Part shown: piece after piece, positions 1 to 60,266 of the stretch | How the letters are laid out: each line of letters starts with the position of its first letter | Position numbering within the stretch: the first letter of the stretch is position 1 | Notes under the pieces: model-generated | The model's database searches: none | Seen by the model: only the letters and a program-made list of their open reading frames with translations | What the model was told of the DNA's origin: nothing | Position numbers and translations under genes: made by a program | Source: Pirellulales bacterium | GTDB lineage: Bacteria; Planctomycetota; Planctomycetia; Pirellulales; Thermoguttaceae | Direction of reading: 5' to 3' | DNA: 60,266 nt | NCBI GenBank assembly: GCA_016935315.1 | Contig: JAFGRD010000144.1 | Location: 1-60,266, forward strand

Positions 1-11
1 ATACGAAGTCG

Positions 12-52
12 AAATTGAGGGAAACGCGGCTGCGCCGCCTTCCCCCCAATTT
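12..52. other. Nested inverted repeat (hairpin) at the left edge
   Basis: The arms AAATTG (12-17) and CAATTT (47-52) enclose GGGAA (19-23) with TTCCC (40-44), and then GGC with GCC. The result is a nested stem-loop about 70 bases upstream of the first gene. No T-run follows directly, although a T-rich stretch lies near 69-74. It may be the terminator of a gene to the left of the window, or a 5' leader structure of the gene at 125. Confidence 0.45.
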
Positions 53-124
53 GTAGGCCTAAGTGCCGTTTTTTCAGAAAGTGCAGTGTCCATACCACTC
101 GGCTGGTTAACGGGTTGTCGTACC

Positions 125-1636
125 ATGAACCGCGCGAATCGGGTCTCTCCGGCGGTGTCGGTTGCTCTTCGTTGCGCCTGGCCGGCCGTGCTGCTGTGGG
201 TCGGGGCGGTTTCGCCCGCCCAGGCGTGTAACACGCCCGTGTTTCGCTACGCGATGTACAACTGGCCGCCGGCTCCCTACTACGTCTTCTATTTCCACCA
301 GGGCGAGACGGCCAAGGAAGACGAGCCGGTCAACAAGATCGTTGACGGGGCCTTCGACGCCGAGCTTCCGGCCAATCTGGTGCTGCAGCCGGTAGACGTC
401 AGCCAGCCGAAGCAGTTCGATGCGTTTCCCAAAGTGGTCCAGGAGGTCTGGCAGTCGAAGCAGCAGAGCGCGGAGCCGTTGCACGCGGTGTTTACCGCTT
501 GGGGCGCCCAGCAGTATGCCGGGCGGCTCGAGCCGGCGCAGCTCGAAGCGATGATCGATTCACCCGTGCGCCAACGGATCGGAAAGCTCTTCGACGAGGG
601 CCACGGGATTTTGCTGCTGATTCTCACCGGCCCGGACGAGGAGGCCAACCGGCGGGCGGAGCAGGTGGCCGACGAAGTCGTGGCCATGGCGGCCGGGGGC
701 GAGATCCTGGTGGCCGGCGGCGACGAATTCGGCATGCCGCCCGGCTTCCAGCCAGCGGCGCCCGGCAACTCGGCGCCACAGGGGGACCAGCCGGGTGACC
801 AGCCGGCCGCCGCCTCGGAAGCCGCAAGGGCCGACGACTCCAAGCCGATGCTGAACGTGGCCGTCTTGAAGCTCGCCCGAACCGATCCGAAGGAGACCTG
901 GCTCGTGCGTGCCCTGTTGTCGGTCGAGCCCGATCTGCAAGAGTTTCCCAACGACTCGATGATCTTTGCGGTCTACGGCCGGGGCCGGGCGATGCCGCCT
1001 TACCTGGGCAAGGGAATTACCAAAGAGAACCTGGCCGACTGCGTGGCCTTCCTGGCCGGGGCCTGCTCGTGCCTGGTCAAGGACCAGAACCCGGGCGTGG
1101 ACCTGCTGATGCGATGGAACTGGGACGCCACGGCCGAGAAGATGGCGGCCGACGACCCGGCCATGGGCGGCGGGCTGTCGGGCTACGGCTACGAGGAGTA
1201 TGCCGTGGGTGGGTCGGGCGATCCGATGGAACCGGCCTCGGGAGAAGACGATCCGGGCAAAACCGCGACGGCGGCCGGCGGCGAACCCGACCCGTCGCAA
1301 GCGGCGGAACCGGCCGAGAGCCTCGCCCAAAACTCCTCACCCACGGCCCCTCTCGCCGCAGGCGGTGCGAACGGAGAACGTTCAGGCGTAGGCACCCAGG
1401 CACCCATCGCCGGCGAAGGGCCCAACGCGGAAGGGCCCAACGCGGAAGGGCCCAACGCGGAAGGGCCCGCCGGGCAACGTCCCGATATGGAAGGGCCCGA
1501 GACGCCGGGCCCGGCGGCGGCTACGAGTTCTTTTGCCGCCCGACAGGCATGGAAGCTGGGCTTGGGCCTGGCCGTGGGACTGATCGTCGTGGTTGCCGCC
1601 GGCGTGGTGCTGATGCGGCTTCAGCGTGCAGCATGA
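125..1636 (+). CDS. Secreted, membrane-anchored planctomycete protein linked to an ABC ATPase
   Basis: A 503-residue protein of unknown function. It has an N-terminal export signal of about 35 residues (basic start, then a hydrophobic run ending near AQA), a large extracytoplasmic domain and one C-terminal membrane helix (GLAVGLIVVVAAGVVLM). Between them is a low-complexity Pro/Gly/Glu linker containing three perfect copies of a five-residue EGPNA unit. The ATG at 125 is preferred over an in-frame upstream start at 86 because the signal peptide follows it directly. It ends 4 bases before the ABC ATPase gene, so the two are almost certainly co-transcribed. By context it could be an accessory component of an ABC exporter whose permease lies left of the window, but no specific function can be read from the sequence. 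Confidence 0.75.
   Translation: MNRANRVSPAVSVALRCAWPAVLLWVGAVSPAQACNTPVFRYAMYNWPPAPYYVFYFHQGETAKEDEPVNKIVDGAFDAELPANLVLQPVDVSQPKQFDAFPKVVQEVWQSKQQSAEPLHAVFTAWGAQQYAGRLEPAQLEAMIDSPVRQRIGKLFDEGHGILLLILTGPDEEANRRAEQVADEVVAMAAGGEILVAGGDEFGMPPGFQPAAPGNSAPQGDQPGDQPAAASEAARADDSKPMLNVAVLKLARTDPKETWLVRALLSVEPDLQEFPNDSMIFAVYGRGRAMPPYLGKGITKENLADCVAFLAGACSCLVKDQNPGVDLLMRWNWDATAEKMAADDPAMGGGLSGYGYEEYAVGGSGDPMEPASGEDDPGKTATAAGGEPDPSQAAEPAESLAQNSSPTAPLAAGGANGERSGVGTQAPIAGEGPNAEGPNAEGPNAEGPAGQRPDMEGPETPGPAAATSSFAARQAWKLGLGLAVGLIVVVAAGVVLMRLQRAA
1415..1504 (+). repeat. 15-bp in-frame tandem repeat
   Basis: The unit GAAGGGCCCAACGCG occurs three times perfectly (1415-1459). A diverged copy follows at 1460-1474, and a further half-conserved copy at 1490-1504. 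It encodes the EGPNA repeat of the linker before the C-terminal membrane helix. The period is a multiple of three, so copy-number change would alter only linker length. Confidence 0.85.
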
Positions 1637-1640
1637 CAAC

Positions 1641-2297
1641 ATGATCCATCTCGAAGAAGTCAACAAGATCTATCCCACGGCCAACGGCCCGGTCCACGCA
1701 TTGCGGGACCTGAGCATCGATGTCGAGCAGGGCGAATTCGTGGCGGTGCGCGGGCCCAGCGGGTGCGGCAAGTCGACGCTGCTGATGACCGTCGGCGGGT
1801 TGGTGGCCCTGACGTCGGGTCGGGTAGTGGTCGCCGGCGAGGACCTTCGCGGCGCGTCGCCGGCTACCAAGGCCCGGTTTCGCGCCGAAAAGATCGGCTT
1901 CGTCTTCCAAATGTTCCACCTGTTGCCGTACCTGACGGTGCTGGAGAACGTGGCGGCCGGCGCCGCCCGCGGACAGCAGGGCGCCGCACGCCGGCGGGCC
2001 GGCGAATTGCTCGATAAGTTCGGGCTGCCCCATCGGCTCAAGCACCGCCCGGCCGAGCTCAGCGCCGGCGAGCGTCAGCGGGTGGCGATCGCCCGGGCCC
2101 TGGTCAACCGACCGCAACTGGTGCTGGCCGATGAGCCGACCGGAAACCTCGATCCAGACAATGCGGGCGTGGTGCTCGACTTGCTTGCGTCGTTCCATCA
2201 CGAGGGCGGCACGGTGCTGTTGGTTACCCATCAGGAGAGGGCGGCCTCTTGCGCCCAGCGGACCATTCTGCTCCGCGACGGCGCGATCGATGCCTAG
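1641..2297 (+). CDS. ABC transporter ATP-binding protein, LolD/MacB type
   Basis: This 218-residue cytoplasmic ATPase energises an ABC transporter. Visible are Walker A GPSGCGKST (residues 38-46), a Q-loop region at VFQMF, a signature motif LSAGERQRVAIARAL, Walker B LVLADEPTG and the switch histidine in LLVTHQ. The signature reads LSAGE rather than LSGGQ, a common variant in the LolD/MacB/FtsE group. The start is taken at ATG 1641, 4 bases after the previous stop and immediately before the conserved beta strand; an in-frame ATG at 1626 would overlap the upstream gene. No permease follows, so it should lie left of the window or elsewhere. Confidence 0.9.
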   Translation: MIHLEEVNKIYPTANGPVHALRDLSIDVEQGEFVAVRGPSGCGKSTLLMTVGGLVALTSGRVVVAGEDLRGASPATKARFRAEKIGFVFQMFHLLPYLTVLENVAAGAARGQQGAARRRAGELLDKFGLPHRLKHRPAELSAGERQRVAIARALVNRPQLVLADEPTGNLDPDNAGVVLDLLASFHHEGGTVLLVTHQERAASCAQRTILLRDGAIDA

Positions 2298-2439
2298 CCA
2301 ATCGGCCACGGGGCGGTGGAGCGCCCTTGCAAACGCAGTCCGGGTAGGATACCAATAGAGGATTAGCAGTTGCCTTCGGTGCCCGTACATGCAGCGCTGG
2401 AGGTCCCCCTGTGCCCCCGAATGACGGGGTGGTGGTGCC

Positions 2440-2841
2440 ATGGCCGACGAGAAGACCCAAGAACAGAAGAGGCAGAACGGCCGGAAGCGGATTCTGCTGG
2501 TGGACGACGACCGCGAAATCGTGGAATCGATCAAGGTTGCGTTGGAGGCAAACGGCTACGAGATTCTGGTCGCCCGAGACGGAAATCAGGGTCTGGCGAT
2601 GGCCGAGCGGGAGGATCCCGATCTGGTGATTCTCGACATGATGATGCCCAAACGGAGCGGTTTCCTCGTGCTGGAGAAGCTCCGCCGCACGCGCCCGATA
2701 CCGCTGCGCGTGATCATGATCACGGCCAACGAAGGGAGCCGGCACAAGGCCTATGCGGAGATGCTGGGCGTGGACGACTACGTTCGCAAGCCGTTTGCCA
2801 TGGACCGGCTCTTGCAGAGTGTCGGTCGCCTGCTGGCGTAA
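2440..2841 (+). CDS. Stand-alone receiver-domain response regulator (CheY-like)
   Basis: A single 133-residue receiver domain with no output domain. The acidic pair is Asp22/Asp23, the phosphoacceptor Asp66 sits in LVILDMMMP, the switch Thr is Thr95 and the conserved Lys is Lys117 in VRKPF. The first 16 residues are a charged extension rich in Lys, Gln and Glu. No histidine kinase is adjacent, so the partner is unknown; proteins of this kind relay phosphate or control a target by direct binding. A palindromic repeat element begins 8 bases after the stop codon. Confidence 0.9.
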   Translation: MADEKTQEQKRQNGRKRILLVDDDREIVESIKVALEANGYEILVARDGNQGLAMAEREDPDLVILDMMMPKRSGFLVLEKLRRTRPIPLRVIMITANEGSRHKAYAEMLGVDDYVRKPFAMDRLLQSVGRLLA

Positions 2842-2849
2842 AGGCCTTT

Positions 2850-2954
2850 CTATTGACGCCTGCACACTCGATGCGCGAGGGCAACCAACGGGACCCCGAC
2901 CTGTCCGCCCTCCCGTTGGTCGGCCTCGATCGTCCGCAATGCAGACATCAATAG
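2850..2954. repeat. Palindromic dispersed element, copy 1 (105 bp)
   Basis: The left end CTATTGACGCCTGCACA and the right end (reverse complement CTATTGATGTCTGCATTGC) form imperfect terminal inverted repeats. An inner 10-bp stem, ACCAACGGGA (2884-2893) with TCCCGTTGGT (2911-2920), sits between them. Related copies lie at 30205-30273 and 50030-50098. The right half matches copy 2 at almost every position over about 37 bases. It starts 8 bases after the response-regulator stop codon and encodes nothing. It could act as a 3' RNA structure or be a non-autonomous mobile element. Confidence 0.75.
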
Positions 2955-3002
2955 AGAGCGGGGAATTTCAAATCCCTCGCGCCGGCCGTGTGTCCAGCCC
3001 CG

Positions 3003-4202
3003 TTACTCGCCTGCCGGCGGCGCTGCTTCCTTCTTCTGCTCCGGCGCCGGCTGCTCGCCCTTGTCGAGCTTGGGAGTCAGAAGCAACGTGACCGGCGTGG
3101 CCAAGGGCGGGATCCGCTCGGTCAGGGCCTGGAACACCAAGGCACTATTGGCCTGGCTGCTCTCGATGGGCAAATCGAGCATGGCCGAGGAGAAGTTCGA
3201 CACGCAGATGAAATCGCCCCCCTCGGCCTGATAGTGCTCCTCGCCCGTCTCTTCGTCTTTCCAGAAACCGCTGCCGGCGAACACCCAGGGATGGGCCATC
3301 GCCTTGCCGGTTTCGGTGTCGAGGATCCACTCCTGGGCCCGGGCTGTCTTGCGTTGGCCCTGCGCGTCCTTCCAGATGACCGTGATCTCGATCTCCGTGC
3401 CGGTGGCGGGGACATACTTGGGGTTGAACTGCACGGGGTGGCCCATCTGGGCGCCAGCGGCCAGGAGCCCGGCATGGACGGTCGCCGCTTTGACGCCGAC
3501 GGTGACGATCGCCTCGTGCTCCTTGGTTCCATCGAGACAGGCGAACATCTCCAGCGGCGCTTCCCGCTGGCAGATCTGCCCCACCATGACCACCCGCTTG
3601 CCCTTAGTGTCGAGCCACACGGGGCGATCCGGATCGAGCCTGGACAACTTCTCGGGATTGTCGACCAGCGGCGGCCCCAGATCGACCGGCTTTTCGGCCT
3701 CCGGTTCGGCGGGCCAGTCGGGCGACGGCCCCGAATCGGTCGGGCCTGCGGGTTCGGCTTCCGCTCCCATCGACGGCCCCGTCCCGGGGCCCATCGTCCG
3801 TTCCACTTCCGGCTGCTGCTCCGGCTCCTCCGCGGGCTCGGCCGTCAGATCAGTCGGCGGCTCGGTCGGCATTTCGGATTCCGGGTTGGCGGGCGGGGGC
3901 GACTGGTCCGGCACGGCGCCGGGCTGGCTCTCGGCCGGCTCGTCCAGCGGGGCCTCAAAAGTGAGCCCCGAGGGAGCATCCGGCTCGAGGGGCGTCTCGG
4001 ACCCGGCTTCCGGCGTCTCGGGCGACTCCTGCCCGGCCGCATTCTCCACCTCCGGCGTAACTTCGCCCTCCGCCCGCGGCGCCGGCACGGCGGAGGAGTC
4101 CGTTGGCGGTTGATCGGTCGGCTGGCAGCCGGCAAGCATCGCGATGGCCGCCAGCATGGCGGTGGCCGTCAGGATGGGCATGAGAATGGTCGGTCGTGTC
4201 AT
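3003..4202 (-). CDS. YdjY-domain lipoprotein
   Basis: A 399-residue predicted lipoprotein. It has a signal peptide ending in the lipobox LAGC, a long acidic Pro/Glu-rich linker (roughly residues 25-165), then a C-terminal domain resembling the YdjY family of planctomycetes (VWLDTKGKRVV, EMFACLDGTKEHEA, TVHAGLLAAGA). The role of this domain is not established. The start at 4202 puts the basic n-region next to the hydrophobic stretch; an ATG six codons earlier is possible. It is convergent with the response-regulator gene and divergent from the gene at 4384. Confidence 0.8.
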   Translation of the reverse strand: MTRPTILMPILTATAMLAAIAMLAGCQPTDQPPTDSSAVPAPRAEGEVTPEVENAAGQESPETPEAGSETPLEPDAPSGLTFEAPLDEPAESQPGAVPDQSPPPANPESEMPTEPPTDLTAEPAEEPEQQPEVERTMGPGTGPSMGAEAEPAGPTDSGPSPDWPAEPEAEKPVDLGPPLVDNPEKLSRLDPDRPVWLDTKGKRVVMVGQICQREAPLEMFACLDGTKEHEAIVTVGVKAATVHAGLLAAGAQMGHPVQFNPKYVPATGTEIEITVIWKDAQGQRKTARAQEWILDTETGKAMAHPWVFAGSGFWKDEETGEEHYQAEGGDFICVSNFSSAMLDLPIESSQANSALVFQALTERIPPLATPVTLLLTPKLDKGEQPAPEQKKEAAPPAGE

Positions 4203-4383
4203 GATTACGAACCCTTCCATAGAACGGTGGAGAAATGGCTGCCGCCTGGGGAAGCCAACCGGAATTCTATCTGTTAGGATAACCGCTTTCCGGTGCGCCG
4301 TTCAATAGCCGTTTGCACGGCGCGCCCTGCAACGGGATACAGCACCACGCGTATTCTACCGTTTCCACGCACGTGGAGAGTCC

Positions 4384-6234
4384 ATGAGCCACACGGATCG
4401 TGTAAGACACGCATCTTCCCCGCAAGCCACGCGCCCGTTGGACGGCACGAGCCGGGCGGTCTGGCATCTATCGGCGCCGCTGAATGCGCGGCGGGCCTAT
4501 GCCTCGGGCGACCGCTCCGCCGGCTGGGTGGCCTGGAAGCGCCATCTGGCACGGCGCGCGGAGCCCTCCGAGCCGGCCGACGTCCTTCCCGGCGGCATGG
4601 ATGCATTGAACTGGGGCCTGCCCGAAGGGCTCTGTGCATGCCCCGTGCCGGCGTGGATCGATCGGGCCGAGCGGCTGCCGGCTGCCGCGGCGCCTGGCGA
4701 CGTGGGGCTGGAGAAGGACGTCTTTCGCTGGCTGGGCGAATCGGCCGCCGCCGCGGTCGAGCCGTTGGGTGCCCTGGAAACCTTGTCCTGTGCCTACGTG
4801 TTGCCCCGCTTCGCCTCGGTCCTCTCGCCGGAAGCCTGGTGGGCCGTGCTCGATCATTTGCTGACCACGGTGGCCGACGCCGACGCGGTCGCCCTGGAGA
4901 AGCACCCCCTGATCCGTCAGTTGCTCGCCGGCGAGTTGGCGCTGGCCTTGGCCTATCTGCTGCCGGAAATCGGGCCGTGTCGGAGCCTGAAGTCGCCGGC
5001 GCGGCGGGCGGTCTCCGAGGGGCTGATCGATCTGCTGGACGGCGAGGGTGTGTTGCACGCCCAGCATTTCGCCTCGTGGCGACCGCTGCTGGCCTGTTGG
5101 ACCCGGTGCCGGGCGTTGGGCACTCAGCTCCGCGGCGGCGAGATCACCGCGCCGGCCCGCGAACAGTACGAATGGCTGGTGCGGCAGACGCTCAGGACGG
5201 CCCGCCACGACGGAACGCACGCGATGACCAACGGCGCCACCGCCCGATCGGACGCCGGGTTGCTTGCGGCGGCGTTGCGGCTCGACAAGGACGACGACGA
5301 TCGGCAGATCGCCGCTTCCGTGTTGCCTTGGGGAAGGGGCCTCGACAAGAAACTCGCCGCCGAGGCCGATCTGCCCGAGGCGGCCATCCATTCCGAATGG
5401 GCCGCCACGGCCGTGCTGCGGCCGCGGTGGTCGCGGTCGGGCGAGCGGTTGACGGTCGTCTATCCGGGCCGAGAGGTACGGATGGAGCTGGCCTGCGGCA
5501 AGGACGTTCTCTGGTCGGGACGGTGGGAGCTTCACGTCCGTCGAGACGGCCACCGGTTGATGCCCGTCTCCGATTGGGAACAGGTCTGCTGGGTCTGCGA
5601 CGAGGACATCGACTACCTGGAACTCGAGATCGAACTCAGCGGCGGGCTGCGCGTGCAGCGGCAGATGGCGCTGGCTCGCGAGGACCACTTCCTGCTGCTG
5701 GCCGACGCCGTCCTCGGCGGGACGCGCGGCAGCGAGGCCGGAGAGGGGGCCGGAGAGATCGAATACCGCGGTTGCCTGCCGCTTTGCCAGGGTGTTTCCT
5801 TCCGGCAGGCCGATGAGACCTGCGAGGGGTTCCTGGCGGGCGTCAAGCGCCGGGCGCTGGTGTTGCCGCTGGCGCTGCCCGAGTGGCAATCCGCCCTGGA
5901 GACCGGCAGGTTGGCGCGAACCGCGACGGGGCTGGAGTTGCGACAGCGCGGCGGCTGCAACCTGTATGCCCCGCTGTTTTTCGATCTCGATCGTCGCCGA
6001 CAGACCGGCCCGCTGACCTGGCGGCAGCTTACGGTCGCCCAGTCGCTGGCGATCCGGCCGCCCGAGATCGCGGTGGGCTATCGGGTGGCGGTCGGCCGCC
6101 GGCAGTGGCTGGTTTACCGCTCGCTGGCCGAGAAGGCCAACCGGACGCTGCTGGGGCACAACCTGTCGACCGAGATGTTGATCGCCCGATTCGACCGCTC
6201 CGGCGAGGTGGAGCCGCTGATCGAGATCGAGTGA
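4384..6234 (+). CDS. Conserved uncharacterised planctomycete protein, 616 residues
   Basis: The start at 4384 is supported by GGAGAG about 5 bases upstream. The protein has no signal peptide or membrane helix. The N-terminal 330 residues look largely helical (many Ala/Leu-rich amphipathic segments), and the C-terminal part looks beta-rich (LTVVYPGREVRME, LELEIELSGGLRVQR, EDHFLLLADAVLGG). A helical domain followed by a beta-sandwich recalls heparinase II/III-like proteins and some polysaccharide lyases, but I see no diagnostic catalytic motif, so that is only a structural guess. It is convergent with the HD-GYP gene 65 bases downstream and appears to be monocistronic. Confidence 0.7.
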   Translation: MSHTDRVRHASSPQATRPLDGTSRAVWHLSAPLNARRAYASGDRSAGWVAWKRHLARRAEPSEPADVLPGGMDALNWGLPEGLCACPVPAWIDRAERLPAAAAPGDVGLEKDVFRWLGESAAAAVEPLGALETLSCAYVLPRFASVLSPEAWWAVLDHLLTTVADADAVALEKHPLIRQLLAGELALALAYLLPEIGPCRSLKSPARRAVSEGLIDLLDGEGVLHAQHFASWRPLLACWTRCRALGTQLRGGEITAPAREQYEWLVRQTLRTARHDGTHAMTNGATARSDAGLLAAALRLDKDDDDRQIAASVLPWGRGLDKKLAAEADLPEAAIHSEWAATAVLRPRWSRSGERLTVVYPGREVRMELACGKDVLWSGRWELHVRRDGHRLMPVSDWEQVCWVCDEDIDYLELEIELSGGLRVQRQMALAREDHFLLLADAVLGGTRGSEAGEGAGEIEYRGCLPLCQGVSFRQADETCEGFLAGVKRRALVLPLALPEWQSALETGRLARTATGLELRQRGGCNLYAPLFFDLDRRRQTGPLTWRQLTVAQSLAIRPPEIAVGYRVAVGRRQWLVYRSLAEKANRTLLGHNLSTEMLIARFDRSGEVEPLIEIE

Positions 6235-6299
6235 GATCGGGACTCGCGAGAGAGAAGGCTGGGCAAGCTTACGCGTGGAAAGGCGGCACCGAGGCTTCC

Positions 6300-7973
6300 C
6301 TACTCACAACAACCGCCCTGTGTCATCTGCGGCACTTGATCCGTTTCGTGCTCTTCCGTCACGATCTGTCGGATGTCTTCGCGGGCAAGGAAGAACGCTT
6401 CGACCACGCGGGGGTCCCATTGCTTTCCGGCGCCGTCGCGAAAAATCTGGTCGATCTTCTCGTCGGGCATTCCCTTGCGATAGGGGCGATTGCTGCTCAT
6501 GGCGTCGAACGCGTCGGCCACGGCGACGATTCGCGCCGTCAGCGGAATCGTCTCGGAGGTCAGTTGCTCGGGGTATCCGCCGCCGTCCCACGATTCGTGA
6601 TGGTGCAGGATGACCGGCAAGACCTCATCGAGCTTGCCGAGGTCTTGCAGGATCTTGTGCCCGATCGTGACGTGCCGCTTGATGTGCTCGTATTCCTCGT
6701 CGGAGAGCTTGCCGGGCTTCCGCAGCACGCTGTCCTCGACGCCGATCTTGCCGATGTCGTGCAGCAGGCCGGAAAGGTACATCGTGTCGATCGTCGCGGC
6801 GTCGCAGCCGATCTCTTCGGCCAGCCGGACGGCGACCCGGGCCACCCGGTCGCTATGGCCGCAGGTGTACGGGTCTTTGGCGTCGATGGCGGAGGTCAAC
6901 GCGCGGATGATGCCCGCCATCAGCTCCGACTGCTGGCGGTAGAGCTCGATGTTGCCGCTGTGGATGCCGAGGATCGCGGCGACCGAGCTGAGCAGATTGG
7001 CCTCGACGGTGCCGAACTCGGCGTCTCGGACGTGGTTCATCACGGCCAGCCAGCCGAAGAGGTTGTCGCCCTCGGCCAGGGAGGCGACCACGAACTGACG
7101 CACGTCGGGCTGCGGCCAGTCGGCCCGGCCGGTGATCGAACGGTTGACCACGACGGGCCGATTGGCCGCGCGGGCGTCCAGGTGTTCGATCACGGAGGTG
7201 AATTGGACGTTGTCCAGCGGGCACTCACCGAAGGTCAACAGGACCGGCTCGGCGCGCGTCTCGCGTCGCAACGCCCCTGCTTGCCGGCCGACCGGCACCA
7301 GTTGCAGCGCCAACCCCTTGGCCGGCAGCACCTCGAACATCCATTCCAGCGCGATCCGGCCCAGATCCGCGTCGCTTTGCGAAATCTTCAAGTTCTGGGT
7401 CAGCCGATACAGCAGACTGATTTCTTCGTAGGTGCTGGCCAGGTGGACCGACAGGCTGGCGGCTTCCTCTTCCAGCTCTTTGACTCGCTCGAGTGACCCC
7501 GACTGCAGCCGCACCAGATCGGCGACGCGGAGCAGGGCGTCGGCCGACCATGGCCGCTGAACGCTTGCCCAGGAAACGGCCTCCTCGGGCGACATGCCCA
7601 GCATTTCGGCGGGCCGGGAGAGATCCTCGTCGTCGGCAACCGGCCGGGTGACAAACGGGGCTACCACGACACGCGAACTCTCGTCGGCAAGCGTCAGCGG
7701 CACCGCCAGCACGAGGAACGGGTCCTCGTCGTCGAGGAACTCGGGCCGCCCCCGACGCGCCACCTGGCGGCACAACTCCGAGCGCATGGTCCAATCGCGA
7801 ACGGGTTGGCCGGTGTCCAGTTGGAGCATCTCACCGGTTCGGCCGTCGAGAACACTCAACGGGGTGTCGAACGCCCGTTGAAGCAAATCACTCAACTCGG
7901 CGCCAAGCGCGTCCCCGACGATGGAAATCGTCGCATCGGTGTCGATCTGCATCGTGTCGCCGGAAGTCAGCAT
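6300..7973 (-). CDS. GAF / HD-GYP domain cyclic-di-GMP phosphodiesterase
   Basis: A 557-residue signalling protein. The N-terminal 150 residues are a sensory region with no clear family. A short coiled-coil (LERVKELEEEAASL) and a GAF-like domain (about 180-330) follow, and then an HD-GYP domain. His405-Asp406 lie in LLHDIGKIG, the HHHE cluster follows, and the GYP triplet is at 466-468, so the phosphodiesterase site looks intact. Such enzymes hydrolyse c-di-GMP to pGpG or GMP. The start at ATG 7973 is chosen over a TTG at 7997; an ATG at 7952 is also possible. The gene is divergent from the NUDIX gene across about 200 bases. Confidence 0.88.
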   Translation of the reverse strand: MLTSGDTMQIDTDATISIVGDALGAELSDLLQRAFDTPLSVLDGRTGEMLQLDTGQPVRDWTMRSELCRQVARRGRPEFLDDEDPFLVLAVPLTLADESSRVVVAPFVTRPVADDEDLSRPAEMLGMSPEEAVSWASVQRPWSADALLRVADLVRLQSGSLERVKELEEEAASLSVHLASTYEEISLLYRLTQNLKISQSDADLGRIALEWMFEVLPAKGLALQLVPVGRQAGALRRETRAEPVLLTFGECPLDNVQFTSVIEHLDARAANRPVVVNRSITGRADWPQPDVRQFVVASLAEGDNLFGWLAVMNHVRDAEFGTVEANLLSSVAAILGIHSGNIELYRQQSELMAGIIRALTSAIDAKDPYTCGHSDRVARVAVRLAEEIGCDAATIDTMYLSGLLHDIGKIGVEDSVLRKPGKLSDEEYEHIKRHVTIGHKILQDLGKLDEVLPVILHHHESWDGGGYPEQLTSETIPLTARIVAVADAFDAMSSNRPYRKGMPDEKIDQIFRDGAGKQWDPRVVEAFFLAREDIRQIVTEEHETDQVPQMTQGGCCE

Positions 7974-8170
7974 GGAGCCTGTCGCGCTGGGCAGCAAAAG
8001 AACGCCTGGAAACCGGAAGGCCGGTCACCTACCATAAAGAAACCTAGTTTACGGTTTAGCGCCGAGCAAAGACCGCGGGGGGGCTGTAAACCCCCTGGCT
8101 AATGGAATTCGGCTGGGTCGCAGGGGCGATCCCAGCGGTGATTGCGAGTCCTCAATCATGAAACGCCCTC

Positions 8171-8692
8171 ATGAAACGCCCTGAAACGCTCTTCGAGGGA
8201 TCACGGTTCCGCGTGCAACGGGTCGTCCAGGTGACGCCGGACGGGGTCGATCACGTCCGGGAGATCGTGCGGCACCCAGGGGCCGTGACCATCCTGCCGC
8301 TGCTGGCCGACGGCCGACTGTGCTTTGTGCGGAACTTTCGGGTGGCGGTCGACCGGACGCTCATCGAGTTGCCGGCCGGCACGTTGGAGCCGGGCGAAGA
8401 TCCTGAGGAAACGGCCCGACGGGAGCTGGCCGAAGAAACGGGCTATCGGGCCGCCAGCCTCCGTCGCCTGGCGACGTTCTTCATGTCGCCGGGAATCCTC
8501 GACGAGCGGATGCACCTTTATCTGGCGACGTCGTTGACGCCGGGCCCCACGGCGCTGGAGCCGGGCGAAGACATTCAGACGCTGCTGGCCACCTGGGAAG
8601 AAGCGATGGAAATGACGCGAGACGGCCGCATCTGCGACGCCAAGACGCTGGTCGGCGTGCTCTACTACAACGCGTTCCAGGCCGCGCGCTAG
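8171..8692 (+). CDS. NUDIX hydrolase (ADP-ribose pyrophosphatase-like)
   Basis: This 173-residue enzyme carries a complete Nudix box at residues 70-92: Gly70, Glu76, then REL..EE.G with Arg84, Glu85, Glu88, Glu89 and Gly91. The overall layout (LFEGSRFRV start, IELPAGTLEPGE, late acidic region) fits ADP-ribose or nucleoside-diphosphate-sugar pyrophosphatases of the NudF type, which need a divalent metal. The start region is duplicated: ATGAAACGCCCT occurs at 8158 and again at 8171. The earlier ATG is out of frame and reads only 8 codons to a TGA at 8182-8184. No strong ribosome-binding site precedes either ATG. Confidence 0.88.
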   Translation: MKRPETLFEGSRFRVQRVVQVTPDGVDHVREIVRHPGAVTILPLLADGRLCFVRNFRVAVDRTLIELPAGTLEPGEDPEETARRELAEETGYRAASLRRLATFFMSPGILDERMHLYLATSLTPGPTALEPGEDIQTLLATWEEAMEMTRDGRICDAKTLVGVLYYNAFQAAR

Positions 8693-8740
8693 GACGCCAA
8701 TGCAGCCGGTCTCGAACCGGGGCGCGTCGTCAGGACCACC

Positions 8741-8775
8741 GCCGAGAAAGCCGAAGCAACTTCGGCCCTCTCGGC
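8741..8775. terminator. Two-stage perfect hairpin between convergent genes
   Basis: GCCGAGA (8741-8747) pairs with TCTCGGC (8769-8775), and inside it GCCGAAG (8750-8756) pairs with CTTCGGC (8760-8766) around a 3-base loop. The structure is symmetric and lies between the ends of the NUDIX gene and the pilin gene, so it can serve both strands. There is no U-tract, so it may stop transcription with help or protect 3' ends rather than act as a classical intrinsic terminator. Confidence 0.6.
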
Positions 8776-8809
8776 AATCGCCCCAAGCGGTCTTCGGGGA
8801 CGATCGACG

Positions 8810-9004
8810 TCACGGACTGGCGGGTGCCCCGTAGAAACCGTGCGTCCGGAGGTCGCCTTCAATGCCACCCCACATCCCGCCGGACTGCTGCCCCAGCATG
8901 CCGATTACGCCGATGACAACCAACAAGATCATGGCAATCATCACGGCGTATTCAACGGCTGTGACCGCCTCTTCCTCGCGCAAAAAGCTGGTGATCCATT
9001 GCAT
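8810..9004 (-). CDS. Flp/Fap-type (type IVb) pilin
   Basis: A 64-residue pilin with a short charged leader, then the family hallmark EEAVTAVEYAVMIAMI (Glu18-Tyr19 followed by a hydrophobic helix to about residue 38). The tail is rich in Gly and Ser. Flp pilins are assembled by Tad machinery and processed by a prepilin peptidase; none of those genes is in the window. A GGAGG ribosome-binding site lies 5 bases before the ATG. The gene is downstream of the pseudokinase gene on the same strand, separated by 117 bases. The structural subunit may be one of several dispersed pilin genes. Confidence 0.85.
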   Translation of the reverse strand: MQWITSFLREEEAVTAVEYAVMIAMILLVVIGVIGMLGQQSGGMWGGIEGDLRTHGFYGAPASP

Positions 9005-9121
9005 AATGAACCTCCCTTCCGGCGGAGCGCCGAAGGGAAGAAAAGGGAATTCGGTAAAGGAGCTGGTGAAAGGGCCCGGTAGACAGGCCCTATTGGAACC
9101 CTACATTATAGACCGGATTTG

Positions 9122-11614
9122 TCAAATCTGCCGGCTCGGCAAACTTGGCAACGCCGCCGGCCAATGGGCCCCGGCGGGGTCGATCCCCGGTGGCTCGTTC
9201 GAACGCAGCGGGGCTTGCCAGCGAAGGACGCGGCTGGCCTCAGGGCCCGAAGACGCCTCGCCGGCGAACTCCACCGCGCTGCGGACGACCCCCGCGATCG
9301 AGACGGCCTCGTCGTCGAGCACTTGCGGCGACCCGTCGGAACGGACCCACGCGGCGACAATCGCCTCGGGCGTGACCAGCGTTCCTTGGCCGGCCCAACT
9401 CAAGCTCCGCAGCACGACCTCGGGCGACTGCGGACCGGGAAAGCACAGCAGGCCGGTGCCGCGACGAGGCGCGAGGACGCAATCGGTCGTCTGAATCGAG
9501 ATCTCACCGGGAGGCCCCTCCAGCCGCCGACAATCGCACTCCAACAGGCCGCCGGCATCGCGCAGCGTGACCCGCGATGCCGCAATCAACACCGGCTCCT
9601 CCGACGTGGGGCAGTGGTCCAGACGCACCAGCGGCCCCGGCCCCAGGTGGAGCGTGTTGGCGACTTCCACCGACAAGGCCCCGGCCGTCCGGCAATCCAG
9701 CCCGGCCCCGACGCCCCGCAGCAGGCAGTCGCTCAGTTGCACGCGGCCGCTGGGCAACTCCATTTCCGCCCGGCTCCGATCGGTCGGATGTGTCCAGCGA
9801 ATGGCAACCGGGCGCTCGACGGCCGCCCGGCTCGCTCGACTCTGCGGATCCGGGGCCGAGCGAAAGGAGCAGCCGCGGAACGCCGCCCGGGCGGAGCTGA
9901 GGCAGATGACAGCACCGCTGTTCGGGCCCACATCGGAGGCGTCCGATCCGGCATGGACAAAGTCGATGTTCTCGAAGCACACGTCGTCCGCCGCGATCGG
10001 CAGCCCGGCACGGGGCACCAGCACGACCGGCCGCTCTCCCGGTTCGCCCCGCACCCGCTGGCCCGGGCGAAGCGGCAGGCTGTCGACCTCCAGAGGCGCG
10101 TCTGCCGCGAGCACGAGATCCCGTGGCCCCTGGGCCGTCGCCTGCGGCGGTTGCGGGTGTGCGGGCGAAGGTGATGGAGGGGTCGGCTGTTCGACCTCGT
10201 AGTGTGCCGGGAGCACGGAGTTTTGGGAAACCGGGTCTTGGGAAGCGGGATTCCGGGAGACACGGTCCTGGGAACCCGTGCCGTGGTTGCCCGCCGCCGG
10301 CCCTTGCCCAGAACTTTCCGGCCGGCGGGAAGCGGCGACGGCGTCTTCCGGTACCAGACTCGCTGTTGCCGGGCTTGGCACGGGGGCGCCCCGGCTTGCC
10401 GCCCATCTGTCAGCGAACGGAAGTCCGTCGCGCCACATAGGCCAGGCCATTGTGGCCGCGACGACGAGACAACCCGCCATTGCGGCCCACCGCCAGGAAG
10501 TGCGGTGCGACGGCCGGGACGGTCGCACGGCCGGACCGCGACGACCGGGCGGGCGATATGGCCGGGGTACGCACCGGATCGCCGCCGGGTTCCCGCGGCC
10601 GCCGGACGGATCAAGCATGGCTGCCAGCCGAGCCAGCGACTGGCAGCGGTGCCTCGGTTGGCGGTGGAGGCATGCCGAAACGGCCTCTGCCAGCGCGGTC
10701 GGCACCTCGGGGGCCAACCGCCGGAGTTCCGGGATCTTGGCCGTCTGGGCGGCCCGCAGCTTCGCCAGGCTGTCGCCTCCGGCAAGCGGCCCACGCCCGC
10801 AAAGCAGGTGCCACCAAACGCACCCGCACGAAAAGACGTCGCTTGCGATCGTCGGTGGCGTGCCCTCGGTGATTCGCTCGGGGGCCATGCTATCGAAGGC
10901 CTCGGGCGGCAAGTCGGCGTGGGCATATCCTTCCTCGGGCCGCAGCGCCGGGCGCAACCCGGGATGCAACAGCACGACGCGCCCCGCGTCGGTCAGCAAC
11001 AACCCCGAGACGCTCAGGTCGCCATGGCACAGGCCGACGCGTTCCAGTCGGGCCAAGGCGGCGACCATGGCCCGGGCGATCGTCAGCACCGTCTGCGGCG
11101 GAAACCGGCCGTAGCGGACCATCCACTCGGCCGCGCTCTGTCCCTCGACCCACGGCGAGGCGGCCCATAGTTGCCGGCCGTCGTCGCCGACCTCCGCGAC
11201 CGGGGCCAGGTTCTCGCAGCACAGCTTCCCGGAAACGGCGGCCAGCGCCTCGAGCCGCCCCAGCAGCCCGTCGGCCCGCCGCGAGGCCTCCGGCACCACC
11301 ATCAGCCGCACCAGCTCGGCGGAATCGACCCGTCGGGCCTGATACGCGACCGCATAGCCGGGCCATGGCAACGGGCGGCAGACCAGGTAGGGTCCCACCC
11401 GCAGCGAGGCCGCCCGGCCGGCGTTGATCTCGGCGGCCTGAAACGCCGTGAGGATTCGGGCCTGGGCCAGGGCGTCGACCCAGACCGACTCGAACCTGGG
11501 CAGGTCCCTGGCCAACCGCCGGACCCGCCGGCCCATCTGGCCAACTTGTTCGGCCGTGGCCAGACCGAGGCGCTGCAGCAGCGCGGCCAGTTGTGGCGGC
11601 GGTTGTTCCCGCAT
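9122..11614 (-). CDS. Membrane pseudokinase with C-terminal beta-helix domain
   Basis: An 830-residue protein with an N-terminal Ser/Thr-kinase-like fold (about residues 70-340), one membrane helix (AGCLVVAATMAWPMW) and a C-terminal extracytoplasmic region of short beta repeats resembling a right-handed beta-helix. The kinase fold is recognised from CHGDLSVSGLLL, MAPERI and SDVFSCGCV, but it is degenerate. The catalytic loop keeps HGD (197-199) while the metal-binding Asn position is Gly204. The DFG triplet is replaced by HPG (217-219), and no VAxK lysine is visible. It is therefore probably a pseudokinase that binds a partner rather than phosphorylating. The start at 11614 is inferred from where kinase-like coding begins; further upstream the frame looks non-coding. 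It is divergent from the NfeD gene. Confidence 0.75.
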   Translation of the reverse strand: MREQPPPQLAALLQRLGLATAEQVGQMGRRVRRLARDLPRFESVWVDALAQARILTAFQAAEINAGRAASLRVGPYLVCRPLPWPGYAVAYQARRVDSAELVRLMVVPEASRRADGLLGRLEALAAVSGKLCCENLAPVAEVGDDGRQLWAASPWVEGQSAAEWMVRYGRFPPQTVLTIARAMVAALARLERVGLCHGDLSVSGLLLTDAGRVVLLHPGLRPALRPEEGYAHADLPPEAFDSMAPERITEGTPPTIASDVFSCGCVWWHLLCGRGPLAGGDSLAKLRAAQTAKIPELRRLAPEVPTALAEAVSACLHRQPRHRCQSLARLAAMLDPSGGRGNPAAIRCVPRPYRPPGRRGPAVRPSRPSHRTSWRWAAMAGCLVVAATMAWPMWRDGLPFADRWAASRGAPVPSPATASLVPEDAVAASRRPESSGQGPAAGNHGTGSQDRVSRNPASQDPVSQNSVLPAHYEVEQPTPPSPSPAHPQPPQATAQGPRDLVLAADAPLEVDSLPLRPGQRVRGEPGERPVVLVPRAGLPIAADDVCFENIDFVHAGSDASDVGPNSGAVICLSSARAAFRGCSFRSAPDPQSRASRAAVERPVAIRWTHPTDRSRAEMELPSGRVQLSDCLLRGVGAGLDCRTAGALSVEVANTLHLGPGPLVRLDHCPTSEEPVLIAASRVTLRDAGGLLECDCRRLEGPPGEISIQTTDCVLAPRRGTGLLCFPGPQSPEVVLRSLSWAGQGTLVTPEAIVAAWVRSDGSPQVLDDEAVSIAGVVRSAVEFAGEASSGPEASRVLRWQAPLRSNEPPGIDPAGAHWPAALPSLPSRQI

Positions 11615-11954
11615 TTCCTGCAAGCACGCCCGAAAAGGGCGCGGTTTGAGCAAAAGCTGGCGTGCCAGCGTGCGAACGCGAAACGGAGCCGCATTGTCGC
11701 GGCGACCATGCCCGGTCGCAATAGCGAAAATCGACTTCGGGCCTGTGCGGGAGCCTTTTGCCGATGGCGAAGTCCTGCAGAGGGTGCCGGCGGCGTGGCC
11801 ACACCCGGCTTGCTCCGGGGATTGACAAGACCGTCGGCCCCGGTTTAATGGAATCGGGCGATGGACCGAGGATTCGCAAAGACGGCCCAAGGGCGTGAGT
11901 CCCTGAGCACGGATCCGAGGTACGATGTAGACTGCCGGACCTGTGGTAAACACC
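11615..11954. promoter_or_regulatory. Divergent intergenic region (pseudokinase / NfeD)
   Basis: About 340 bases separate the two divergent starts. Reading frames that cross it look non-coding. The only recognisable motif is a sigma70-like promoter at 11822-11849 facing the NfeD gene. Confidence 0.5.
11822..11849 (+). promoter_or_regulatory. Candidate sigma70-type promoter for the NfeD operon
   Basis: A perfect -35 box TTGACA (11822-11827) is followed after 16 bases by TTTAAT (11844-11849), about 105 bases upstream of the ATG at 11955. The -10 box is imperfect. The call rests on motif and position alone. Confidence 0.4.
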
Positions 11955-13511
11955 ATGAATCGGAACGCCTCTGTTTTCTCGCCGCCTGGCCGAGCGAAGA
12001 GGCCCGGGCCTTGGCTTCGGGCCCTGGGAGCCCTCTTGGGGATCTGCCTGCCGGGTGCAGTCGCTTCCCCGGCCGCCGACGACCCGCCGGAGCGGTTTTC
12101 GCACGGCGTGCTGATCCGCTTCGAGGGCCCCATCACCCCGATGCTCCAGCAGTATCTCTTCCGCAAGCTCGACGCGGCCGAACGAGATCGGGCGGATCTG
12201 GTGATCGTGGAGATCGACAGCCCGGGCGGGTTCGTCGATGCCAGCATTGCCATTGCCGAGCGTCTGCGGGACACGCGCTGGGCCCATACGGTGGCGTACG
12301 TGCCGCGCGAGGCGATCAGCGGGGCGGCGATTGCCGCCTTGGGATGCGACGAGATCGTCATGGCCCCGGACGCCCGCATCGGCGACGCCGGCCCGATCTA
12401 CCAGGGCGAAGACTCCCAATTCCGCCACGCGCCGGAGAAAATCCGCGACTATTTAGCCCAGACCGTCCGCGATTTGGCCGAGGCCAAGGGCCGCCCGCCG
12501 GCGATCGCCGAGGCGATGGTCGACCGCGACGCGGTCGTCTATCGGGTCAAGGACCGTCGGACCGGCCGGGAGACGCTCCTGAGCGAACGCGAGATCCAAG
12601 CCGACGCGGACCCGGACCGCTGGGAAAAGGTCAAAATGGTGCCCGAATCGGAGAAGGGCAAGTTCCTGACCGTCAACGGCAAGAGCGCCCTCGCGTTGGG
12701 CCTGGCCGACGCGACCGCCTCGGGCCGCGACGCCTTGCGCGTGCGCTACCGGCTCAGCGGCGAGCTGCGGATCGTCGAGCCCAGCGGCGTCGATACGGCC
12801 GTCTACCTCCTCAACCTGCCGATCGTGACGGGCCTGCTGTTCGTGATCGGCCTGGTGGCCCTCTACGTCGAGTTCAGTGCGCCGGGCATCGGCCTGGGCG
12901 GCCTGACGGCCGTGTTGTGTTTCGCCCTGTTCTTCTGGAGCCGCTTTCTGGGCGGAACGGCCGACTGGCTGGAGGTGATCCTGTTCTTGTCGGGGCTGCT
13001 GTTTCTGGCGGTCGAGCTGTTTGTGTTGCCCGGTTTCGGCGTGGCCGGGCTGACGGGCCTGCTGTTGCTGTTGACCAGTCTGATCCTGGCCGGCCAGACG
13101 TTCGTCATCCCGCGCACCGAGCAACAGTGGTCCGTGCTGACCGACACGCTGCTGGTCATCTTCGCCTCCGGTGGCGTCTTTCTGGTTGCGGCGGTGGTGC
13201 TGACGAAGTACCTCGGCGAGATCCCCGTGCTGGGCATGCTACAGCTCCGCCCGCCGGACCCGAGTGAGACCGGCCGCGGCGCCGGCGCGCCGATGGGACA
13301 ACAGGCGGGTCTCGAGCCGGGCGACCGCGGCGTGGCCGATTCGCCTTTGCGGCCGGCCGGCAAGGTGCGGTTCGGCCAGCAGTTCGTCGACGTGGTGACC
13401 GAAGGGCTGCTGGTGGACAAGGGCGCGACCGTCGAGGTCGTCAAGATCAGCGGCAACCGGGTGGTGGTGCGAGAAGTGTTACCGAAAGAGGAAGGAGGAT
13501 CCGCGAAATGA
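11955..13511 (+). CDS. NfeD-family membrane serine protease (ClpP-like)
   Basis: A 518-residue protein with an N-terminal signal segment and a ClpP-class serine protease domain (residues 50-250). The domain carries VIVEIDSPGG, the candidate nucleophile Ser122 in AISGAAIAALGCDEIVM, and DARIGDAGPI. A block of four to five membrane helices (about 285-420) follows, then a C-terminal OB-fold NfeD domain (GKVRFGQQFVDVVTEG). Full-length NfeD proteins cleave membrane-associated substrates, often stomatin-like partners; no stomatin gene is adjacent. The ATG at 11955 is preferred to a GTG four codons earlier. The last four bases overlap the next start (ATGA), showing translational coupling. Confidence 0.88.
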   Translation: MNRNASVFSPPGRAKRPGPWLRALGALLGICLPGAVASPAADDPPERFSHGVLIRFEGPITPMLQQYLFRKLDAAERDRADLVIVEIDSPGGFVDASIAIAERLRDTRWAHTVAYVPREAISGAAIAALGCDEIVMAPDARIGDAGPIYQGEDSQFRHAPEKIRDYLAQTVRDLAEAKGRPPAIAEAMVDRDAVVYRVKDRRTGRETLLSEREIQADADPDRWEKVKMVPESEKGKFLTVNGKSALALGLADATASGRDALRVRYRLSGELRIVEPSGVDTAVYLLNLPIVTGLLFVIGLVALYVEFSAPGIGLGGLTAVLCFALFFWSRFLGGTADWLEVILFLSGLLFLAVELFVLPGFGVAGLTGLLLLLTSLILAGQTFVIPRTEQQWSVLTDTLLVIFASGGVFLVAAVVLTKYLGEIPVLGMLQLRPPDPSETGRGAGAPMGQQAGLEPGDRGVADSPLRPAGKVRFGQQFVDVVTEGLLVDKGATVEVVKISGNRVVVREVLPKEEGGSAK

Positions 13512-13981
13512 GCCAAACGCGGGAAACATGTTGTCCGCCCTTTGAGCCGGGGCCTTGGGACGAGACGGAGATTACCTGGGAGAACAAGCGGTTCATCAAG
13601 GATCGCGTGCGGAGCTTCTTCCACATTCCGTTGAATTTCGCCTCGGTGATGCAGCGAAGTGTGGGCCTGATCGAGGCGGCCGACGCCCTGCCCGAGGAAA
13701 TGATCGTGCTGTGCGACGAAAACTCCCTCTGGGGCGCCGACGTCTACATCGACGTGACCCGAGACGTGCCCGAGGCCGAAATGGCCACCATCTCCGGCAC
13801 GTTCTTAAGCAAGGTCTTCGAGGGCCCCTACAAGAACGTGGGGCAGTGGATGCGCCAGATGAGCGAGTACGTCAAGGCGCAGGGTAAAGACCTGAAGAAG
13901 ATGTACTGCTACTACACGACCTGCCCGAAATGCGCCAAGCAGTACGGCAAGAACTACGTCGTACTGCTGGCTCAGGTGTAA
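13508..13981 (+). CDS. Conserved small protein with GyrI-like features and C-terminal CxxC
   Basis: A 157-residue cytoplasmic protein. The central part (VYIDVTRDVPEAEMATISG, then FEGPYKNVGQWM) resembles the small-molecule-binding GyrI/AraC-effector fold, in which a strand with an invariant GPY precedes a helix. The C-terminus has a CPKC pair followed by a conserved-looking YGKNYVVLLAQV, which could bind metal or be redox active. Family assignment is inference; no enzymatic motif is visible. Its start overlaps the NfeD stop by 4 bases and a stem-loop follows the stop, so it is the last gene of a two-gene operon. Confidence 0.75.
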   Translation: MSQTRETCCPPFEPGPWDETEITWENKRFIKDRVRSFFHIPLNFASVMQRSVGLIEAADALPEEMIVLCDENSLWGADVYIDVTRDVPEAEMATISGTFLSKVFEGPYKNVGQWMRQMSEYVKAQGKDLKKMYCYYTTCPKCAKQYGKNYVVLLAQV

Positions 13982-13993
13982 GCGCGTGGAAAG

Positions 13994-14401
13994 ATGACAC
14001 CTGAGGGGGCGGACCCCTTCTCTACTCAAAGGGGTCTGTTTCCCTCCGCCCGGCTGTCGCCCTTGGCCTACCCACGGGCAGATCGCTTGCGTCGCCCGGA
14101 CGGCGAATCGATAACAGCGGGTGTGCCGTTTGGGTTATATGGCCGATATGCGCCGGCCCTCCAACGGCGATCGATGCCATGCCCGCTCGCGGTAACGCGA
14201 GTCGCCAGGCGTGGCGGCCGACTCTTCTTCAGCGCCGACGACGGCTACGTACCGGGGCTGCGCGACCTGGAGCCGAAGACGTTCGCCATGGCCATTCCGG
14301 AGCCCGGCACGTGGACGCTGTTGACCACGGTCGGCATCGGCATCCTCGTTTGCGGCTTCCTCAGGCGAAGGCCCGTCGCTCGCCGGCGTCCTGGCGGCTG
14401 A
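13994..14401 (+). pseudogene. PEP-CTERM protein remnant
   Basis: The C-terminal 30 codons encode a textbook PEP-CTERM sorting signal: IPEPGTWTLL, a hydrophobic helix (TTVGIGILVCGFL) and an Arg-rich tail. Just upstream, RLFFSADDG resembles repeats found in large planctomycete surface proteins. The rest of the frame back to the ATG at 13994 has no signal peptide and overlaps a terminator-like hairpin, so a full exported protein is not encoded. It is best read as the 3' remnant of a longer exosortase substrate. A short expressed protein cannot be excluded. Confidence 0.45.
14012..14036 (+). terminator. Stem-loop after the NfeD operon
   Basis: GACCCCTT (14012-14019) pairs perfectly with AAGGGGTC (14029-14036) around a 9-base loop, followed by TGTTTCC. 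It begins 31 bases after the stop codon at 13981. The T-tract is short, so termination efficiency is uncertain. Confidence 0.5.
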
Positions 14402-14468
14402 GGCCGGCACCGCGGCCTGCCGTGTGGGGTGGACGCGATGCGGGTCGTCACGGAAAGCGATTTGGCGC

Positions 14469-16682
14469 TCAGGCGGCGCCCCGGCGAGCCAGCCGCCGCA
14501 GGCCGGGCGGCGGTTGCGTGGTCTGCGACTGCTCCTGCTTTGGGCTGAGTCGGTTGGCCAGGAAGGTCTCGAAGACCAGGGCGATCAGCACGGCCAGCAG
14601 GAACAGCTCCCAAAGGCTTTGCCCCTCGCGAAGCCACTGGAACGTATCGGTCAAGTCGGCGGGGTCTTCGGCAAAGACCAGCGGCGTGGCGCCGAAATGC
14701 GACTGCAGCGCCTCGCGGCCGACCTTGGCCGGATCGGCCTCGGTCGGATCGACATTCACGGCAAAGGCCCGCGGCTTCGCGCCGATCAGACCCAACTGGT
14801 AGACGCCGATCTGGTGCGTGTCGTCGTAGCGGAAACTCTCCGGCGGGGCACCCTCGGCCGGGGCGATTTCCGGGCGGATCGTCTCGCCGTTGGGCAAACG
14901 CACTTCCACACGCGGCGGCCGCGGAGCGTCGTCCAGCGGCAGCACCAGCGGCGAGCCGGCCAGCACCTGGTCCCGAGTCTGCTCCGCGCCGGCCAAGTCG
15001 AAGGTCAGCCGCACCAGCAGCGGCAGGAAGATCGGGCGCAACGGCAGGTTCGACCAGCCGACGTGGGCCCCGGTGCCCAGCAGAAGCACTTTGCCCCGCC
15101 CGATGCTCCGCTGCACCAGCAGCGGCTCGCCGTCGTCGAGCCGGGCCAACACCCGGACGCCGGCCGCCTCGTCGACGTCCAGACGGAGGTGCTTGTAGAT
15201 CAACACCGACTGATACAGCGACGCCGGCTCCACCAGGTCGCTCAGCGCCGGGTGTTCCTTGTCGAGGAAACCAATCTGCCAACTGTCGCGATCGCCGCCG
15301 GCGGCCGGCGCGCGGACGTCGAGCAACGGCACCGGCAGCAAGCCCCGCCCGGCTTCCTCATTCATTCGGTTGTAGGCGTCCGGATCGACGTGGTCGCCGC
15401 CGATCCAAACCAGGTTCCCGCCGCCGGCCACGTAGGCGGCGAGCTGCCGGGCCGTTTCGTCGGCCAGCGCCGGCAGGTTGACGCAGAAGATCACCTTGAA
15501 GCCGGCGAGCTGCCGGGTGGGAAGCTCGTCAGCCGTCAAGGCGGTGGTGCGAATGGCCCAATCGCCCGCCGCGCCGGGTGCCAGCGCCTGCTCGACGTAG
15601 AAAGTGTCTTCCAGGTAGGGGATTTCGTGGCGCTGGGGCTTGACCACGGCCACGGGGATCCCCTGGTCGATTTCCAGCGCGAAGAACCGCCGGTCGTCGA
15701 GTCGCGAGCCGTCTTCGCCGGCCAGACGGACTTCGCCGCGGCAGAGCCCGCTGCGGTCGCACACGAATTGGGCGTCGTGCTCCAGGCGGCCGCCGGGCGG
15801 GATCTCCAGCGCGGCGCTGGTGTATTTCTGGGCGCCGTCGACGTACAGCTCCAGATGCCGCTGCTGGGCGACCGGCGCGGCGTTGAACAGCTCGACCTTG
15901 GCCAGGATCGGCTGACCGGCAACCGGCAGAGCGGCCTCGAGATCGACGCCGTCGATCGCCACGTTGGGCTTCGGCACCTGATGGCAGTCGACCACAATGA
16001 TCGGCACGTCGGCAACGGCCGAGCCGTCGCGAGACTGTTCGGCGGCGAGCGAAACCTGCTGCAAGTCGGTCAGCACGTAGAGATGCTTGCTGGCGGCGTC
16101 GGAGTCGGCCAGCAGTCGTTGGGCCTGGCGGATCTTCGCGTCCAGGTCGGCCCGCTCGTAGCTGACGCCTTCGGTATCCGAGGGGGCGTCGATCCACTGG
16201 TTCAGCAGTTGGCGGACCTTCTCGTGGGTGCGGTCGAGGTGTCCCGCTTCGGGGAACTTCGGTCCGTCGGTCAGCAGCAGCGCCACCTGATCGCCCTCGT
16301 GCAGCTCGCCCAGGATCTGTTCGGCCGCGTGCAGGGCCGTGCGGAAGCGGACCCGGCCCTGATCGATCAGGCCCATGCTGGCCGAGTTGTCCAGTACGAT
16401 GGCCACGGCGGTGGCCGTCCCGCCGCCCCAGAGCGCGCTCAGGTGGGTCAGCGTGGGCCGGGCCAGCCCGAAGGCAATCAGGATCAAGACGGCCATCCGC
16501 ACCGCCATCAGCAGCAGATCGTGAAACCGCTTCCGCCGCCGCGTCTTCTCGACGCTGATCTGCAGGAACCGCAGCGTGCTGAAGGGCAGCTCCGTGGCCT
16601 TCTGGCGGCTGATCATGTGCAGCATCAGCGGAATGGCCGCGGCCAGGCCCGCCAGCAGGAAGGGAAGCGAGAGGAACGTCAT
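14469..16682 (-). CDS. BatA-like membrane protein with von Willebrand A domain
   Basis: A 737-residue inner-membrane protein. Two N-terminal helices flank the BatA motif LPFSTLRFLQ. A VWA domain follows, with the MIDAS motif DNSAS (Asp98, Ser100, Ser102), then a large extracytoplasmic region containing a GATase-like segment (LAGFKVIFCVNLPAL, YVAGGGNLVWIGG), and a final membrane helix near residues 700-720. BatA proteins work with MoxR ATPases and DUF58 proteins in envelope stress or metal-centre assembly. The ATG overlaps the DUF58 stop by 4 bases, so it is translated with the two genes upstream of it on the minus strand. No MoxR gene is present in this cluster. Confidence 0.85.
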   Translation of the reverse strand: MTFLSLPFLLAGLAAAIPLMLHMISRQKATELPFSTLRFLQISVEKTRRRKRFHDLLLMAVRMAVLILIAFGLARPTLTHLSALWGGGTATAVAIVLDNSASMGLIDQGRVRFRTALHAAEQILGELHEGDQVALLLTDGPKFPEAGHLDRTHEKVRQLLNQWIDAPSDTEGVSYERADLDAKIRQAQRLLADSDAASKHLYVLTDLQQVSLAAEQSRDGSAVADVPIIVVDCHQVPKPNVAIDGVDLEAALPVAGQPILAKVELFNAAPVAQQRHLELYVDGAQKYTSAALEIPPGGRLEHDAQFVCDRSGLCRGEVRLAGEDGSRLDDRRFFALEIDQGIPVAVVKPQRHEIPYLEDTFYVEQALAPGAAGDWAIRTTALTADELPTRQLAGFKVIFCVNLPALADETARQLAAYVAGGGNLVWIGGDHVDPDAYNRMNEEAGRGLLPVPLLDVRAPAAGGDRDSWQIGFLDKEHPALSDLVEPASLYQSVLIYKHLRLDVDEAAGVRVLARLDDGEPLLVQRSIGRGKVLLLGTGAHVGWSNLPLRPIFLPLLVRLTFDLAGAEQTRDQVLAGSPLVLPLDDAPRPPRVEVRLPNGETIRPEIAPAEGAPPESFRYDDTHQIGVYQLGLIGAKPRAFAVNVDPTEADPAKVGREALQSHFGATPLVFAEDPADLTDTFQWLREGQSLWELFLLAVLIALVFETFLANRLSPKQEQSQTTQPPPGLRRLARRGAA

Positions 16683-17578
16683 GGCATGTTGCGCTTGGTG
16701 ATGTAGCGGGAGAGCATGAAGTCGTAGGGAACCGAGGTGTCGGTCATCACGTAGTCGATCTGCGTTTCGGCGCAGGCGCGGCGGTAGCCTTCGATGAAGG
16801 CCTCCATCTGCTCGACGTAGACGTCGCGGACGTAGGCCGGATCGACCTGCATCCGCTGGCCGGTCTCCAGATCGCGCAACGCCACCGGCTCGCGGAAGGG
16901 AAACTCGATCTCCGCCTGGTCGAAGACATGGAACACGATCACTTCGTGCCGCCGGTGGCGGAAATGGTGCAGGGCGCGGATCACTTCGTCCGGCTCGTCG
17001 TAGAGGTCGCTGATCAGCACGATCAGGCAGCGGCGTTTGAAGCGGTTGGCCAGCCGGTGCAGCGTTTCGGCCACGTCCGTCTCCTTGGCCGGGGTGATCT
17101 GCTCGAGCTGCCGCATCATCTCGTTGAAGTGGCGCGGCGAGCTGCGGGCCGGCATGTCGAGCCGGATCTCCGTGTCGAACGTGGTCAGCCCCACCGAATC
17201 CTGCTGCCGGGTCATCAGATAGGACAACACGGCCGTCAGATACGAGCCGTACTGAAGCTTCGTCAGCCGCCCCTGGTGGCTGTAGCCCATCGAGCCGCTG
17301 GTGTCCAGCAAGACCTGCACCCGCATGTTGGTCTCTTCTTCGTACTGCTTGATGTAGAGCCGGTCGGTGCGGGCGAGCATGCGGTAGTCGAGGTGCCGCG
17401 GGTCGTCGCCGGCGGTGTACTCGCGGTGCTCGGCGAACTCGACGCTGAATCCCTTGTAGGGGCTGGAGTGCAGGCCGGTGATGAACCCCTCGACCACGCC
17501 CCGAGCGACGACCGAGAGGTTCTTCACCCTGGCCAGGGCGGAAGGTTCGAGATATCGATATCCGGTCTGAGGGCTCAT
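16679..17578 (-). CDS. DUF58 protein with VWA-like MIDAS
   Basis: A 299-residue soluble protein with the DUF58 signature EFAEHREYTAGDDPRHLDY followed by an intact MIDAS-like LLDTSGSMG. Proteins of this group are usual partners of MoxR AAA+ ATPases. The start at 17578 is chosen because it overlaps the preceding stop by 4 bases (ATGA) and is followed at once by conserved sequence; a start 26 codons earlier would lie deep inside the upstream gene. It is the middle gene of a three-gene coupled set. Confidence 0.88.
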   Translation of the reverse strand: MSPQTGYRYLEPSALARVKNLSVVARGVVEGFITGLHSSPYKGFSVEFAEHREYTAGDDPRHLDYRMLARTDRLYIKQYEEETNMRVQVLLDTSGSMGYSHQGRLTKLQYGSYLTAVLSYLMTRQQDSVGLTTFDTEIRLDMPARSSPRHFNEMMRQLEQITPAKETDVAETLHRLANRFKRRCLIVLISDLYDEPDEVIRALHHFRHRRHEVIVFHVFDQAEIEFPFREPVALRDLETGQRMQVDPAYVRDVYVEQMEAFIEGYRRACAETQIDYVMTDTSVPYDFMLSRYITKRNMP

Positions 17579-19896
17579 CGCAGTTGGAATCTCCGGCGCA
17601 GGATCCACTCGGCCGTCAGCACGCCTACAAACACCAGCCAGAGCAGCGGCGGCCAATAAAGCTGCACGGTCAGGTACTCGCGGCGATTCTGTTGTGAGCG
17701 GTCGAGCTGTTCGACCAGATAGTCGGCGGTGGTCACGTGGACGTAGCGCCCGCCGGTGTCCGAGGCAATCTGCGCGAGCATTTTGTCATCGAGATCGAGC
17801 CTCTCGAATTCGAGGTTGGGGCGGCCGACCTCGACGACCATCTTTTCGGCCGTGAGAGTCTGGTCGCCGATCTTGGCCTCGACGGTGATCTCATAGGCCC
17901 CGGCCGTGGCCGGCTCGAAGGTCCCGGCGTAGTGGCCACCGGGACCGACCGCCACCGAGAGGACGACCTGGTCGGGGCGCCCCTTGGGGCCGCGGACGTT
18001 GGCCGCGACCTTGGCGCCGTCGGTGCCCTCGCCGTCCTGATCGCGGACCACGGCCGTGATGTGGATCGGCTCCTGGGGCTCGTAGTAGCCCTTGTCGGTG
18101 CTGCCGGCCACGCTGGCCCCCGGCTCGACCGCCTCGGAGCGCCCGGCCGCCCAGCGGATGAGCTGTCCCCAGAACCGCAGAAACGGCGACTTCCGGTCCG
18201 CGGCCCGCGGCCCCTGCTGCCAGCGGCGCGTGGTGTCGCCGCAGAAGACGGCCGTGCGTCCCCGATCGACCGGCTGCACGGCCAAGACCGCCATGGGACC
18301 CGACGCATCGGGAAACGTCGCCAGGACAGTCGCCCCGGGCCGCGCCGGGCCGACGCGCGTGCAGCCGTCCAGCGGCGGCAGCCCCGCCGTTTGCGGCTCC
18401 CCCTGTTGCGTGGGAAAGAAGCCGGCAATGTTGGCAAAGATGGGGTGTCGGGTGCCCTCGGGCGTAAGCACCGGCAGAAACGGTTCGGTGATCTGGCCCA
18501 CCTCGCGGCCGCCGAGTTGCACCGGGAGAATCTCGCCCAGCGGCGTGCCCGCATAGCCGCCCGGGCCAAGGCTGTGATAGCCGCCCAGCATCACCAGCCC
18601 CGCCCCGTCGCGGATTCGCCTGACGAACAGCTCCTGCTGGGCCGGGCGGATGTACGACGCGTCGAGATCGCCGAGGAGGAAAACGTCGAAGGAGTTGACC
18701 GCTTCGGCGTCGGCGGGGATGGCCTCCAGTTGCAGGCCGTCGATGTTCGAGCGCTTCAGGAACACGTTGGGACGTGTTTGCACCAGCGCACAGAACTCCA
18801 AGTCGGGATCCTTGGCCAGGAATCGCTGCACCAAGGCGCCGTATTCCGCCCGAATCGTCCCTTCCAAATACAGCACGCGGATGCCCGGCTCGATGACCAG
18901 CGCCACGGCCGAGCGCCGGTTGTTCTCCTCGATTCGCTCCTCGCCGACCGGCGGCACGACGATCGAATAGGTGTGGCGTCCGGCGGTGGCGGGGCGGAAC
19001 TCGAATTCGACCGGTTGCGATCCCTCGACGCTGTCCAGCGTCAGTTCGACCTCGTCGAGCTGCTGTTCGTCCTCTTCCAGAATCACGCGAACCACCCGGC
19101 CGGCCAGCCCGACGGCCTCGACCGACGCGGTGATCTTGGCCACGTTGTCCAACAGGAGCTGATCGGGGCAGTCGATGCCGGTCACCTGGATGTCGCGATA
19201 GGCCGCATCGCTGCGTAGACTGGCGCCGACGCCGACGGCATGCACGACCATGCCCATCTGCTGCGCCGCCTCGAGCGGTTCGCCGGCCGAGTTGTGCACG
19301 CCGTCGGAGAACAGGATGACTGCTTCGACGTCGCCCGGCTGGGCGACCTTTCGCGCCGCCTGCAGCGCCGCGGCCAGCGAAGTGGCCTTGCCGTCCGGCC
19401 GCAAGCCGGCCAGCCGCTCGACGTCGTCCAGCGGCCGGGCCTGTTCCGAGAACTCGATCAGGCGCAGATCCAGGTCACCCCGCAGCTTCTCCCACCACCG
19501 CTGCACCAATTGCCGGGCCTGGTTGAAGCGGGTCACACCCGTCGCGTCGTCGGAGATGCTCATCGATGACGACGAGTCCAGCAGGAAGACCAACTGGCGT
19601 CGCCGCTCGATGTCGCGATGGTAGCTGAAGACGGGCCGAAACAGCAACAGCACGACCACCAGGATGGCCACCGACCGCAGCACCAGCAGCGCAAGCCATT
19701 GCCGGCCCGGCAGCGCGCCGAACGTCCGGCGGTAGAACGTCGCGGTCAGCACCACGGCCGCGGCGGCGACCGCCAGCATGGTCGTGGCGCTGTAGCCTTG
19801 CTCCAGGGAGACGTTGAACACGGGCGGAGGGTACCAATCGTTCGCTGACGTGACATCGGGGCGCCGAGCCGCCAAGCCACCCGGGTGTTCCGGCAA
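17575..19896 (-). CDS. Large VWA / glutamine-amidotransferase-like membrane protein
   Basis: A 773-residue inner-membrane protein. Two N-terminal helices precede a VWA domain with MIDAS DSSSS. An extracytoplasmic GATase-like region (FDVFLLGDLDASYI, GGYHSLGPGGY) and an Ig-like beta region follow, and then a last helix (PPLLWLVFVGVLTAEWIL). It belongs to the membrane partners of MoxR/Bat systems common in planctomycetes. The frame starts with TTG at 19896; a GTG at 19821 just before the first helix is a reasonable alternative, and neither has a clear ribosome-binding site. It lies 20 bases after the gene at 19917. Confidence 0.85.
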   Translation of the reverse strand: MPEHPGGLAARRPDVTSANDWYPPPVFNVSLEQGYSATTMLAVAAAAVVLTATFYRRTFGALPGRQWLALLVLRSVAILVVVLLLFRPVFSYHRDIERRRQLVFLLDSSSSMSISDDATGVTRFNQARQLVQRWWEKLRGDLDLRLIEFSEQARPLDDVERLAGLRPDGKATSLAAALQAARKVAQPGDVEAVILFSDGVHNSAGEPLEAAQQMGMVVHAVGVGASLRSDAAYRDIQVTGIDCPDQLLLDNVAKITASVEAVGLAGRVVRVILEEDEQQLDEVELTLDSVEGSQPVEFEFRPATAGRHTYSIVVPPVGEERIEENNRRSAVALVIEPGIRVLYLEGTIRAEYGALVQRFLAKDPDLEFCALVQTRPNVFLKRSNIDGLQLEAIPADAEAVNSFDVFLLGDLDASYIRPAQQELFVRRIRDGAGLVMLGGYHSLGPGGYAGTPLGEILPVQLGGREVGQITEPFLPVLTPEGTRHPIFANIAGFFPTQQGEPQTAGLPPLDGCTRVGPARPGATVLATFPDASGPMAVLAVQPVDRGRTAVFCGDTTRRWQQGPRAADRKSPFLRFWGQLIRWAAGRSEAVEPGASVAGSTDKGYYEPQEPIHITAVVRDQDGEGTDGAKVAANVRGPKGRPDQVVLSVAVGPGGHYAGTFEPATAGAYEITVEAKIGDQTLTAEKMVVEVGRPNLEFERLDLDDKMLAQIASDTGGRYVHVTTADYLVEQLDRSQQNRREYLTVQLYWPPLLWLVFVGVLTAEWILRRRFQLR

Positions 19897-19916
19897 TGCC
19901 CAGGTGTCCCGCGAAC

Positions 19917-20588
19917 CTACGAGTCGCCCTTCCGCGCGCGTTGCGCGGCGGCCTTTTTGCGGCCTTCGGCCAAGGCCTCATCTCCCAGTTTAATCCACTT
20001 TACGTAGACAAGCGACTCAAACTTCTCGCCGATCTTCCCCTTGCTCCGCTTTTGCAGCAGAAATCGCTCTTCCTTGGCGCCGGGACGCTGCACACCCGGC
20101 CGGCTGGGCGTCGCGTCCTGCGGCTTGAGGTAGACGACGCCCGACAGGGGACCGGTGATCGTGCGGCCGTCGCGCAGAGTGATCCGGTGGAGGTACTCGC
20201 GGGCGGGATACGTGCGGCCGGTGAACATCTTCTCGTCGCTGGCCAGCTCCTTGAATTTCCACTCCTTCTCCATCCACTCCTGCTTCACGCGGCACTCGAT
20301 CTGCTTGGCCGCCCGCAGGGGAACCTCCCGCTGGCGCTGAAGCTTCTCGTCGAGGATCTGCAGCCGCTTGTCGCGCGTGAGATAGATCAGGCCGGGATGA
20401 ACCTTCCCGTTGGAGAGCTCGATATAGCCGGGTAGGGCGTCGTCGCGAACCGGGGGGGCCGGGCCGAAGGGGTTGATCGGCGGCGGATCGGCGGCGGACG
20501 CCGGCACGGCACCCGTGGTCAGCGCCAGCAGAAGCACGGCCGGAAGCCCGGCGAAAAAGCGCGGCGACCTGTCGGTGACGCCGAACAT
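19917..20588 (-). CDS. Secreted conserved planctomycete protein
   Basis: A 223-residue protein of unknown function with a signal peptide (hydrophobic run FAGLPAVLLLALTTGA, cleavage expected after ASA near residue 33). The mature part is short and basic, with LSNGKVHPGLIYLTRDKRLQILDEK and ITLRDGRTITGPLSG, which look like small SH3- or LSm-like beta barrels. It sits between the PIN-TRAM gene and the VWA/GATase gene with small gaps, so it is probably co-transcribed with the Bat-like genes. Confidence 0.75.
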   Translation of the reverse strand: MFGVTDRSPRFFAGLPAVLLLALTTGAVPASAADPPPINPFGPAPPVRDDALPGYIELSNGKVHPGLIYLTRDKRLQILDEKLQRQREVPLRAAKQIECRVKQEWMEKEWKFKELASDEKMFTGRTYPAREYLHRITLRDGRTITGPLSGVVYLKPQDATPSRPGVQRPGAKEERFLLQKRSKGKIGEKFESLVYVKWIKLGDEALAEGRKKAAAQRARKGDS

Positions 20589-20633
20589 GGGAGATCTCCT
20601 TGACGCGGGAGGCCTCGGCGGCGGTTCCGCGGG

Positions 20634-21683
20634 TTACGACTTGGTCTCTTCATAGCGCCCGAAGACCATCCGCCCGGCGCTGGTTTGCAGCACGCTGGTC
20701 ACCGCGATGCCGACCTGTTCGTTGATATGATCGCGGCCGGCCTCGACGACGACCATGGTGCCGTCTTCGAGATAGCCGACGCCCTGGCCGGGCTCCTCGC
20801 CCGGTTTGACGATGCGGACGTCGATATGCTCGCCCGGCAGGAAGACCGGCTTCAGGGCATTGGCCACGTCGTTGAGGTTGACCACTTTCACGCCTTGCAG
20901 CCGGGCGATCTTGTTGAGGTTGTAGTCGTTGGTGACCAGCTTGCCTTCCATGTGCTTGGCCAGGATGACGAGCTTCAGGTCGACCGGCTGGCCGGTGAAT
21001 TCAGGCAGATCGCGTTCAAAGATCGTCAGGTCCACGTCGGCGTTGGCTCGCAAGCGGTTGAGGATGTCGAGCCCCCGGCGGCCGCGGCTGCGGCGCAGCC
21101 GGTCGGAGCTGTCGGCGATGCCCTGCAGCTCCCCGATGACGAACTTGGGCATGATCAGCTCGCCGTCGAAGATGCCCGTCTCCAGCACGTCGGCAATCCG
21201 CCCGTCGATCACCACGCTGGTATCCAGGATCAGCGGCTTGCTGCCTTTGACCTCGCGGGCGAATTCGACGAAGGGAATCAGAAAGCGGAAGTCGTGCCGG
21301 GTTTGAATCAGCAGGCTGATGCAGATGTAGCAGAACACCAGCCCCAGCACCAACTGGACGTTGAATTGAACGGCCCGAAGATGCTGCTGGGCCCCGGGGG
21401 CCGGATCGTCCGTCGAGAACAGGGGCGCCAATGCCAGACTGGCCACGTAGGCCATGAACAGGCCGACGATCATCCCGAAGTAGACGGCCGAGATGATGTC
21501 CAGGTGCTTCTGCCGGATGAAAACGTCCAGCAGGATGACGCCCACCGAAAGCCCGGGCAAGCCCAAGAACACCGCCCAGGTCATCCATTCGGACGTTTCA
21601 TGGATGACACCCGAGTTGATGACAATGATGGCCAGCCCGATCGAAACCATCACGAAAACACAGCGCAGGATGATCAAGCCCAT
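20634..21683 (-). CDS. Membrane-anchored PIN-TRAM protein (YacL-like)
   Basis: A 349-residue protein with four N-terminal membrane helices (to about residue 127), a PIN nuclease domain and a C-terminal TRAM RNA-binding domain (about 290-345). The acidic PIN residues are present: Asp154 in LILDTSVVID, Glu185 in VIGELQ, and Asp in VTNDYNLNKIA. This is the architecture of Bacillus YacL and mycobacterial homologues, thought to be membrane-bound RNases. It is the first gene of the minus-strand run that continues to 14469. About 380 bases without coding lie upstream. Confidence 0.9.
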   Translation of the reverse strand: MGLIILRCVFVMVSIGLAIIVINSGVIHETSEWMTWAVFLGLPGLSVGVILLDVFIRQKHLDIISAVYFGMIVGLFMAYVASLALAPLFSTDDPAPGAQQHLRAVQFNVQLVLGLVFCYICISLLIQTRHDFRFLIPFVEFAREVKGSKPLILDTSVVIDGRIADVLETGIFDGELIMPKFVIGELQGIADSSDRLRRSRGRRGLDILNRLRANADVDLTIFERDLPEFTGQPVDLKLVILAKHMEGKLVTNDYNLNKIARLQGVKVVNLNDVANALKPVFLPGEHIDVRIVKPGEEPGQGVGYLEDGTMVVVEAGRDHINEQVGIAVTSVLQTSAGRMVFGRYEETKS

Positions 21684-22064
21684 ATTCCCACCGTAGCTGA
21701 ATAAGACCGTTCACACGGAAGATGAATGAAACCGCAAGGCAGGAAGGCGCCGACAGCGCCGGCGTGCCGACGATACCGCAACCGATCGTCTCGCCCTCCC
21801 TCATTGTAGGACGCCGAACCGACGAGTGGAAGTAGGACCCCTGACCACGCGTCCGGACATCCGGCCGAAGGCACTTGACAATCCCGGCGACCCGCACGAA
21901 CCGCCAAAAACGCTTGTGACACGGCACTTCACACGGGGGGCGAGCAACCAATCGCCACCGCGGCCCGGAACCGCGAACCTCTGAAAGCTCGTCGTCTTCG
22001 CCAATCTTTATTCGACGCCCAGACGGTCCTATGGGACGGCCAGCCGCCACGGCGATCGGCCCCT
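21684..22064. other. Non-coding region upstream of the PIN-TRAM gene
   Basis: About 380 bases without a convincing gene. Open frames here have no conserved motif or start signal. It should hold the promoter of the minus-strand PIN-TRAM operon, but I see no clear promoter boxes on that strand. Confidence 0.5.
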
Positions 22065-22221
22065 CTAGTGCTCTGTCACGACTAAGAAATGGGGTTGAGT
22101 ACCGAGGATAGTAACCCGAAGCGTGAGCGAGAGATGCGGCGGATTCTGCGTTCTTTCTCGCTTACGCTTCGGGTTGCGATGCCCGAAGCCACCCCAATTT
22201 CAAGATTTGACAGAGCACTAG
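22065..22221. mobile_element. MITE-like palindromic element, 157 bp
   Basis: Perfect 14-bp terminal inverted repeats (CTAGTGCTCTGTCA at 22065-22078, TGACAGAGCACTAG at 22208-22221) enclose long inner arms. AACCCGAAGCGTGAGCGAGA near 22123 pairs with TCTCGCTTACGCTTCGGGTT. There is no coding sequence. The outer CTAG on each side could be part of the repeat or a 4-bp target duplication. AACCCGAAGCGT-type arms are a familiar sight in planctomycete genomes. The right end supplies the stop codon of the adjacent SDR gene. Confidence 0.8.
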
Positions 22222-22949
22222 GCATATTCCTGGTATAGCGGCGTGATCACCAACTCGGGAACCAACGCCCGGGGAGGAAGCTTGGCGATGGTCACCACAC
22301 AGGCGGCGATGTCCTCGGGCATGAGCATTTGGGCAAGCTTTTCGGGAGGGACCGGCGTGGGGCGCTGGGCAAGGATGGGGGTGTTGACCTCGCCGGGGTA
22401 GACGTTGGTCACGTGAATCCCGTTGGCCCGCTCCTCCAGGCCGATCGTGGTTCCCATCGCCGTCATCGCGAATTTCGACGCACAGTAGGCGACCCCGCCC
22501 AGCTTCATCGCCCGCTTGCCGGCAATGGAAGAGATGTTGACGATCAGGCCCGACTTCCGCTGGCGCATAGCGGGCAAGGCCGCCTGGATGCAGTTGAAGG
22601 CGCCGGTATTGTTGATCGCCATCATGCGATCCCAGTCGGCCGGATCCAGCTCGCCGATCGCCCGCTTGGCCACGTTGATACCGGCGCTGTTGACCAGGAT
22701 GTCCGGCGGTCCCAATTGTTCGCCCAGCCAGGCGAACAACCTTTCGACGTCCTTTCGATCCGAGACGTCGCAGGGCCGGGCCAGCAGGGGCGGGTTACCG
22801 TCGGACCCCGCTACGGCTTCTTCGAGTCGCTGCTGGTTGCGGCCGGCGATGGCCACGCGGCATCCCTCCCGGGCAAACGCTTCGGCGACGCCCAGCCCGA
22901 TGCCGCTGCCGCCGCCGGTCACCAGCACGGCTTTGTCGTTCAGTTGCAC
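22218..22949 (-). CDS. Short-chain dehydrogenase/reductase
   Basis: This 243-residue NAD(P)-dependent oxidoreductase has the classical SDR fold. The cofactor loop TGGGSGIG is at residues 11-18, NSAG at 87-90, catalytic Ser140/Ser141 lie in NISSIAGKR, and Tyr155 with Lys159 form YCASK. The substrate is not predictable. Its TAG stop is formed by the CTAG end of the palindromic element at 22065-22221, so the C-terminus (PLYQEYA) may have been trimmed or reset by insertion. The length is still normal for the family. It is divergent from the RDD operon. Confidence 0.9.
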   Translation of the reverse strand: MQLNDKAVLVTGGGSGIGLGVAEAFAREGCRVAIAGRNQQRLEEAVAGSDGNPPLLARPCDVSDRKDVERLFAWLGEQLGPPDILVNSAGINVAKRAIGELDPADWDRMMAINNTGAFNCIQAALPAMRQRKSGLIVNISSIAGKRAMKLGGVAYCASKFAMTAMGTTIGLEERANGIHVTNVYPGEVNTPILAQRPTPVPPEKLAQMLMPEDIAACVVTIAKLPPRALVPELVITPLYQEYA

Positions 22950-23231
22950 GGATGATTCTCCTGTCGATCAGAAGGCTCGTTGGTGTTTCGAAGCTCTGTG
23001 TGGACCTTCGGCGTCACGCTACACGACCGGGCCGAGACACGCAAGGTGGTGATGCCGCCCCCCCAGGCCACGAGATACGCCGAGTTGGGGCGTGTCGGAA
23101 GCCGGTTGTGCATACTTCAACAGGAAGGACGCCCGGCGGCCTTGCCCTTTCCTCGCGCCCCGATTTAAGATGGCGGTGGAATTCGCATTATCTTCTCCCA
23201 ATCCAAAGGCACGTGACACGGCGTCCAACCT

Positions 23232-24041
23232 ATGGCAGACCAGAGAGGCCAATTGGACACCTCGATCGAGATCATTACACCCGAAAACATCGCCTTTCAG
23301 TACCACGTGGCCGGGCCGTTCCGCCGGCTGCCGGCGTACCTGATCGACCTGCTGATCCGCGCGGTGATCCTCGGCGTGGCGGCCATAGGCGCGGCACTGT
23401 CGTTCGGCCTGTTAGGCCTGGGACCGATGTGGTGGATGGGGGCGATACTGGTCTTCGGGTTTGTGTTGACCTGGTTCTACGGCGGGCTGTTCGAGACCTA
23501 TTACAACGGTCAGACCCCCGGAAAGCGGTTGATGCAGATTCGCGTGGTGTCGACCAACGGTCAGCCGATCAACGGGATGCAGGCGGTGATGCGCAACGTG
23601 TTGCGGGCCATCGATGCGCAGCCCTTTTACCTGTCGGCGCTGGTGGCGTCGATGATGAACGACCGGTTTCAGCGCTTGGGCGATTTGGCCTGCGGCACGA
23701 TGGTGGTGATCGAGGAGCGCCGGTGGTTCGAGGGACTGATGCGGACCGGTGAACCGGAGGCGGCCAAGATGGCGGGGCTGATTCCGGCCGATTTTCAGCC
23801 CAGCCGCACCCTGGCCCGCGCGTTGGCGATTTACGTGCAGCGGCGTCGGATGTTCTCCTGGCCGAGGCGGCTGGAGATCGCCCGGCATCTGGGCGAGCCG
23901 CTGCGAGAGAAGTTCAACTTGCCGCCGGCCACGAATCTCGACTTATTGCTTTGCGGCCTGTACCACCGCACGTTCATCACCGACCGGGGCGAGGACGAAA
24001 TCCGCGAAGGTTCGCCCTTTCTGGAAATGCAGACCACATGA
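23232..24041 (+). CDS. RDD-family membrane protein
   Basis: A 269-residue inner-membrane protein with the RDD pattern: RRLPAYLIDLLI in the first helix, GQTPGKRLMQIRVV between helices, and RLGDLACGTMVV at the end of the domain, then a soluble C-terminal tail of about 100 residues. RDD proteins are small transporters or membrane organisers of mostly unknown substrate. It is the first gene of a seven-gene run; its stop overlaps the next start (ATGA at 24038-24041). Confidence 0.85.
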   Translation: MADQRGQLDTSIEIITPENIAFQYHVAGPFRRLPAYLIDLLIRAVILGVAAIGAALSFGLLGLGPMWWMGAILVFGFVLTWFYGGLFETYYNGQTPGKRLMQIRVVSTNGQPINGMQAVMRNVLRAIDAQPFYLSALVASMMNDRFQRLGDLACGTMVVIEERRWFEGLMRTGEPEAAKMAGLIPADFQPSRTLARALAIYVQRRRMFSWPRRLEIARHLGEPLREKFNLPPATNLDLLLCGLYHRTFITDRGEDEIREGSPFLEMQTT

Positions 24042-24997
24042 AAGTAGCCGATCTGCTGGAAACCCGCCGTGAGAACTGGCGGGAGCTGGAACAGCTCTGC
24101 ACGTTGTTGGAAGGCCCCTCGCGGCGGAAGGCGCCGGCGCCGGCGATAGCCCGGTTCTCCGTGCTCTATCGGACCGCCTGTGCCGATCTGGCCCTGGCCG
24201 ACGCTTACCAGCTTCCCCCCAGCACGGTCCACTACCTCCATCAACTCGTCGGCCGGGCCCACAACCAGCTTTACCGCACGCGTACCTTCGACATGACCAC
24301 CTGGCTCCACGAGCTGTTCGTTCGCGTTCCCCGGCGGCTGTTTGGCGACAATTGCCTGCGGCTGGCCTTTGTCGTCTTCTGGGGCGTGTTCCTGCTCTCG
24401 GCCATCACGGCCTACCACTCGCCCGAATTCGCCGAGCGGGTGATGGGGGCATCGATGATGGGGCAGTTGGAGGAGAACTTCTCGGAACCGATCACGGGCC
24501 GCCGCGCGGACATCGGCGGGGGCATGGCCGGGTTCTATGTCTACAACAACACGGGCATCGGCTTGCGGTGTTTTGCCTTTGGGCTGCTGTTTGGGATCGG
24601 CGGGCTGTACGTCACCGTGTTCAACGCGGCGGCGATCGGGGCCGCCTTCGGGCACATGGGCACCGTGCCGGAGCCCCAGCACTTCTTCCACTTCGTCACC
24701 GCCCACGGGCCCTTCGAGTTGACCGCGGTAGTGCTTTCGGCGGCGGCGGGCATGCGGTTGGGGTTTTCGCTCGTCGACACGCGGGGATACACCCGCACGG
24801 CCTCGCTGCGCCGCGCCGCCGACGAAACCATGCCCACCATGGGCGCCGCCATGGTCATGTTCTTCCTGGCCGCGTTGATCGAAGGCTTCTTGTCTCCCTC
24901 GGGCGCGCCCTATTCGCTGAAGGCCGCGGTGGCCGTGCTCTCCGCCGGCATGTTGATGTTCTATTTCGTAATCCTCGGATATCCCCGGGAAGAGTAG
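24038..24997 (+). CDS. SpoIIM-like (stage II sporulation protein M family) membrane protein
   Basis: A 319-residue protein with an N-terminal soluble helical region of about 100 residues, followed by five or six membrane helices typical of the SpoIIM/DUF95 family (NNTGIGLRCFAFGLLFGIG, FNAAAIGAAFGHM, HGPFELTAVVLSAAAGMRLG). In non-sporulating planctomycetes this family travels with RDD and MoxR genes, so an envelope role is more likely than sporulation. The start at 24038 overlaps the RDD stop; a 29-codon longer frame is not supported. Confidence 0.85.
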   Translation: MKVADLLETRRENWRELEQLCTLLEGPSRRKAPAPAIARFSVLYRTACADLALADAYQLPPSTVHYLHQLVGRAHNQLYRTRTFDMTTWLHELFVRVPRRLFGDNCLRLAFVVFWGVFLLSAITAYHSPEFAERVMGASMMGQLEENFSEPITGRRADIGGGMAGFYVYNNTGIGLRCFAFGLLFGIGGLYVTVFNAAAIGAAFGHMGTVPEPQHFFHFVTAHGPFELTAVVLSAAAGMRLGFSLVDTRGYTRTASLRRAADETMPTMGAAMVMFFLAALIEGFLSPSGAPYSLKAAVAVLSAGMLMFYFVILGYPREE

Positions 24998-24999
24998 CC

Positions 25000-25815
25000 G
25001 TGCAGTTGGACGAGAACCGCATCGCCATTCGGCAGCGCACGTACCTCGACGTCATGGACCTGGCGTTGCGGGTGATTCGCGTCTACGCCGGGCCGTTGAG
25101 CCTGGCGTTTATGGTCGGCGTGGTTCCGGCGATGCTCCTGAACGCCTGGCTGCTGGCCGACTACGCCGACGTCGATTTCATCGAGAGCGGGTTCCTGCGG
25201 TACATGGGGTGGATGGTACTGCTGGTGCTCTGGGAAACGCCGCTGGTAACCGCTCCGATCACGCTCTACCTGGGCCACGCCCTGTTCAGCGAGCATCCCC
25301 GGCCGGCGGAAATCGCCCGGGAATTCCTCTGCTCGCTGCCGCAGATGCTCTGGTATCAGGTAATTGGGCGGGCGTTGTTCGTTCCCCTGGTGATCACGTG
25401 GTTCTTTCCGCTGGCCGCCTGGGCGTACCTCAGCGAAGTGATCCTGCTGGAGCGCAACCCGATGCACACTCGGCACCAAGGACAAATGACCACGGCCCGG
25501 CGGCGCCAGGCCCTGCACGCGGGCTACGTCGGCGACCTGTTCGCGCGGTGGCTGGGGTCGGTCGCCGTCGGGTCGTTGCTGTTTGCTTCGCTCTGGCTTT
25601 CGATCTGGCTGACCGGCGGCATGCTGTTGAACGAATGGGAGTGGACCGGGGCAACGTTTACGCTGGCGTTTCCCCTGGCGTTCTGGATCGTGGTCGGGTA
25701 CTTTGCGGTGGTCCGGTTTCTCGGCTATCTCGATCTGCGGATCCGCCGGGAAGGCTGGGAAGTGGAGCTGATCATGCGGGCCGAACGCGCCCGGCTGATG
25801 AGGCAGTCGACATGA
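25000..25815 (+). CDS. Uncharacterised polytopic membrane protein of the MoxR operon
   Basis: The GTG start at 25000 lies 2 bases after the SpoIIM-like stop. The 271-residue product has about five membrane helices, among them GPLSLAFMVGVVPAMLLNAWLL, LVLWETPLVTAPITLYLG and VGSLLFASLWLSIWLTGG, and a basic C-terminal tail (EVELIMRAERARLM). I do not recognise a named family. Its place between the SpoIIM-like and DUF4129 genes points to a shared membrane complex. It overlaps the next gene by 4 bases (ATGA). Confidence 0.75.
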   Translation: MQLDENRIAIRQRTYLDVMDLALRVIRVYAGPLSLAFMVGVVPAMLLNAWLLADYADVDFIESGFLRYMGWMVLLVLWETPLVTAPITLYLGHALFSEHPRPAEIAREFLCSLPQMLWYQVIGRALFVPLVITWFFPLAAWAYLSEVILLERNPMHTRHQGQMTTARRRQALHAGYVGDLFARWLGSVAVGSLLFASLWLSIWLTGGMLLNEWEWTGATFTLAFPLAFWIVVGYFAVVRFLGYLDLRIRREGWEVELIMRAERARLMRQST

Positions 25816-26582
25816 ACGCGGTGCTCGCAGGCTCGACGATAGCACGCTCGACGGCGGCGGCCGCCGATTCGCAGGAGTCGATCGTCGCGGGGCGCGAGGC
25901 GCTGGATCAGTGGTGGGGCCACCCCTGGTACGATCCGGCCACCGACGGTGTTCGCCGCCTGGAAATCCCCGAGCCGGTCGATTGGAGCTGGCTCCGGGAT
26001 TGGGTCCCCGACTTAAGCTGGATCGGCGACTGGATACGCAGTTGGTGGCCGAGTTGGGCCCCAGGGTTCGGTTGGCCCGACACGTTGTTGGGTTGGCTGG
26101 CGTGGAGCGGGCTGATCCTGGCCCTGGCTCTGACGGCCTATTTGCTGATTCGCGCCTATTTGCGCCGCAGGGATCGCGGGGTCGAGTCGGGCCGCGGCCG
26201 GATATCTGCCCGGGGGGACGACGATTCCGATCGGGTCGAGGCCTTGCCGTTCCCGGTGCAAAACGCCCGGGGAAATCTGCTCGAAGAGGCCCGGCGATAC
26301 TATCAACAAGGGGATTACGCCCAGGCGATCGTCTATCTGTTCAGCTTCCAGTTGGTCCGGCTCGACAAGGGGCAGATCATCCGGTTGACCACAGGAAAGA
26401 CCAACCGCCAATACTTGCGGGAGGTCGGCCCGCGGCCGGCGCTGCAGCGGCTTCTCCAGCAGACCATGGTCGCGTTCGAAGACGTCTTCTTCGGCAACCG
26501 CCCGCTCGATCGGCCCGGGTTTGAGGCCTGCTGGTCCCGGCTCGACGAGTTCGAGTCGCTGGCCGCGCAAGGAACAAGTTGA
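25812..26582 (+). CDS. DUF4129-domain membrane protein
   Basis: A 256-residue protein with a Trp-rich extracytoplasmic segment (residues 30-85), one membrane helix (LAWSGLILALALTAYLLI) and a cytoplasmic C-terminal domain. The domain matches DUF4129 (LLEEARRYYQQGDYAQAIVYL, GKTNRQYLREV, FEDVFFGNRPL). This domain accompanies MoxR/DUF58 genes in many bacteria, and its function is unknown. Translation is coupled to both neighbours. Confidence 0.82.
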   Translation: MNAVLAGSTIARSTAAAADSQESIVAGREALDQWWGHPWYDPATDGVRRLEIPEPVDWSWLRDWVPDLSWIGDWIRSWWPSWAPGFGWPDTLLGWLAWSGLILALALTAYLLIRAYLRRRDRGVESGRGRISARGDDDSDRVEALPFPVQNARGNLLEEARRYYQQGDYAQAIVYLFSFQLVRLDKGQIIRLTTGKTNRQYLREVGPRPALQRLLQQTMVAFEDVFFGNRPLDRPGFEACWSRLDEFESLAAQGTS

Positions 26583-26587
26583 CCCCC

Positions 26588-27757
26588 ATGACCAACCGCC
26601 ACCACCGTTTGTCCACGCTGCTGAGCCTGCTCGGGGCCGGATGGCTCTGCGCGCTGGCCGCCGGGTGTTCCGAGGAGATCAACCCGACCTACGGGCGGCG
26701 CAACGCCGAGGGCGGCTCGGTGAGCATCAACGGCACGAGCGTGTTGGGCTCGATGTTCGAGCAGGCCGGACACCGCGTGTTCTCCTGGCGCAAGCTGTCG
26801 CCGAAGGTCAGCCGGCGGGCTGACTGCATCGTCTGGTTTCCCAACGACTTCGAGCCACCCGACCCGGAGGCCCGCGCATGGCTCGATACTTGGCTCACCG
26901 AACAGCCGGGCCGCACGCTGATCTACGTCGGCCGCGATTTCGACGCCAACGGCTTCTACTGGGAGAAAGTCGAGCCCGACGCCCCGCCCCGGCAGGTTCC
27001 CAAGATCCGGGCTCGCAGGAACGCGGCCAGGCGACAATTTCGGCGCGCCCGCCCCGCCATGCCCGAGCCGGAAGACTGCGAGTGGTTTACCGCGGACGGC
27101 AAATACGAACCCCGCAAGGTCCGCACGCTCACCGATGGCGACCCGCGATGGCTCGACGGCATCGACCCCGAAAAGCTCGAAATCGAACTCAACGGCCGCA
27201 TCGACCCGGGGCCCACGGCCGAGGTGCTCTTGGAGTCGGAGGGCGACGTGCTGGTGAGCCGGGAGTGCTCATGGGGCCCCTTGGACCCGTGGGGCCAAGG
27301 AGACCAGGGCAAATTGATCGTGGTGGCCAACGGTTCGTTCCTGCTGAACCTCCCGCTGGTCAACCACGAGCATCGCAAGCTGGCCGGCAAGCTGATCGAG
27401 GAGGTGGGACCGCCGCGCAAGACGGTCGTGTTTCTCGAGAGCAACGCGGGCGAGCAATTGGTTCTGGAAGAGGACCCCTCGGCCGCCAGGCCGACCGGGT
27501 TGGAGATTCTCACCACGTCCCCCGCCTGCTGGATCTTCCTGCACCTGGCGGTGGTGGGGCTGTTCTTCTGTTTCTCTCGCTGGCCCATCTTCGGGCTGCC
27601 GCGCAAGCTGCCGCGGGGAAGCCCTTCCGACTTCGGCAAGCACATCCAGGCCTTGGCCGAGCTGCTGGAGCGCTCGCGCGACCAGGCCTATGCCGTGACC
27701 CGCCTGCTGCATTACCAACAAACCGTGAAAACCAAGAGTGACGACTCGAACCCCTAG
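26588..27757 (+). CDS. DUF4350-domain lipoprotein / membrane protein
   Basis: A 389-residue protein starting with a signal that ends in the lipobox-like LAAGC (Cys near residue 26), followed by an extracytoplasmic GATase-like DUF4350 region (SVLGSMFEQAGHRVFSWRKL, ADCIVWFPNDFEPPD, WLTEQPGRTLIYVGRDFDA). A membrane helix (CWIFLHLAVVGLFFCFSRW) and a short cytoplasmic tail follow. The ATG at 26588 is preferred to a TTG at 26579 that would overlap the previous gene. DUF4350 proteins are standard members of MoxR/DUF4129 operons. Confidence 0.82.
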   Translation: MTNRHHRLSTLLSLLGAGWLCALAAGCSEEINPTYGRRNAEGGSVSINGTSVLGSMFEQAGHRVFSWRKLSPKVSRRADCIVWFPNDFEPPDPEARAWLDTWLTEQPGRTLIYVGRDFDANGFYWEKVEPDAPPRQVPKIRARRNAARRQFRRARPAMPEPEDCEWFTADGKYEPRKVRTLTDGDPRWLDGIDPEKLEIELNGRIDPGPTAEVLLESEGDVLVSRECSWGPLDPWGQGDQGKLIVVANGSFLLNLPLVNHEHRKLAGKLIEEVGPPRKTVVFLESNAGEQLVLEEDPSAARPTGLEILTTSPACWIFLHLAVVGLFFCFSRWPIFGLPRKLPRGSPSDFGKHIQALAELLERSRDQAYAVTRLLHYQQTVKTKSDDSNP

Positions 27758-27763
27758 CTGCCC

Positions 27764-28789
27764 ATGATGACCGATTCTTCCGCCAATCAACCTCCGGAAC
27801 CTTCCGCGCCGTCGCCGGTCCCGCCGGCGAGCGTTTCCCGCGCCTCGACCCGGCAACTGTTCGAACGCATTACCGCCGAGATCCGCAAGATCTTCGTCGG
27901 CCAGGACGAGCTGGTGCTGGGCACGCTGGTGGCGCTGTTCTCCAACGGCCATGTGCTGATCGAGAGCGTGCCGGGCCTGGGAAAGACGCTTTTCGTCCGT
28001 GCGTTGGGCCAGGTGCTGGGCTGCCAGTTCGGCCGCATCCAGTTCACCGCCGACCTGATGCCCTCGGACATCACCGGCTCGCCCATCTTCGACATGAAGA
28101 CCCAGGAATTCCGCTTCCGCCCCGGCCCCGTGTTCACCCAACTGCTGCTGGCCGACGAGATCAACCGCTCGCCGGCCAAGACGCACGCCGCGCTGTTGGA
28201 GATCATGCAGGAATACCGGGTCACGGTGGAACGGACCAGCCACCGCATTCAGCGCCCGTTTCTGGTGATGGCCACCCAGAATCCCATCGAGGCCGAGGGC
28301 ACCTACAACCTGCCCGAGGCCCAGTTGGACCGTTTCATGTTCAAGCTGGTGATCGACTATCCCTCGCCGCAGCAAGAGGCCGACATCCTGGCGATGCACA
28401 GTGTGCAGGTCGATCTGGACAGCCGGCTTCAGAAGCTGGCCACCGTGACGCGGCCCGAGGAAATCGTCGACATCACCCGCCAGAACGGCCGCGTACGGAT
28501 CGACCCCAAGCTGTTGGGCTACGTCAACTCGCTGGTCCGCTTGACGCGAACCTGGCCGCAATTCCACATGGGGGCGTCTCCGCGGGCGGGTATCGCCCTG
28601 ATGCAGGGCGCCCGCACGCTGGCGGCGTTCCGCGGGCGCGACTACGCGGTGCCCGACGACGTCGTCGATCTGGCTCTGCCCACCTTGCGGCATCGCACGA
28701 TCCTCTCGGCCGAAGCGGAAGTGGAAGGCCATTCGGTCGACGAGCTGCTCGGCGAACTGATCGGCTCGGTGGAGGTGCCCCGGCTGTGA
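27764..28789 (+). CDS. MoxR-family AAA+ ATPase
   Basis: A 341-residue cytoplasmic chaperone-like ATPase. It has Walker A ESVPGLGKT (67-75), Walker B LLLADEINRSPAKT (Asp131, Glu132), a sensor-1 region (VMATQNPIEAEGTYNLPEAQ) and a C-terminal lid with the GASPRAG motif characteristic of MoxR. MoxR ATPases act with DUF58 and VWA membrane proteins in maturation of envelope or metalloenzyme complexes. The gene begins 6 bases after the DUF4350 stop, and its stop overlaps the DUF58 start (GTGA). Confidence 0.93.
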   Translation: MMTDSSANQPPEPSAPSPVPPASVSRASTRQLFERITAEIRKIFVGQDELVLGTLVALFSNGHVLIESVPGLGKTLFVRALGQVLGCQFGRIQFTADLMPSDITGSPIFDMKTQEFRFRPGPVFTQLLLADEINRSPAKTHAALLEIMQEYRVTVERTSHRIQRPFLVMATQNPIEAEGTYNLPEAQLDRFMFKLVIDYPSPQQEADILAMHSVQVDLDSRLQKLATVTRPEEIVDITRQNGRVRIDPKLLGYVNSLVRLTRTWPQFHMGASPRAGIALMQGARTLAAFRGRDYAVPDDVVDLALPTLRHRTILSAEAEVEGHSVDELLGELIGSVEVPRL

Positions 28790-30192
28790 CTTCCCTTGCG
28801 ATCGTGCTGGCGATGCTGGCGGTGCTGGCCGCGCCGCTGGCCGGCCTGGCCTGGTTCGGCGGGATTTATCCGCGGCCGCCGCTGATCTACGCGGCGCTGG
28901 GTCCGGCACTGTTCTCGCTGCTGATCTTGGCGGCGGCCGACACGTCGTGGCAGCCGGCCGTCGGCCTCACGCTGCTGGGGCTCGACGTGATCCTCGCCGT
29001 GGCCGTGCTGGTCGATCTGCGAAGCCTCCCCGAACCGAACGTCTTCTCGGCCGAGCGCGCCGCCGGACGCATCGCCTCGCTGCGCAAGCCGCATCGCGTG
29101 GGGCTGATGCTGTTGAACCACTCGTCGCGGGCGTATTCGGTGCAGGTTCGCGACGGCGTGCCGCACGAGCTGGCACCCAAGCCGGATGAGTTCGCCCGGC
29201 GGCTGGACGGCCGCAGCCGCCTGACGCTGTCCTACGTGCTGCGCCCCAGCCGGCGCGGTGCGTTTACCCTGCGGCATGCCTACCTCCGCGCGCAGAGTCG
29301 GTGGGGCCTCTGGCACCGGCAGCTCGCCTGCCCGGCGGAAACGACCGTCCACGTCTATCCCGACATGAAGCAGCTCGGACAGTACGCCGTGCTCGCCCGC
29401 ACCAACCGGCTGAGCCTGATGGGTGTTCGCCGCACGCGCCGCATCGGGCAGGACCACGAATTCGAACGGCTCCGCGACTACACCGTCGACGACAACTACA
29501 AGCATATCGATTGGCGCAGTACCGCCCGGCGACGCAAGCTGACCGTCAAGGACTTCCAGTCTTCGCAGAGCCAGCGGATCATCTTCCTGCTGGACTGCGG
29601 GCGGATGATGACCAACGAGGCGGTCGGGCTGAGTCTGCTGGACCATGGGCTGAACGCGATGCTGATGCTCAGCTATGTGGCGTTGCGCCAGGGCGATTCG
29701 GTGGGCATGATCAGCTTCTCCGACGAGATCCACGGCTTTGTCCCGCCCCGCGGCGGCATGAACCAGATGAACCGCCTGCTGCACGCCTCGTTCGACCGCT
29801 TTCCCCAGTTGACCGAATCGCGCTACGACCAGGCCTTTCGCTACCTGGCTTCCCATTGCCGCCGCCGGTCGCTGGTGGTGCTGATCACCAACGTGATCGA
29901 CGAGGTCAACGCCGGCCAGATCGAGCGCTACCTCAGCAACCTGGTCGGCCGGCACTTGCCCTTGGGCGTGCTGCTGCGCGATCGCCGGCTGTTCGACGCG
30001 GTCGACGTCGAGCACCCCCGCGACGACCAGCTCTGGCCGGCCGCCGCCGCCGCCGACATCCTCACCTGGCGTCACCAGGTGCTTACCGATCTGCAGAGCA
30101 AGGGGGTCCTCTCGCTCGACGTCTTTCCCGAGGACATGACCGCCCCGCTGGTCAACCGCTATCTGGAGGTCAAAGCCCGCCACTTGCTGTAG
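28786..30192 (+). CDS. DUF58 membrane protein
   Basis: The GTG start overlaps the MoxR stop by 4 bases. The 468-residue product has two or three N-terminal membrane helices (residues 1-75) and an Ig-like beta region. The DUF58 signature EFERLRDYTVDDNYKHIDW leads into a VWA-like segment (IIFLLDCGRMMTNE) in which the MIDAS serines are missing, unlike the DUF58 protein at 16679. It is the last gene of the operon. A palindromic repeat element begins 12 bases after its stop. Confidence 0.87.
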   Translation: MTSLAIVLAMLAVLAAPLAGLAWFGGIYPRPPLIYAALGPALFSLLILAAADTSWQPAVGLTLLGLDVILAVAVLVDLRSLPEPNVFSAERAAGRIASLRKPHRVGLMLLNHSSRAYSVQVRDGVPHELAPKPDEFARRLDGRSRLTLSYVLRPSRRGAFTLRHAYLRAQSRWGLWHRQLACPAETTVHVYPDMKQLGQYAVLARTNRLSLMGVRRTRRIGQDHEFERLRDYTVDDNYKHIDWRSTARRRKLTVKDFQSSQSQRIIFLLDCGRMMTNEAVGLSLLDHGLNAMLMLSYVALRQGDSVGMISFSDEIHGFVPPRGGMNQMNRLLHASFDRFPQLTESRYDQAFRYLASHCRRRSLVVLITNVIDEVNAGQIERYLSNLVGRHLPLGVLLRDRRLFDAVDVEHPRDDQLWPAAAAADILTWRHQVLTDLQSKGVLSLDVFPEDMTAPLVNRYLEVKARHLL

Positions 30193-30204
30193 AGACAGAA
30201 GCGG

Positions 30205-30273
30205 CTTATTGATGTCTGCATTGCGAATGATCCAGGCCGACCGCCAGCGCGGAGCGTCGATTGCAGCCCCCAT
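30205..30273. repeat. Palindromic dispersed element, copy 2 (about 69 bp)
   Basis: It begins CTTATTGATGTCTGCATTGC and ends near 30273. In reverse orientation its first 37 bases match the right half of the copy at 2850-2954, and its centre GACGCTCCGCGCT matches the copy at 50030-50098. It lacks the extra inner stem of copy 1. It lies 12 bases after the DUF58 stop codon, and the rest of this convergent gap holds nothing I recognise. Confidence 0.65.
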
Positions 30274-30470
30274 CGCGTTGCCGTTGGCTTCTGCCACGAC
30301 GCCTCGCCAAACGGCGCGCCGCGAACCATCTTACACCGGAGTGTGACGGCGCATCGAAAAAGGGTGACGACGGGGCGCCACCCTGATGCGCACACTCAAC
30401 CTGCGGTCTGCTTGTCGCAGATCCTGTCCGACGTTGCGGCGCCGACCCGCCGCGACGATCGCCGGAGCCC

Positions 30471-31103
30471 TTAGACCAGACCCTTGCGCACCGCCCAGAC
30501 CGCGGCTTGCGTGCGGTCGCTGACGGCGATTTTGCGGAGGATGTTCTGGACGTGCTCCTTGACCGTCTCGACGCTGATTTCCAGCGAGCGGCCGATTTCC
30601 TTGTTGCTCAGGCCCAAGGCCACGTGGCGCAACACCTGGGTCTCGCGCTGGGTCAGGGGCACGTCGTCGTCGTCGATCGCCTGGCGGATCTTCATCGCCC
30701 CGGCAATGCGATTCAGCTCGCCGCTGCGGCTGGGCGACTCGCCTCGGCCGGCCGCCGTAATGGTGGCCACGATGTCGTCTCGCGCCGAGCCTTTCAGCAC
30801 GTAGTCGGCCGCTCCCAAGGCCACCGCCCGGGCGATGTACGTGGGATTGTCGTAGGTGGAGAGCATCACGACGCGCGACTCGGGCACTTTGGCGCGGAGC
30901 TTTTCCAGCGTGGAGAGTCCATCGCCGTCGGGCATCCGGATGTCCAGCAGGATGACGTCCGGCTTGAGCTTCTGTGCCTGCTTCAAGGTCTCTTTGCCGT
31001 TGGCGGCCTCGCCAACGATCTCGATTTCCGTGCCGGCCAACAGGCTGGCCAAGCCGGTGCGGATGACCTGGTGATCATCGCAGATCAAAAGTGTGATACT
31101 CAT
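30471..31103 (-). CDS. NarL/FixJ-type response regulator
   Basis: A 210-residue two-domain regulator. The receiver has Asp9/Asp10, phosphoacceptor Asp54 in ILLDIRMP, Ser/Thr in MLSTYD and Lys104 in YVLKGSA. A LuxR-type helix-turn-helix occupies residues 148-200 (LTQRETQVLRHVALGLSNKE, ETVKEHVQNILRKI). It binds DNA as a dimer after phosphorylation; no cognate kinase is next to it. The ATG at 31103 has AGGAG 8 bases upstream, which decides the start against a longer frame. It is divergent from the NtrC-type activator. Confidence 0.92.
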   Translation of the reverse strand: MSITLLICDDHQVIRTGLASLLAGTEIEIVGEAANGKETLKQAQKLKPDVILLDIRMPDGDGLSTLEKLRAKVPESRVVMLSTYDNPTYIARAVALGAADYVLKGSARDDIVATITAAGRGESPSRSGELNRIAGAMKIRQAIDDDDVPLTQRETQVLRHVALGLSNKEIGRSLEISVETVKEHVQNILRKIAVSDRTQAAVWAVRKGLV

Positions 31104-31781
31104 TTGGGGGTCTCCTAACAAAGAAGGTGTGGATCGCCACCAATCCAACAGGGCCAAGCATCCCCTGCGATCGAGTATCCCTGCCCCAGGGGCTGTAGCG
31201 GGACTGCAATCGGCTTGGATCGAGTGCGTGCGAATGTTTTCATTGCCTAAATCCTAGTACACTTGCGGGCAGGGCAAAAGCCCCCGGAGAAACCAGTTAA
31301 TCCCCCCAACCCAGCGGTATATACACGGAGAATTGGCCCAATTCGAGGGGGAAAACGCGTTTTTTGTCTGCCGACGACGGGAAAAAACTTGGCGAAAAAC
31401 GGCCGAATTTCCCGGAATTCGGGGGGACTATGGGCGTCAGGTCGCCTCGGCACACCATCGGCGGGCCGATTTCAGGTCGTTTCAGGGGCTGAAAGTCTGG
31501 GGCTGGAAGACCTGTGTACGGCCATCTGCGCAGTTTTCCGCTAGTTTCCCCCTAAATTACCGGCGTTCCCCTTCTTCGCGCATTGACTCGCCCCACCCCG
31601 TAACGTAGATATTTGGCGACAGCCCATGCGGTCGCCGGACTGAACGATGCGGACGGAAGGCAACGCGGCCCGTTTGTAGCGCAAGCGACGCTTATTCGGG
31701 AGGTCAGCGTGCCGAGGGCGGCGCGACCGGCCGTCACAGCCGGCGCCAATGGAACCATGCGAACGATGGGGCATCCTCGAG
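31104..31781. other. Palindrome-rich non-coding region between two regulator genes
   Basis: About 680 bases without a convincing gene. Its base composition differs from its surroundings, with A- and T-runs. It holds several perfect inverted repeats: GAATTGGCCCAATTC (31330-31344), AAAACGCGTTTT (31352-31363), CCGAATT with AATTCGG (31403-31422) and TTTCAG with CTGAAA further on. Two overlapping short open frames of about 90 codons exist, but their translations look non-protein-like. It must hold the promoters of both divergent regulators and could hold an RNA gene or decayed element. Confidence 0.5.
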
Positions 31782-33182
31782 ATGACAGACATGAATCAAC
31801 CGGGTGCACTCCTGCTCGTTGACGACGACCGACACCTGTTGGCCTCGATGGGCGACTGGCTGCGTGATCAAGGCTACCCGACCGACACGGCCGCCACCTT
31901 CGCCGAGGCCGTCGCCGCCGTGGACAAGAGGCCGTATGATCTGGTGCTGTCCGACGTCAGGCTGGGCGCGGAGGAGGTCGATGGTTTCGATCTGTTGGAA
32001 TACTGTCGCCAGCATCGACCCGGCGCCAGCGTGATCATGCTCAGCGGGTACGGTACGGTGGGTGATGCGGTGAAGGCGATCCGGGCGGGTGCCTTCGACT
32101 TCCTCACCAAGCCGCTGATCGACCAGGAGTTGGAGATGTCGATCGAGCGGGCGCTGAGTCAGCGTCAGGTGATCGAGGAGAACAAGACGCTGAAGGCGCA
32201 GCTCGACATGCGGTTCGGCCTGGAGAACATCGTCGGCAACGACCACCGCATGTTGAAGATCTACGACATGATCGACAGTGTGGCCGACACCAAGGCCACC
32301 GTGTTGATCACCGGCGAGAGCGGCACCGGCAAGTCGCTGATTGCCCGGGCCATCCATCGCCGCAGTGGACGCCGCGACAAGCCGTTCGTCGAAGTCGCCT
32401 GCGGGGCCCTGCCCGAAACGCTCCTGGAAAGCGAACTGTTCGGCCACACGGCCGGCGCCTTTACCGGCGCCACGGGCGAGAAGATGGGCAAGTTCATGCA
32501 GGCCAGCCACGGGACGATCTTTCTGGACGAGATCGCCACGGCCAGCCCCGGCATGCAGGTGAAGCTGTTGCGGGTGCTCCAGGACTTCGAGTTCGAGCAG
32601 GTCGGCGGCACAAAGACGTTCACGGTCGACACCCGATTGATACTGGCCACGAACGAGAACCTGGCGACCGCCGTGGCCGAGGGGCGCTTTCGGCAGGATC
32701 TGTTCTACCGGGTCAACGTGATCAATATCCAGTTGCCGACCCTGCGCGAGCGGATCTCCGATATTCCGCTTCTGGCCGAGCACTTCCTCTCGAGCGTTCG
32801 CGAGGACTCCGGCAAGCCGGTTCACGGCTTCACCGACGAGGCCATGGCCACGCTGCAGGGCTACCGTTGGCCGGGAAACGTTCGGGAGCTGCAGAACGTG
32901 ATCGAGCGGGCCGTGCTGTTGGGCAAGAACGACGTGATCGGCCTGGACGACCTCCCCGCCGAGTTGGTGGCCGCAGGTCCCGTCAGCGTCGAGCCGATCG
33001 GCAGCCGGACGCTGAAGCAGGCCCTGGAAGGCCCCGAGCGGCAGATCATTCGCGAAGTGCTCGAAGCCCATCAATGGAATCGCCACGCCACGGCCGAGGC
33101 CCTGGGCATCAACCGGACCACGCTTTACAAGAAGATGAAGCGTCTCGGGCTGGAAGAGCCGCACGTGGCCATGGGGCGGTAG
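31782..33182 (+). CDS. NtrC-family sigma54-dependent response regulator
   Basis: A 466-residue activator with three domains: a receiver (phosphoacceptor Asp58), an AAA+ domain and a Fis-type helix-turn-helix. The AAA+ domain has Walker A GESGTGKS (178-185), the sigma54-contacting GAFTGA loop (225-230) and Walker B TIFLDE (245-250). The C-terminal helix-turn-helix is [20 protein letters not shown]. The presence of GAFTGA shows that it drives sigma54 RNA polymerase. The receiver loop after Asp58 has a small insertion ([13 protein letters not shown] instead of the usual DVRMPxMDG). The start at 31782 is likely; ATG 31791 is possible. The kinase partner is not adjacent. Confidence 0.93.
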
Positions 33183-33422
33183 GCGGTCCCCGACGCGGTT
33201 GCGTCTGGCCACACGGAAGGGCTACGGGCACGCCCTGCCACCTTGCAGTTCTCATGCCATCGGGTGTGCCGTCTGGCCGCCCGGGAATGGTCGCTTCGGA
33301 ACGCCGGCAGCGTTCTGCCCGAATTCGCGGCCGCATTTTGACTTTTGGGATAGGATGGAGGTAGAGCGTCAGTGCGGCAGGGGCGGTGGTTCGTGGCGAG
33401 CCGTCGCCACCCGGGAGCGACG

Positions 33423-35870
33423 ATGAGAACGAAGCGGCGAAGAATCCTGGCCGGCAAAGGCGCACGGACTTGTGCCCCCGAACGGGTCCGCCGTCGCCTC
33501 GGCTTCGAACACCTCGAAAGACGCGAGCTGCTCAGCGTCGCGCTACCCGGCGGATACGAAGCCGCGCCGGCCGGTGGCCTCGACGAGGCTTCGTCAGCGT
33601 ACCGGGAAGTTGCCGAAGCGGCCGCAGCCACGTTCGGCCCGGCCGCCCCCGCGTTGCCGAAGAACGTGATCTTGATGATCGGCGACGGCATGGGGCTGCA
33701 ACACGTCATCGCGGCGCGGATGTTCCTGGGCGGCGAGATCGTCTTCGACGAGTTTCCTTTCCAGGCCGAGGTCACGACCCACTCGGCCAACGCATCGATT
33801 ACCGATTCGGCCGCCTCCGGGACGGCGATGGCCACGGGACAAAAAGTCAACAACGGGGTGATCAGCGTGGCCACGCCCGGCGACGGGTCGGATCTGACCA
33901 CGTCTTTGGAAGTGCATCGGACGGCGGGCAAGATGACGGGGCTGGTAACCACGACGGCGATCACCAACGCCACGCCGGCCACGTTCGGCGCCCACGCCGC
34001 CAGCCGCACGTTCGCCGCGGAAATCGCCGCCGACATGCTCACCCAAACGCGGCCCAACGTGCTCTTCGGCGGCGGCGGTGTCGGCATGACGTCCGAAGAC
34101 GCCATCGCCAACGGCTACACGGTCGTCAGCGACCGCGCGGGGATGCAGGCGCTGGCCACCGAGAGCGTTACCCTGGTTTCCGGGCAGTTCGGTACCGGCC
34201 ACCTGCCCTACGAGCTGGACGGCCTGGGCAGCCTGCCGCATCTGTCCGAGATGACGACCACCGCCCTGGCGATTCTGGATAACGACCCGGACGGCATGTT
34301 CCTGATGGTCGAAGGCGGTCGCATCGACCATGCCGGCCACATCAACGACATCGAGCGAAACGTCCGCGAGACGGCCGAGTTCGCCCGGGCGGTCGAGATC
34401 GTGCTCGACTGGGCAGCCGGAAGGGCCGACACGCTGGTGCTGGTCACGGCCGACCACGAGACGGGCGGGCTGACGGTGCTGGCCGATCGCGGCGCGGGCG
34501 TGGCCCCGGAGGTCTCCTGGTCGACCGGCGGTCACACGGCGGCCAACGTGCCCGTCTACGCCTGGGGAAGCAACGCCCACTTCGTGACCGGCGTGCTGGA
34601 CAACACGGAGATCGCCGCGCTGACGACGACCTGGACCGTGGAATCGCTGGGCCCGATCGTCGCGGTGGAGATCCGCGATCTCGATCCGTCCAGCGGCGCG
34701 TCGTGGTACTCGTGCCAGACGACGCGCCAGGGCCTGTTGATGTTGCAGGCCTCGTCGCCGACCGGCGCCGAAGACGTCCGTCTGACGCTCTACGATTCGG
34801 GCTACGGCGAATTGGCAACGTCGGCGTTGGTTCGCGGAGGGCAGCGGATCGACTGGCCGACCGGCGTCTCGACGACGTACCTGATCCGGCTTTCCGGGAC
34901 CGGCTCCGACGTCACGCTGAAGGCACTGAATCCCATCGTGGAAGCGCACGACGATCACGCGGAAACGACCGGCATGTTCGCTCCCGGCCAATCGGAGTTC
35001 CTGCTGAGCGACCACAACGATCTTCGACTTGCGCAATACGGTTTTGTCTATGGCGCCGCCGGGGCCGGCTGGAAGCCGATCGCCGGCGATTGGGACGGCG
35101 ACGGGGCGGACTCGGTCGGGCTGTTCAATCCGGACAGCTCCACGTTTCTGCTGCGACATTCGCTCAGCCCCGGATTCGCCGATGTGGGTTTCGCGTACGG
35201 TCCGGCGGGAGCCCGCTGGCTGCCGATTGCCGGCGATTGGGACGGCGATGGGATCGACTCGGTCGGGCTGTTCGATCCGGCGACTTCCACGTTCTTTGTG
35301 CGCAACGCATTGACTTCCGGGTTCGCCGATCGGTGTTTCCTCTACGGTCCGCCGGGGGCCGGCTGGTGGCCCATCGCCGGCGACTGGGACGGCGACGGGG
35401 CCGACTCGGTCGGGCTGTTCAATCCGAGCAGCTCCAGGTTCTTGCTCCGCAATTCGCTGACTTCCGGGTTCGCCGACGAGCAGTTCGTCTACGGCGCCGC
35501 CGGGGCCGACTGGAAGCCGATCGCCGGCGATTGGGACGGCGACGGGGCCGATTCGGTCGGGCTGTTCAATCCGAACAGCTCCACGTTTTTTCTGCGTAAC
35601 GCGCTGAGCACCGGCTATGCGGACCACAGTTTCGCCTACGAGGCCCCCGCGACCGGTTGGCAGCCCATCGCCGGCGATTGGGACGGCGCAAACGGTTCCC
35701 TGACGCAGGCGAACAAGAGCACCGAGGGTCCCCTACCGGGTGCGCCGCTGGGGCCGGTCGAGTTGAGTCTGCTTTTCACCCAGGCGGAATCGCCCGACGC
35801 CGTCGGCAAGGCTCCCAAAAGAGAGAACGGACTCGCCCTGTTCGGTCCGTTGCTGGCGCCGGAGAGCTGA
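33423..35870 (+). CDS. Secreted alkaline phosphatase with C-terminal DWDGDG repeats
   Basis: An 815-residue exported enzyme. The N-terminus carries the planctomycete surface-protein motif RRLGFEHLERRELLS instead of a classical signal peptide. The phosphatase domain (about 75-430) has Asp88 in IGDGMG, the nucleophile Ser129 in TDSAASGTA, Asp302/His306 in IDHAGH, Asp344-His345 in TADHETGG and His371 in STGGHTAANV, so the two-zinc active site looks complete. From residue 525 on there are about 4.7 repeats of 49 residues, each with PIAGDWDGDG-D, an EF-hand-like calcium loop seen in FG-GAP/VCBS-type repeats. The last copy breaks off after GDWDG. The ATG at 33423 has GGGAGCG upstream. It probably scavenges phosphate at the cell surface. 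Confidence 0.92.
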   Translation: MRTKRRRILAGKGARTCAPERVRRRLGFEHLERRELLSVALPGGYEAAPAGGLDEASSAYREVAEAAAATFGPAAPALPKNVILMIGDGMGLQHVIAARMFLGGEIVFDEFPFQAEVTTHSANASITDSAASGTAMATGQKVNNGVISVATPGDGSDLTTSLEVHRTAGKMTGLVTTTAITNATPATFGAHAASRTFAAEIAADMLTQTRPNVLFGGGGVGMTSEDAIANGYTVVSDRAGMQALATESVTLVSGQFGTGHLPYELDGLGSLPHLSEMTTTALAILDNDPDGMFLMVEGGRIDHAGHINDIERNVRETAEFARAVEIVLDWAAGRADTLVLVTADHETGGLTVLADRGAGVAPEVSWSTGGHTAANVPVYAWGSNAHFVTGVLDNTEIAALTTTWTVESLGPIVAVEIRDLDPSSGASWYSCQTTRQGLLMLQASSPTGAEDVRLTLYDSGYGELATSALVRGGQRIDWPTGVSTTYLIRLSGTGSDVTLKALNPIVEAHDDHAETTGMFAPGQSEFLLSDHNDLRLAQYGFVYGAAGAGWKPIAGDWDGDGADSVGLFNPDSSTFLLRHSLSPGFADVGFAYGPAGARWLPIAGDWDGDGIDSVGLFDPATSTFFVRNALTSGFADRCFLYGPPGAGWWPIAGDWDGDGADSVGLFNPSSSRFLLRNSLTSGFADEQFVYGAAGADWKPIAGDWDGDGADSVGLFNPNSSTFFLRNALSTGYADHSFAYEAPATGWQPIAGDWDGANGSLTQANKSTEGPLPGAPLGPVELSLLFTQAESPDAVGKAPKRENGLALFGPLLAPES
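35000..35691 (+). repeat. 147-bp in-frame tandem repeats in the phosphatase gene
   Basis: The GAT/GAC-TGG-GAC core recurs at 35088, 35235, 35382, 35529 and 35676, exactly 147 bases apart each time. DNA identity between copies is high around the core (GGCGATTGGGACGGCGA), including at synonymous positions, which suggests recent duplication or gene conversion. The fifth copy is truncated. Confidence 0.9.
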
Positions 35871-35928
35871 CGCTCCCGAGCCCATGCCTCGGCAAACCCC
35901 GGGCCGAAGACCCGTCCATGGTACGGCT

Positions 35929-37422
35929 TCAGAAACGCATGACGATATCGGTCGCCAGCAGGAACTGGCTGACGGAGGAACCGCCGTCGAACGCGGCCGG
36001 ATCGGCCGGGTCATCGCGGTCCTGCCAGTCCCAGCGGACTTCGGGCCGGATCGTCACGCAGGTGCCCCAGCGGTAGTTGGCCCCCAGCGTCAGGTTCGTA
36101 TACAGGCCCGGCGCCGCCGTGTTCAGAGACCGGTATCCATACGCCACGTAGCCGTCATCGTCGCGGAGGATCTCGTACCGCAGTCCGAGCGCGAGCTTCT
36201 CGGAGACCTCGTAGAACAGATACTGGGTGAAACCGTAAGCTTCGCCCCGATCGATTTCGTAGCGGGCGCTTCCCTCCTGGTAGAACCCGTCGTGATTGAG
36301 CACGTAGTGCAGCTTCTCGCTTAGTTGTTGTTCCAGTGTGACGGAGTAGACGACGCGTTCGAGGTTCTCGCCGGGGGCGTCGGCACCAGGCAGGCCGTCG
36401 AGGTCTTGCCAATCGGCTCGGCTGTCCTGCTCCGGGCCCAGGGCGACCGCCACGTAGACGCTGGTGCGCTCGTCCCGGCTGGTCCAGGTCGCATTGGCCG
36501 TGTGCGACCACGACGTGTTGTTGTCCTCCCACACGTCGTTGCCGCGGTGGATCCCGTACGACGCGCTGAGCTGATCGGCCAGGTCGTAGCTCAGCAGCAC
36601 GCCGGTGTGGGTATAGGCCGAGGGGTTGAAACCGATGGTGTGGGAATAGAAGAAATCCTCCGTCGCCAGCCCCCATTCATAGCCGACCAGGGCGTACCAC
36701 TTGCCGATCTGTGCGGTGAGCCCTCGTCCGACGGGCAGAAAGGCCTCGACGTATAGCTGGGGGAAGGCCACTTTGTAGAAACGGCTGCCTGCGTCGGAGA
36801 CGATCCGGTCGTCCAAGCCCAGGGCCTGAAACTGGAAGGCGTCGGTGCCGTAGATCACGTCGCCGCGGAATCCAAGCGAGAACCGGCCGGCATCGCTCGG
36901 GGCCGCCCGCTCGATGGTCGCGTAGAGCTGATTGAGCTGGTACTCATTCGCCCGGTCGTTGAAGCCCACCGGACCGTTGAAACGATCGGGTGGGCAGTCG
37001 GGGTTGAAGGTGAAGCCCTGGGCCAGCCAGCCCTGGACGGACACGCCCGTGCGGGCAGACCAGCAGTCACCCAGCAGCCAACGATTCAAGGTGCGGCAGG
37101 GCGCATCCTCTTCCGGCTCCTCTTCGCCCGCGTCGTTGTCGCCTTCGGCTGCGGAGACGATGTCGGCGTTCGACGGCAGAGGGGCAACGGCTTCCGTCCC
37201 GGCCGTCGGTTCTGGCTCGCTCGTCGATGCCCGGGCGCCCTCTCCGACGGGAGCCGCAATCGCGGTTGCGAAAATGCACACCCAGCCCCAGATACAGCCA
37301 GGCAGAACGACTGAATACCTGTAGACTTCACGACGTGGTGCAGTCGCATCTCCACTGCGCGAAAATCGAGTGGTTCTCCGGCGATACCGTGCGCCCGTCT
37401 TCCGTTTCCGCAGAGTTACCAC
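35929..37422 (-). CDS. Outer-membrane beta-barrel protein (BBP2/OmpL-like porin)
   Basis: A 497-residue exported protein. A hydrophobic signal (about residues 38-60) is followed by an acidic linker and a Cys-containing segment (APCRTLNRWLLGDCW). A beta-barrel with alternating amphipathic strands follows (GWLAQGFTFNPDCP, RFSLGFRGDVIYG, LTAQIGKWYALVGYEWG), and the C-terminal residue is Phe (DIVMRF), as in barrel substrates of Bam. It fits the planctomycete family of putative beta-barrel porin-2 proteins. The frame opens with GTG at 37422, leaving an unusually long basic n-region, so the true start may be further in. It is convergent with the phosphatase, which could deliver phosphate to such a porin. 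Confidence 0.8.
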   Translation of the reverse strand: MVTLRKRKTGARYRRRTTRFSRSGDATAPRREVYRYSVVLPGCIWGWVCIFATAIAAPVGEGARASTSEPEPTAGTEAVAPLPSNADIVSAAEGDNDAGEEEPEEDAPCRTLNRWLLGDCWSARTGVSVQGWLAQGFTFNPDCPPDRFNGPVGFNDRANEYQLNQLYATIERAAPSDAGRFSLGFRGDVIYGTDAFQFQALGLDDRIVSDAGSRFYKVAFPQLYVEAFLPVGRGLTAQIGKWYALVGYEWGLATEDFFYSHTIGFNPSAYTHTGVLLSYDLADQLSASYGIHRGNDVWEDNNTSWSHTANATWTSRDERTSVYVAVALGPEQDSRADWQDLDGLPGADAPGENLERVVYSVTLEQQLSEKLHYVLNHDGFYQEGSARYEIDRGEAYGFTQYLFYEVSEKLALGLRYEILRDDDGYVAYGYRSLNTAAPGLYTNLTLGANYRWGTCVTIRPEVRWDWQDRDDPADPAAFDGGSSVSQFLLATDIVMRF

Positions 37423-38118
37423 GGGTCCTGCCCTTCCCGATCAGAAGCCACCGGAATCGACGTTTCACGCAGGGCGAGCGTTATGGGTGGAAAGGCGTCT
37501 GCGCCACGTTCCACCCAAAGAGAATACCCCGTTTGCCCTTCTCCGATGTCCTTGCCGGAAAGGAGAAGATACGCCTTGCCCTGGGGCAGTGTCGGTCCGC
37601 CGGCAAACGGGGCTTGAGGGAAAGTGCGACTCTGAGGATTGGTCGGAACGGACCGCCCGGAAGCGCGGGCTTGCTGGCCCCCGTTGGGGCAGCCTTCTCG
37701 CCGGCCTCGACGTCGGCGGGTGGAGGCAACCTCCCCGCTTTTGCCGTCGTCGGCCGCAAGACACGGCCCATCGGTATTATTTCCGGCCAGCCGAACGACG
37801 CGCCGGCCATTTGCGAGGTATGGTTAACCTGTGTCGTCAATCGGCGACTCCCTTCGTTCGTCGCGCACATCGTCCGCGTGAGTGAACCGTCGGAACACTC
37901 GTCCGTCTTTAGGACCTGTCGAGTAACAAGCGGGGCATTCTGGGGAATCACAAGGGCGTGCAGACGCCGTTCGGTTCGCTGATCCACAGCGCTTGGCCGC
38001 GAGCGGGACGTCGCTTCAGCGGCCCTTCGATCGGGGATACGGTCTGCACCTCTGTTGCCAGAAAGAAGCCGACCGCCGAACGATCTCGGTGCGCGACGAT
38101 CCCCCAAGGGGCAGACTG
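37423..38118. other. Non-coding divergent region between porin and hybrid kinase
   Basis: About 700 bases without a convincing gene; open frames on both strands lack recognisable motifs. It includes the hairpin at 37485-37516 and a weaker CTTCTCC / GGAGAAG pair near 37540-37566. Promoters for both divergent genes should be here, but none stands out. Confidence 0.5.
37485..37516 (-). promoter_or_regulatory. Strong hairpin in the porin 5' region
   Basis: GGGTGGAA (37485-37492) pairs with TTCCACCC (37509-37516), with an inner GGCG / CGCC stem. It lies 63 bases upstream of the porin GTG and would be in its 5' leader if transcription starts further upstream. A role in translation or transcript stability is inference only. 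Confidence 0.4.
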
Positions 38119-40380
38119 ATGAGACTCCAGACCAAGAGCCTTTTGATTACGGGCGTCGCCGTCGGTTGCCTGTTCGCGGCGCTGCTGGTCGTCTCTTGGA
38201 TAATCGTCGGGAACAGCTTCGCACGGCTGGAGCGCGCCAACGTGTGCGACCGCACGCTGGCGGTGCGAGACGCGCTGGAGCAGCGGTTCAAGTCGCTGGA
38301 AACCAGCAACGCCGACTGGGCCGCCTGGGATGCGTCCTACGAGTTCGTCGAGGACGGCAACGCCGCGTTTCGGGATGAAAACCTCTCTGATGATGCCGTG
38401 GCGACGCTGCAGATCAACGTGATGCTCTATCTTCACCGGTCCGGCAGAGTGGTGACCTCGAAGTGTGTGGATATCGAAACGGCGGAGCCGCAGCCCACTC
38501 CACTGAGCCTGGTGAAGCGGGACTGGGCCGACGACCCGCTGATTCGTTTCGACGGTGTCCGCGATTTCCATTCCGGCGTGCTCCGTCTGCCGGAGGGAGT
38601 GATGCTGGTCAGCGCGATGCCGATCATCAAGAGCAACCGCGGGGGTCCAATTCGCGGCGCGCTGCTGTTCGGCAGATGGCTCGACGCGAAGGAAGTCGAG
38701 CGGCTCTGCGAGTTGACCAACGTAGCGACTCGGTTCTGTCCGGTGGACGATCCGGCACGACCGGCCTGGACGCGGGAGATCGATGCTTCCGCGGAGCCGT
38801 TGACCTGGCTGGCCGACTCCGAAACGGCCGAAGCGTGCTTCACCGTCAACGACGTGTACGGAAAACCGATCCTGCTGGGCATTACCCGGCTGCCCCGCGA
38901 CATCACGGCACAGGGGCGGCAAAGCCTCGTCTACCTGGCCTTCTCTCTGCTGGTCACCGGGCTGGCGTTCATGCTGCTGCTGCGATTCCTGCTGCGATCC
39001 CTGGTATTGTCCAGGCTGCTGCGGCTTGCCCACGAAGTCGCAAGCATCGACGACAAGGGGCTGGACAACGCCCGGATCCACGTGGCCGGCAACGACGAGC
39101 TGGCCGGGCTGGCCGGCACGGTGGCCGAGATGGTGCGAGGGCTGGCCCAGTCGCACCGGAACCTCCGCTCGGCAACCGAGGCGGCCAACCAGGCCAGCCG
39201 ATCCAAGAGTGCCTTCCTGGCCAATATGAGCCATGAGATCCGCACGCCGATGACCGCGATCCTGGGGTTTACCGACGTCCTGCTCGAACGGGTCACGGAG
39301 TCGGAGCTGATCGAAGCCGGCCAGACCGTCAAACGCAACGGAGAGTATCTGCTGCAGGTGATCAACGACATTCTTGATCTCTCCAAGATCGAAGCGGGCA
39401 AGATCGAAGTCGAACGCATCCCCTGGTCTCCACAACAGGTCGTCTCGCAGGCCGTCTCCTTGATTCACCAGCGTAGCGAGGAGAAAGGGCTGCGGCTGGG
39501 CGTCGAGTTCGATGGGCCCGTTCCCGCCACGATCTGCACCGACCCCGTCCGACTGCAACAGATCCTGGTCAACCTTCTCGGCAACGCCGTCAAGTTCACC
39601 GAGGCAGGTGGTATCCGCCTGCTCGTGCGCTGTGTGGGGGCCGAGTCGTCGAAACCGATGATGCAATTCGAGGTCCACGACACGGGCATCGGAATGAACG
39701 AGCAACAGCTCGGGATGATCTTCCAGCCCTTTACCCAAGCCGACAGCTCGGTCACACGCCGCTTCGGAGGCACGGGGCTGGGGCTGACCATCAGCCGGCG
39801 GTTTGCCGAGCTGCTGGGCGGCGATCTGTCCGCCCGCAGCAAACCCGGCGAGGGCAGCACCTTCCTGTTGACCATCGCCGCGGGCGACGTCGGCGATTGG
39901 GTGCAAGTCGAGCGTGCCGCGCCGGAGAGGTCCCGGCTCGACGAGGCGGATGCCGCGCCGCCGCTGGATCCGGACTGTCGCGTGCTGCTGGTCGAAGACG
40001 GCGTGGACAATCAGCGCCTGATCCGCCTTCTGCTGGAGCGGGCGGGCGCCGCGGTGACGATCGCGGACAACGGGCAGGCAGCCGTCGATCTGGTCACCGG
40101 CGCCGAGGCTCCGGGCGAGCCGTTCGACGTGATCCTGATGGACATGCAGATGCCCGTGCTCGACGGCTACGAGGCCGCACAAAGACTACGCGACGCGGGA
40201 TACACACGTCCGATCGTCGCGCTGACGGCCCACGCCATGCGCGACGACCGCGAAAAGTGTCTGAGGGCCGGATGCGACGATTACCTCGTCAAGCCCATCC
40301 ATCGCGACCGACTCCTCTCAGTGGTCGCACATTATGCCGCCGTTTCCGCGGAACCCGCCGCCGAGCCGAGCCTTCGGTGA
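38119..40380 (+). CDS. CHASE4 hybrid histidine kinase
   Basis: A 753-residue sensor. Order of parts: membrane helix (8-30), extracytoplasmic CHASE4 domain (signature NADWAAWDASYEFVEDGN at 64-81), second helix (about 272-298) and HAMP. HisKA follows with His372 in SHEIRTPM, then HATPase_c with N, G1 (DTGIGM) and G2 (GGTGLGL) boxes. A C-terminal receiver domain has Asp675 in MDMQMP. CHASE4 binds unknown small ligands. The internal receiver may pass phosphate to a separate Hpt protein, none of which is adjacent. The start at ATG 38119 sits directly before the first helix. Confidence 0.93.
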   Translation: MRLQTKSLLITGVAVGCLFAALLVVSWIIVGNSFARLERANVCDRTLAVRDALEQRFKSLETSNADWAAWDASYEFVEDGNAAFRDENLSDDAVATLQINVMLYLHRSGRVVTSKCVDIETAEPQPTPLSLVKRDWADDPLIRFDGVRDFHSGVLRLPEGVMLVSAMPIIKSNRGGPIRGALLFGRWLDAKEVERLCELTNVATRFCPVDDPARPAWTREIDASAEPLTWLADSETAEACFTVNDVYGKPILLGITRLPRDITAQGRQSLVYLAFSLLVTGLAFMLLLRFLLRSLVLSRLLRLAHEVASIDDKGLDNARIHVAGNDELAGLAGTVAEMVRGLAQSHRNLRSATEAANQASRSKSAFLANMSHEIRTPMTAILGFTDVLLERVTESELIEAGQTVKRNGEYLLQVINDILDLSKIEAGKIEVERIPWSPQQVVSQAVSLIHQRSEEKGLRLGVEFDGPVPATICTDPVRLQQILVNLLGNAVKFTEAGGIRLLVRCVGAESSKPMMQFEVHDTGIGMNEQQLGMIFQPFTQADSSVTRRFGGTGLGLTISRRFAELLGGDLSARSKPGEGSTFLLTIAAGDVGDWVQVERAAPERSRLDEADAAPPLDPDCRVLLVEDGVDNQRLIRLLLERAGAAVTIADNGQAAVDLVTGAEAPGEPFDVILMDMQMPVLDGYEAAQRLRDAGYTRPIVALTAHAMRDDREKCLRAGCDDYLVKPIHRDRLLSVVAHYAAVSAEPAAEPSLR

Positions 40381-40598
40381 GATATCGGCCGCCCCATGGC
40401 CTGCACGAGTCCTAAGCGGACGGGGCCGGCAGGATCTGCGGCAGGGGGGATCGGGCGTCCCGCCTGTTTGACTCGGCACGTCCGGATCGTTATGATCGGG
40501 GAATCTGGAATCTCGGCCCAAATGAAGGGGAACCCGATGCGCGTACGCGACGGCCGCCTTCTCGACGCCCCCGCCCATCCCGACCAGGAGAACCCGTG

Positions 40599-41657
40599 AT
40601 GGAAGACCACAAGAACACCCGCCGCCAGTTCATCAAGGCCACCTCGGCGGCCGTCGCCGGGGCGTCGCTCGGCTCGTTGGCCACGGCCAACGCCGCCGAA
40701 GTGAAGCCCGAAACCGTCCTGAACCACAACCCGAAGATGGGCTACCGACGACTCGGCAAGACCGGGTTCATGATCTCGGAGGTCAGCCTCGGCGGACACG
40801 GCGGCGAGAAAGTGGAAGACCGCGTGCCCGTGCTGGAGAAGGCCGTCGAGCTGGGTATCAACTACGTCGATAACAACATCGACGCCGAGTGCAACCTCTA
40901 CGGCGAGGCCATGGCCAAATCGGCCGGTGCCCGGCGCGACAAATGGTTCATCGGTTTCGCTTCCTGGCCCCAGAAGATCACCACCGAGTATGAGGAGAAC
41001 CTCTCGCCGGCCGGCATGATCAAGACGATCGAGGACCGGCTGAAGTCGTACCGCACCGATGTGCTCGACATGTGGCGGCCGGTGGGCGCCACCTGGGGAA
41101 AAGGCCAAACGAACATCTCTTCGATGCTGATGGTCAGCCAGAAGACGCTCGACATGGTCGTCGAGGTCTTCGAGAAGGTCCACCAGCAGGGCAAAGTCCG
41201 CTATCTGGGCGTTTCGGCGCATAACCCCAAGGTGTTCCACCGCGTGTTGGGCGAGTATCCGCAGTTCTCCGTGATCATCTTCCCGTACCTCTTCCTGACC
41301 GAGGAGTTCGGCGGCAACAGCCTGTTGAAGCTGGCCCAGGAAAAGGACATCGGCGTGATCGGGCTGAAACCGTTCGGGGCGGGAACCACCTTCGGGATCA
41401 AGCCGCGGGAGATCCAGGGCACCGTCGACAAGCGGGCCCGCGTGCTGGTCCGCGAAATGCTCCGCGAAAAGCGGCTCTCGGCCGTGATCCCCGGCGTGAA
41501 CATCCCCGAACAACTCGTCGAAAACGTCCACGGCTCGTACGAACGGGACCAGCCGAAAACGCCCGAGGACGAACAGGCCTTGAAAGAGTGTACCCGAAAC
41601 TACTACGCAAACCTCACGCCCGAATACCGATGGCTGCACAAATGGGAGCAGGTGTGA
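40599..41657 (+). CDS. Tat-exported aldo/keto-reductase-like protein with altered active site
   Basis: A 352-residue protein with a twin-arginine signal (TRRQFIK at 7-13, then a hydrophobic Ala-rich h-region ending near NAAE). The remainder is an AKR barrel: YRRLGKTGFMISEVSLGG, GINYVDNN with Asp91 and LYGEAM with Tyr101. The usual Lys of the tetrad (after RRDKWFI) reads Gly/Phe, and the usual His (in DMWRPVGA) reads Trp/Arg, so classical NADPH-dependent reduction is doubtful. A ribosome-binding site GGAG precedes the ATG. Its stop overlaps the tetraheme cytochrome start (GTGA), suggesting a periplasmic redox pair. Confidence 0.85.
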   Translation: MEDHKNTRRQFIKATSAAVAGASLGSLATANAAEVKPETVLNHNPKMGYRRLGKTGFMISEVSLGGHGGEKVEDRVPVLEKAVELGINYVDNNIDAECNLYGEAMAKSAGARRDKWFIGFASWPQKITTEYEENLSPAGMIKTIEDRLKSYRTDVLDMWRPVGATWGKGQTNISSMLMVSQKTLDMVVEVFEKVHQQGKVRYLGVSAHNPKVFHRVLGEYPQFSVIIFPYLFLTEEFGGNSLLKLAQEKDIGVIGLKPFGAGTTFGIKPREIQGTVDKRARVLVREMLREKRLSAVIPGVNIPEQLVENVHGSYERDQPKTPEDEQALKECTRNYYANLTPEYRWLHKWEQV

Positions 41658-42148
41658 ACGCCCAGCGGCACTGGGGCCCATGGTGGTTGCCGGTCGCGTC
41701 GGCGGCGCTGCTGCTTGGGATCGCAGTCTGGGCACCGGGCTTCGGGATTGGCTGCGAAGGGGACACCGAGACCGGCGGAGCGGCGGAAGAGTCGGGCGAG
41801 GAGACCAGTCCTTTCAGCGCCAACGCGGCGTGCTATGTCTGCCACATCCCGTTCGTCCGCGAGGAGCTGGGCAAGGTCCACCTGAAGGCCAAGGTGCCGT
41901 GCATCGAGTGTCACGGGCTCAGCGCCGCGCACGCCAACGACGAGGACATCGGAGCGACGCCGCCGGACGTGGTTTTCCAGCGCAAGCAGATCGACGCCTC
42001 GTGTGTCAAGTGCCACGAAACCCACGACGCCCCTGCCCGCCAAGTGATTGCCCGCTATCAGGAGAGAAAACTCTCGTCGGAGTCGCCGGCCGTTTGCACC
42101 GACTGCCACGGCAGCCACAAGATCGAGCAGCCGGCGGAGCAAGAGTAG
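41654..42148 (+). CDS. Membrane-anchored tetraheme cytochrome c
   Basis: A 164-residue protein with an N-terminal membrane helix (about 12-27) and four CxxCH heme-binding motifs: CYVCH (60-64), CIECH (83-87), CVKCH (117-121) and CTDCH (148-152). Extra histidines between them can serve as distal ligands. The size and anchor recall NapC/NirT-type or small NrfB-like electron carriers, but the spacing is not diagnostic of either. The GTG at 41654 is preferred because it overlaps the upstream stop and has GGGAG just before it. It likely passes electrons between the quinone pool and a periplasmic oxidoreductase. Confidence 0.88.
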   Translation: MNAQRHWGPWWLPVASAALLLGIAVWAPGFGIGCEGDTETGGAAEESGEETSPFSANAACYVCHIPFVREELGKVHLKAKVPCIECHGLSAAHANDEDIGATPPDVVFQRKQIDASCVKCHETHDAPARQVIARYQERKLSSESPAVCTDCHGSHKIEQPAEQE

Positions 42149-42241
42149 CCGCCCCCCCTTGTGCGACCTTCGCCATGCGGGGATACTGCACGGTTTCAAC
42201 TGCCATCCCCATTCTGACGGATCTTCCCGGGGCTGCCCCTG

Positions 42242-45100
42242 ATGCCGATCGCGTCTTCCGACGACCCTCGCGTTCCAGAACCTGATACGAGTCCCCGCGT
42301 TGCCCTGTCGGCGGTCGTCATCCTGTCGGCGGCCATGGCGGCCGCCTGGATTGCGTCCGGCTCGATCGGCCTGCTGGCACACCCGCTGCGCCACGCGCTG
42401 ACCTGGGTCGCCCTGGGCGTGGCGATCGTGTCCGGCTTGCCGCGGCGGGATGCCTCGTGGCCCCGGTGGGCGCTGCTGGTCGCCGCGGTGTTGGCCGGTC
42501 TGGTGATGACCGCCGCGTCGCTGCCCGCCGTTAATGTGTTGGCCGTGGCCCTGGTGCTGGCGGCTTTGGTCGGGCCGGCGCCGGGGCTGCAGGGTCGGGT
42601 CGTGGCGACGGCGGCCCTGGCCGTGGTCGCGCTCGGCATCTTCCGGACGGCGCAGACCTCGATTCCGGTCGTCTGGCTGGCGGCCGACGCCGTTGGAGAA
42701 GTGTTTGGGCGGCTGGCCGGGCGGCTGGCCGGAGAGCCGCTCTGGATCGGGTCCCTGTTCGGGGGCGTCGATTTCCTGGTGCTGATGGCGGCCCTCTACG
42801 TCGGCTGGCTGCTGCAGACGGCGCCGCCGCGATGGCCGCGAGCCCTCTACGCGGCGGCGGCCATCTTGCTGGGACATCTGCTCTACCTGGTCGTGCTGGC
42901 TTTCTCGAACCGGCTGCTGGCCGCCCTGCCCGACCCGGTGCTGCCGGAGATTACCGATATCAACCAAATGGGCGTTTGGACCTGGGGCAACGCGGCCCGG
43001 TCGCTGCTGCCTTGGAACCTGCCGGTGCTTGCCGGGCTGGTTCATGTCGCAATCGCCGTGGCCATGTTCCGCTGGGCCCGGTGGCCGGCGGAATCGGGGG
43101 AAGCACCCGAGCCGGACATGGAGAAGGGCCCATCGCAAACCGGGCCGCCCCGCCGGCGCGTGCAGCTTGTGCTGCAATACGGTCCCGGGCTGCTGGCCGT
43201 TCTGATACCGATCGTGACCGTGCTGGGTCTGAGCAGATCGACGTTGAAAGGCAAAACGGTCGTGGCCTACGCGGAAGGCTACGTCAACTGGAACAAGCCG
43301 GAGCATCGGCAGCATGGGACCGCCGGTGAGCCGTCGCCGCAAGAGCGGCCGACCGATCCCGCCCGGCGAGACGCCCCCACCTACGGCACGTTGCGGTGGT
43401 TCGTCGAGAGCCTCGGCGGCCGATTGCTGATCTCGAATGATCTGTCTGAGCAGGATCTGGCCGCGGCCGATGTGCTTCTGCTGATCCATCCCGACCGGCC
43501 TTGGCCCGAGGAGACCCTGAAGCGGGTGAAGCAGTATGTCGACGGCGGCGGGGCGCTGCTGGTAGCGGCCGAACCGACCGTGGCGCGACACGCCGCCGGG
43601 CAGACGTCCAGAAGCAGCTTCAACGACGTGCTGAGCGCGCTGGGAGCGGCCGTGCGAGTTCGAGACGACACGGCAGTCGCCGCAGTGGCCCAATGGGAAC
43701 ACGCCCTGCAGCCGCTGGCGCATCCGGCCACCGAGGGCATCGACGACCGGCGAAACCACTTCGGGCTGGTGAGCAGCTCGTCGATCGAGGTCCGCTGGCC
43801 CGCCCGGCCGCTGCTGGTGGGACGCTTCGGCTTCGGCGAGCCGGGCGATAGCGGGGCGGCGGAATACGACTCGGGTGAGGAACTGGGCGATCTGGTGTTG
43901 GCTGCCGAACAGCGCATCGGGCGGGGACGCGTTGTCGTGCTGGGTGGCGCCGCCGCGCTGCGCGATGACTTCCAGGCCGTCGCCTATCCGACCACCGGAC
44001 GCCTGTTGGCCTACTTGGCCGACAAGCCGGGCAGCCCGCAGGACTGGTGGCGCCAGACGCTGGGGCTGCTGGCCATGGCGGCACTGGTGGGGCTGCTGTT
44101 CTGGCAGCGGGTCGGGGCCCAGAACACTGCGGTTCAGAAGGCGGGGGCTCAGGAAGCTGGCGTTCAAGAGACTAGTGAGTCTGCCGGCGTTCAGCCGGCG
44201 GCGCAGCGGGCAGCGGCGATCCAGGTGGCCGTGGTCGCCGCGGCGCTGGCCGTCTCGCTGGTCTGTTGCGTACACCTGAGCCTGGTCACGGGTCGCGTGT
44301 TGCCCGACGGGAAGCGGCTGCTGCCCAACCAGGTGGCCTACATCGATGCCTCGCACCTGGAGGCCTACAGCAGCGACACCTGGGACGCTTTCGGCATCGG
44401 CGGCCTGGGCCGCACGCTGATTCGCAACGGCTTCCTGCCGCTGCTGCTGCCCGAGCTGAGCCCAAAGCGGCTGGAGGGCGCAAAGCTGCTGATTTCGATC
44501 GGCCCCGGGCGACGTTTTTCCGCGGCCGATCGCCAAGCCGTGAAACGTTTCGTGGAGGCAGGCGGGACGTTCCTCTGCATGGTCGGGGCCGAGCAGGCAC
44601 GCGCCAGCCGGGAGCTGCTGGGCGAGTTCGGATTCTACGTGCCCACCTCGCCCGTGCCGCCGAGCGAGATCGTCCGCGAGCCGGCGCCGTTGGGCATGGG
44701 CTATTTCCGGACGCTCTACTTCAACGAGGACGGTGTTCAGGCGTCGATGCTGTGCTACTCAAGTTGGGAGGTAATCTGCACGGAGCAGGACGGCTGGAAG
44801 ATGGCCCAGTGGTCGGACGGAATCACCGACGTACCGTTTGTCGTCAGCCGGCCCGTCGGACGCGGCACGGTCGCCGTCATCGCCGACACCTACGTGGCGA
44901 CCAACCAGAACCTGGAAACGGCCGAAACGGCGTTTGCCGAGAACGTCGATTTCTGGCGTTGGTTTCTTAGTCGGGTGACGGATCGGCCCCCGTGGACACC
45001 CTCGAAGCAGGACGAACCAAAACCGCCGAGTCCGCCCGATCGGCCCGCGGCCGAGGCGGTGCCCGCCGACGACTCGGCGAACCGGGAGGCAGCACCGTGA
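42242..45100 (+). CDS. Giant membrane protein: exosortase-like helical core lacking catalytic residues, two GATase-like domains
   Basis: A 952-residue protein. The first 340 residues form eight or nine membrane helices. Two soluble GATase/DUF4350-like domains follow, with a membrane segment (about 605-700) between them. Domain 1 contains ADVLLLIHPDRPWPEETLKR and YVDGGGALLVAAEP; domain 2 contains LLISIGPGRRFSAADRQAV and FVEAGGTFLCMVG. The helix arrangement around GSLFGGVDFLVLMAALYVGW and ILLGHLLYLVVLAFS parallels the exosortase core, but the Cys and Arg positions read Phe/Gly and Tyr. It overlaps the next gene by one base (TGATG). The exosortase-like reading is inference; the organisation of helices plus GATase-like domains is seen directly. 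Confidence 0.7.
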   Translation: MPIASSDDPRVPEPDTSPRVALSAVVILSAAMAAAWIASGSIGLLAHPLRHALTWVALGVAIVSGLPRRDASWPRWALLVAAVLAGLVMTAASLPAVNVLAVALVLAALVGPAPGLQGRVVATAALAVVALGIFRTAQTSIPVVWLAADAVGEVFGRLAGRLAGEPLWIGSLFGGVDFLVLMAALYVGWLLQTAPPRWPRALYAAAAILLGHLLYLVVLAFSNRLLAALPDPVLPEITDINQMGVWTWGNAARSLLPWNLPVLAGLVHVAIAVAMFRWARWPAESGEAPEPDMEKGPSQTGPPRRRVQLVLQYGPGLLAVLIPIVTVLGLSRSTLKGKTVVAYAEGYVNWNKPEHRQHGTAGEPSPQERPTDPARRDAPTYGTLRWFVESLGGRLLISNDLSEQDLAAADVLLLIHPDRPWPEETLKRVKQYVDGGGALLVAAEPTVARHAAGQTSRSSFNDVLSALGAAVRVRDDTAVAAVAQWEHALQPLAHPATEGIDDRRNHFGLVSSSSIEVRWPARPLLVGRFGFGEPGDSGAAEYDSGEELGDLVLAAEQRIGRGRVVVLGGAAALRDDFQAVAYPTTGRLLAYLADKPGSPQDWWRQTLGLLAMAALVGLLFWQRVGAQNTAVQKAGAQEAGVQETSESAGVQPAAQRAAAIQVAVVAAALAVSLVCCVHLSLVTGRVLPDGKRLLPNQVAYIDASHLEAYSSDTWDAFGIGGLGRTLIRNGFLPLLLPELSPKRLEGAKLLISIGPGRRFSAADRQAVKRFVEAGGTFLCMVGAEQARASRELLGEFGFYVPTSPVPPSEIVREPAPLGMGYFRTLYFNEDGVQASMLCYSSWEVICTEQDGWKMAQWSDGITDVPFVVSRPVGRGTVAVIADTYVATNQNLETAETAFAENVDFWRWFLSRVTDRPPWTPSKQDEPKPPSPPDRPAAEAVPADDSANREAAP

Positions 45101-48100
45101 TGCGACTGTGGATGGGCGTAGCCCTGCTGGCCGGTTCGTGGCTGTTGGGTCTGAGCTACTACTACCCGGCCGATGGCCTGGCGTGGGTGCTCGTGGTGGC
45201 CTTCGGCACGGTGCTGCTGGGCGGGAGCATCCGGCGACTGCCGCCGCGACGCGAGTTGGCGATCGCTCTGGTGCTGCTGCTGCCGGCCGTGGGATACGCG
45301 TCGTGGCCGGTGAAGGCCGCCCCGCTGCTGATCGCGGCCGGCCTGGCGATCGAGTTGTTGCCGATTCCCCGGCGGTGGCCGCGCTGGCTCGGCCGCGGGG
45401 CCATGGCCTCCGGCACGGTATTGCTGGTCCAGTCGCTGGCGATGGTTTTCTACGCCAGCCAGACCGCACGCTCGCACGAGTTGCCGGGGCCGCTGGTGGA
45501 AATGCTGGCCGCCATCGCCCGCCTGTTGGGCGTCGATGCGGCGGCCGACGGCTCGGCCGTCGTGATGCACTCGATCCGTCAGGTCCATCGCCTGGGGGCG
45601 ACCTGGGAGCTGCTGATCGATCCGCCCACGTGGTGTTTCTTCGTCGGCTCGCTGGTGCTGTTCGGCCTGACGGCCTGGGGTAATCTGCCCGCGGGCCGCC
45701 GATGGCCGGCCTGGATCGATCTGCTGCGAAGGCTGGCGGTGGTGCTGGTCGTCTGGTTGCCGATCCGCGCCGGACTGATGATGGGTCTCTACGCGCATCG
45801 GGTGCTGCGGACCGACGCCGAGTTGCCGCTGCACGCGATGAACCAGTTCCTCTCGCCGTGGGTTTTGCTGCTGTTGCTGCTCGGGCCGGTGCTGCTGCTG
45901 GCATGGGGGCAAAACGCCTTTTCCGGGAAGAGCCGCCCGTCCGGGGACGAGCCTTCGGACGAGGCCTTCGGCGGTGAGATCGCAAACGGTCCCAAGCACA
46001 GACCCGTGCCCCTTGTTCTGCGCGACCTCTTGCCGGTGATGCTGGCCGTGGCCGTGCTGACCTGGGGCGTGGCGTGGGATCCGGTGGGAACGCGCAAGGC
46101 CGGGCGGGTGATGGTCGTCGAGCGCCACTCCACCTGGGAGCCCACTTCCAAGCCCTACGACACGACCTGGTACGGCCACGACTGCGGCTACAACTACGCG
46201 GCGCTGTACGACTATTGCGGCCAGTACTACCAGATGTCGCGACTGAGCGAGTCGGAGAAGATCGACCGCCGACGGCTCGACCAATGCGACGTGCTGGTGA
46301 TCAAGACGCCCACCGCCCGGTACTCCCGGGAGGAAGTGGACGCCGTGGTGCGGTTCGTCAAGCGGGGCGGCGGGCTGTTGCTGGTCGGCGACCATACCAA
46401 CGTTTTCAAATGCGGCACGTACATGAACGACATCACGCGGAAGATGGGCTTCGTCTTTCGCGACGACCTGCTGTTCGGCACGGGCGATTCCCCCTACGAG
46501 CAGTCGTATCGTCCGCCGCAAGTGCCGCATCCGGTGGTGCAGCACCTCCCACCGACCGATTTTGCCGTTTCCTGTTCGATCGATCCGGGCCGTAGCTGGG
46601 GCCGGGCGGCGATCCGCGGCACGGGCCTGTTCAGTCTTCCGCCCGACTATCACCGCTCGAACTACCATACCGTCCCGCAGTTGCGGCCCGACATGCGCTA
46701 TGGCGCGTTCATCCAGCTCTGGTCCACGCGCTTCGGCGACGGCCGCGTGTTGGCCTTCACCGACTCGACCATCTTCTCCAACTTCTGCGTCTTTCAACCC
46801 GGCAAGGCCGAGTTGTTTCGCGGGATGCTCGAGTGGCTCAACCACGGCGACGCCCTCGGCGATCCGCGGCCGTGGCTGGTGGCGCTCGGGACGGTGTTGC
46901 TGGCGGCGGGGCTCTGGTTGGCGCGACACCGGCTCGGCGCCTGGCTGGTCCTGGTGGCGGCCGGGACGTGTGGCTGGGTGCTGGCCTCGGTGGCGGTCGC
47001 CGCGCTGGGGCGCGCGGCGATGCCCGTGCCTGAGGTGGTCCGCCCGTTGCCCCGGGTAGTGATCGACCGAACCACCTCGGACGTGCTGCTGAGCAAGGGG
47101 GCCTACATCCAAGGCGCGGGCGAAGGCTACGGCTTGTTTGAGCAGTGGATCCCGCGACTGGGATGCTACACGATCCGCGGGCGTGGCGAAGAGGCCTTTT
47201 CGGGCGAGGTGCTCGTGGCGATCTGTCCCAACCGCTCGGTGTCGCCCCGGTTCCGGCAGCGACTGATCGAGTACGTCGAGGGGGGCGGAAAGCTCCTGGT
47301 GCTCGATTCGCCCGAGAATACGGCGTCTACGGCCAACAGCCTGCTTTGGCCGTTCGGGCTGTCGATCGTCCACGGGCCGCAAGACGGGTGGCAGCGAGGC
47401 GTGTTGACGCTGACGGACGATTGGCCCGGCATCGAGCTTTCCGGGGCGTGCGAAGTGGCCGGCGGCCGGACGATTGCCCGGCTCGCCGACCGATCGGTGG
47501 GCGCCGTCGCCCACTGCAAGAAGGGCGCCGTCATGGCCGTCGGCTTTGCCTCGGCGATGAACGACGCGAGCTTCGGCTACGCTTGGAACTCCCAGCCGGC
47601 GGCCAACACGCTGTTCACCTACGACACGTACGTCCGCTTCAACGTCCAGTTCGCCTTGCTGCGGTCGCTGGCCAGCGGCGAGCCGGTCCGCGCGTTCCAT
47701 ACGGGCCACGTGGTGATCGATCGCACGGTTTCCGAGGTGGCGCTGCCGGAGCCCAACACGGTTCCGGAAGGCGACACGGGCTTCGGCCTGGCCGAGATGT
47801 GGTTGCCGTATCTGGGCTATTCGACCGCGCGAGGCAGCGGCGACGAGGCGTTTCGCGGCGAGGCCCTGGTGGTCTTCCTGCCGAGCCGCCCGGGGGACGA
47901 GGCCTTTCGCGACCGCCTCCAGCGATACGTCGCCGCCGGAGGCAAGCTGCTGCTGGTCGATTCGCCGGACAATGAGGCATCCACGGCCAACGACCTGCTG
48001 GAGCCTTTCGGTCTGACCATCGACCGCGACACGGTGCCGCAAGGTCGGCTGTTGCTGGATCGCGACGAAGACCGGTCGCCGTGGCCGAACACGGAGATCG

Positions 48101-48360
48101 ATCCGGCCTGCCGGGTCGGTGGCGGCCGGCCGTTTGCCTGGGTCGGCCCGACGCCGGTGGGCGCCACGGTCCGGCACGGCCGAGGCGCGGTCACGGCGGT
48201 CGGTTGCGGCAAGTCGCTGGCCAACGCGGCCTTGCGGGGCAGTTGGGACCTGCCCCCGCCGGCGAAGAGTCTGGTGCCCTACGACTTGCTCACGGCAGTG
48301 GTCCGGGCCCTGATGACCGACCAGCCGGTGGCCAAGTCGATGCCTAGCGTGTCGGATTGA
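45100..48360 (+). CDS. Giant membrane protein: exosortase-like core with Cys/Arg/His, fused to repeated GATase-like domains
   Basis: A 1086-residue protein. Residues 1-270 are about eight helices containing Cys179 (PPTWCFFVGSLVLFG), Arg223 (WLPIRAGLMMG) and His245 (ELPLHAMNQFLSPW). The spacing of 44 and 22 residues, each residue at a helix edge, is that expected of the exosortase/archaeosortase triad. The next domain (about 335-590) is GATase/DUF4350-like (CDVLVIKTPTARYSREEV, GGGLLLVGDHTN). After two more helices come two tandem copies of one domain (nucleotides 47058-47700 and 47710-48360), both starting VVIDRT and both with STAN.LL.PFGL. ATG 45100 or GTG 45097 (7 bases after GGGAGG) may be the start. 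A peptidase/transpeptidase role is inference. Confidence 0.75.
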   Translation: MRLWMGVALLAGSWLLGLSYYYPADGLAWVLVVAFGTVLLGGSIRRLPPRRELAIALVLLLPAVGYASWPVKAAPLLIAAGLAIELLPIPRRWPRWLGRGAMASGTVLLVQSLAMVFYASQTARSHELPGPLVEMLAAIARLLGVDAAADGSAVVMHSIRQVHRLGATWELLIDPPTWCFFVGSLVLFGLTAWGNLPAGRRWPAWIDLLRRLAVVLVVWLPIRAGLMMGLYAHRVLRTDAELPLHAMNQFLSPWVLLLLLLGPVLLLAWGQNAFSGKSRPSGDEPSDEAFGGEIANGPKHRPVPLVLRDLLPVMLAVAVLTWGVAWDPVGTRKAGRVMVVERHSTWEPTSKPYDTTWYGHDCGYNYAALYDYCGQYYQMSRLSESEKIDRRRLDQCDVLVIKTPTARYSREEVDAVVRFVKRGGGLLLVGDHTNVFKCGTYMNDITRKMGFVFRDDLLFGTGDSPYEQSYRPPQVPHPVVQHLPPTDFAVSCSIDPGRSWGRAAIRGTGLFSLPPDYHRSNYHTVPQLRPDMRYGAFIQLWSTRFGDGRVLAFTDSTIFSNFCVFQPGKAELFRGMLEWLNHGDALGDPRPWLVALGTVLLAAGLWLARHRLGAWLVLVAAGTCGWVLASVAVAALGRAAMPVPEVVRPLPRVVIDRTTSDVLLSKGAYIQGAGEGYGLFEQWIPRLGCYTIRGRGEEAFSGEVLVAICPNRSVSPRFRQRLIEYVEGGGKLLVLDSPENTASTANSLLWPFGLSIVHGPQDGWQRGVLTLTDDWPGIELSGACEVAGGRTIARLADRSVGAVAHCKKGAVMAVGFASAMNDASFGYAWNSQPAANTLFTYDTYVRFNVQFALLRSLASGEPVRAFHTGHVVIDRTVSEVALPEPNTVPEGDTGFGLAEMWLPYLGYSTARGSGDEAFRGEALVVFLPSRPGDEAFRDRLQRYVAAGGKLLLVDSPDNEASTANDLLEPFGLTIDRDTVPQGRLLLDRDEDRSPWPNTEIDPACRVGGGRPFAWVGPTPVGATVRHGRGAVTAVGCGKSLANAALRGSWDLPPPAKSLVPYDLLTAVVRALMTDQPVAKSMPSVSD

Positions 48361-48368
48361 GGGCCGCT

Positions 48369-50036
48369 ATGAACGCATCTAGCGAACCGCGGGCAGCGTT
48401 GCGGGCGGTTTGCCTGGCAGCGGTCGTCGTCTCGCTGGCCGCCTGCGTCTACGTCCTGCTGACCAGCCCGCCGACCCGGTTCGACGACTCGTATATGTTC
48501 CTGCGCTACGCCAACAACATCCTCGCCGGGCGGGGACACGCCTGGAATCCCGACGGCGTGCAGGTCTACGGCAGCACCAGCCTGCTGCACGTCGGCGTGG
48601 TGACGCTGCTGAAGGGCTGTCTGCCGCGGGCGGCCGATGCGACCGTGCTGCTGGTCGCTTCGGCACTGCCCGGGCTGGCAACGATGCTGCTGCTGGTTCT
48701 CGGCTGCGCGTGGATCTCGACCCATCGGTTGCTGCATCGGCAGTACCTGCTCTGGGCCGGACTGTTGCTTCCCGTGCTGGTCTTCGACGGCACGCTGCGC
48801 TATCACCTTCAGACGGGCATGGACACGATGCTCGCGGGGCTGGGCAACGCGGTGCTGATCCTGGCTACGTTGCGGCTGGTCTCGCGGCCGAGCGCCGGCC
48901 GGCTGGCCGCGGTGGTCGCCGCCGGCTATCTGGCGTTTCTGGCTCGTCCAGACAACGGCGTCTACGCCACGCTGTTTCCCGCCTTGGCCATCCTGCTGCT
49001 GGTCCGCGGCCCGCGGCGGAAGCTGTTGGCGGTCTTCGCACTGAGCCTGCTGGCGGTCTTGCTGGCCGACGCCGCCGTGAAGTGGTTGGTCTTCGGCTCC
49101 CCGTTGCCTTTGCCGTTTTATGCCAAACAGCACGGGGCCTATCGGGGCTACGCGAATCCGGACGGTCCGAATCCGTTCCTTCTGCTGAGCGTGTTCCTGG
49201 CCACGGCCCTGCCGTTCGTCTGCGCCGTGTGGCTGCTGGCCCGCCGGGAGACGATCCGCGTGCTGACGGCGTTGCTGGTACCGGTGGCGTTGACGTTCGG
49301 CTACTACTTCTCGGTCAACCAGATCATGGGCGCCGCCGGCCGGTTCTACTTTCCGTCGCTGCCGTTCTTTGTCGTGGCGGCGGCCGTGGTGGTCGACGAC
49401 CGGCTGCGGGCCGCGGGCGAGGGCTGCGTGCTAGGGCAAAGAGAGTTGCTGACACGACTGGTGATTCTGCTTCTGGTGATCGGAGTTGGTCGAGAGGGAT
49501 TGGCCGCGGCGACGGCGCGGTACCAAAGCACCTTGCCGCCCGCCGGAACCACGGCCGCACGGCCGGCGTACGACGTCGCGGCCGAGGAGCCGCTGCCGGC
49601 GGTCGATCGTTGGGACGCGATCCAAGCCATGGCGTCCCTTGCCGAACGCGTCCCGGCCGGCACGGTCATCGCCTTGTCCGAGCATGGCGTGGTCGGCGCC
49701 CGGGCGCCGCAGGCAACGCTAATCGACCTGGTCGGGCTGCACGACAGGCAGTTCGCCCTGCACGGCTTCTCGGCGGCCGAGCTCTTCCGGCGGAAACCGG
49801 ACCTGATCTGGCTGCCGCATTACCACTACACGAACATCCTCGGCGGCATCCTCCAAAGCGATGCGTTCTGGCGGGACTACGCCTTCTATCCGGGGGCGTT
49901 CGACTACGGCCTGGCGATCCGAAACGACAGCCCCCATCGTGCCCGGCTCACGGTGCTGGTCGACCAGCAATGGAAGGCCCTCTACGGCGACCGCGATCTC
50001 GGGCAATACCGGGCCGTGCGAAGAAATCTCCATTGA
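48369..50036 (+). CDS. GT-C fold membrane glycosyltransferase
   Basis: A 555-residue protein with about ten membrane helices. The first loop has the GT-C acidic motif FDDSYMFLRYANNILAGRG (Asp39, Asp40), as in polyprenyl-phosphate-dependent arabinosyl/mannosyltransferases. The C-terminal soluble part ends in a pattern seen in that group (ATLIDLVGLHDRQFA). Its sugar donor would be lipid-linked and the acceptor is likely an exported protein or glycan. The ATG at 48369 has GAGGG just upstream and follows the previous stop by 8 bases, so it belongs to the same operon. The stop codon TGA (50034-50036) lies inside the palindromic repeat that follows. Confidence 0.82.
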   Translation: MNASSEPRAALRAVCLAAVVVSLAACVYVLLTSPPTRFDDSYMFLRYANNILAGRGHAWNPDGVQVYGSTSLLHVGVVTLLKGCLPRAADATVLLVASALPGLATMLLLVLGCAWISTHRLLHRQYLLWAGLLLPVLVFDGTLRYHLQTGMDTMLAGLGNAVLILATLRLVSRPSAGRLAAVVAAGYLAFLARPDNGVYATLFPALAILLLVRGPRRKLLAVFALSLLAVLLADAAVKWLVFGSPLPLPFYAKQHGAYRGYANPDGPNPFLLLSVFLATALPFVCAVWLLARRETIRVLTALLVPVALTFGYYFSVNQIMGAAGRFYFPSLPFFVVAAAVVVDDRLRAAGEGCVLGQRELLTRLVILLLVIGVGREGLAAATARYQSTLPPAGTTAARPAYDVAAEEPLPAVDRWDAIQAMASLAERVPAGTVIALSEHGVVGARAPQATLIDLVGLHDRQFALHGFSAAELFRRKPDLIWLPHYHYTNILGGILQSDAFWRDYAFYPGAFDYGLAIRNDSPHRARLTVLVDQQWKALYGDRDLGQYRAVRRNLH

Positions 50037-50098
50037 CGTTTGCACAGTCCATGCGCGACGCTCGGCGCTTCCAGCGGCCTGATGCCTGGAGTACAATA
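50030..50098. repeat. Palindromic dispersed element, copy 3 (about 69 bp)
   Basis: The left end CATTGACGTTTGCACAGTCC followed by ATGCGCGACGCTC matches the left end of the copy at 2850. The right end GTACAATAAG and the centre match the copy at 30205 in reverse orientation. The first bases overlap the stop codon of the glycosyltransferase gene. Confidence 0.65.
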
Positions 50099-50166
50099 AG
50101 AGCCGCGGCACGACGAGCCGGCGTGCCGGCCACACGAACGCCTTCCCGCTTCGAGGAGTCCTTGCC

Positions 50167-53100
50167 ATGATCGCGCGACGTTCCACCCTGATTTTGCCGT
50201 GGTTGCTGGCCGTTTCGACCGGATGGGCCGCCGCGCCGCCGAAGGTCAACGAATCGGCCCGAGACATCCCAGTGGCCTACCGGGCCGACGTGCTGGTGGT
50301 CGGCGGCGGGACGGGCGCCGTTTCGGCGGCGGTTGCCGCGGCCGAGCAGGGGGCCAAGGTCTTTCTGGCCGCTCCGCATCCGTACCTGGGCGACGACATG
50401 ACGGCCACGCTGCGGCTCTGGCTGGAGCAGGGCGAGGAGCCGGTCGCGCCGCTGGCCCGGCGGGTCTTCAGCGACCCCAGTCAGACCGGCGCCGGGCCCG
50501 ATCCAAACCGGCTCCCCTTCCGCTATGAGACGGACGTGCCCAGTGCGCCCAAGCACAAGGACACCAACCCGCCGTCGCGGCTGACCGACGGCCGCTGGGC
50601 CGACGCACCCTCGGAAAGCGTGCAATACGACGGCGACGTGGCGATCACGGCCGATCTGAAGACGCCGCAGCCGATCCAGGAAGTCCGGCTGATGTTCTTC
50701 CGCCGCGTGGCGAGCACGGCCGAGGACAACTTCGACGTCAAGGGGCTGACCGTCTCCACCAGTGACGACGGGCAAATCTGGAGGCAAATCGACTCGGTCG
50801 AAAGCCGGCCGTTTTCCAGCGAGTACGGCACGTTGACGGTGCGAGTCGGCGGGCCGGCGCGGTACGTGAAGCTCGCTGTGAGGAAGCCCGAAGCCATGAC
50901 CCGCACGCTGCTGGGCGAAATCGAAATCGTCGCCCCCGCGCCGGACGCGCCCGCAACACCGGTCGCCAAGCTTCCGCCGCCGCGTCCGATGCACGTGAAG
51001 AAGACGCTCGACGACGTATTGTTGGCGGCGGGCGTCGAGTTTCTCTACAGTTGCTACGCCACCGACGTGTTGCGCGATGCGGCCGGCAACCCCAGCGGCA
51101 TCGCCATGGCCAACCGCGCCGGGCGCCAGGCGGTCGTGGCCAAGACGATCGTCGACGCCACCGACCGGGGACTGGTGGCGCGGCTGGCCGGCGCCAAGTT
51201 CCGGCCGTATCCCTCCGGCGCGCACACGTTTCGGCGCGTGGTGATCGGCGGCGAGGCGCAAACCGGCGAGAACCTCGCCTCCCGAATCATCACACCGCCG
51301 TTCCGGGGACCGTATCCGAACCAGGCAGGCACGTCCGGCGGCACGTTCGAGATCATCGAGTACACGCTGCGGCTTGCGATGCACGACGACGGCTACGCTT
51401 CCTGGGCCGCCGCCGAGCAGCAGGCCCGCACGATGACCTATCATCCCGAACAGCAGTTCACCTCCGACGTGCTCTTCGAGGTGCCGCCCGACGCAATGCA
51501 CGGCCGCCAGTCCGTGGACGGGCCGTGGACGGGCGTGGAGAACGTGTCGCTGGGGGCGTTTCAGCCGGCCGAGGTGCCGCGGGTGTACGTGCTGGGCGGA
51601 TGTGCCGACGTCTCGCGGCCGCAGGCCGAAAAGCTGCTGCGGCCGCTGGCGCTGATCGACCTGGGCGCCCGACTGGGCAAGGCCGCGGCGGCCGAGGCGA
51701 AGTCGTTGCCGGCCCCCGGAGGCGTGAAGCTGCCCGGCGCCGAAGCGCCCGACGCCGTAGCCACGGGCGAAATCCGCGAGATCCTCCGGGGCGTGCGTCC
51801 CACGCAAGAGCTGCCGACCATCCGGCAAGACGCCCGGGCGCTGCCCGTGCTGGGCCGCTACGACGTAGTCGTGATCGGCGGGGGAACCGGCGGCGCGCCG
51901 GCCGGCATCGCCGCCGCCCGCCAAGGGGCCAAAACCCTGGTGGTCGAGTACCTGCACGGCCTGGGCGGCGTCGGCACCATGGGGGCGATCTCCAAGTATT
52001 ATTGGGGCAACCGCGTCGGCTTCACGGCCACGATTCCCGGCGGCGGTTCCTGGGTCATCGAGCAGAAGATGGAGTGGTACCGCACCGAGTTGCTCAAGGC
52101 CGGCGCCGACGTCTGGTTCGGCACGATCGGCTGCGGGGCGATGGTCCACAACCAGAACGTCGTCGGCGCGGTGGTCGTAACGCCCGGCGGCCGCGGCGTC
52201 GTGCTGGCCAAGACGGTGATCGACGCCACCGGCAACGCCGACATGGCCGCCGCCGCCGGGGCCGAGTGCATCTATACCGACGCCTCGGAGTTCGGCATGC
52301 AGGGCACCGGTCTGCCGGGCCGCAGGCTGGGCGGCGCCTACAACAACACCGATTTCACCATCACCGACGAGACCGACCTGGTCGACGTCTGGCAGATGTT
52401 CGTCTATTCCAAGAACAAGTACCCCGACGCCTTCGACCACGGCCGGCTGATCGACACCCGGGAGCGGCGGCGGATCGTGGGCGATTTCACGATCACGCTG
52501 CCCGACCAGGTCAACGAGCGGACGCATCACGATTCGGTCGTCCGGGCCTGGAGCAACTTCGATACGCACGGCTACACGATCGATCCCTACCTGCTGCTGG
52601 AACACCCGGAGCATCGGGGCATCGGGGTCTACATTCCCTATCGCAGCATGTTGCCGAAGGGGCTCGACGGGATCCTGGTGATCGGGTTGGGCATCAGTGC
52701 CCATCGCGACGCGGTGCCGCTGATCCGCATGCAGCCCGACATCCAGAACGGAGGCTACGCCGCCGGCGTGGCCGCCGCGATGGCCGCCGAACAGGGGACC
52801 GCGCCGCGGAACATCGACGTCCGCAAGCTGCAGGAACACCTGGTCGAGATCGACAACCTCCCCTCCAGCGTGCTGGAGGACGAGGATTCGTATCCGCTGC
52901 CCGACGAGAAGATCGCCGAGGCCGTCGCAAGCATCAAGGAGGGCCGTCCCGGCGCCGCCGTGATCCTCACCCACCCTCAAAAGGCCCTGCCGATGCTGGA
53001 GAAGGCCTTTGCCGAGGCCGAAGGGCCGGACAAGCTGGCCTACGCCCGGGCTCTGGGCGTGATGGGCCGCAGCACGGGGCTGGAACTGCTGGTGGCCGAA

Positions 53101-53604
53101 GTCCGCAAGACGCCGCAGTGGGACCAGGGCTGGAACTACCGCGGCATGGGTCAGTTCGGCGCGGCCCTCAGCCCGCTGGACAACCTGATCGTCGCCGCCG
53201 GCCGCACCGGCCAGCAGGCGGCGGTGCCGGCGATCCTCGAAAAGGCCGAGCTGCTGACGGCCGCGCACGACTTTTCGCACCACCGGGCGGTCGGCCTGGC
53301 GCTGGAGCTGATCGGTGACCCGGCGGCCGCCGCGCCGCTGGCCGCGTTGCTGAAAAAGCCGGGAATCAGCGGCCACGTGCAGACCACGGTCGACGAGGCC
53401 ATCCAGCGCGGTGCCCCCGGCGGAACCAACGCCGAGCAGACCCGCCGCGAGTCGCTCCGCGAGCTGCTGTTGGCCCGGGCCCTGTATCGCTGTGGCGACG
53501 ACAACGGCTTGGGCAAAAAGACGCTGGAGGCCTACACAAAAGACCTGCGCGGGCATTTGGCCCGGCACGCCAAGGCGGTGCTCGAGGCGGGCGCCTCGCA
53601 GTAG
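50167..53604 (+). CDS. Exported double FAD-dependent oxidoreductase with inserted discoidin-like and HEAT-like regions
   Basis: A 1145-residue secreted protein with a signal peptide (residues 1-22). It contains two FAD-binding units of the FAD_oxidored type. The first Rossmann motif GGGTGAVSA is at 46-54 and the second, IGGGTGGAPAG, near 570-580, followed by GLGGVGTMG. The first unit is interrupted at about 115-255 by a beta-rich insertion that looks like an F5/8 type C (discoidin) domain (ARYVKLAVRKPE, VRLMFFRR). The last 200 residues are short helical pairs resembling HEAT repeats. Substrate unknown; many planctomycete relatives sit near polysaccharide-degradation genes. It stands alone, with a palindromic repeat upstream. 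Confidence 0.85.
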   Translation: MIARRSTLILPWLLAVSTGWAAAPPKVNESARDIPVAYRADVLVVGGGTGAVSAAVAAAEQGAKVFLAAPHPYLGDDMTATLRLWLEQGEEPVAPLARRVFSDPSQTGAGPDPNRLPFRYETDVPSAPKHKDTNPPSRLTDGRWADAPSESVQYDGDVAITADLKTPQPIQEVRLMFFRRVASTAEDNFDVKGLTVSTSDDGQIWRQIDSVESRPFSSEYGTLTVRVGGPARYVKLAVRKPEAMTRTLLGEIEIVAPAPDAPATPVAKLPPPRPMHVKKTLDDVLLAAGVEFLYSCYATDVLRDAAGNPSGIAMANRAGRQAVVAKTIVDATDRGLVARLAGAKFRPYPSGAHTFRRVVIGGEAQTGENLASRIITPPFRGPYPNQAGTSGGTFEIIEYTLRLAMHDDGYASWAAAEQQARTMTYHPEQQFTSDVLFEVPPDAMHGRQSVDGPWTGVENVSLGAFQPAEVPRVYVLGGCADVSRPQAEKLLRPLALIDLGARLGKAAAAEAKSLPAPGGVKLPGAEAPDAVATGEIREILRGVRPTQELPTIRQDARALPVLGRYDVVVIGGGTGGAPAGIAAARQGAKTLVVEYLHGLGGVGTMGAISKYYWGNRVGFTATIPGGGSWVIEQKMEWYRTELLKAGADVWFGTIGCGAMVHNQNVVGAVVVTPGGRGVVLAKTVIDATGNADMAAAAGAECIYTDASEFGMQGTGLPGRRLGGAYNNTDFTITDETDLVDVWQMFVYSKNKYPDAFDHGRLIDTRERRRIVGDFTITLPDQVNERTHHDSVVRAWSNFDTHGYTIDPYLLLEHPEHRGIGVYIPYRSMLPKGLDGILVIGLGISAHRDAVPLIRMQPDIQNGGYAAGVAAAMAAEQGTAPRNIDVRKLQEHLVEIDNLPSSVLEDEDSYPLPDEKIAEAVASIKEGRPGAAVILTHPQKALPMLEKAFAEAEGPDKLAYARALGVMGRSTGLELLVAEVRKTPQWDQGWNYRGMGQFGAALSPLDNLIVAAGRTGQQAAVPAILEKAELLTAAHDFSHHRAVGLALELIGDPAAAAPLAALLKKPGISGHVQTTVDEAIQRGAPGGTNAEQTRRESLRELLLARALYRCGDDNGLGKKTLEAYTKDLRGHLARHAKAVLEAGASQ

Positions 53605-53658
53605 CTACTTGCCCCTCGCCGGGGTGTGATTGCCGCCCGGACCCCAACATGCTACCGT

Positions 53659-55125
53659 ATGCCCACCATGGAGTACGCTAGCTGGATAGCCGCGGGTGTT
53701 TTGGCGACCGACCTGCTGATCCGGGTGGGGCTTTCGGTGCGGGTGGTCATGCGGCGGCGGCCGGTCGGCGTGTCGCTGGCCTGGCTGTCGATCGTGCTGA
53801 TCTTCCCCTTCGCCGGGGCGGTGATCTATCTGATGATCGGCGAGTTGCGTTTGGGCAATCGCCGCGCACAGTGGGCGGCCGTGATCCACAAGCCCTACGA
53901 AGAGTGGCTGGGCGATCTGCGAAACCGCAGCGACGTCGACTGGTCGGTGTTGGGTGCCGAGTGCGAGCCGCTGGCCCGCCTGACCGAGGCGGCCGTGGGC
54001 ATACCCGCCTTGCCCGGCAATGAGCTGGAGCTGATTGCCGACACCAACGACGCATTTCGCGCGGTGATCGCCGACATCGACCGGGCCGAGCGGACCTGCC
54101 ACCTGGAGTTCTACATCTGGAACGTCGGTGGCTTGGCCGACGAGGTGGTCGAGGCCCTGGTCCGCGCCCGCCAGCGCGGCGTGATCTGCCGCGTGCTGGT
54201 CGACAGCGTCGGCAGCCGCGAGTTCCTGCAGAGCGAGGTGGCCGAGCGGCTCCGGCAGGAAGGCGTTGCCGTCGGCGAGGCTCTGCCCGGCGGGCTGGTT
54301 CGCATGCTCTTCGTCCGCTTCGACCTGCGGATGCACCGCAAGATCGTGGTGATCGACGGCGAAGTGGCCTATACGGGCAGCCTGAACATGGTCGATCCGC
54401 GGTTCTTCAAGCAGGACGCCGGGGTGGGCCAATGGATCGACGCCATGGTGCGGGTGCGCGGGCCGGCGGTCGAGGGGCTGGCGATCACGTTCCTGGAAGA
54501 CTGGGCACTGGAAACCGGCGAGAGCGTCGAGCAACTCCGCCGCACGGGCGGCGTCCACGTGATCAGCGAACTGGGGCCCTCGGCCATTCAAGTGGTCCCC
54601 TCCGGGCCGGCCATGCGGAACGAAGCGATCCAGCAGATCTTGCTGATGGCCATCTACGCCGCCCGCCGCGAGTTGGTGCTGACCACGCCCTATTTCGTGC
54701 CCGACGAAACGCTCCTGACCGCGCTGGTCTCCGCCGCCAACCGCGGAGTCGACGTCACCGTCGTCGTGCCCGCCAAGGTCGATTCGCTGCTGGTGCGGCT
54801 GGCCAGCCAGGCCCACAAGGTGGACCTTTTGGAGGCAGGCGTTCGGGTGGCGCTGTTCGACGGGGGGTTGCTGCACACCAAGTCGGTCACGGTCGACCGC
54901 GAGTTCAGCCTGTTCGGCTCGTTGAACCTGGATCCGCGCAGCCTGCACTTGAACTTCGAGATCACCCTCTCGGTGTACGACGGGCGGTTCACCTCCGAGT
55001 TGCGCCAACTGCAGGAGTCTTATCTGCAGCAATCCGAGTTGATGGACCTGGCCGCGTGGGAATCCCGCTCGACGATGGCCCGTTTTACCGAGAACGCAGC
55101 CCGGCTGCTGGGACCGCTGCTGTAA
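53659..55125 (+). CDS. cls: Cardiolipin synthase (phospholipase D family)
   Basis: A 488-residue membrane enzyme that joins phosphatidylglycerol units into cardiolipin. Two N-terminal helices (residues 9-30 and 38-60) are followed by two HKD motifs: His226-Lys228-Asp233 in HRKIVVIDG and His406-Lys408-Asp413 in HTKSVTVD, each followed by the expected Gly-Ser and Asn (TGSLNM, FGSLNL). Length and order match bacterial Cls. ATG 53659 or ATG 53668 may be the start; neither has a strong ribosome-binding site. It lies 54 bases after the FAD-oxidoreductase gene. Confidence 0.93.
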   Translation: MPTMEYASWIAAGVLATDLLIRVGLSVRVVMRRRPVGVSLAWLSIVLIFPFAGAVIYLMIGELRLGNRRAQWAAVIHKPYEEWLGDLRNRSDVDWSVLGAECEPLARLTEAAVGIPALPGNELELIADTNDAFRAVIADIDRAERTCHLEFYIWNVGGLADEVVEALVRARQRGVICRVLVDSVGSREFLQSEVAERLRQEGVAVGEALPGGLVRMLFVRFDLRMHRKIVVIDGEVAYTGSLNMVDPRFFKQDAGVGQWIDAMVRVRGPAVEGLAITFLEDWALETGESVEQLRRTGGVHVISELGPSAIQVVPSGPAMRNEAIQQILLMAIYAARRELVLTTPYFVPDETLLTALVSAANRGVDVTVVVPAKVDSLLVRLASQAHKVDLLEAGVRVALFDGGLLHTKSVTVDREFSLFGSLNLDPRSLHLNFEITLSVYDGRFTSELRQLQESYLQQSELMDLAAWESRSTMARFTENAARLLGPLL

Positions 55126-55361
55126 GGGCAAGCGGCGGCCAATCGCCGCGAAGGCCCAGGGGTGCACGGACACCAATGAGTCATGTAGTCGTCCCGGATC
55201 TGCGGGTTCTGCCGGCAGATCGGGGCCGATTGCGGCCCAAGAGGGATTTGCTGGAGGATTTGCCACGCTCCTCATCCGATACAGGTCCTGGGAAAGGGCT
55301 GTCGGGGGGCAGCGGCGGCGATTCCCCCATGCCTTGTACCTCGCGTGACGCAGCCCCGACC

Positions 55362-57248
55362 ATGCTACCAGCGTTGTCCCGGATCATCTCTCTGAGTGCC
55401 GTGTTGGCGTTGAACGCGACGACGGCGGAAGTCCCTCGGACGGAGGCGAAACGACGTTCCGAAATCATCGTTGGCGTGCAGGCGACATGGAGCCGCGAAG
55501 ACTGCCAAGAGCGGTGGCAGCCGACGGCAGGGTATCTTTCAGAGGCGATCCCGGAAGCCCGTTTCGTCATCCGGCCTTTGGCCTATGAAGAGGTCCTCCC
55601 GTGTGTTGAACGCGGCAAGATCGACTTCCTGGTTGCCAATCCGGCCTTCTATGCCACCTGCGAGCGATTATATCACACGACGCGCATCGCCACGCGCGTC
55701 GGATCGCTTCACGGCCAGCCGGCAAAGACGTACGCCGGCGTGATCATCTGCAACACGGCCCGAACCGACCTGCAATCGTTGGAGAGCCTTCGCGGCAGGA
55801 CTCTCATGGCGGTCCATCCCTGGTCTTTTGGCGGCTGGTTGATGGCGCACCGTGAGCTGCATAAACTCGGGATGCGCGTCGACCGCGATCTCCTGTCGGT
55901 TCGGTTCGCGGGACAGCATGACTCGATCGTCAAGGCCGTCGCCGAGGGTCGGGTAGATGCGGGCACGGTCTGCGCTGACGATCTTGAGCGAATGATTCAG
56001 GCCGGCCGCATCCAGCGCGCCGATGTCCGTGTGCTTCGCGCCCGTTCACAGGGTAAAGCCGAAGAAACCGGCGCCTATTCAACGCGAGCCTATCCCCAAT
56101 GGGCGTTTGCAAAACTCGAGCACACCAGCGACGAACTGGCCGAGCGCGTGACCGAGAGGCTTCTGCAGATGCCGGCCAACAGCCCGGCGGCGCGGTCTGC
56201 CGATACGGCAGGCTGGACCATCCCCCTGACCTACGAGCCCGTTCACGAGTGCCTGCGCGAGCTTCGCGTCGGCCCCTACGAGCACTTGGAAGAAGTGACA
56301 CTGACCGCCGCGGTCCGTGCATACTGGCCCTGGCTCGCGGCGGCGTGTTTCCTGATGATCATCGGCTGGTCGGTAACCGGAACCATCCTCTGGCTGAACC
56401 GCCGTCTTCGCGAGAGCGAGGCCCTGCGGAGAGAGGCCGAAGCGTTCGCGGCCAGCGGCCGCCTGGCTGCCAGTGTGGCTCACGAGATCAACAATCCGAT
56501 GGGCGGGATCGTGAACTGCCTGCATTTGGTCAGGGGAACGTTGGCCGCCGACCATCCTGCCTCCCGATATCTGGCGGCAGCCGAGAAGGAGACAGCCCGC
56601 GTTACCCGTATCGTTCGCCAGATGCTCACGCTCCACCGCTGCCGTCCAGAGAAAGCCAGCACGTTCCGGCTGGAGCCTGCGGTCGAAGACGTCGTGTTGA
56701 TGCTGCATCCTCTGGCCCGTGATCGGAGCGTACGGGTCGAGTCGCGAGTCGTCGATCGGGAAGAATCGGTCCGGTTGCCCGAAGAGTCGCTGCGCCAGAT
56801 CCTGTTAAACCTGCTGGCCAACGCGATCGAGGCTTCGTCCGCGGGAGATGCCGTTCACTTGGAGGTCGCCAGAAGCCGCCGGCATCTCGAAGTCAGGGTT
56901 TCCGACAACGGAGAGGGAATCTCGGCCGAGATGCTCGATCGGGTATTCGAGCCGTTCTTCTCGACGAAAAGTGGTTCTGAACGCGGATTGGGACTGGGGC
57001 TCTCGATCTGCCGGGGGATTGTCGAATCGCTGGAGGGGACATTGTCGCTTGAGTCGTGCGTGGGGCGGGGGACGACGTTCCGAGTCCGTCTTCCGTTGCA
57101 GCAAGAGGCCCGCCGATCCGGTCTCGGGCAAGGCGACGTGCGCGTGCTGCATCCGTCTGCCCCTTCGACGACCGTCCAGCCCGCGACACGCCCGGCGAAG
57201 CGCCGTCGGTCGGCGGGGGCGACCATTCCGGGAGAAGATCTTGGTTGA
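55362..57248 (+). CDS. Histidine kinase with PhnD-like periplasmic binding sensor domain
   Basis: A 628-residue sensor. A signal peptide (MLPALSRIISLSAVLALNA) precedes a periplasmic phosphonate-binding-protein-like domain (about 35-300; ILVGVQATW-type start, IDFLVANPAFYATCE, GRTLMAVHPWSFGGWLMAH). A membrane helix follows (PWLAAACFLMIIGWSVTG), then HisKA with His374 in AHEINNPMGG and HATPase_c (DNGEGIS, GLGLGLSI). The layout resembles the tetrathionate sensor TtrS. The start at 55362 gives a proper signal peptide; ATG 55176 is in frame, but the intervening 62 codons look non-coding. It overlaps the receiver gene by 8 bases. Confidence 0.88.
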   Translation: MLPALSRIISLSAVLALNATTAEVPRTEAKRRSEIIVGVQATWSREDCQERWQPTAGYLSEAIPEARFVIRPLAYEEVLPCVERGKIDFLVANPAFYATCERLYHTTRIATRVGSLHGQPAKTYAGVIICNTARTDLQSLESLRGRTLMAVHPWSFGGWLMAHRELHKLGMRVDRDLLSVRFAGQHDSIVKAVAEGRVDAGTVCADDLERMIQAGRIQRADVRVLRARSQGKAEETGAYSTRAYPQWAFAKLEHTSDELAERVTERLLQMPANSPAARSADTAGWTIPLTYEPVHECLRELRVGPYEHLEEVTLTAAVRAYWPWLAAACFLMIIGWSVTGTILWLNRRLRESEALRREAEAFAASGRLAASVAHEINNPMGGIVNCLHLVRGTLAADHPASRYLAAAEKETARVTRIVRQMLTLHRCRPEKASTFRLEPAVEDVVLMLHPLARDRSVRVESRVVDREESVRLPEESLRQILLNLLANAIEASSAGDAVHLEVARSRRHLEVRVSDNGEGISAEMLDRVFEPFFSTKSGSERGLGLGLSICRGIVESLEGTLSLESCVGRGTTFRVRLPLQQEARRSGLGQGDVRVLHPSAPSTTVQPATRPAKRRRSAGATIPGEDLG

Positions 57249-57990
57249 AGCTGCCTCCATCCTGATCGCTGACGACGAAGAGGTGTTTCGAGAAACCACC
57301 GCGGATCTTCTGCGGCTGCGGGGCTATCGTTGCGATTGCGTTGCTGCCGGCCGGACGGCGCTTTCCGCCCTTGACGACGAGCGTTTCGATTTGCTGGTTG
57401 CCGACATCCGAATGCCGGGGAATGCGGAGTTACAGTTGGTCGAAGAAGTGCGGCGGAATCGTCCGGGGTTGCCGGTGATTCTGGTGACCGGGGCCCCTTC
57501 ACTCGATTCGGCGATCCGTTCGGTTCAACTTCCGGTAGCGGCCTATCTAACCAAGCCGCTCGAACTGGACTCGTTCTACCGCCATGTCGATCGTTGCATC
57601 GTCGAGTCGACGACGCGGCGTATGCTGCGAGATGCCCGGCAGGTGTTTGCGGCCTGTACTGAAAAGCTGGAAGCGTTGGAAGCCGCGATGTCAGGCAATT
57701 CAGGAGCCCCGACGTCGCGCGAAGTGGCCGCGACGGCAAACGCGGCAGTCTGCGCGGTGCTCGACGGGTTCCAGTCCATCGAGCCGCTCTGGCAACGGTG
57801 CGCGGGCGACAAGGACGCCGCGGCCGTGCAAGCCCTGTTGACGTCGCCCCGGGAGATCGCCCTGCAGGAGGCAATGGAGTATGCCGTGCTGGCTCTCGAG
57901 CGCACTCGCAAGTCGTTCAAATCGAAGGAATTGGGCGAGCTTCGCGCCCGCCTGACTGGTCTGCTGAAAAAAGGCAATCGGCCGACTTGA
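57241..57990 (+). CDS. Response regulator with uncharacterised helical output domain
   Basis: The likely start is TTG 57241, with GGGAG 6 bases upstream, overlapping the kinase gene end. The 249-residue product has a receiver (Asp11/Asp12, phosphoacceptor Asp55 in LVADIRMP, Thr in VTGAPS, Lys in YLTKPLE) and a C-terminal helical region of about 120 residues with no known DNA-binding motif (EKLEALEAAMSGNSG, EYAVLALERTRKS). It is surely the partner of the kinase before it. The output mode is unknown. Confidence 0.87.
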   Translation: MVEAASILIADDEEVFRETTADLLRLRGYRCDCVAAGRTALSALDDERFDLLVADIRMPGNAELQLVEEVRRNRPGLPVILVTGAPSLDSAIRSVQLPVAAYLTKPLELDSFYRHVDRCIVESTTRRMLRDARQVFAACTEKLEALEAAMSGNSGAPTSREVAATANAAVCAVLDGFQSIEPLWQRCAGDKDAAAVQALLTSPREIALQEAMEYAVLALERTRKSFKSKELGELRARLTGLLKKGNRPT

Positions 57991-58025
57991 CACTTCGAAA
58001 ACGCGACCTATGGTTGGGTTGAAGT

Positions 58026-58096
58026 ATTCCCGTGCCCGAGGCACCGTGGAATCGAAGCCCCCGGAGATCGCCGTGGGGCGCCTGGTTGGGCAAGGC
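58026..58096 (+). promoter_or_regulatory. Three-hairpin structured leader upstream of the chemoreceptor gene
   Basis: Three consecutive stems are visible. ATTCC-c-GTGCC pairs with GGCAC-cgt-GGAAT (58026-58052), GCCCC (58057-58061) with GGGGC (58075-58079), and GCCT (58080-58083) with AGGC (58093-58096). They lie directly before an intrinsic terminator and the chemoreceptor start. This is the layout of a terminator-controlled riboswitch or attenuator, but the sequence does not match a class I can name. Confidence 0.4.
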
Positions 58097-58113
58097 AAAC
58101 GGCCTGCTCATTG

Positions 58114-58178
58114 AAGGCACAACCGCAATGGCATCCGTCCGCGAGACGGAGCATGCCATGGCGGTTGTGCCTTTTTTT
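58114..58178 (+). terminator. Strong intrinsic terminator
   Basis: AAGGCACAACCGC (58114-58126) pairs perfectly with GCGGTTGTGCCTT (58161-58173). The inner stems are ATGGCAT with ATGCCAT, and CCGTC with GACGG, and a run of seven T follows (58172-58178). It ends 51 bases before the chemoreceptor ATG, so it either ends the kinase-receiver transcript or controls read-through into the chemoreceptor gene. Confidence 0.88.
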
Positions 58179-58229
58179 GTTTCTTGCCCACTTCAGAGAA
58201 CCGTCCGCTGAATCGACAGGAGAGAAGTG

Positions 58230-60266
58230 ATGCTGCAAGTGAACTTCAAAACGAAAGTGTTTGCCCTGAGCGTGCTGGGAATCGTCGCCACGGGGCTGAT
58301 TCTGCTGGCCGCGGTCTGGCTCCAACGGCAGACGCTCCACGAACAGGTCACAGCCGAGTTGAACGCGCAGGGCCAGCAAGAGTGCACCAAGATCGCCCAA
58401 TCGGTCTACCTCATGCTTCGCACCAATCACGAGAAGCTGAAGAAGGAACTCCAGCACAATCTCAACGTGGCCGAGAGCGTGCTTCATCGGTACGGAGAGG
58501 TCCTGCTGGAGAAGGAAATGGTCTCCTGGAACGCCGTCAACCAGTTCACCAGCAAATCTCGCAAGGTGGACCTGCCCAAAATGTGTTTCGGCTCGCAGTG
58601 GCTCGGCCAGAACGCCAATGCCGATACGCCGTCGCCGGTGGTCGATGAAGTTCGGGCGCTCGTGGGGGGAACGTGCACCGTCTTTCAGCGAATGAACGCC
58701 GCGGGCGACATGTTGCGGATCTGCACCAATATACATAAACTGGACGGGAACAGGGCGATCGGAACCTACATTCCCGCAATCAACCCCGACCATTCCGCCA
58801 ACCCCGTCGTCGCGACCGTGCTCCAGGGCGACACGTTCGTCGGACGGGCATTCGTCGTCAACGACTGGTACCTCACGATCTACCGACCGATCCGCGATGC
58901 GGCGGGAGACGTCGTCGGCGTCTTGTATTTCGGCATTCCGCAAGAGGACGTCCCCGAGCTCCGCCAGGGAATCATGGACATCGTAGTCGGTAAATCGGGC
59001 TACGTGTTTGTGCTGGCGGGATCCGGAGAAGAGAAGGGCAAGTACATAATCTCTCACAACGGCGCGCGAGACGGAGAGAATATCTACGACGCGCAAGACG
59101 CCGACGGCAACCTGTTTATCCGAGAAGCGATTGCCAAAGCGGCTGCTACGAAAGACGGCCAGGTCGAGCTCCAACGCTACGCCTGGCGCAACGAGCCGAC
59201 CGCTCCGCCGCGGTGGAAGACGACGGCCCTGACCTATTTTGAACCATGGGACTGGGTGATTGGGGCCGGCGCCTACGACGACGATTACCAGGAGGCCGCC
59301 CAAGAGGTCAATCGCGCGCTCCATCGGCTGATCCTGTGGGTGGTGGTCGGTTCCGTCCTGGCGCTGGTGCTCTGCGGTGCCGTCTCGCTGCTGTGCGCAC
59401 ATCGAATCGCCAGACCGATCGTCAACGCCATGACGCTGATGGAGCGCGTGGCCGAGGGCGATTACAGTCAGCGCCTCGATGCGACGGGCTCGGACGAGAT
59501 CGGTCGCATGGGAAGGGCAATCAACAAGGCTGTCGATGCGACTGCCCAGGCAATGAACGACGTCCGAGAGGCTGCTGCCGGCGAACAACGGGCACAAGAG
59601 GAGCGAATCGCCGCCGAGCGCCAGCAGGCCGAGGCCGAACAGAAACGCCAGCAGGAAGAGGCCGAGCGAGAACGCCGTCAGGCCGAGGCGGAACAGAAGC
59701 GGCGAGACGAGCAAGCGGCCATGGAGCGTGAACAGGCCGAGAAGGAGCGCCGGCAGGCCGAGGAGCTTCGCCGCAAAGTGGACAATCTCTTGGAAGTCGT
59801 CAATGCCGCGGCCCAAGGGGATCTTACCAGGACCGTTGCCGTCGAAGGCGACGAGGCCGTCGACGAACTGGCCGGCGGCATCCGGAAGATGCTCGCCGAC
59901 CTGTCCAACGTCATCGGCCAGGTGACCGAGAGTGCGGCCCAGTTCAACGAGGGCTCCCGATTAATCGCCGAAAGCTCGCAGTCGCTGGCTTCCGGCGCCC
60001 AGACGCAAAGCTCCAGCGTCGAGGAAGTCAGCGCCTCGGTCGAGGAGTTGACGGCTTCGATCGACGGCGTGAAAAACAACGCCCACGAGGCCGACGCCGT
60101 GGCCAAGAAGACCAACCAACTGGCCGAACAGGGTGGTGCCGCCGTCCAGAAGTCCATCGAGGCCATGGAGCTGATTCGCACCAGCTCGGACCAGATCGCC
60201 GAGATCATCCAGGTGATCTCCGAGATCGCCAGCCAGACCAACCTGCTGGCGCTGAACGCCGCCATC
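58230..60266 (+). CDS. Methyl-accepting chemotaxis protein (partial, cut by window end)
   Basis: The ATG at 58230 has AGGAGAG upstream. The 679 codons visible run off the right edge without a stop. Order: membrane helix (11-29), a large extracytoplasmic Cache-type sensor (about 30-360; DWYLTIYRPIRDAAGDVVGV, GKSGYVFVL, EPWDWVIGAGAY), second helix (about 365-390) and HAMP. A very charged coiled-coil insertion of about 70 residues follows (repeats such as RRQAEAEQKRR), then a second HAMP-like segment (VVNAAAQGDLTRTV). The methyl-accepting signalling domain begins last, reaching the conserved ISEIASQTNLLALNAAI hairpin tip. No other chemotaxis gene is in view. Confidence 0.92.
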   Translation, partial: MLQVNFKTKVFALSVLGIVATGLILLAAVWLQRQTLHEQVTAELNAQGQQECTKIAQSVYLMLRTNHEKLKKELQHNLNVAESVLHRYGEVLLEKEMVSWNAVNQFTSKSRKVDLPKMCFGSQWLGQNANADTPSPVVDEVRALVGGTCTVFQRMNAAGDMLRICTNIHKLDGNRAIGTYIPAINPDHSANPVVATVLQGDTFVGRAFVVNDWYLTIYRPIRDAAGDVVGVLYFGIPQEDVPELRQGIMDIVVGKSGYVFVLAGSGEEKGKYIISHNGARDGENIYDAQDADGNLFIREAIAKAAATKDGQVELQRYAWRNEPTAPPRWKTTALTYFEPWDWVIGAGAYDDDYQEAAQEVNRALHRLILWVVVGSVLALVLCGAVSLLCAHRIARPIVNAMTLMERVAEGDYSQRLDATGSDEIGRMGRAINKAVDATAQAMNDVREAAAGEQRAQEERIAAERQQAEAEQKRQQEEAERERRQAEAEQKRRDEQAAMEREQAEKERRQAEELRRKVDNLLEVVNAAAQGDLTRTVAVEGDEAVDELAGGIRKMLADLSNVIGQVTESAAQFNEGSRLIAESSQSLASGAQTQSSSVEEVSASVEELTASIDGVKNNAHEADAVAKKTNQLAEQGGAAVQKSIEAMELIRTSSDQIAEIIQVISEIASQTNLLALNAAI

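Follow-up and report, generated by a model that had tools for sequence, protein, structure and literature searches.

The window, positions 1 to 60,266 of contig JAFGRD010000144.1 of a Pirellulales bacterium, carries two overlapping genes on its + strand, here called gene A and gene B. Gene A (positions 42242 to 45100, 952 aa) encodes a polytopic N-terminal domain, a GIFT/DUF4350 domain, two transmembrane (TM) helices, and a second GIFT-like domain. Its partner, gene B (positions 45100 to 48360, 1086 aa), is a single open frame from the ATG at 45100 to the stop at 48360, as originally predicted, and the genes meet in the sequence TGATG, in which the stop codon of gene A and the ATG of gene B have one base in common. 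Gene A adjoins gene B in 74 of 83 stretches and is thus its near-constant partner, with the same layout of a membrane core plus GIFT/DUF4350 domains. Among 29 relatives compared, only one (L006) aligned to B over its full length. A search of the class, in which up to six candidates were scored per genome, returned weak matches from beyond the family in 22 of 397 genomes, and the six of these loci that were inspected looked unrelated. Other genes recur around the pair as well: an NtrC-type regulator gene was present in 13 of the 83 stretches, some of which are duplicates, and haemerythrin-like and cysteine-synthase-like genes recur near A-B.

Based on hydropathy and the helices in an AF2 model, the first 272 residues of B (45100 to 45915) form a polytopic domain, in agreement with the original prediction, and an extra TM helix (residues 306-325; 46015 to 46074), predicted by the same two approaches, runs to the soluble part. 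There, a first GIFT/DUF4350 domain (about residues 335-585; 46102 to 46854) is separated by a TM pair, recognized by hydropathy (46867 to 47001), from a second GIFT-like domain (47095 to 47712). The first domain was assigned with Pfam and the second with Pfam and self-comparison, and their borders were drawn by eye. Self-comparison also revealed that the second domain has been duplicated to give a third GIFT-like domain (47695 to 48357; 43.5% identity, E 8e-48), so that the repeated GATase/DUF4350-like domains that had been predicted are indeed present. The Pfam models DUF4350 (67.1 bits, cut-off 30.4), ABC_transp_aux (52.7 bits, cut-off 34.7), and IFT52_GIFT (36.2 bits, cut-off 27.2) all scored above their cut-offs, and a phmmer comparison of the soluble domains with IFT52 (5fmr) gave an E value of 9.8e-4. 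The soluble domains of B are therefore like those of DUF4350/GIFT proteins such as IFT52 and GldG, but those of A and B differ in that they sit on a polytopic membrane core, occur in two or three copies, and belong to a paired cassette. For archaeal DUF4350 proteins that are encoded with vWA and AAA+ genes, a role in a secretion complex has been proposed (PMC5898192). Together with the presence of the GIFT/DUF4350 domains, this proposal would fit a module for transport or membrane remodelling, comparable to that of GldG, a subunit of the gliding ABC transporter, or to arCOG01314/MoxR/vWA, in which the membrane core would be unrelated to exosortases and the DUF4350/GIFT proteins would be accessory to an energised machine. 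We consider such a module, including the accessory role, unlikely, since the GldG equivalog model TIGR03521 scored B at only 12.7 bits, far under its cut-off of 389.85, no ABC or MoxR ATPase or ABC permease gene was found among the ten recurrent A-B neighbours scanned, and the core of B matches exosortases in register, as described below.

The exosortase fold is known as that of a cysteine protease/transpeptidase. The original prediction regarded B as an exosortase with Cys179 (45634 to 45636), Arg223 (45766 to 45768), and His245 (45832 to 45834) in the active site, and the three codons do lie at these positions. The residue spacing of 44 and 22 is close to the C-R distance of 45 and the R-H distance of 21 in the three canonical exosortases of the same genome (L001-L003), but the similarity does not extend to the archaeosortase ArtA, for which C173, R214, and R253 have been reported (PMC9263693), corresponding to gaps of 41 and 39. 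In an alignment of 68 B sequences, with 66 to 68 residues counted per position, Arg223 is conserved in 68 of 68, as the prediction required, but the same invariance fails for Cys179 (23/67) and His245 (13/68). All three residues are present in 7 of the 68 sequences, which all belong to one 15-row tree branch, and as judged from the alignment the Cys-Arg-His set with its 44/22 spacing is not a feature of the B family. In the canonical exosortase set, C, N, R (R293), and H (H314) are each found in 32 of 32 sequences, whereas position 220 of B is Leu in 51 of 68, so the Asn of the exosortase N-x-x-R motif is not kept. Moreover, Cys179 is located within a predicted TM helix (residues 175-195), whereas the exosortase Cys is located in the loop preceding the helix in the AF2 model. 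The topological place expected for the catalytic Cys corresponds to residues 172-175 of B (L-I-D-P; 45613 to 45624), where D174 (63/67) and P175 (66/67) are well conserved and no Cys is present among the residues listed there for the aligned sequences. Finally, no PF09721 or NCBIfam exosortase model matched B even at E 10, and a profile search of the genome at this threshold gave four matches in three places, all outside the window contig. From its sequence, B does not have the identity of an exosortase enzyme, with neither Cys nor His conserved and no HMM match. Despite the similar spacing, the invariant Arg, and a similar predicted topology, we find it very unlikely that B cleaves and transfers C-terminal sorting signals by means of Cys179, Arg223, and His245.

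The proposed connection to PEP-CTERM sorting and surface glycosylation was not borne out either. The PEP-CTERM tail suggested at 14245 to 14401 scored 13.7 bits, below the cut-off of 20.7 bits, and no tail over the cut-off was found in the window contig. Genome-wide, there are 48 PEP-CTERM tails over the cut-off, 47 by their own score and one only together with its neighbours, and the three canonical exosortases encoded elsewhere in the genome are their natural partners. The neighbouring gene that had been taken for a GT-C glycosyltransferase is without a significant Pfam or NCBIfam match, and this gene was in no cluster exceeding two of the 83 stretches.

Although the active-site assignment does not hold, the membrane core of B resembles exosortases in several respects. 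AF2 models of residues 1-334 of B (pLDDT 87.9) and of the canonical exosortase L001 (pLDDT 84.0) both displayed, in this order, a helix, three short strands (residues 146-166 in B; 45535 to 45597), a four-residue helix, a TM helix, a TM helix with the invariant Arg, and a final TM helix, a likeness in element order that concerns the exosortase of this genome only. Arg223 would thus be located in the penultimate TM helix, equivalent to the Arg helix of exosortases. Ahead of the active-site region, G144, A147, and G151 of B have the same spacing as G225, A228, and G232 of the exosortase. In an ungapped 22-column profile match, the expected register of B ranked first of 88,704, with a score of 17.4, whereas the reversed profile did not exceed 12.3. 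A whole-profile comparison with hhalign gave a weak signal: B scored 24.9 with trimmed alignments, and 1 of 60 decoys scored at least as high when reversed-permuted and 17 of 60 when forward-permuted. The probability was 43.6% with one untrimmed alignment, 19.0% with the order swapped, and 2.9% after trimming. Because this outcome varies with trimming, it was not taken as proof. Searches of the PDB with both AF2 models yielded nothing usable with Foldseek (best E 0.44 and 0.28), best Z scores of 5.6 and 6.7 with VIA-align, in the range that the tool calls common, and no solved exosortase structure was found by sequence search. Because of the matching order of elements in the AF2 models and the best profile match in the same register, the core of B probably has the exosortase fold. 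What remains of the original prediction is therefore an exosortase-like membrane core joined to GIFT domains. Compared to exosortases and ArtA, B lacks the conserved Cys, the third catalytic residue, and an HMM match, and adds GIFT domains, a twin gene, and in relatives a link to Cys-rich repeat genes.

The twin, gene A, gave mixed results in the same comparison, in which the expected match took second place with 22 columns. In the 22-column scan, its expected register scored 14.8, less than the reversed control (15.0), and a different register came out on top (18.9). The expected register ranked first only in a 40-column scan, run without reversed control. In the fitted register, gene A shows no Cys at position 173, where 53 of 64 sequences have Phe, and no Arg at position 218, where 61 of 64 have Val, Leu, Ala, Gly, or Ile. 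In B, R124 (64/66) and H126 (65/66) are nearly invariant, and Trp169 (45604 to 45606) is found in 67 of 67 aligned sequences. The near-invariant polar residues R124, H126, D174, and R223 could indicate a retooled enzyme whose exosortase-fold cores catalyse a different kind of transfer, such as one to the many Thr or Cys residues of repeat proteins, using Arg223 together with H126, E/D170, and D174. The repeat partners described below are rich in both Thr and Cys, but gene A in its fitted register is without both Cys and Arg, and this explanation seems possible, if somewhat unlikely.

In one well-supported clade, A(-B) is accompanied by a gene whose product is an exported (CPxxxTx)n repeat protein. 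This gene is on the same strand as A(-B) in 22 of 22 heptad loci, directly upstream of A in 21 of them, and the B proteins of the heptad loci form one tree branch (support 99/97). A heptad search of the genomes of the family was circular, as its four strong genomes had supplied some of the query rows; 19 genomes matched, 15 of them more weakly (≤49.4 bits). When the 15 short loci of these weaker matches (about 1.6-3.2 kb each) were inspected, 13 matched again, most of them being other period-7 repeats. One, L219, has CPxEKTK units and is similar to the heptads. Neither A nor B was found in any of the 15 loci. A heptad search of 392 genomes of the phylum yielded three new genomes that are unrelated to the source contigs of the query. 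In two of these A follows right after the repeat, once as A-B, and the contig of the third ends 11 bases past the repeat. Two Cys-periodic matches (L147 and L149) were low-complexity noise and were not counted as partners, and 1 of 32 control stretches (L041) passed a laxer threshold of four Cys at period 7 and had no Pro-Thr heptads on inspection.

There is no Cys-rich gene adjoining A-B in the window, so the link of this locus to Cys-rich repeats is indirect. No heptad match was found in its genome at E 0.001. Cys-rich genes do occur on other contigs of this genome, including the gene for L242, a protein with CAPATC repeats and with TV-rich repeats that resemble the YTV type in appearance. 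In relatives closer to the window, CxPxT-repeat genes are found either in the vicinity or at other places of the genome. Of 40 genomes that carry A or B, 34 also have CxPxT-type proteins, compared to 6 of 61 without (37/40 and 14/61, respectively, at E 0.001), counts that are confounded by kinship and include five source genomes of the query. The proteins were also present in 4 of 13 genera without A/B.

Cys makes up 4-14% of the heptad frames, and the repeat segments show regular Pro/Thr spacing, with C and T fixed by the way the segments were picked. GEVED domains were detected on two of five Cys-rich proteins scanned, and in five scanned against NCBIfam there was no family for the repeats. 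The ten Cys-rich proteins scanned contained no repeat family above cut-off except L193, which matched the Major surface glycoprotein model (30 bits, cut-off 22), a match that we judged to be a composition effect. In this respect, the ten proteins differ from the planctomycete YTV-domain cell-wall proteins, which are reported to be exported and Cys-rich like the repeat proteins (PMC8567305, PMC10632474). The high Cys content, along with the haemerythrin-like and cysteine-synthase-like genes near the pair, could mean that the Cys-rich partners serve in metal or redox buffering instead of envelope structure, with A-B being part of that response. This appears quite unlikely, since the regular Pro/Thr spacing and the GEVED domains better suit a surface protein.

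In many relatives, A-B is located beside a Cys-packed repeat gene, which points to a so far undescribed mode of envelope-protein handling. Among the papers listed by literature searches, which covered DUF4350, YTV proteins, Cys heptads, and exosortases that are inactive or from planctomycetes, none deals in its title or abstract with the A-B pair or with an assembly factor for Cys/Pro-rich envelope proteins. Our preferred reading, with the probabilities evenly balanced, is that A-B is a retooled, Cys-less exosortase-fold pair that handles exported Cys/Pro-rich envelope proteins. Its observed basis is that the two genes are paired, that Cys and His have been lost while Arg was retained, that the predicted elements of B match in order, and that relatives show a gene link to Cys-rich repeats. 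A and B would form a paired inner-membrane complex, each with a putative exosortase-fold core without catalytic cysteine, and the GIFT/DUF4350 domains, on further TM helices, would extend as outer arms on the extracytoplasmic side. The pair may hold, anchor, or assemble Cys/Pro/Thr-rich tandem-repeat proteins when these leave the membrane, and a putative conserved site comprising Y118, T122, R124, H126, W169, E/D170, D174, and R223 could provide binding or a chemistry that differs from Cys transpeptidation.

A disulfide-stabilised, SDS-resistant protein envelope that is rich in Pro and Cys has been reported for the genus Planctomyces, although the same source notes that P. limnophilus lacks data of this kind (PMC3035269). 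A wall protein of Isosphaera is described as having no Cys or Pro (PMC3072084), so a Cys/Pro-rich envelope system would not be universal. Tentatively, A-B may be a non-proteolytic exosortase-fold machine with GIFT arms that exports, anchors, or cross-links heptad/CxPxT proteins in Planctomycetota and their relatives, and, as part of the same tentative reading, the heptad/CxPxT genes may be behind the disulfide-stabilised Cys/Pro-rich envelopes of some planctomycetes. If A-B is indeed such a retooled pair, a paired membrane complex would have adopted the exosortase fold while dispensing with the catalytic Cys, and the genes would offer a genetic handle on the Cys/Pro-rich envelope proteins of planctomycetes.

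Re-reading of the open reading frame and its codons confirmed the frame, the length (1086 residues) and the codon positions given for gene B (45100-48360, plus strand) by the original prediction, which had described it as an exosortase-like membrane core with Cys179, Arg223 and His245, fused to GATase/DUF4350-like domains. The protein starts with a polytopic part and one extra transmembrane (TM) helix. A GIFT/DUF4350 domain follows, separated by a TM pair from two GIFT-like domains, the last of which is a copy of the preceding one (43.5% identity). The Pfam matches above the cut-off were DUF4350, ABC_transp_aux and IFT52_GIFT, and phmmer searches with the soluble part matched IFT52 (5fmr) at E 9.8e-4 and chains of beta-galactosidase or glucosaminidase at E 0.018-0.04. 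The first 300 residues gave no match in the Pfam scan, the NCBIfam scan of B gave none above the cut-off, and exosortase HMM scans did not match B.

The spacing of the proposed triad, 44 and 22 residues in B, is 45 (Cys to Arg) and 21 (Arg to His) in the canonical exosortases of this genome. In an alignment of 30 sequences from the GTDB family, including that of the window, Arg223 was present in all, Cys179 in 11 and His245 in 13. A wider set of 68 sequences, comprising the family, other planctomycete MAGs and two sequences labelled Lentisphaerae/Lentisphaeria, gave 68/68 for Arg223, 23/67 for Cys179 and 13/68 for His245, and the seven of these 68 proteins that contain all three residues are confined to one tree branch of 15 rows. 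Conservation was also high for W169 (67/67), D174 (63/67) and H126 (65/66). In 32 canonical exosortases from the same GTDB family, the C, N, R and H residues were invariant, at identities to the first sequence down to 29%. Free variation of Cys, Arg or His among close homologues was what the original prediction itself named as refuting it; as regards catalysis, the variable Cys179 and His245 refute the proposal, and only the invariance of Arg223 was borne out. Together with the absence of an HMM match, this indicates that B is not an exosortase enzyme.

AlphaFold2 (AF2) models were obtained for the N-terminal domain of B (64 sequences; pLDDT 87.9, pTM 0.83) and for a canonical exosortase (32 exosortases; pLDDT 84.0, pTM 0.73). 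In both, a helix is followed by three short strands, a helix of four residues and three TM helices, the second of which carries the invariant Arg; the N-terminal halves correspond more loosely. PDB structure searches with the two models spoke neither for nor against an exosortase fold, and whole-profile hhalign comparison of B with exosortases was weak and sensitive to trimming. In an ungapped profile scan, the top 22-column match of 88,704 was at offset 81 (score 17.4 versus at most 12.3 with a reversed profile), which is the register implied by the AF2 topology and was seen earlier in hhalign too; it ranked first with 28 columns and second with 16. This register places G144, A147 and G151 of B (conserved in 64, 46 and 57 of 67 sequences) on G225, A228 and G232 of the exosortase. 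In the models, residues 172-175 (L-I-D-P) would be the topological counterpart of the exosortase catalytic loop, rather than Cys179, which lies within a predicted TM helix. The order of elements and the profile register suggest that the membrane core of B probably has a divergent exosortase fold. In gene A, the top-scoring match over 40 columns aligned G175 with the invariant Gly of the exosortase C-S-G motif, with Phe at the Cys position (53/64) and the invariant Tyr215 (64/64) on the Asn of N-x-x-R. With 22 columns the same register ranked second and scored no higher than the reversed control, and for this reason we only infer an exosortase-like fold for A.

Gene A (42242-45100, plus strand) has the same layout as B, and its stop codon overlaps the start of B by one base (TGATG). 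Relatives of B were found in 44 of 101 family genomes (E 0.001) and relatives of A in 39. A adjoins B in 74 of 83 DNA stretches, several contigs being counted twice among the 83. Five of the other nine start in or just 5' of B, two represent one contig in which the search for A relatives does find A, and to two (stretches L159 and L205) neither of these applies. A class search of 397 genomes, which scored at most six candidates per genome, gave no convincing relative outside the family, and the named GTDB collection contained 62 loci, all in MAGs, chiefly of Planctomycetota. The 559-residue membrane protein 3' of B (possible start ATG at 48369, eight bases past the B stop) had no significant family match in Pfam or NCBIfam, and its cluster spanned at most two of the 83 stretches. 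Immediately 5' of A the window encodes a small multihaem cytochrome c-like protein (Cytochrom_c3_2, 41588-42148), preceded by an aldo/keto reductase with a Tat-signal-like start (40596-41657). A 1145-residue FAD oxidoreductase that includes F5/8-type and HEAT-like regions is located at 50167-53604, and members of its BLAST cluster lie near B in 8 of the 83 stretches. Elsewhere, a cysteine-synthase-like gene (PALP in a domain scan of the copy in locus L094, 10321-11391) is found one or two genes past B in 9/83 stretches (~7 distinct genomes), which would suit a demand for cysteine, and a haemerythrin-like gene (domain scan of the copy in locus L100, 13181-13627) immediately past B in 9/83 (~6 distinct genomes).

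A profile search of the window's genome found three canonical exosortases, with neighbours that, judged by eye, are exopolysaccharide-like genes. Genome-wide, 48 PEP-CTERM tails scored over the cut-off, none of them in the window contig. A periodic-Cys scan of the 83 stretches, in which some contigs count twice, detected (CPxxxTx)n heptads in 21 and CxPxT-type pentads, hexads or longer units in 10, besides two noise matches; at the same threshold none was found in 32 canonical exosortase stretches, although these contain less DNA (159 kb versus 962 kb). A heptad frame contains 10-77 units, and its Cys content is 4-14%. Repeat products, where complete, begin like a signal peptide (by eye), and of five scanned repeat proteins two carry GEVED and three DUF7901. 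Counting one copy of each locus, the repeat gene is on the strand of A in all 22 heptad loci and directly upstream of A in 21, at 4-322 bases or, in loci L158 and L196, with overlapping open frames; in locus L153 it lies beyond B, and in locus L259 the contig ends on A's side, leaving B out of view. Two A-B-heptad loci, L153 and L185, are in MAGs labelled Nitrospira sp. and Candidatus Nealsonbacteria, and since they group among planctomycete sequences on the tree, misbinning or transfer is likely. Strong heptad matches (at least 58 bits) within the family came from four genomes; all four carry two A-B pairs, one of which has the repeat next to it. Because these genomes supplied query rows, this shows only that the search detected no strong array apart from a pair. 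Among 392 phylum genomes (E 1e-12), three new genomes matched, sharing no contig with the query sources: the repeat is directly followed by A-B in one and by A in another, and the third contig ends 11 bases past the repeat. On the B tree, heptad-linked proteins form one branch (support 99/97) of 25 rows, 18 of them linked; the available DNA of the other seven has no heptad, in some cases through contig ends.

Nearer to the window, a CxPxT gene is convergent to B at 118-1896 bases in five loci, including the near relative L113. CxPxT proteins (E 1e-10) occur in 34 of the 40 family genomes that carry A or B (E 1e-20) versus 6 of 61 without, or 37/40 versus 14/61 at E 0.001, and per genus in 26/27 versus 4/13, figures that are inflated by kinship and include five genomes that supplied the query. 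The window's genome encodes four such proteins (9-23% Cys), all on other contigs: L239 4094-4789, L240 3937-4413, L241 3399-4049 and L242 2576-3589. The last combines CAPATC repeats with TV-rich repeats, which we take to resemble those of YTV cell-wall proteins.

Five TM helices before the strands, three after them and one more before the first GIFT domain would place the GIFT domains and the strand region on the outer face. A and B may form a complex, the outer side of which would hold, anchor or assemble exported Cys-rich repeat proteins. Arg223, D174, H126 and W169 are candidate functional residues of B, and catalysis is possible. The A-B pair is a novel variant, and the context best supported for it is Cys/Pro-rich repeat export; the link is firmest in a different clade of the family tree, and for the window it is indirect. 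Planctomyces envelopes are reported to consist of Pro- and Cys-rich protein stabilised by disulfides (PMC3035269), and Cys-rich YTV proteins are reported from cell-wall preparations (PMC8567305). By analogy of composition, the A-B pair may be linked to these planctomycete envelopes.
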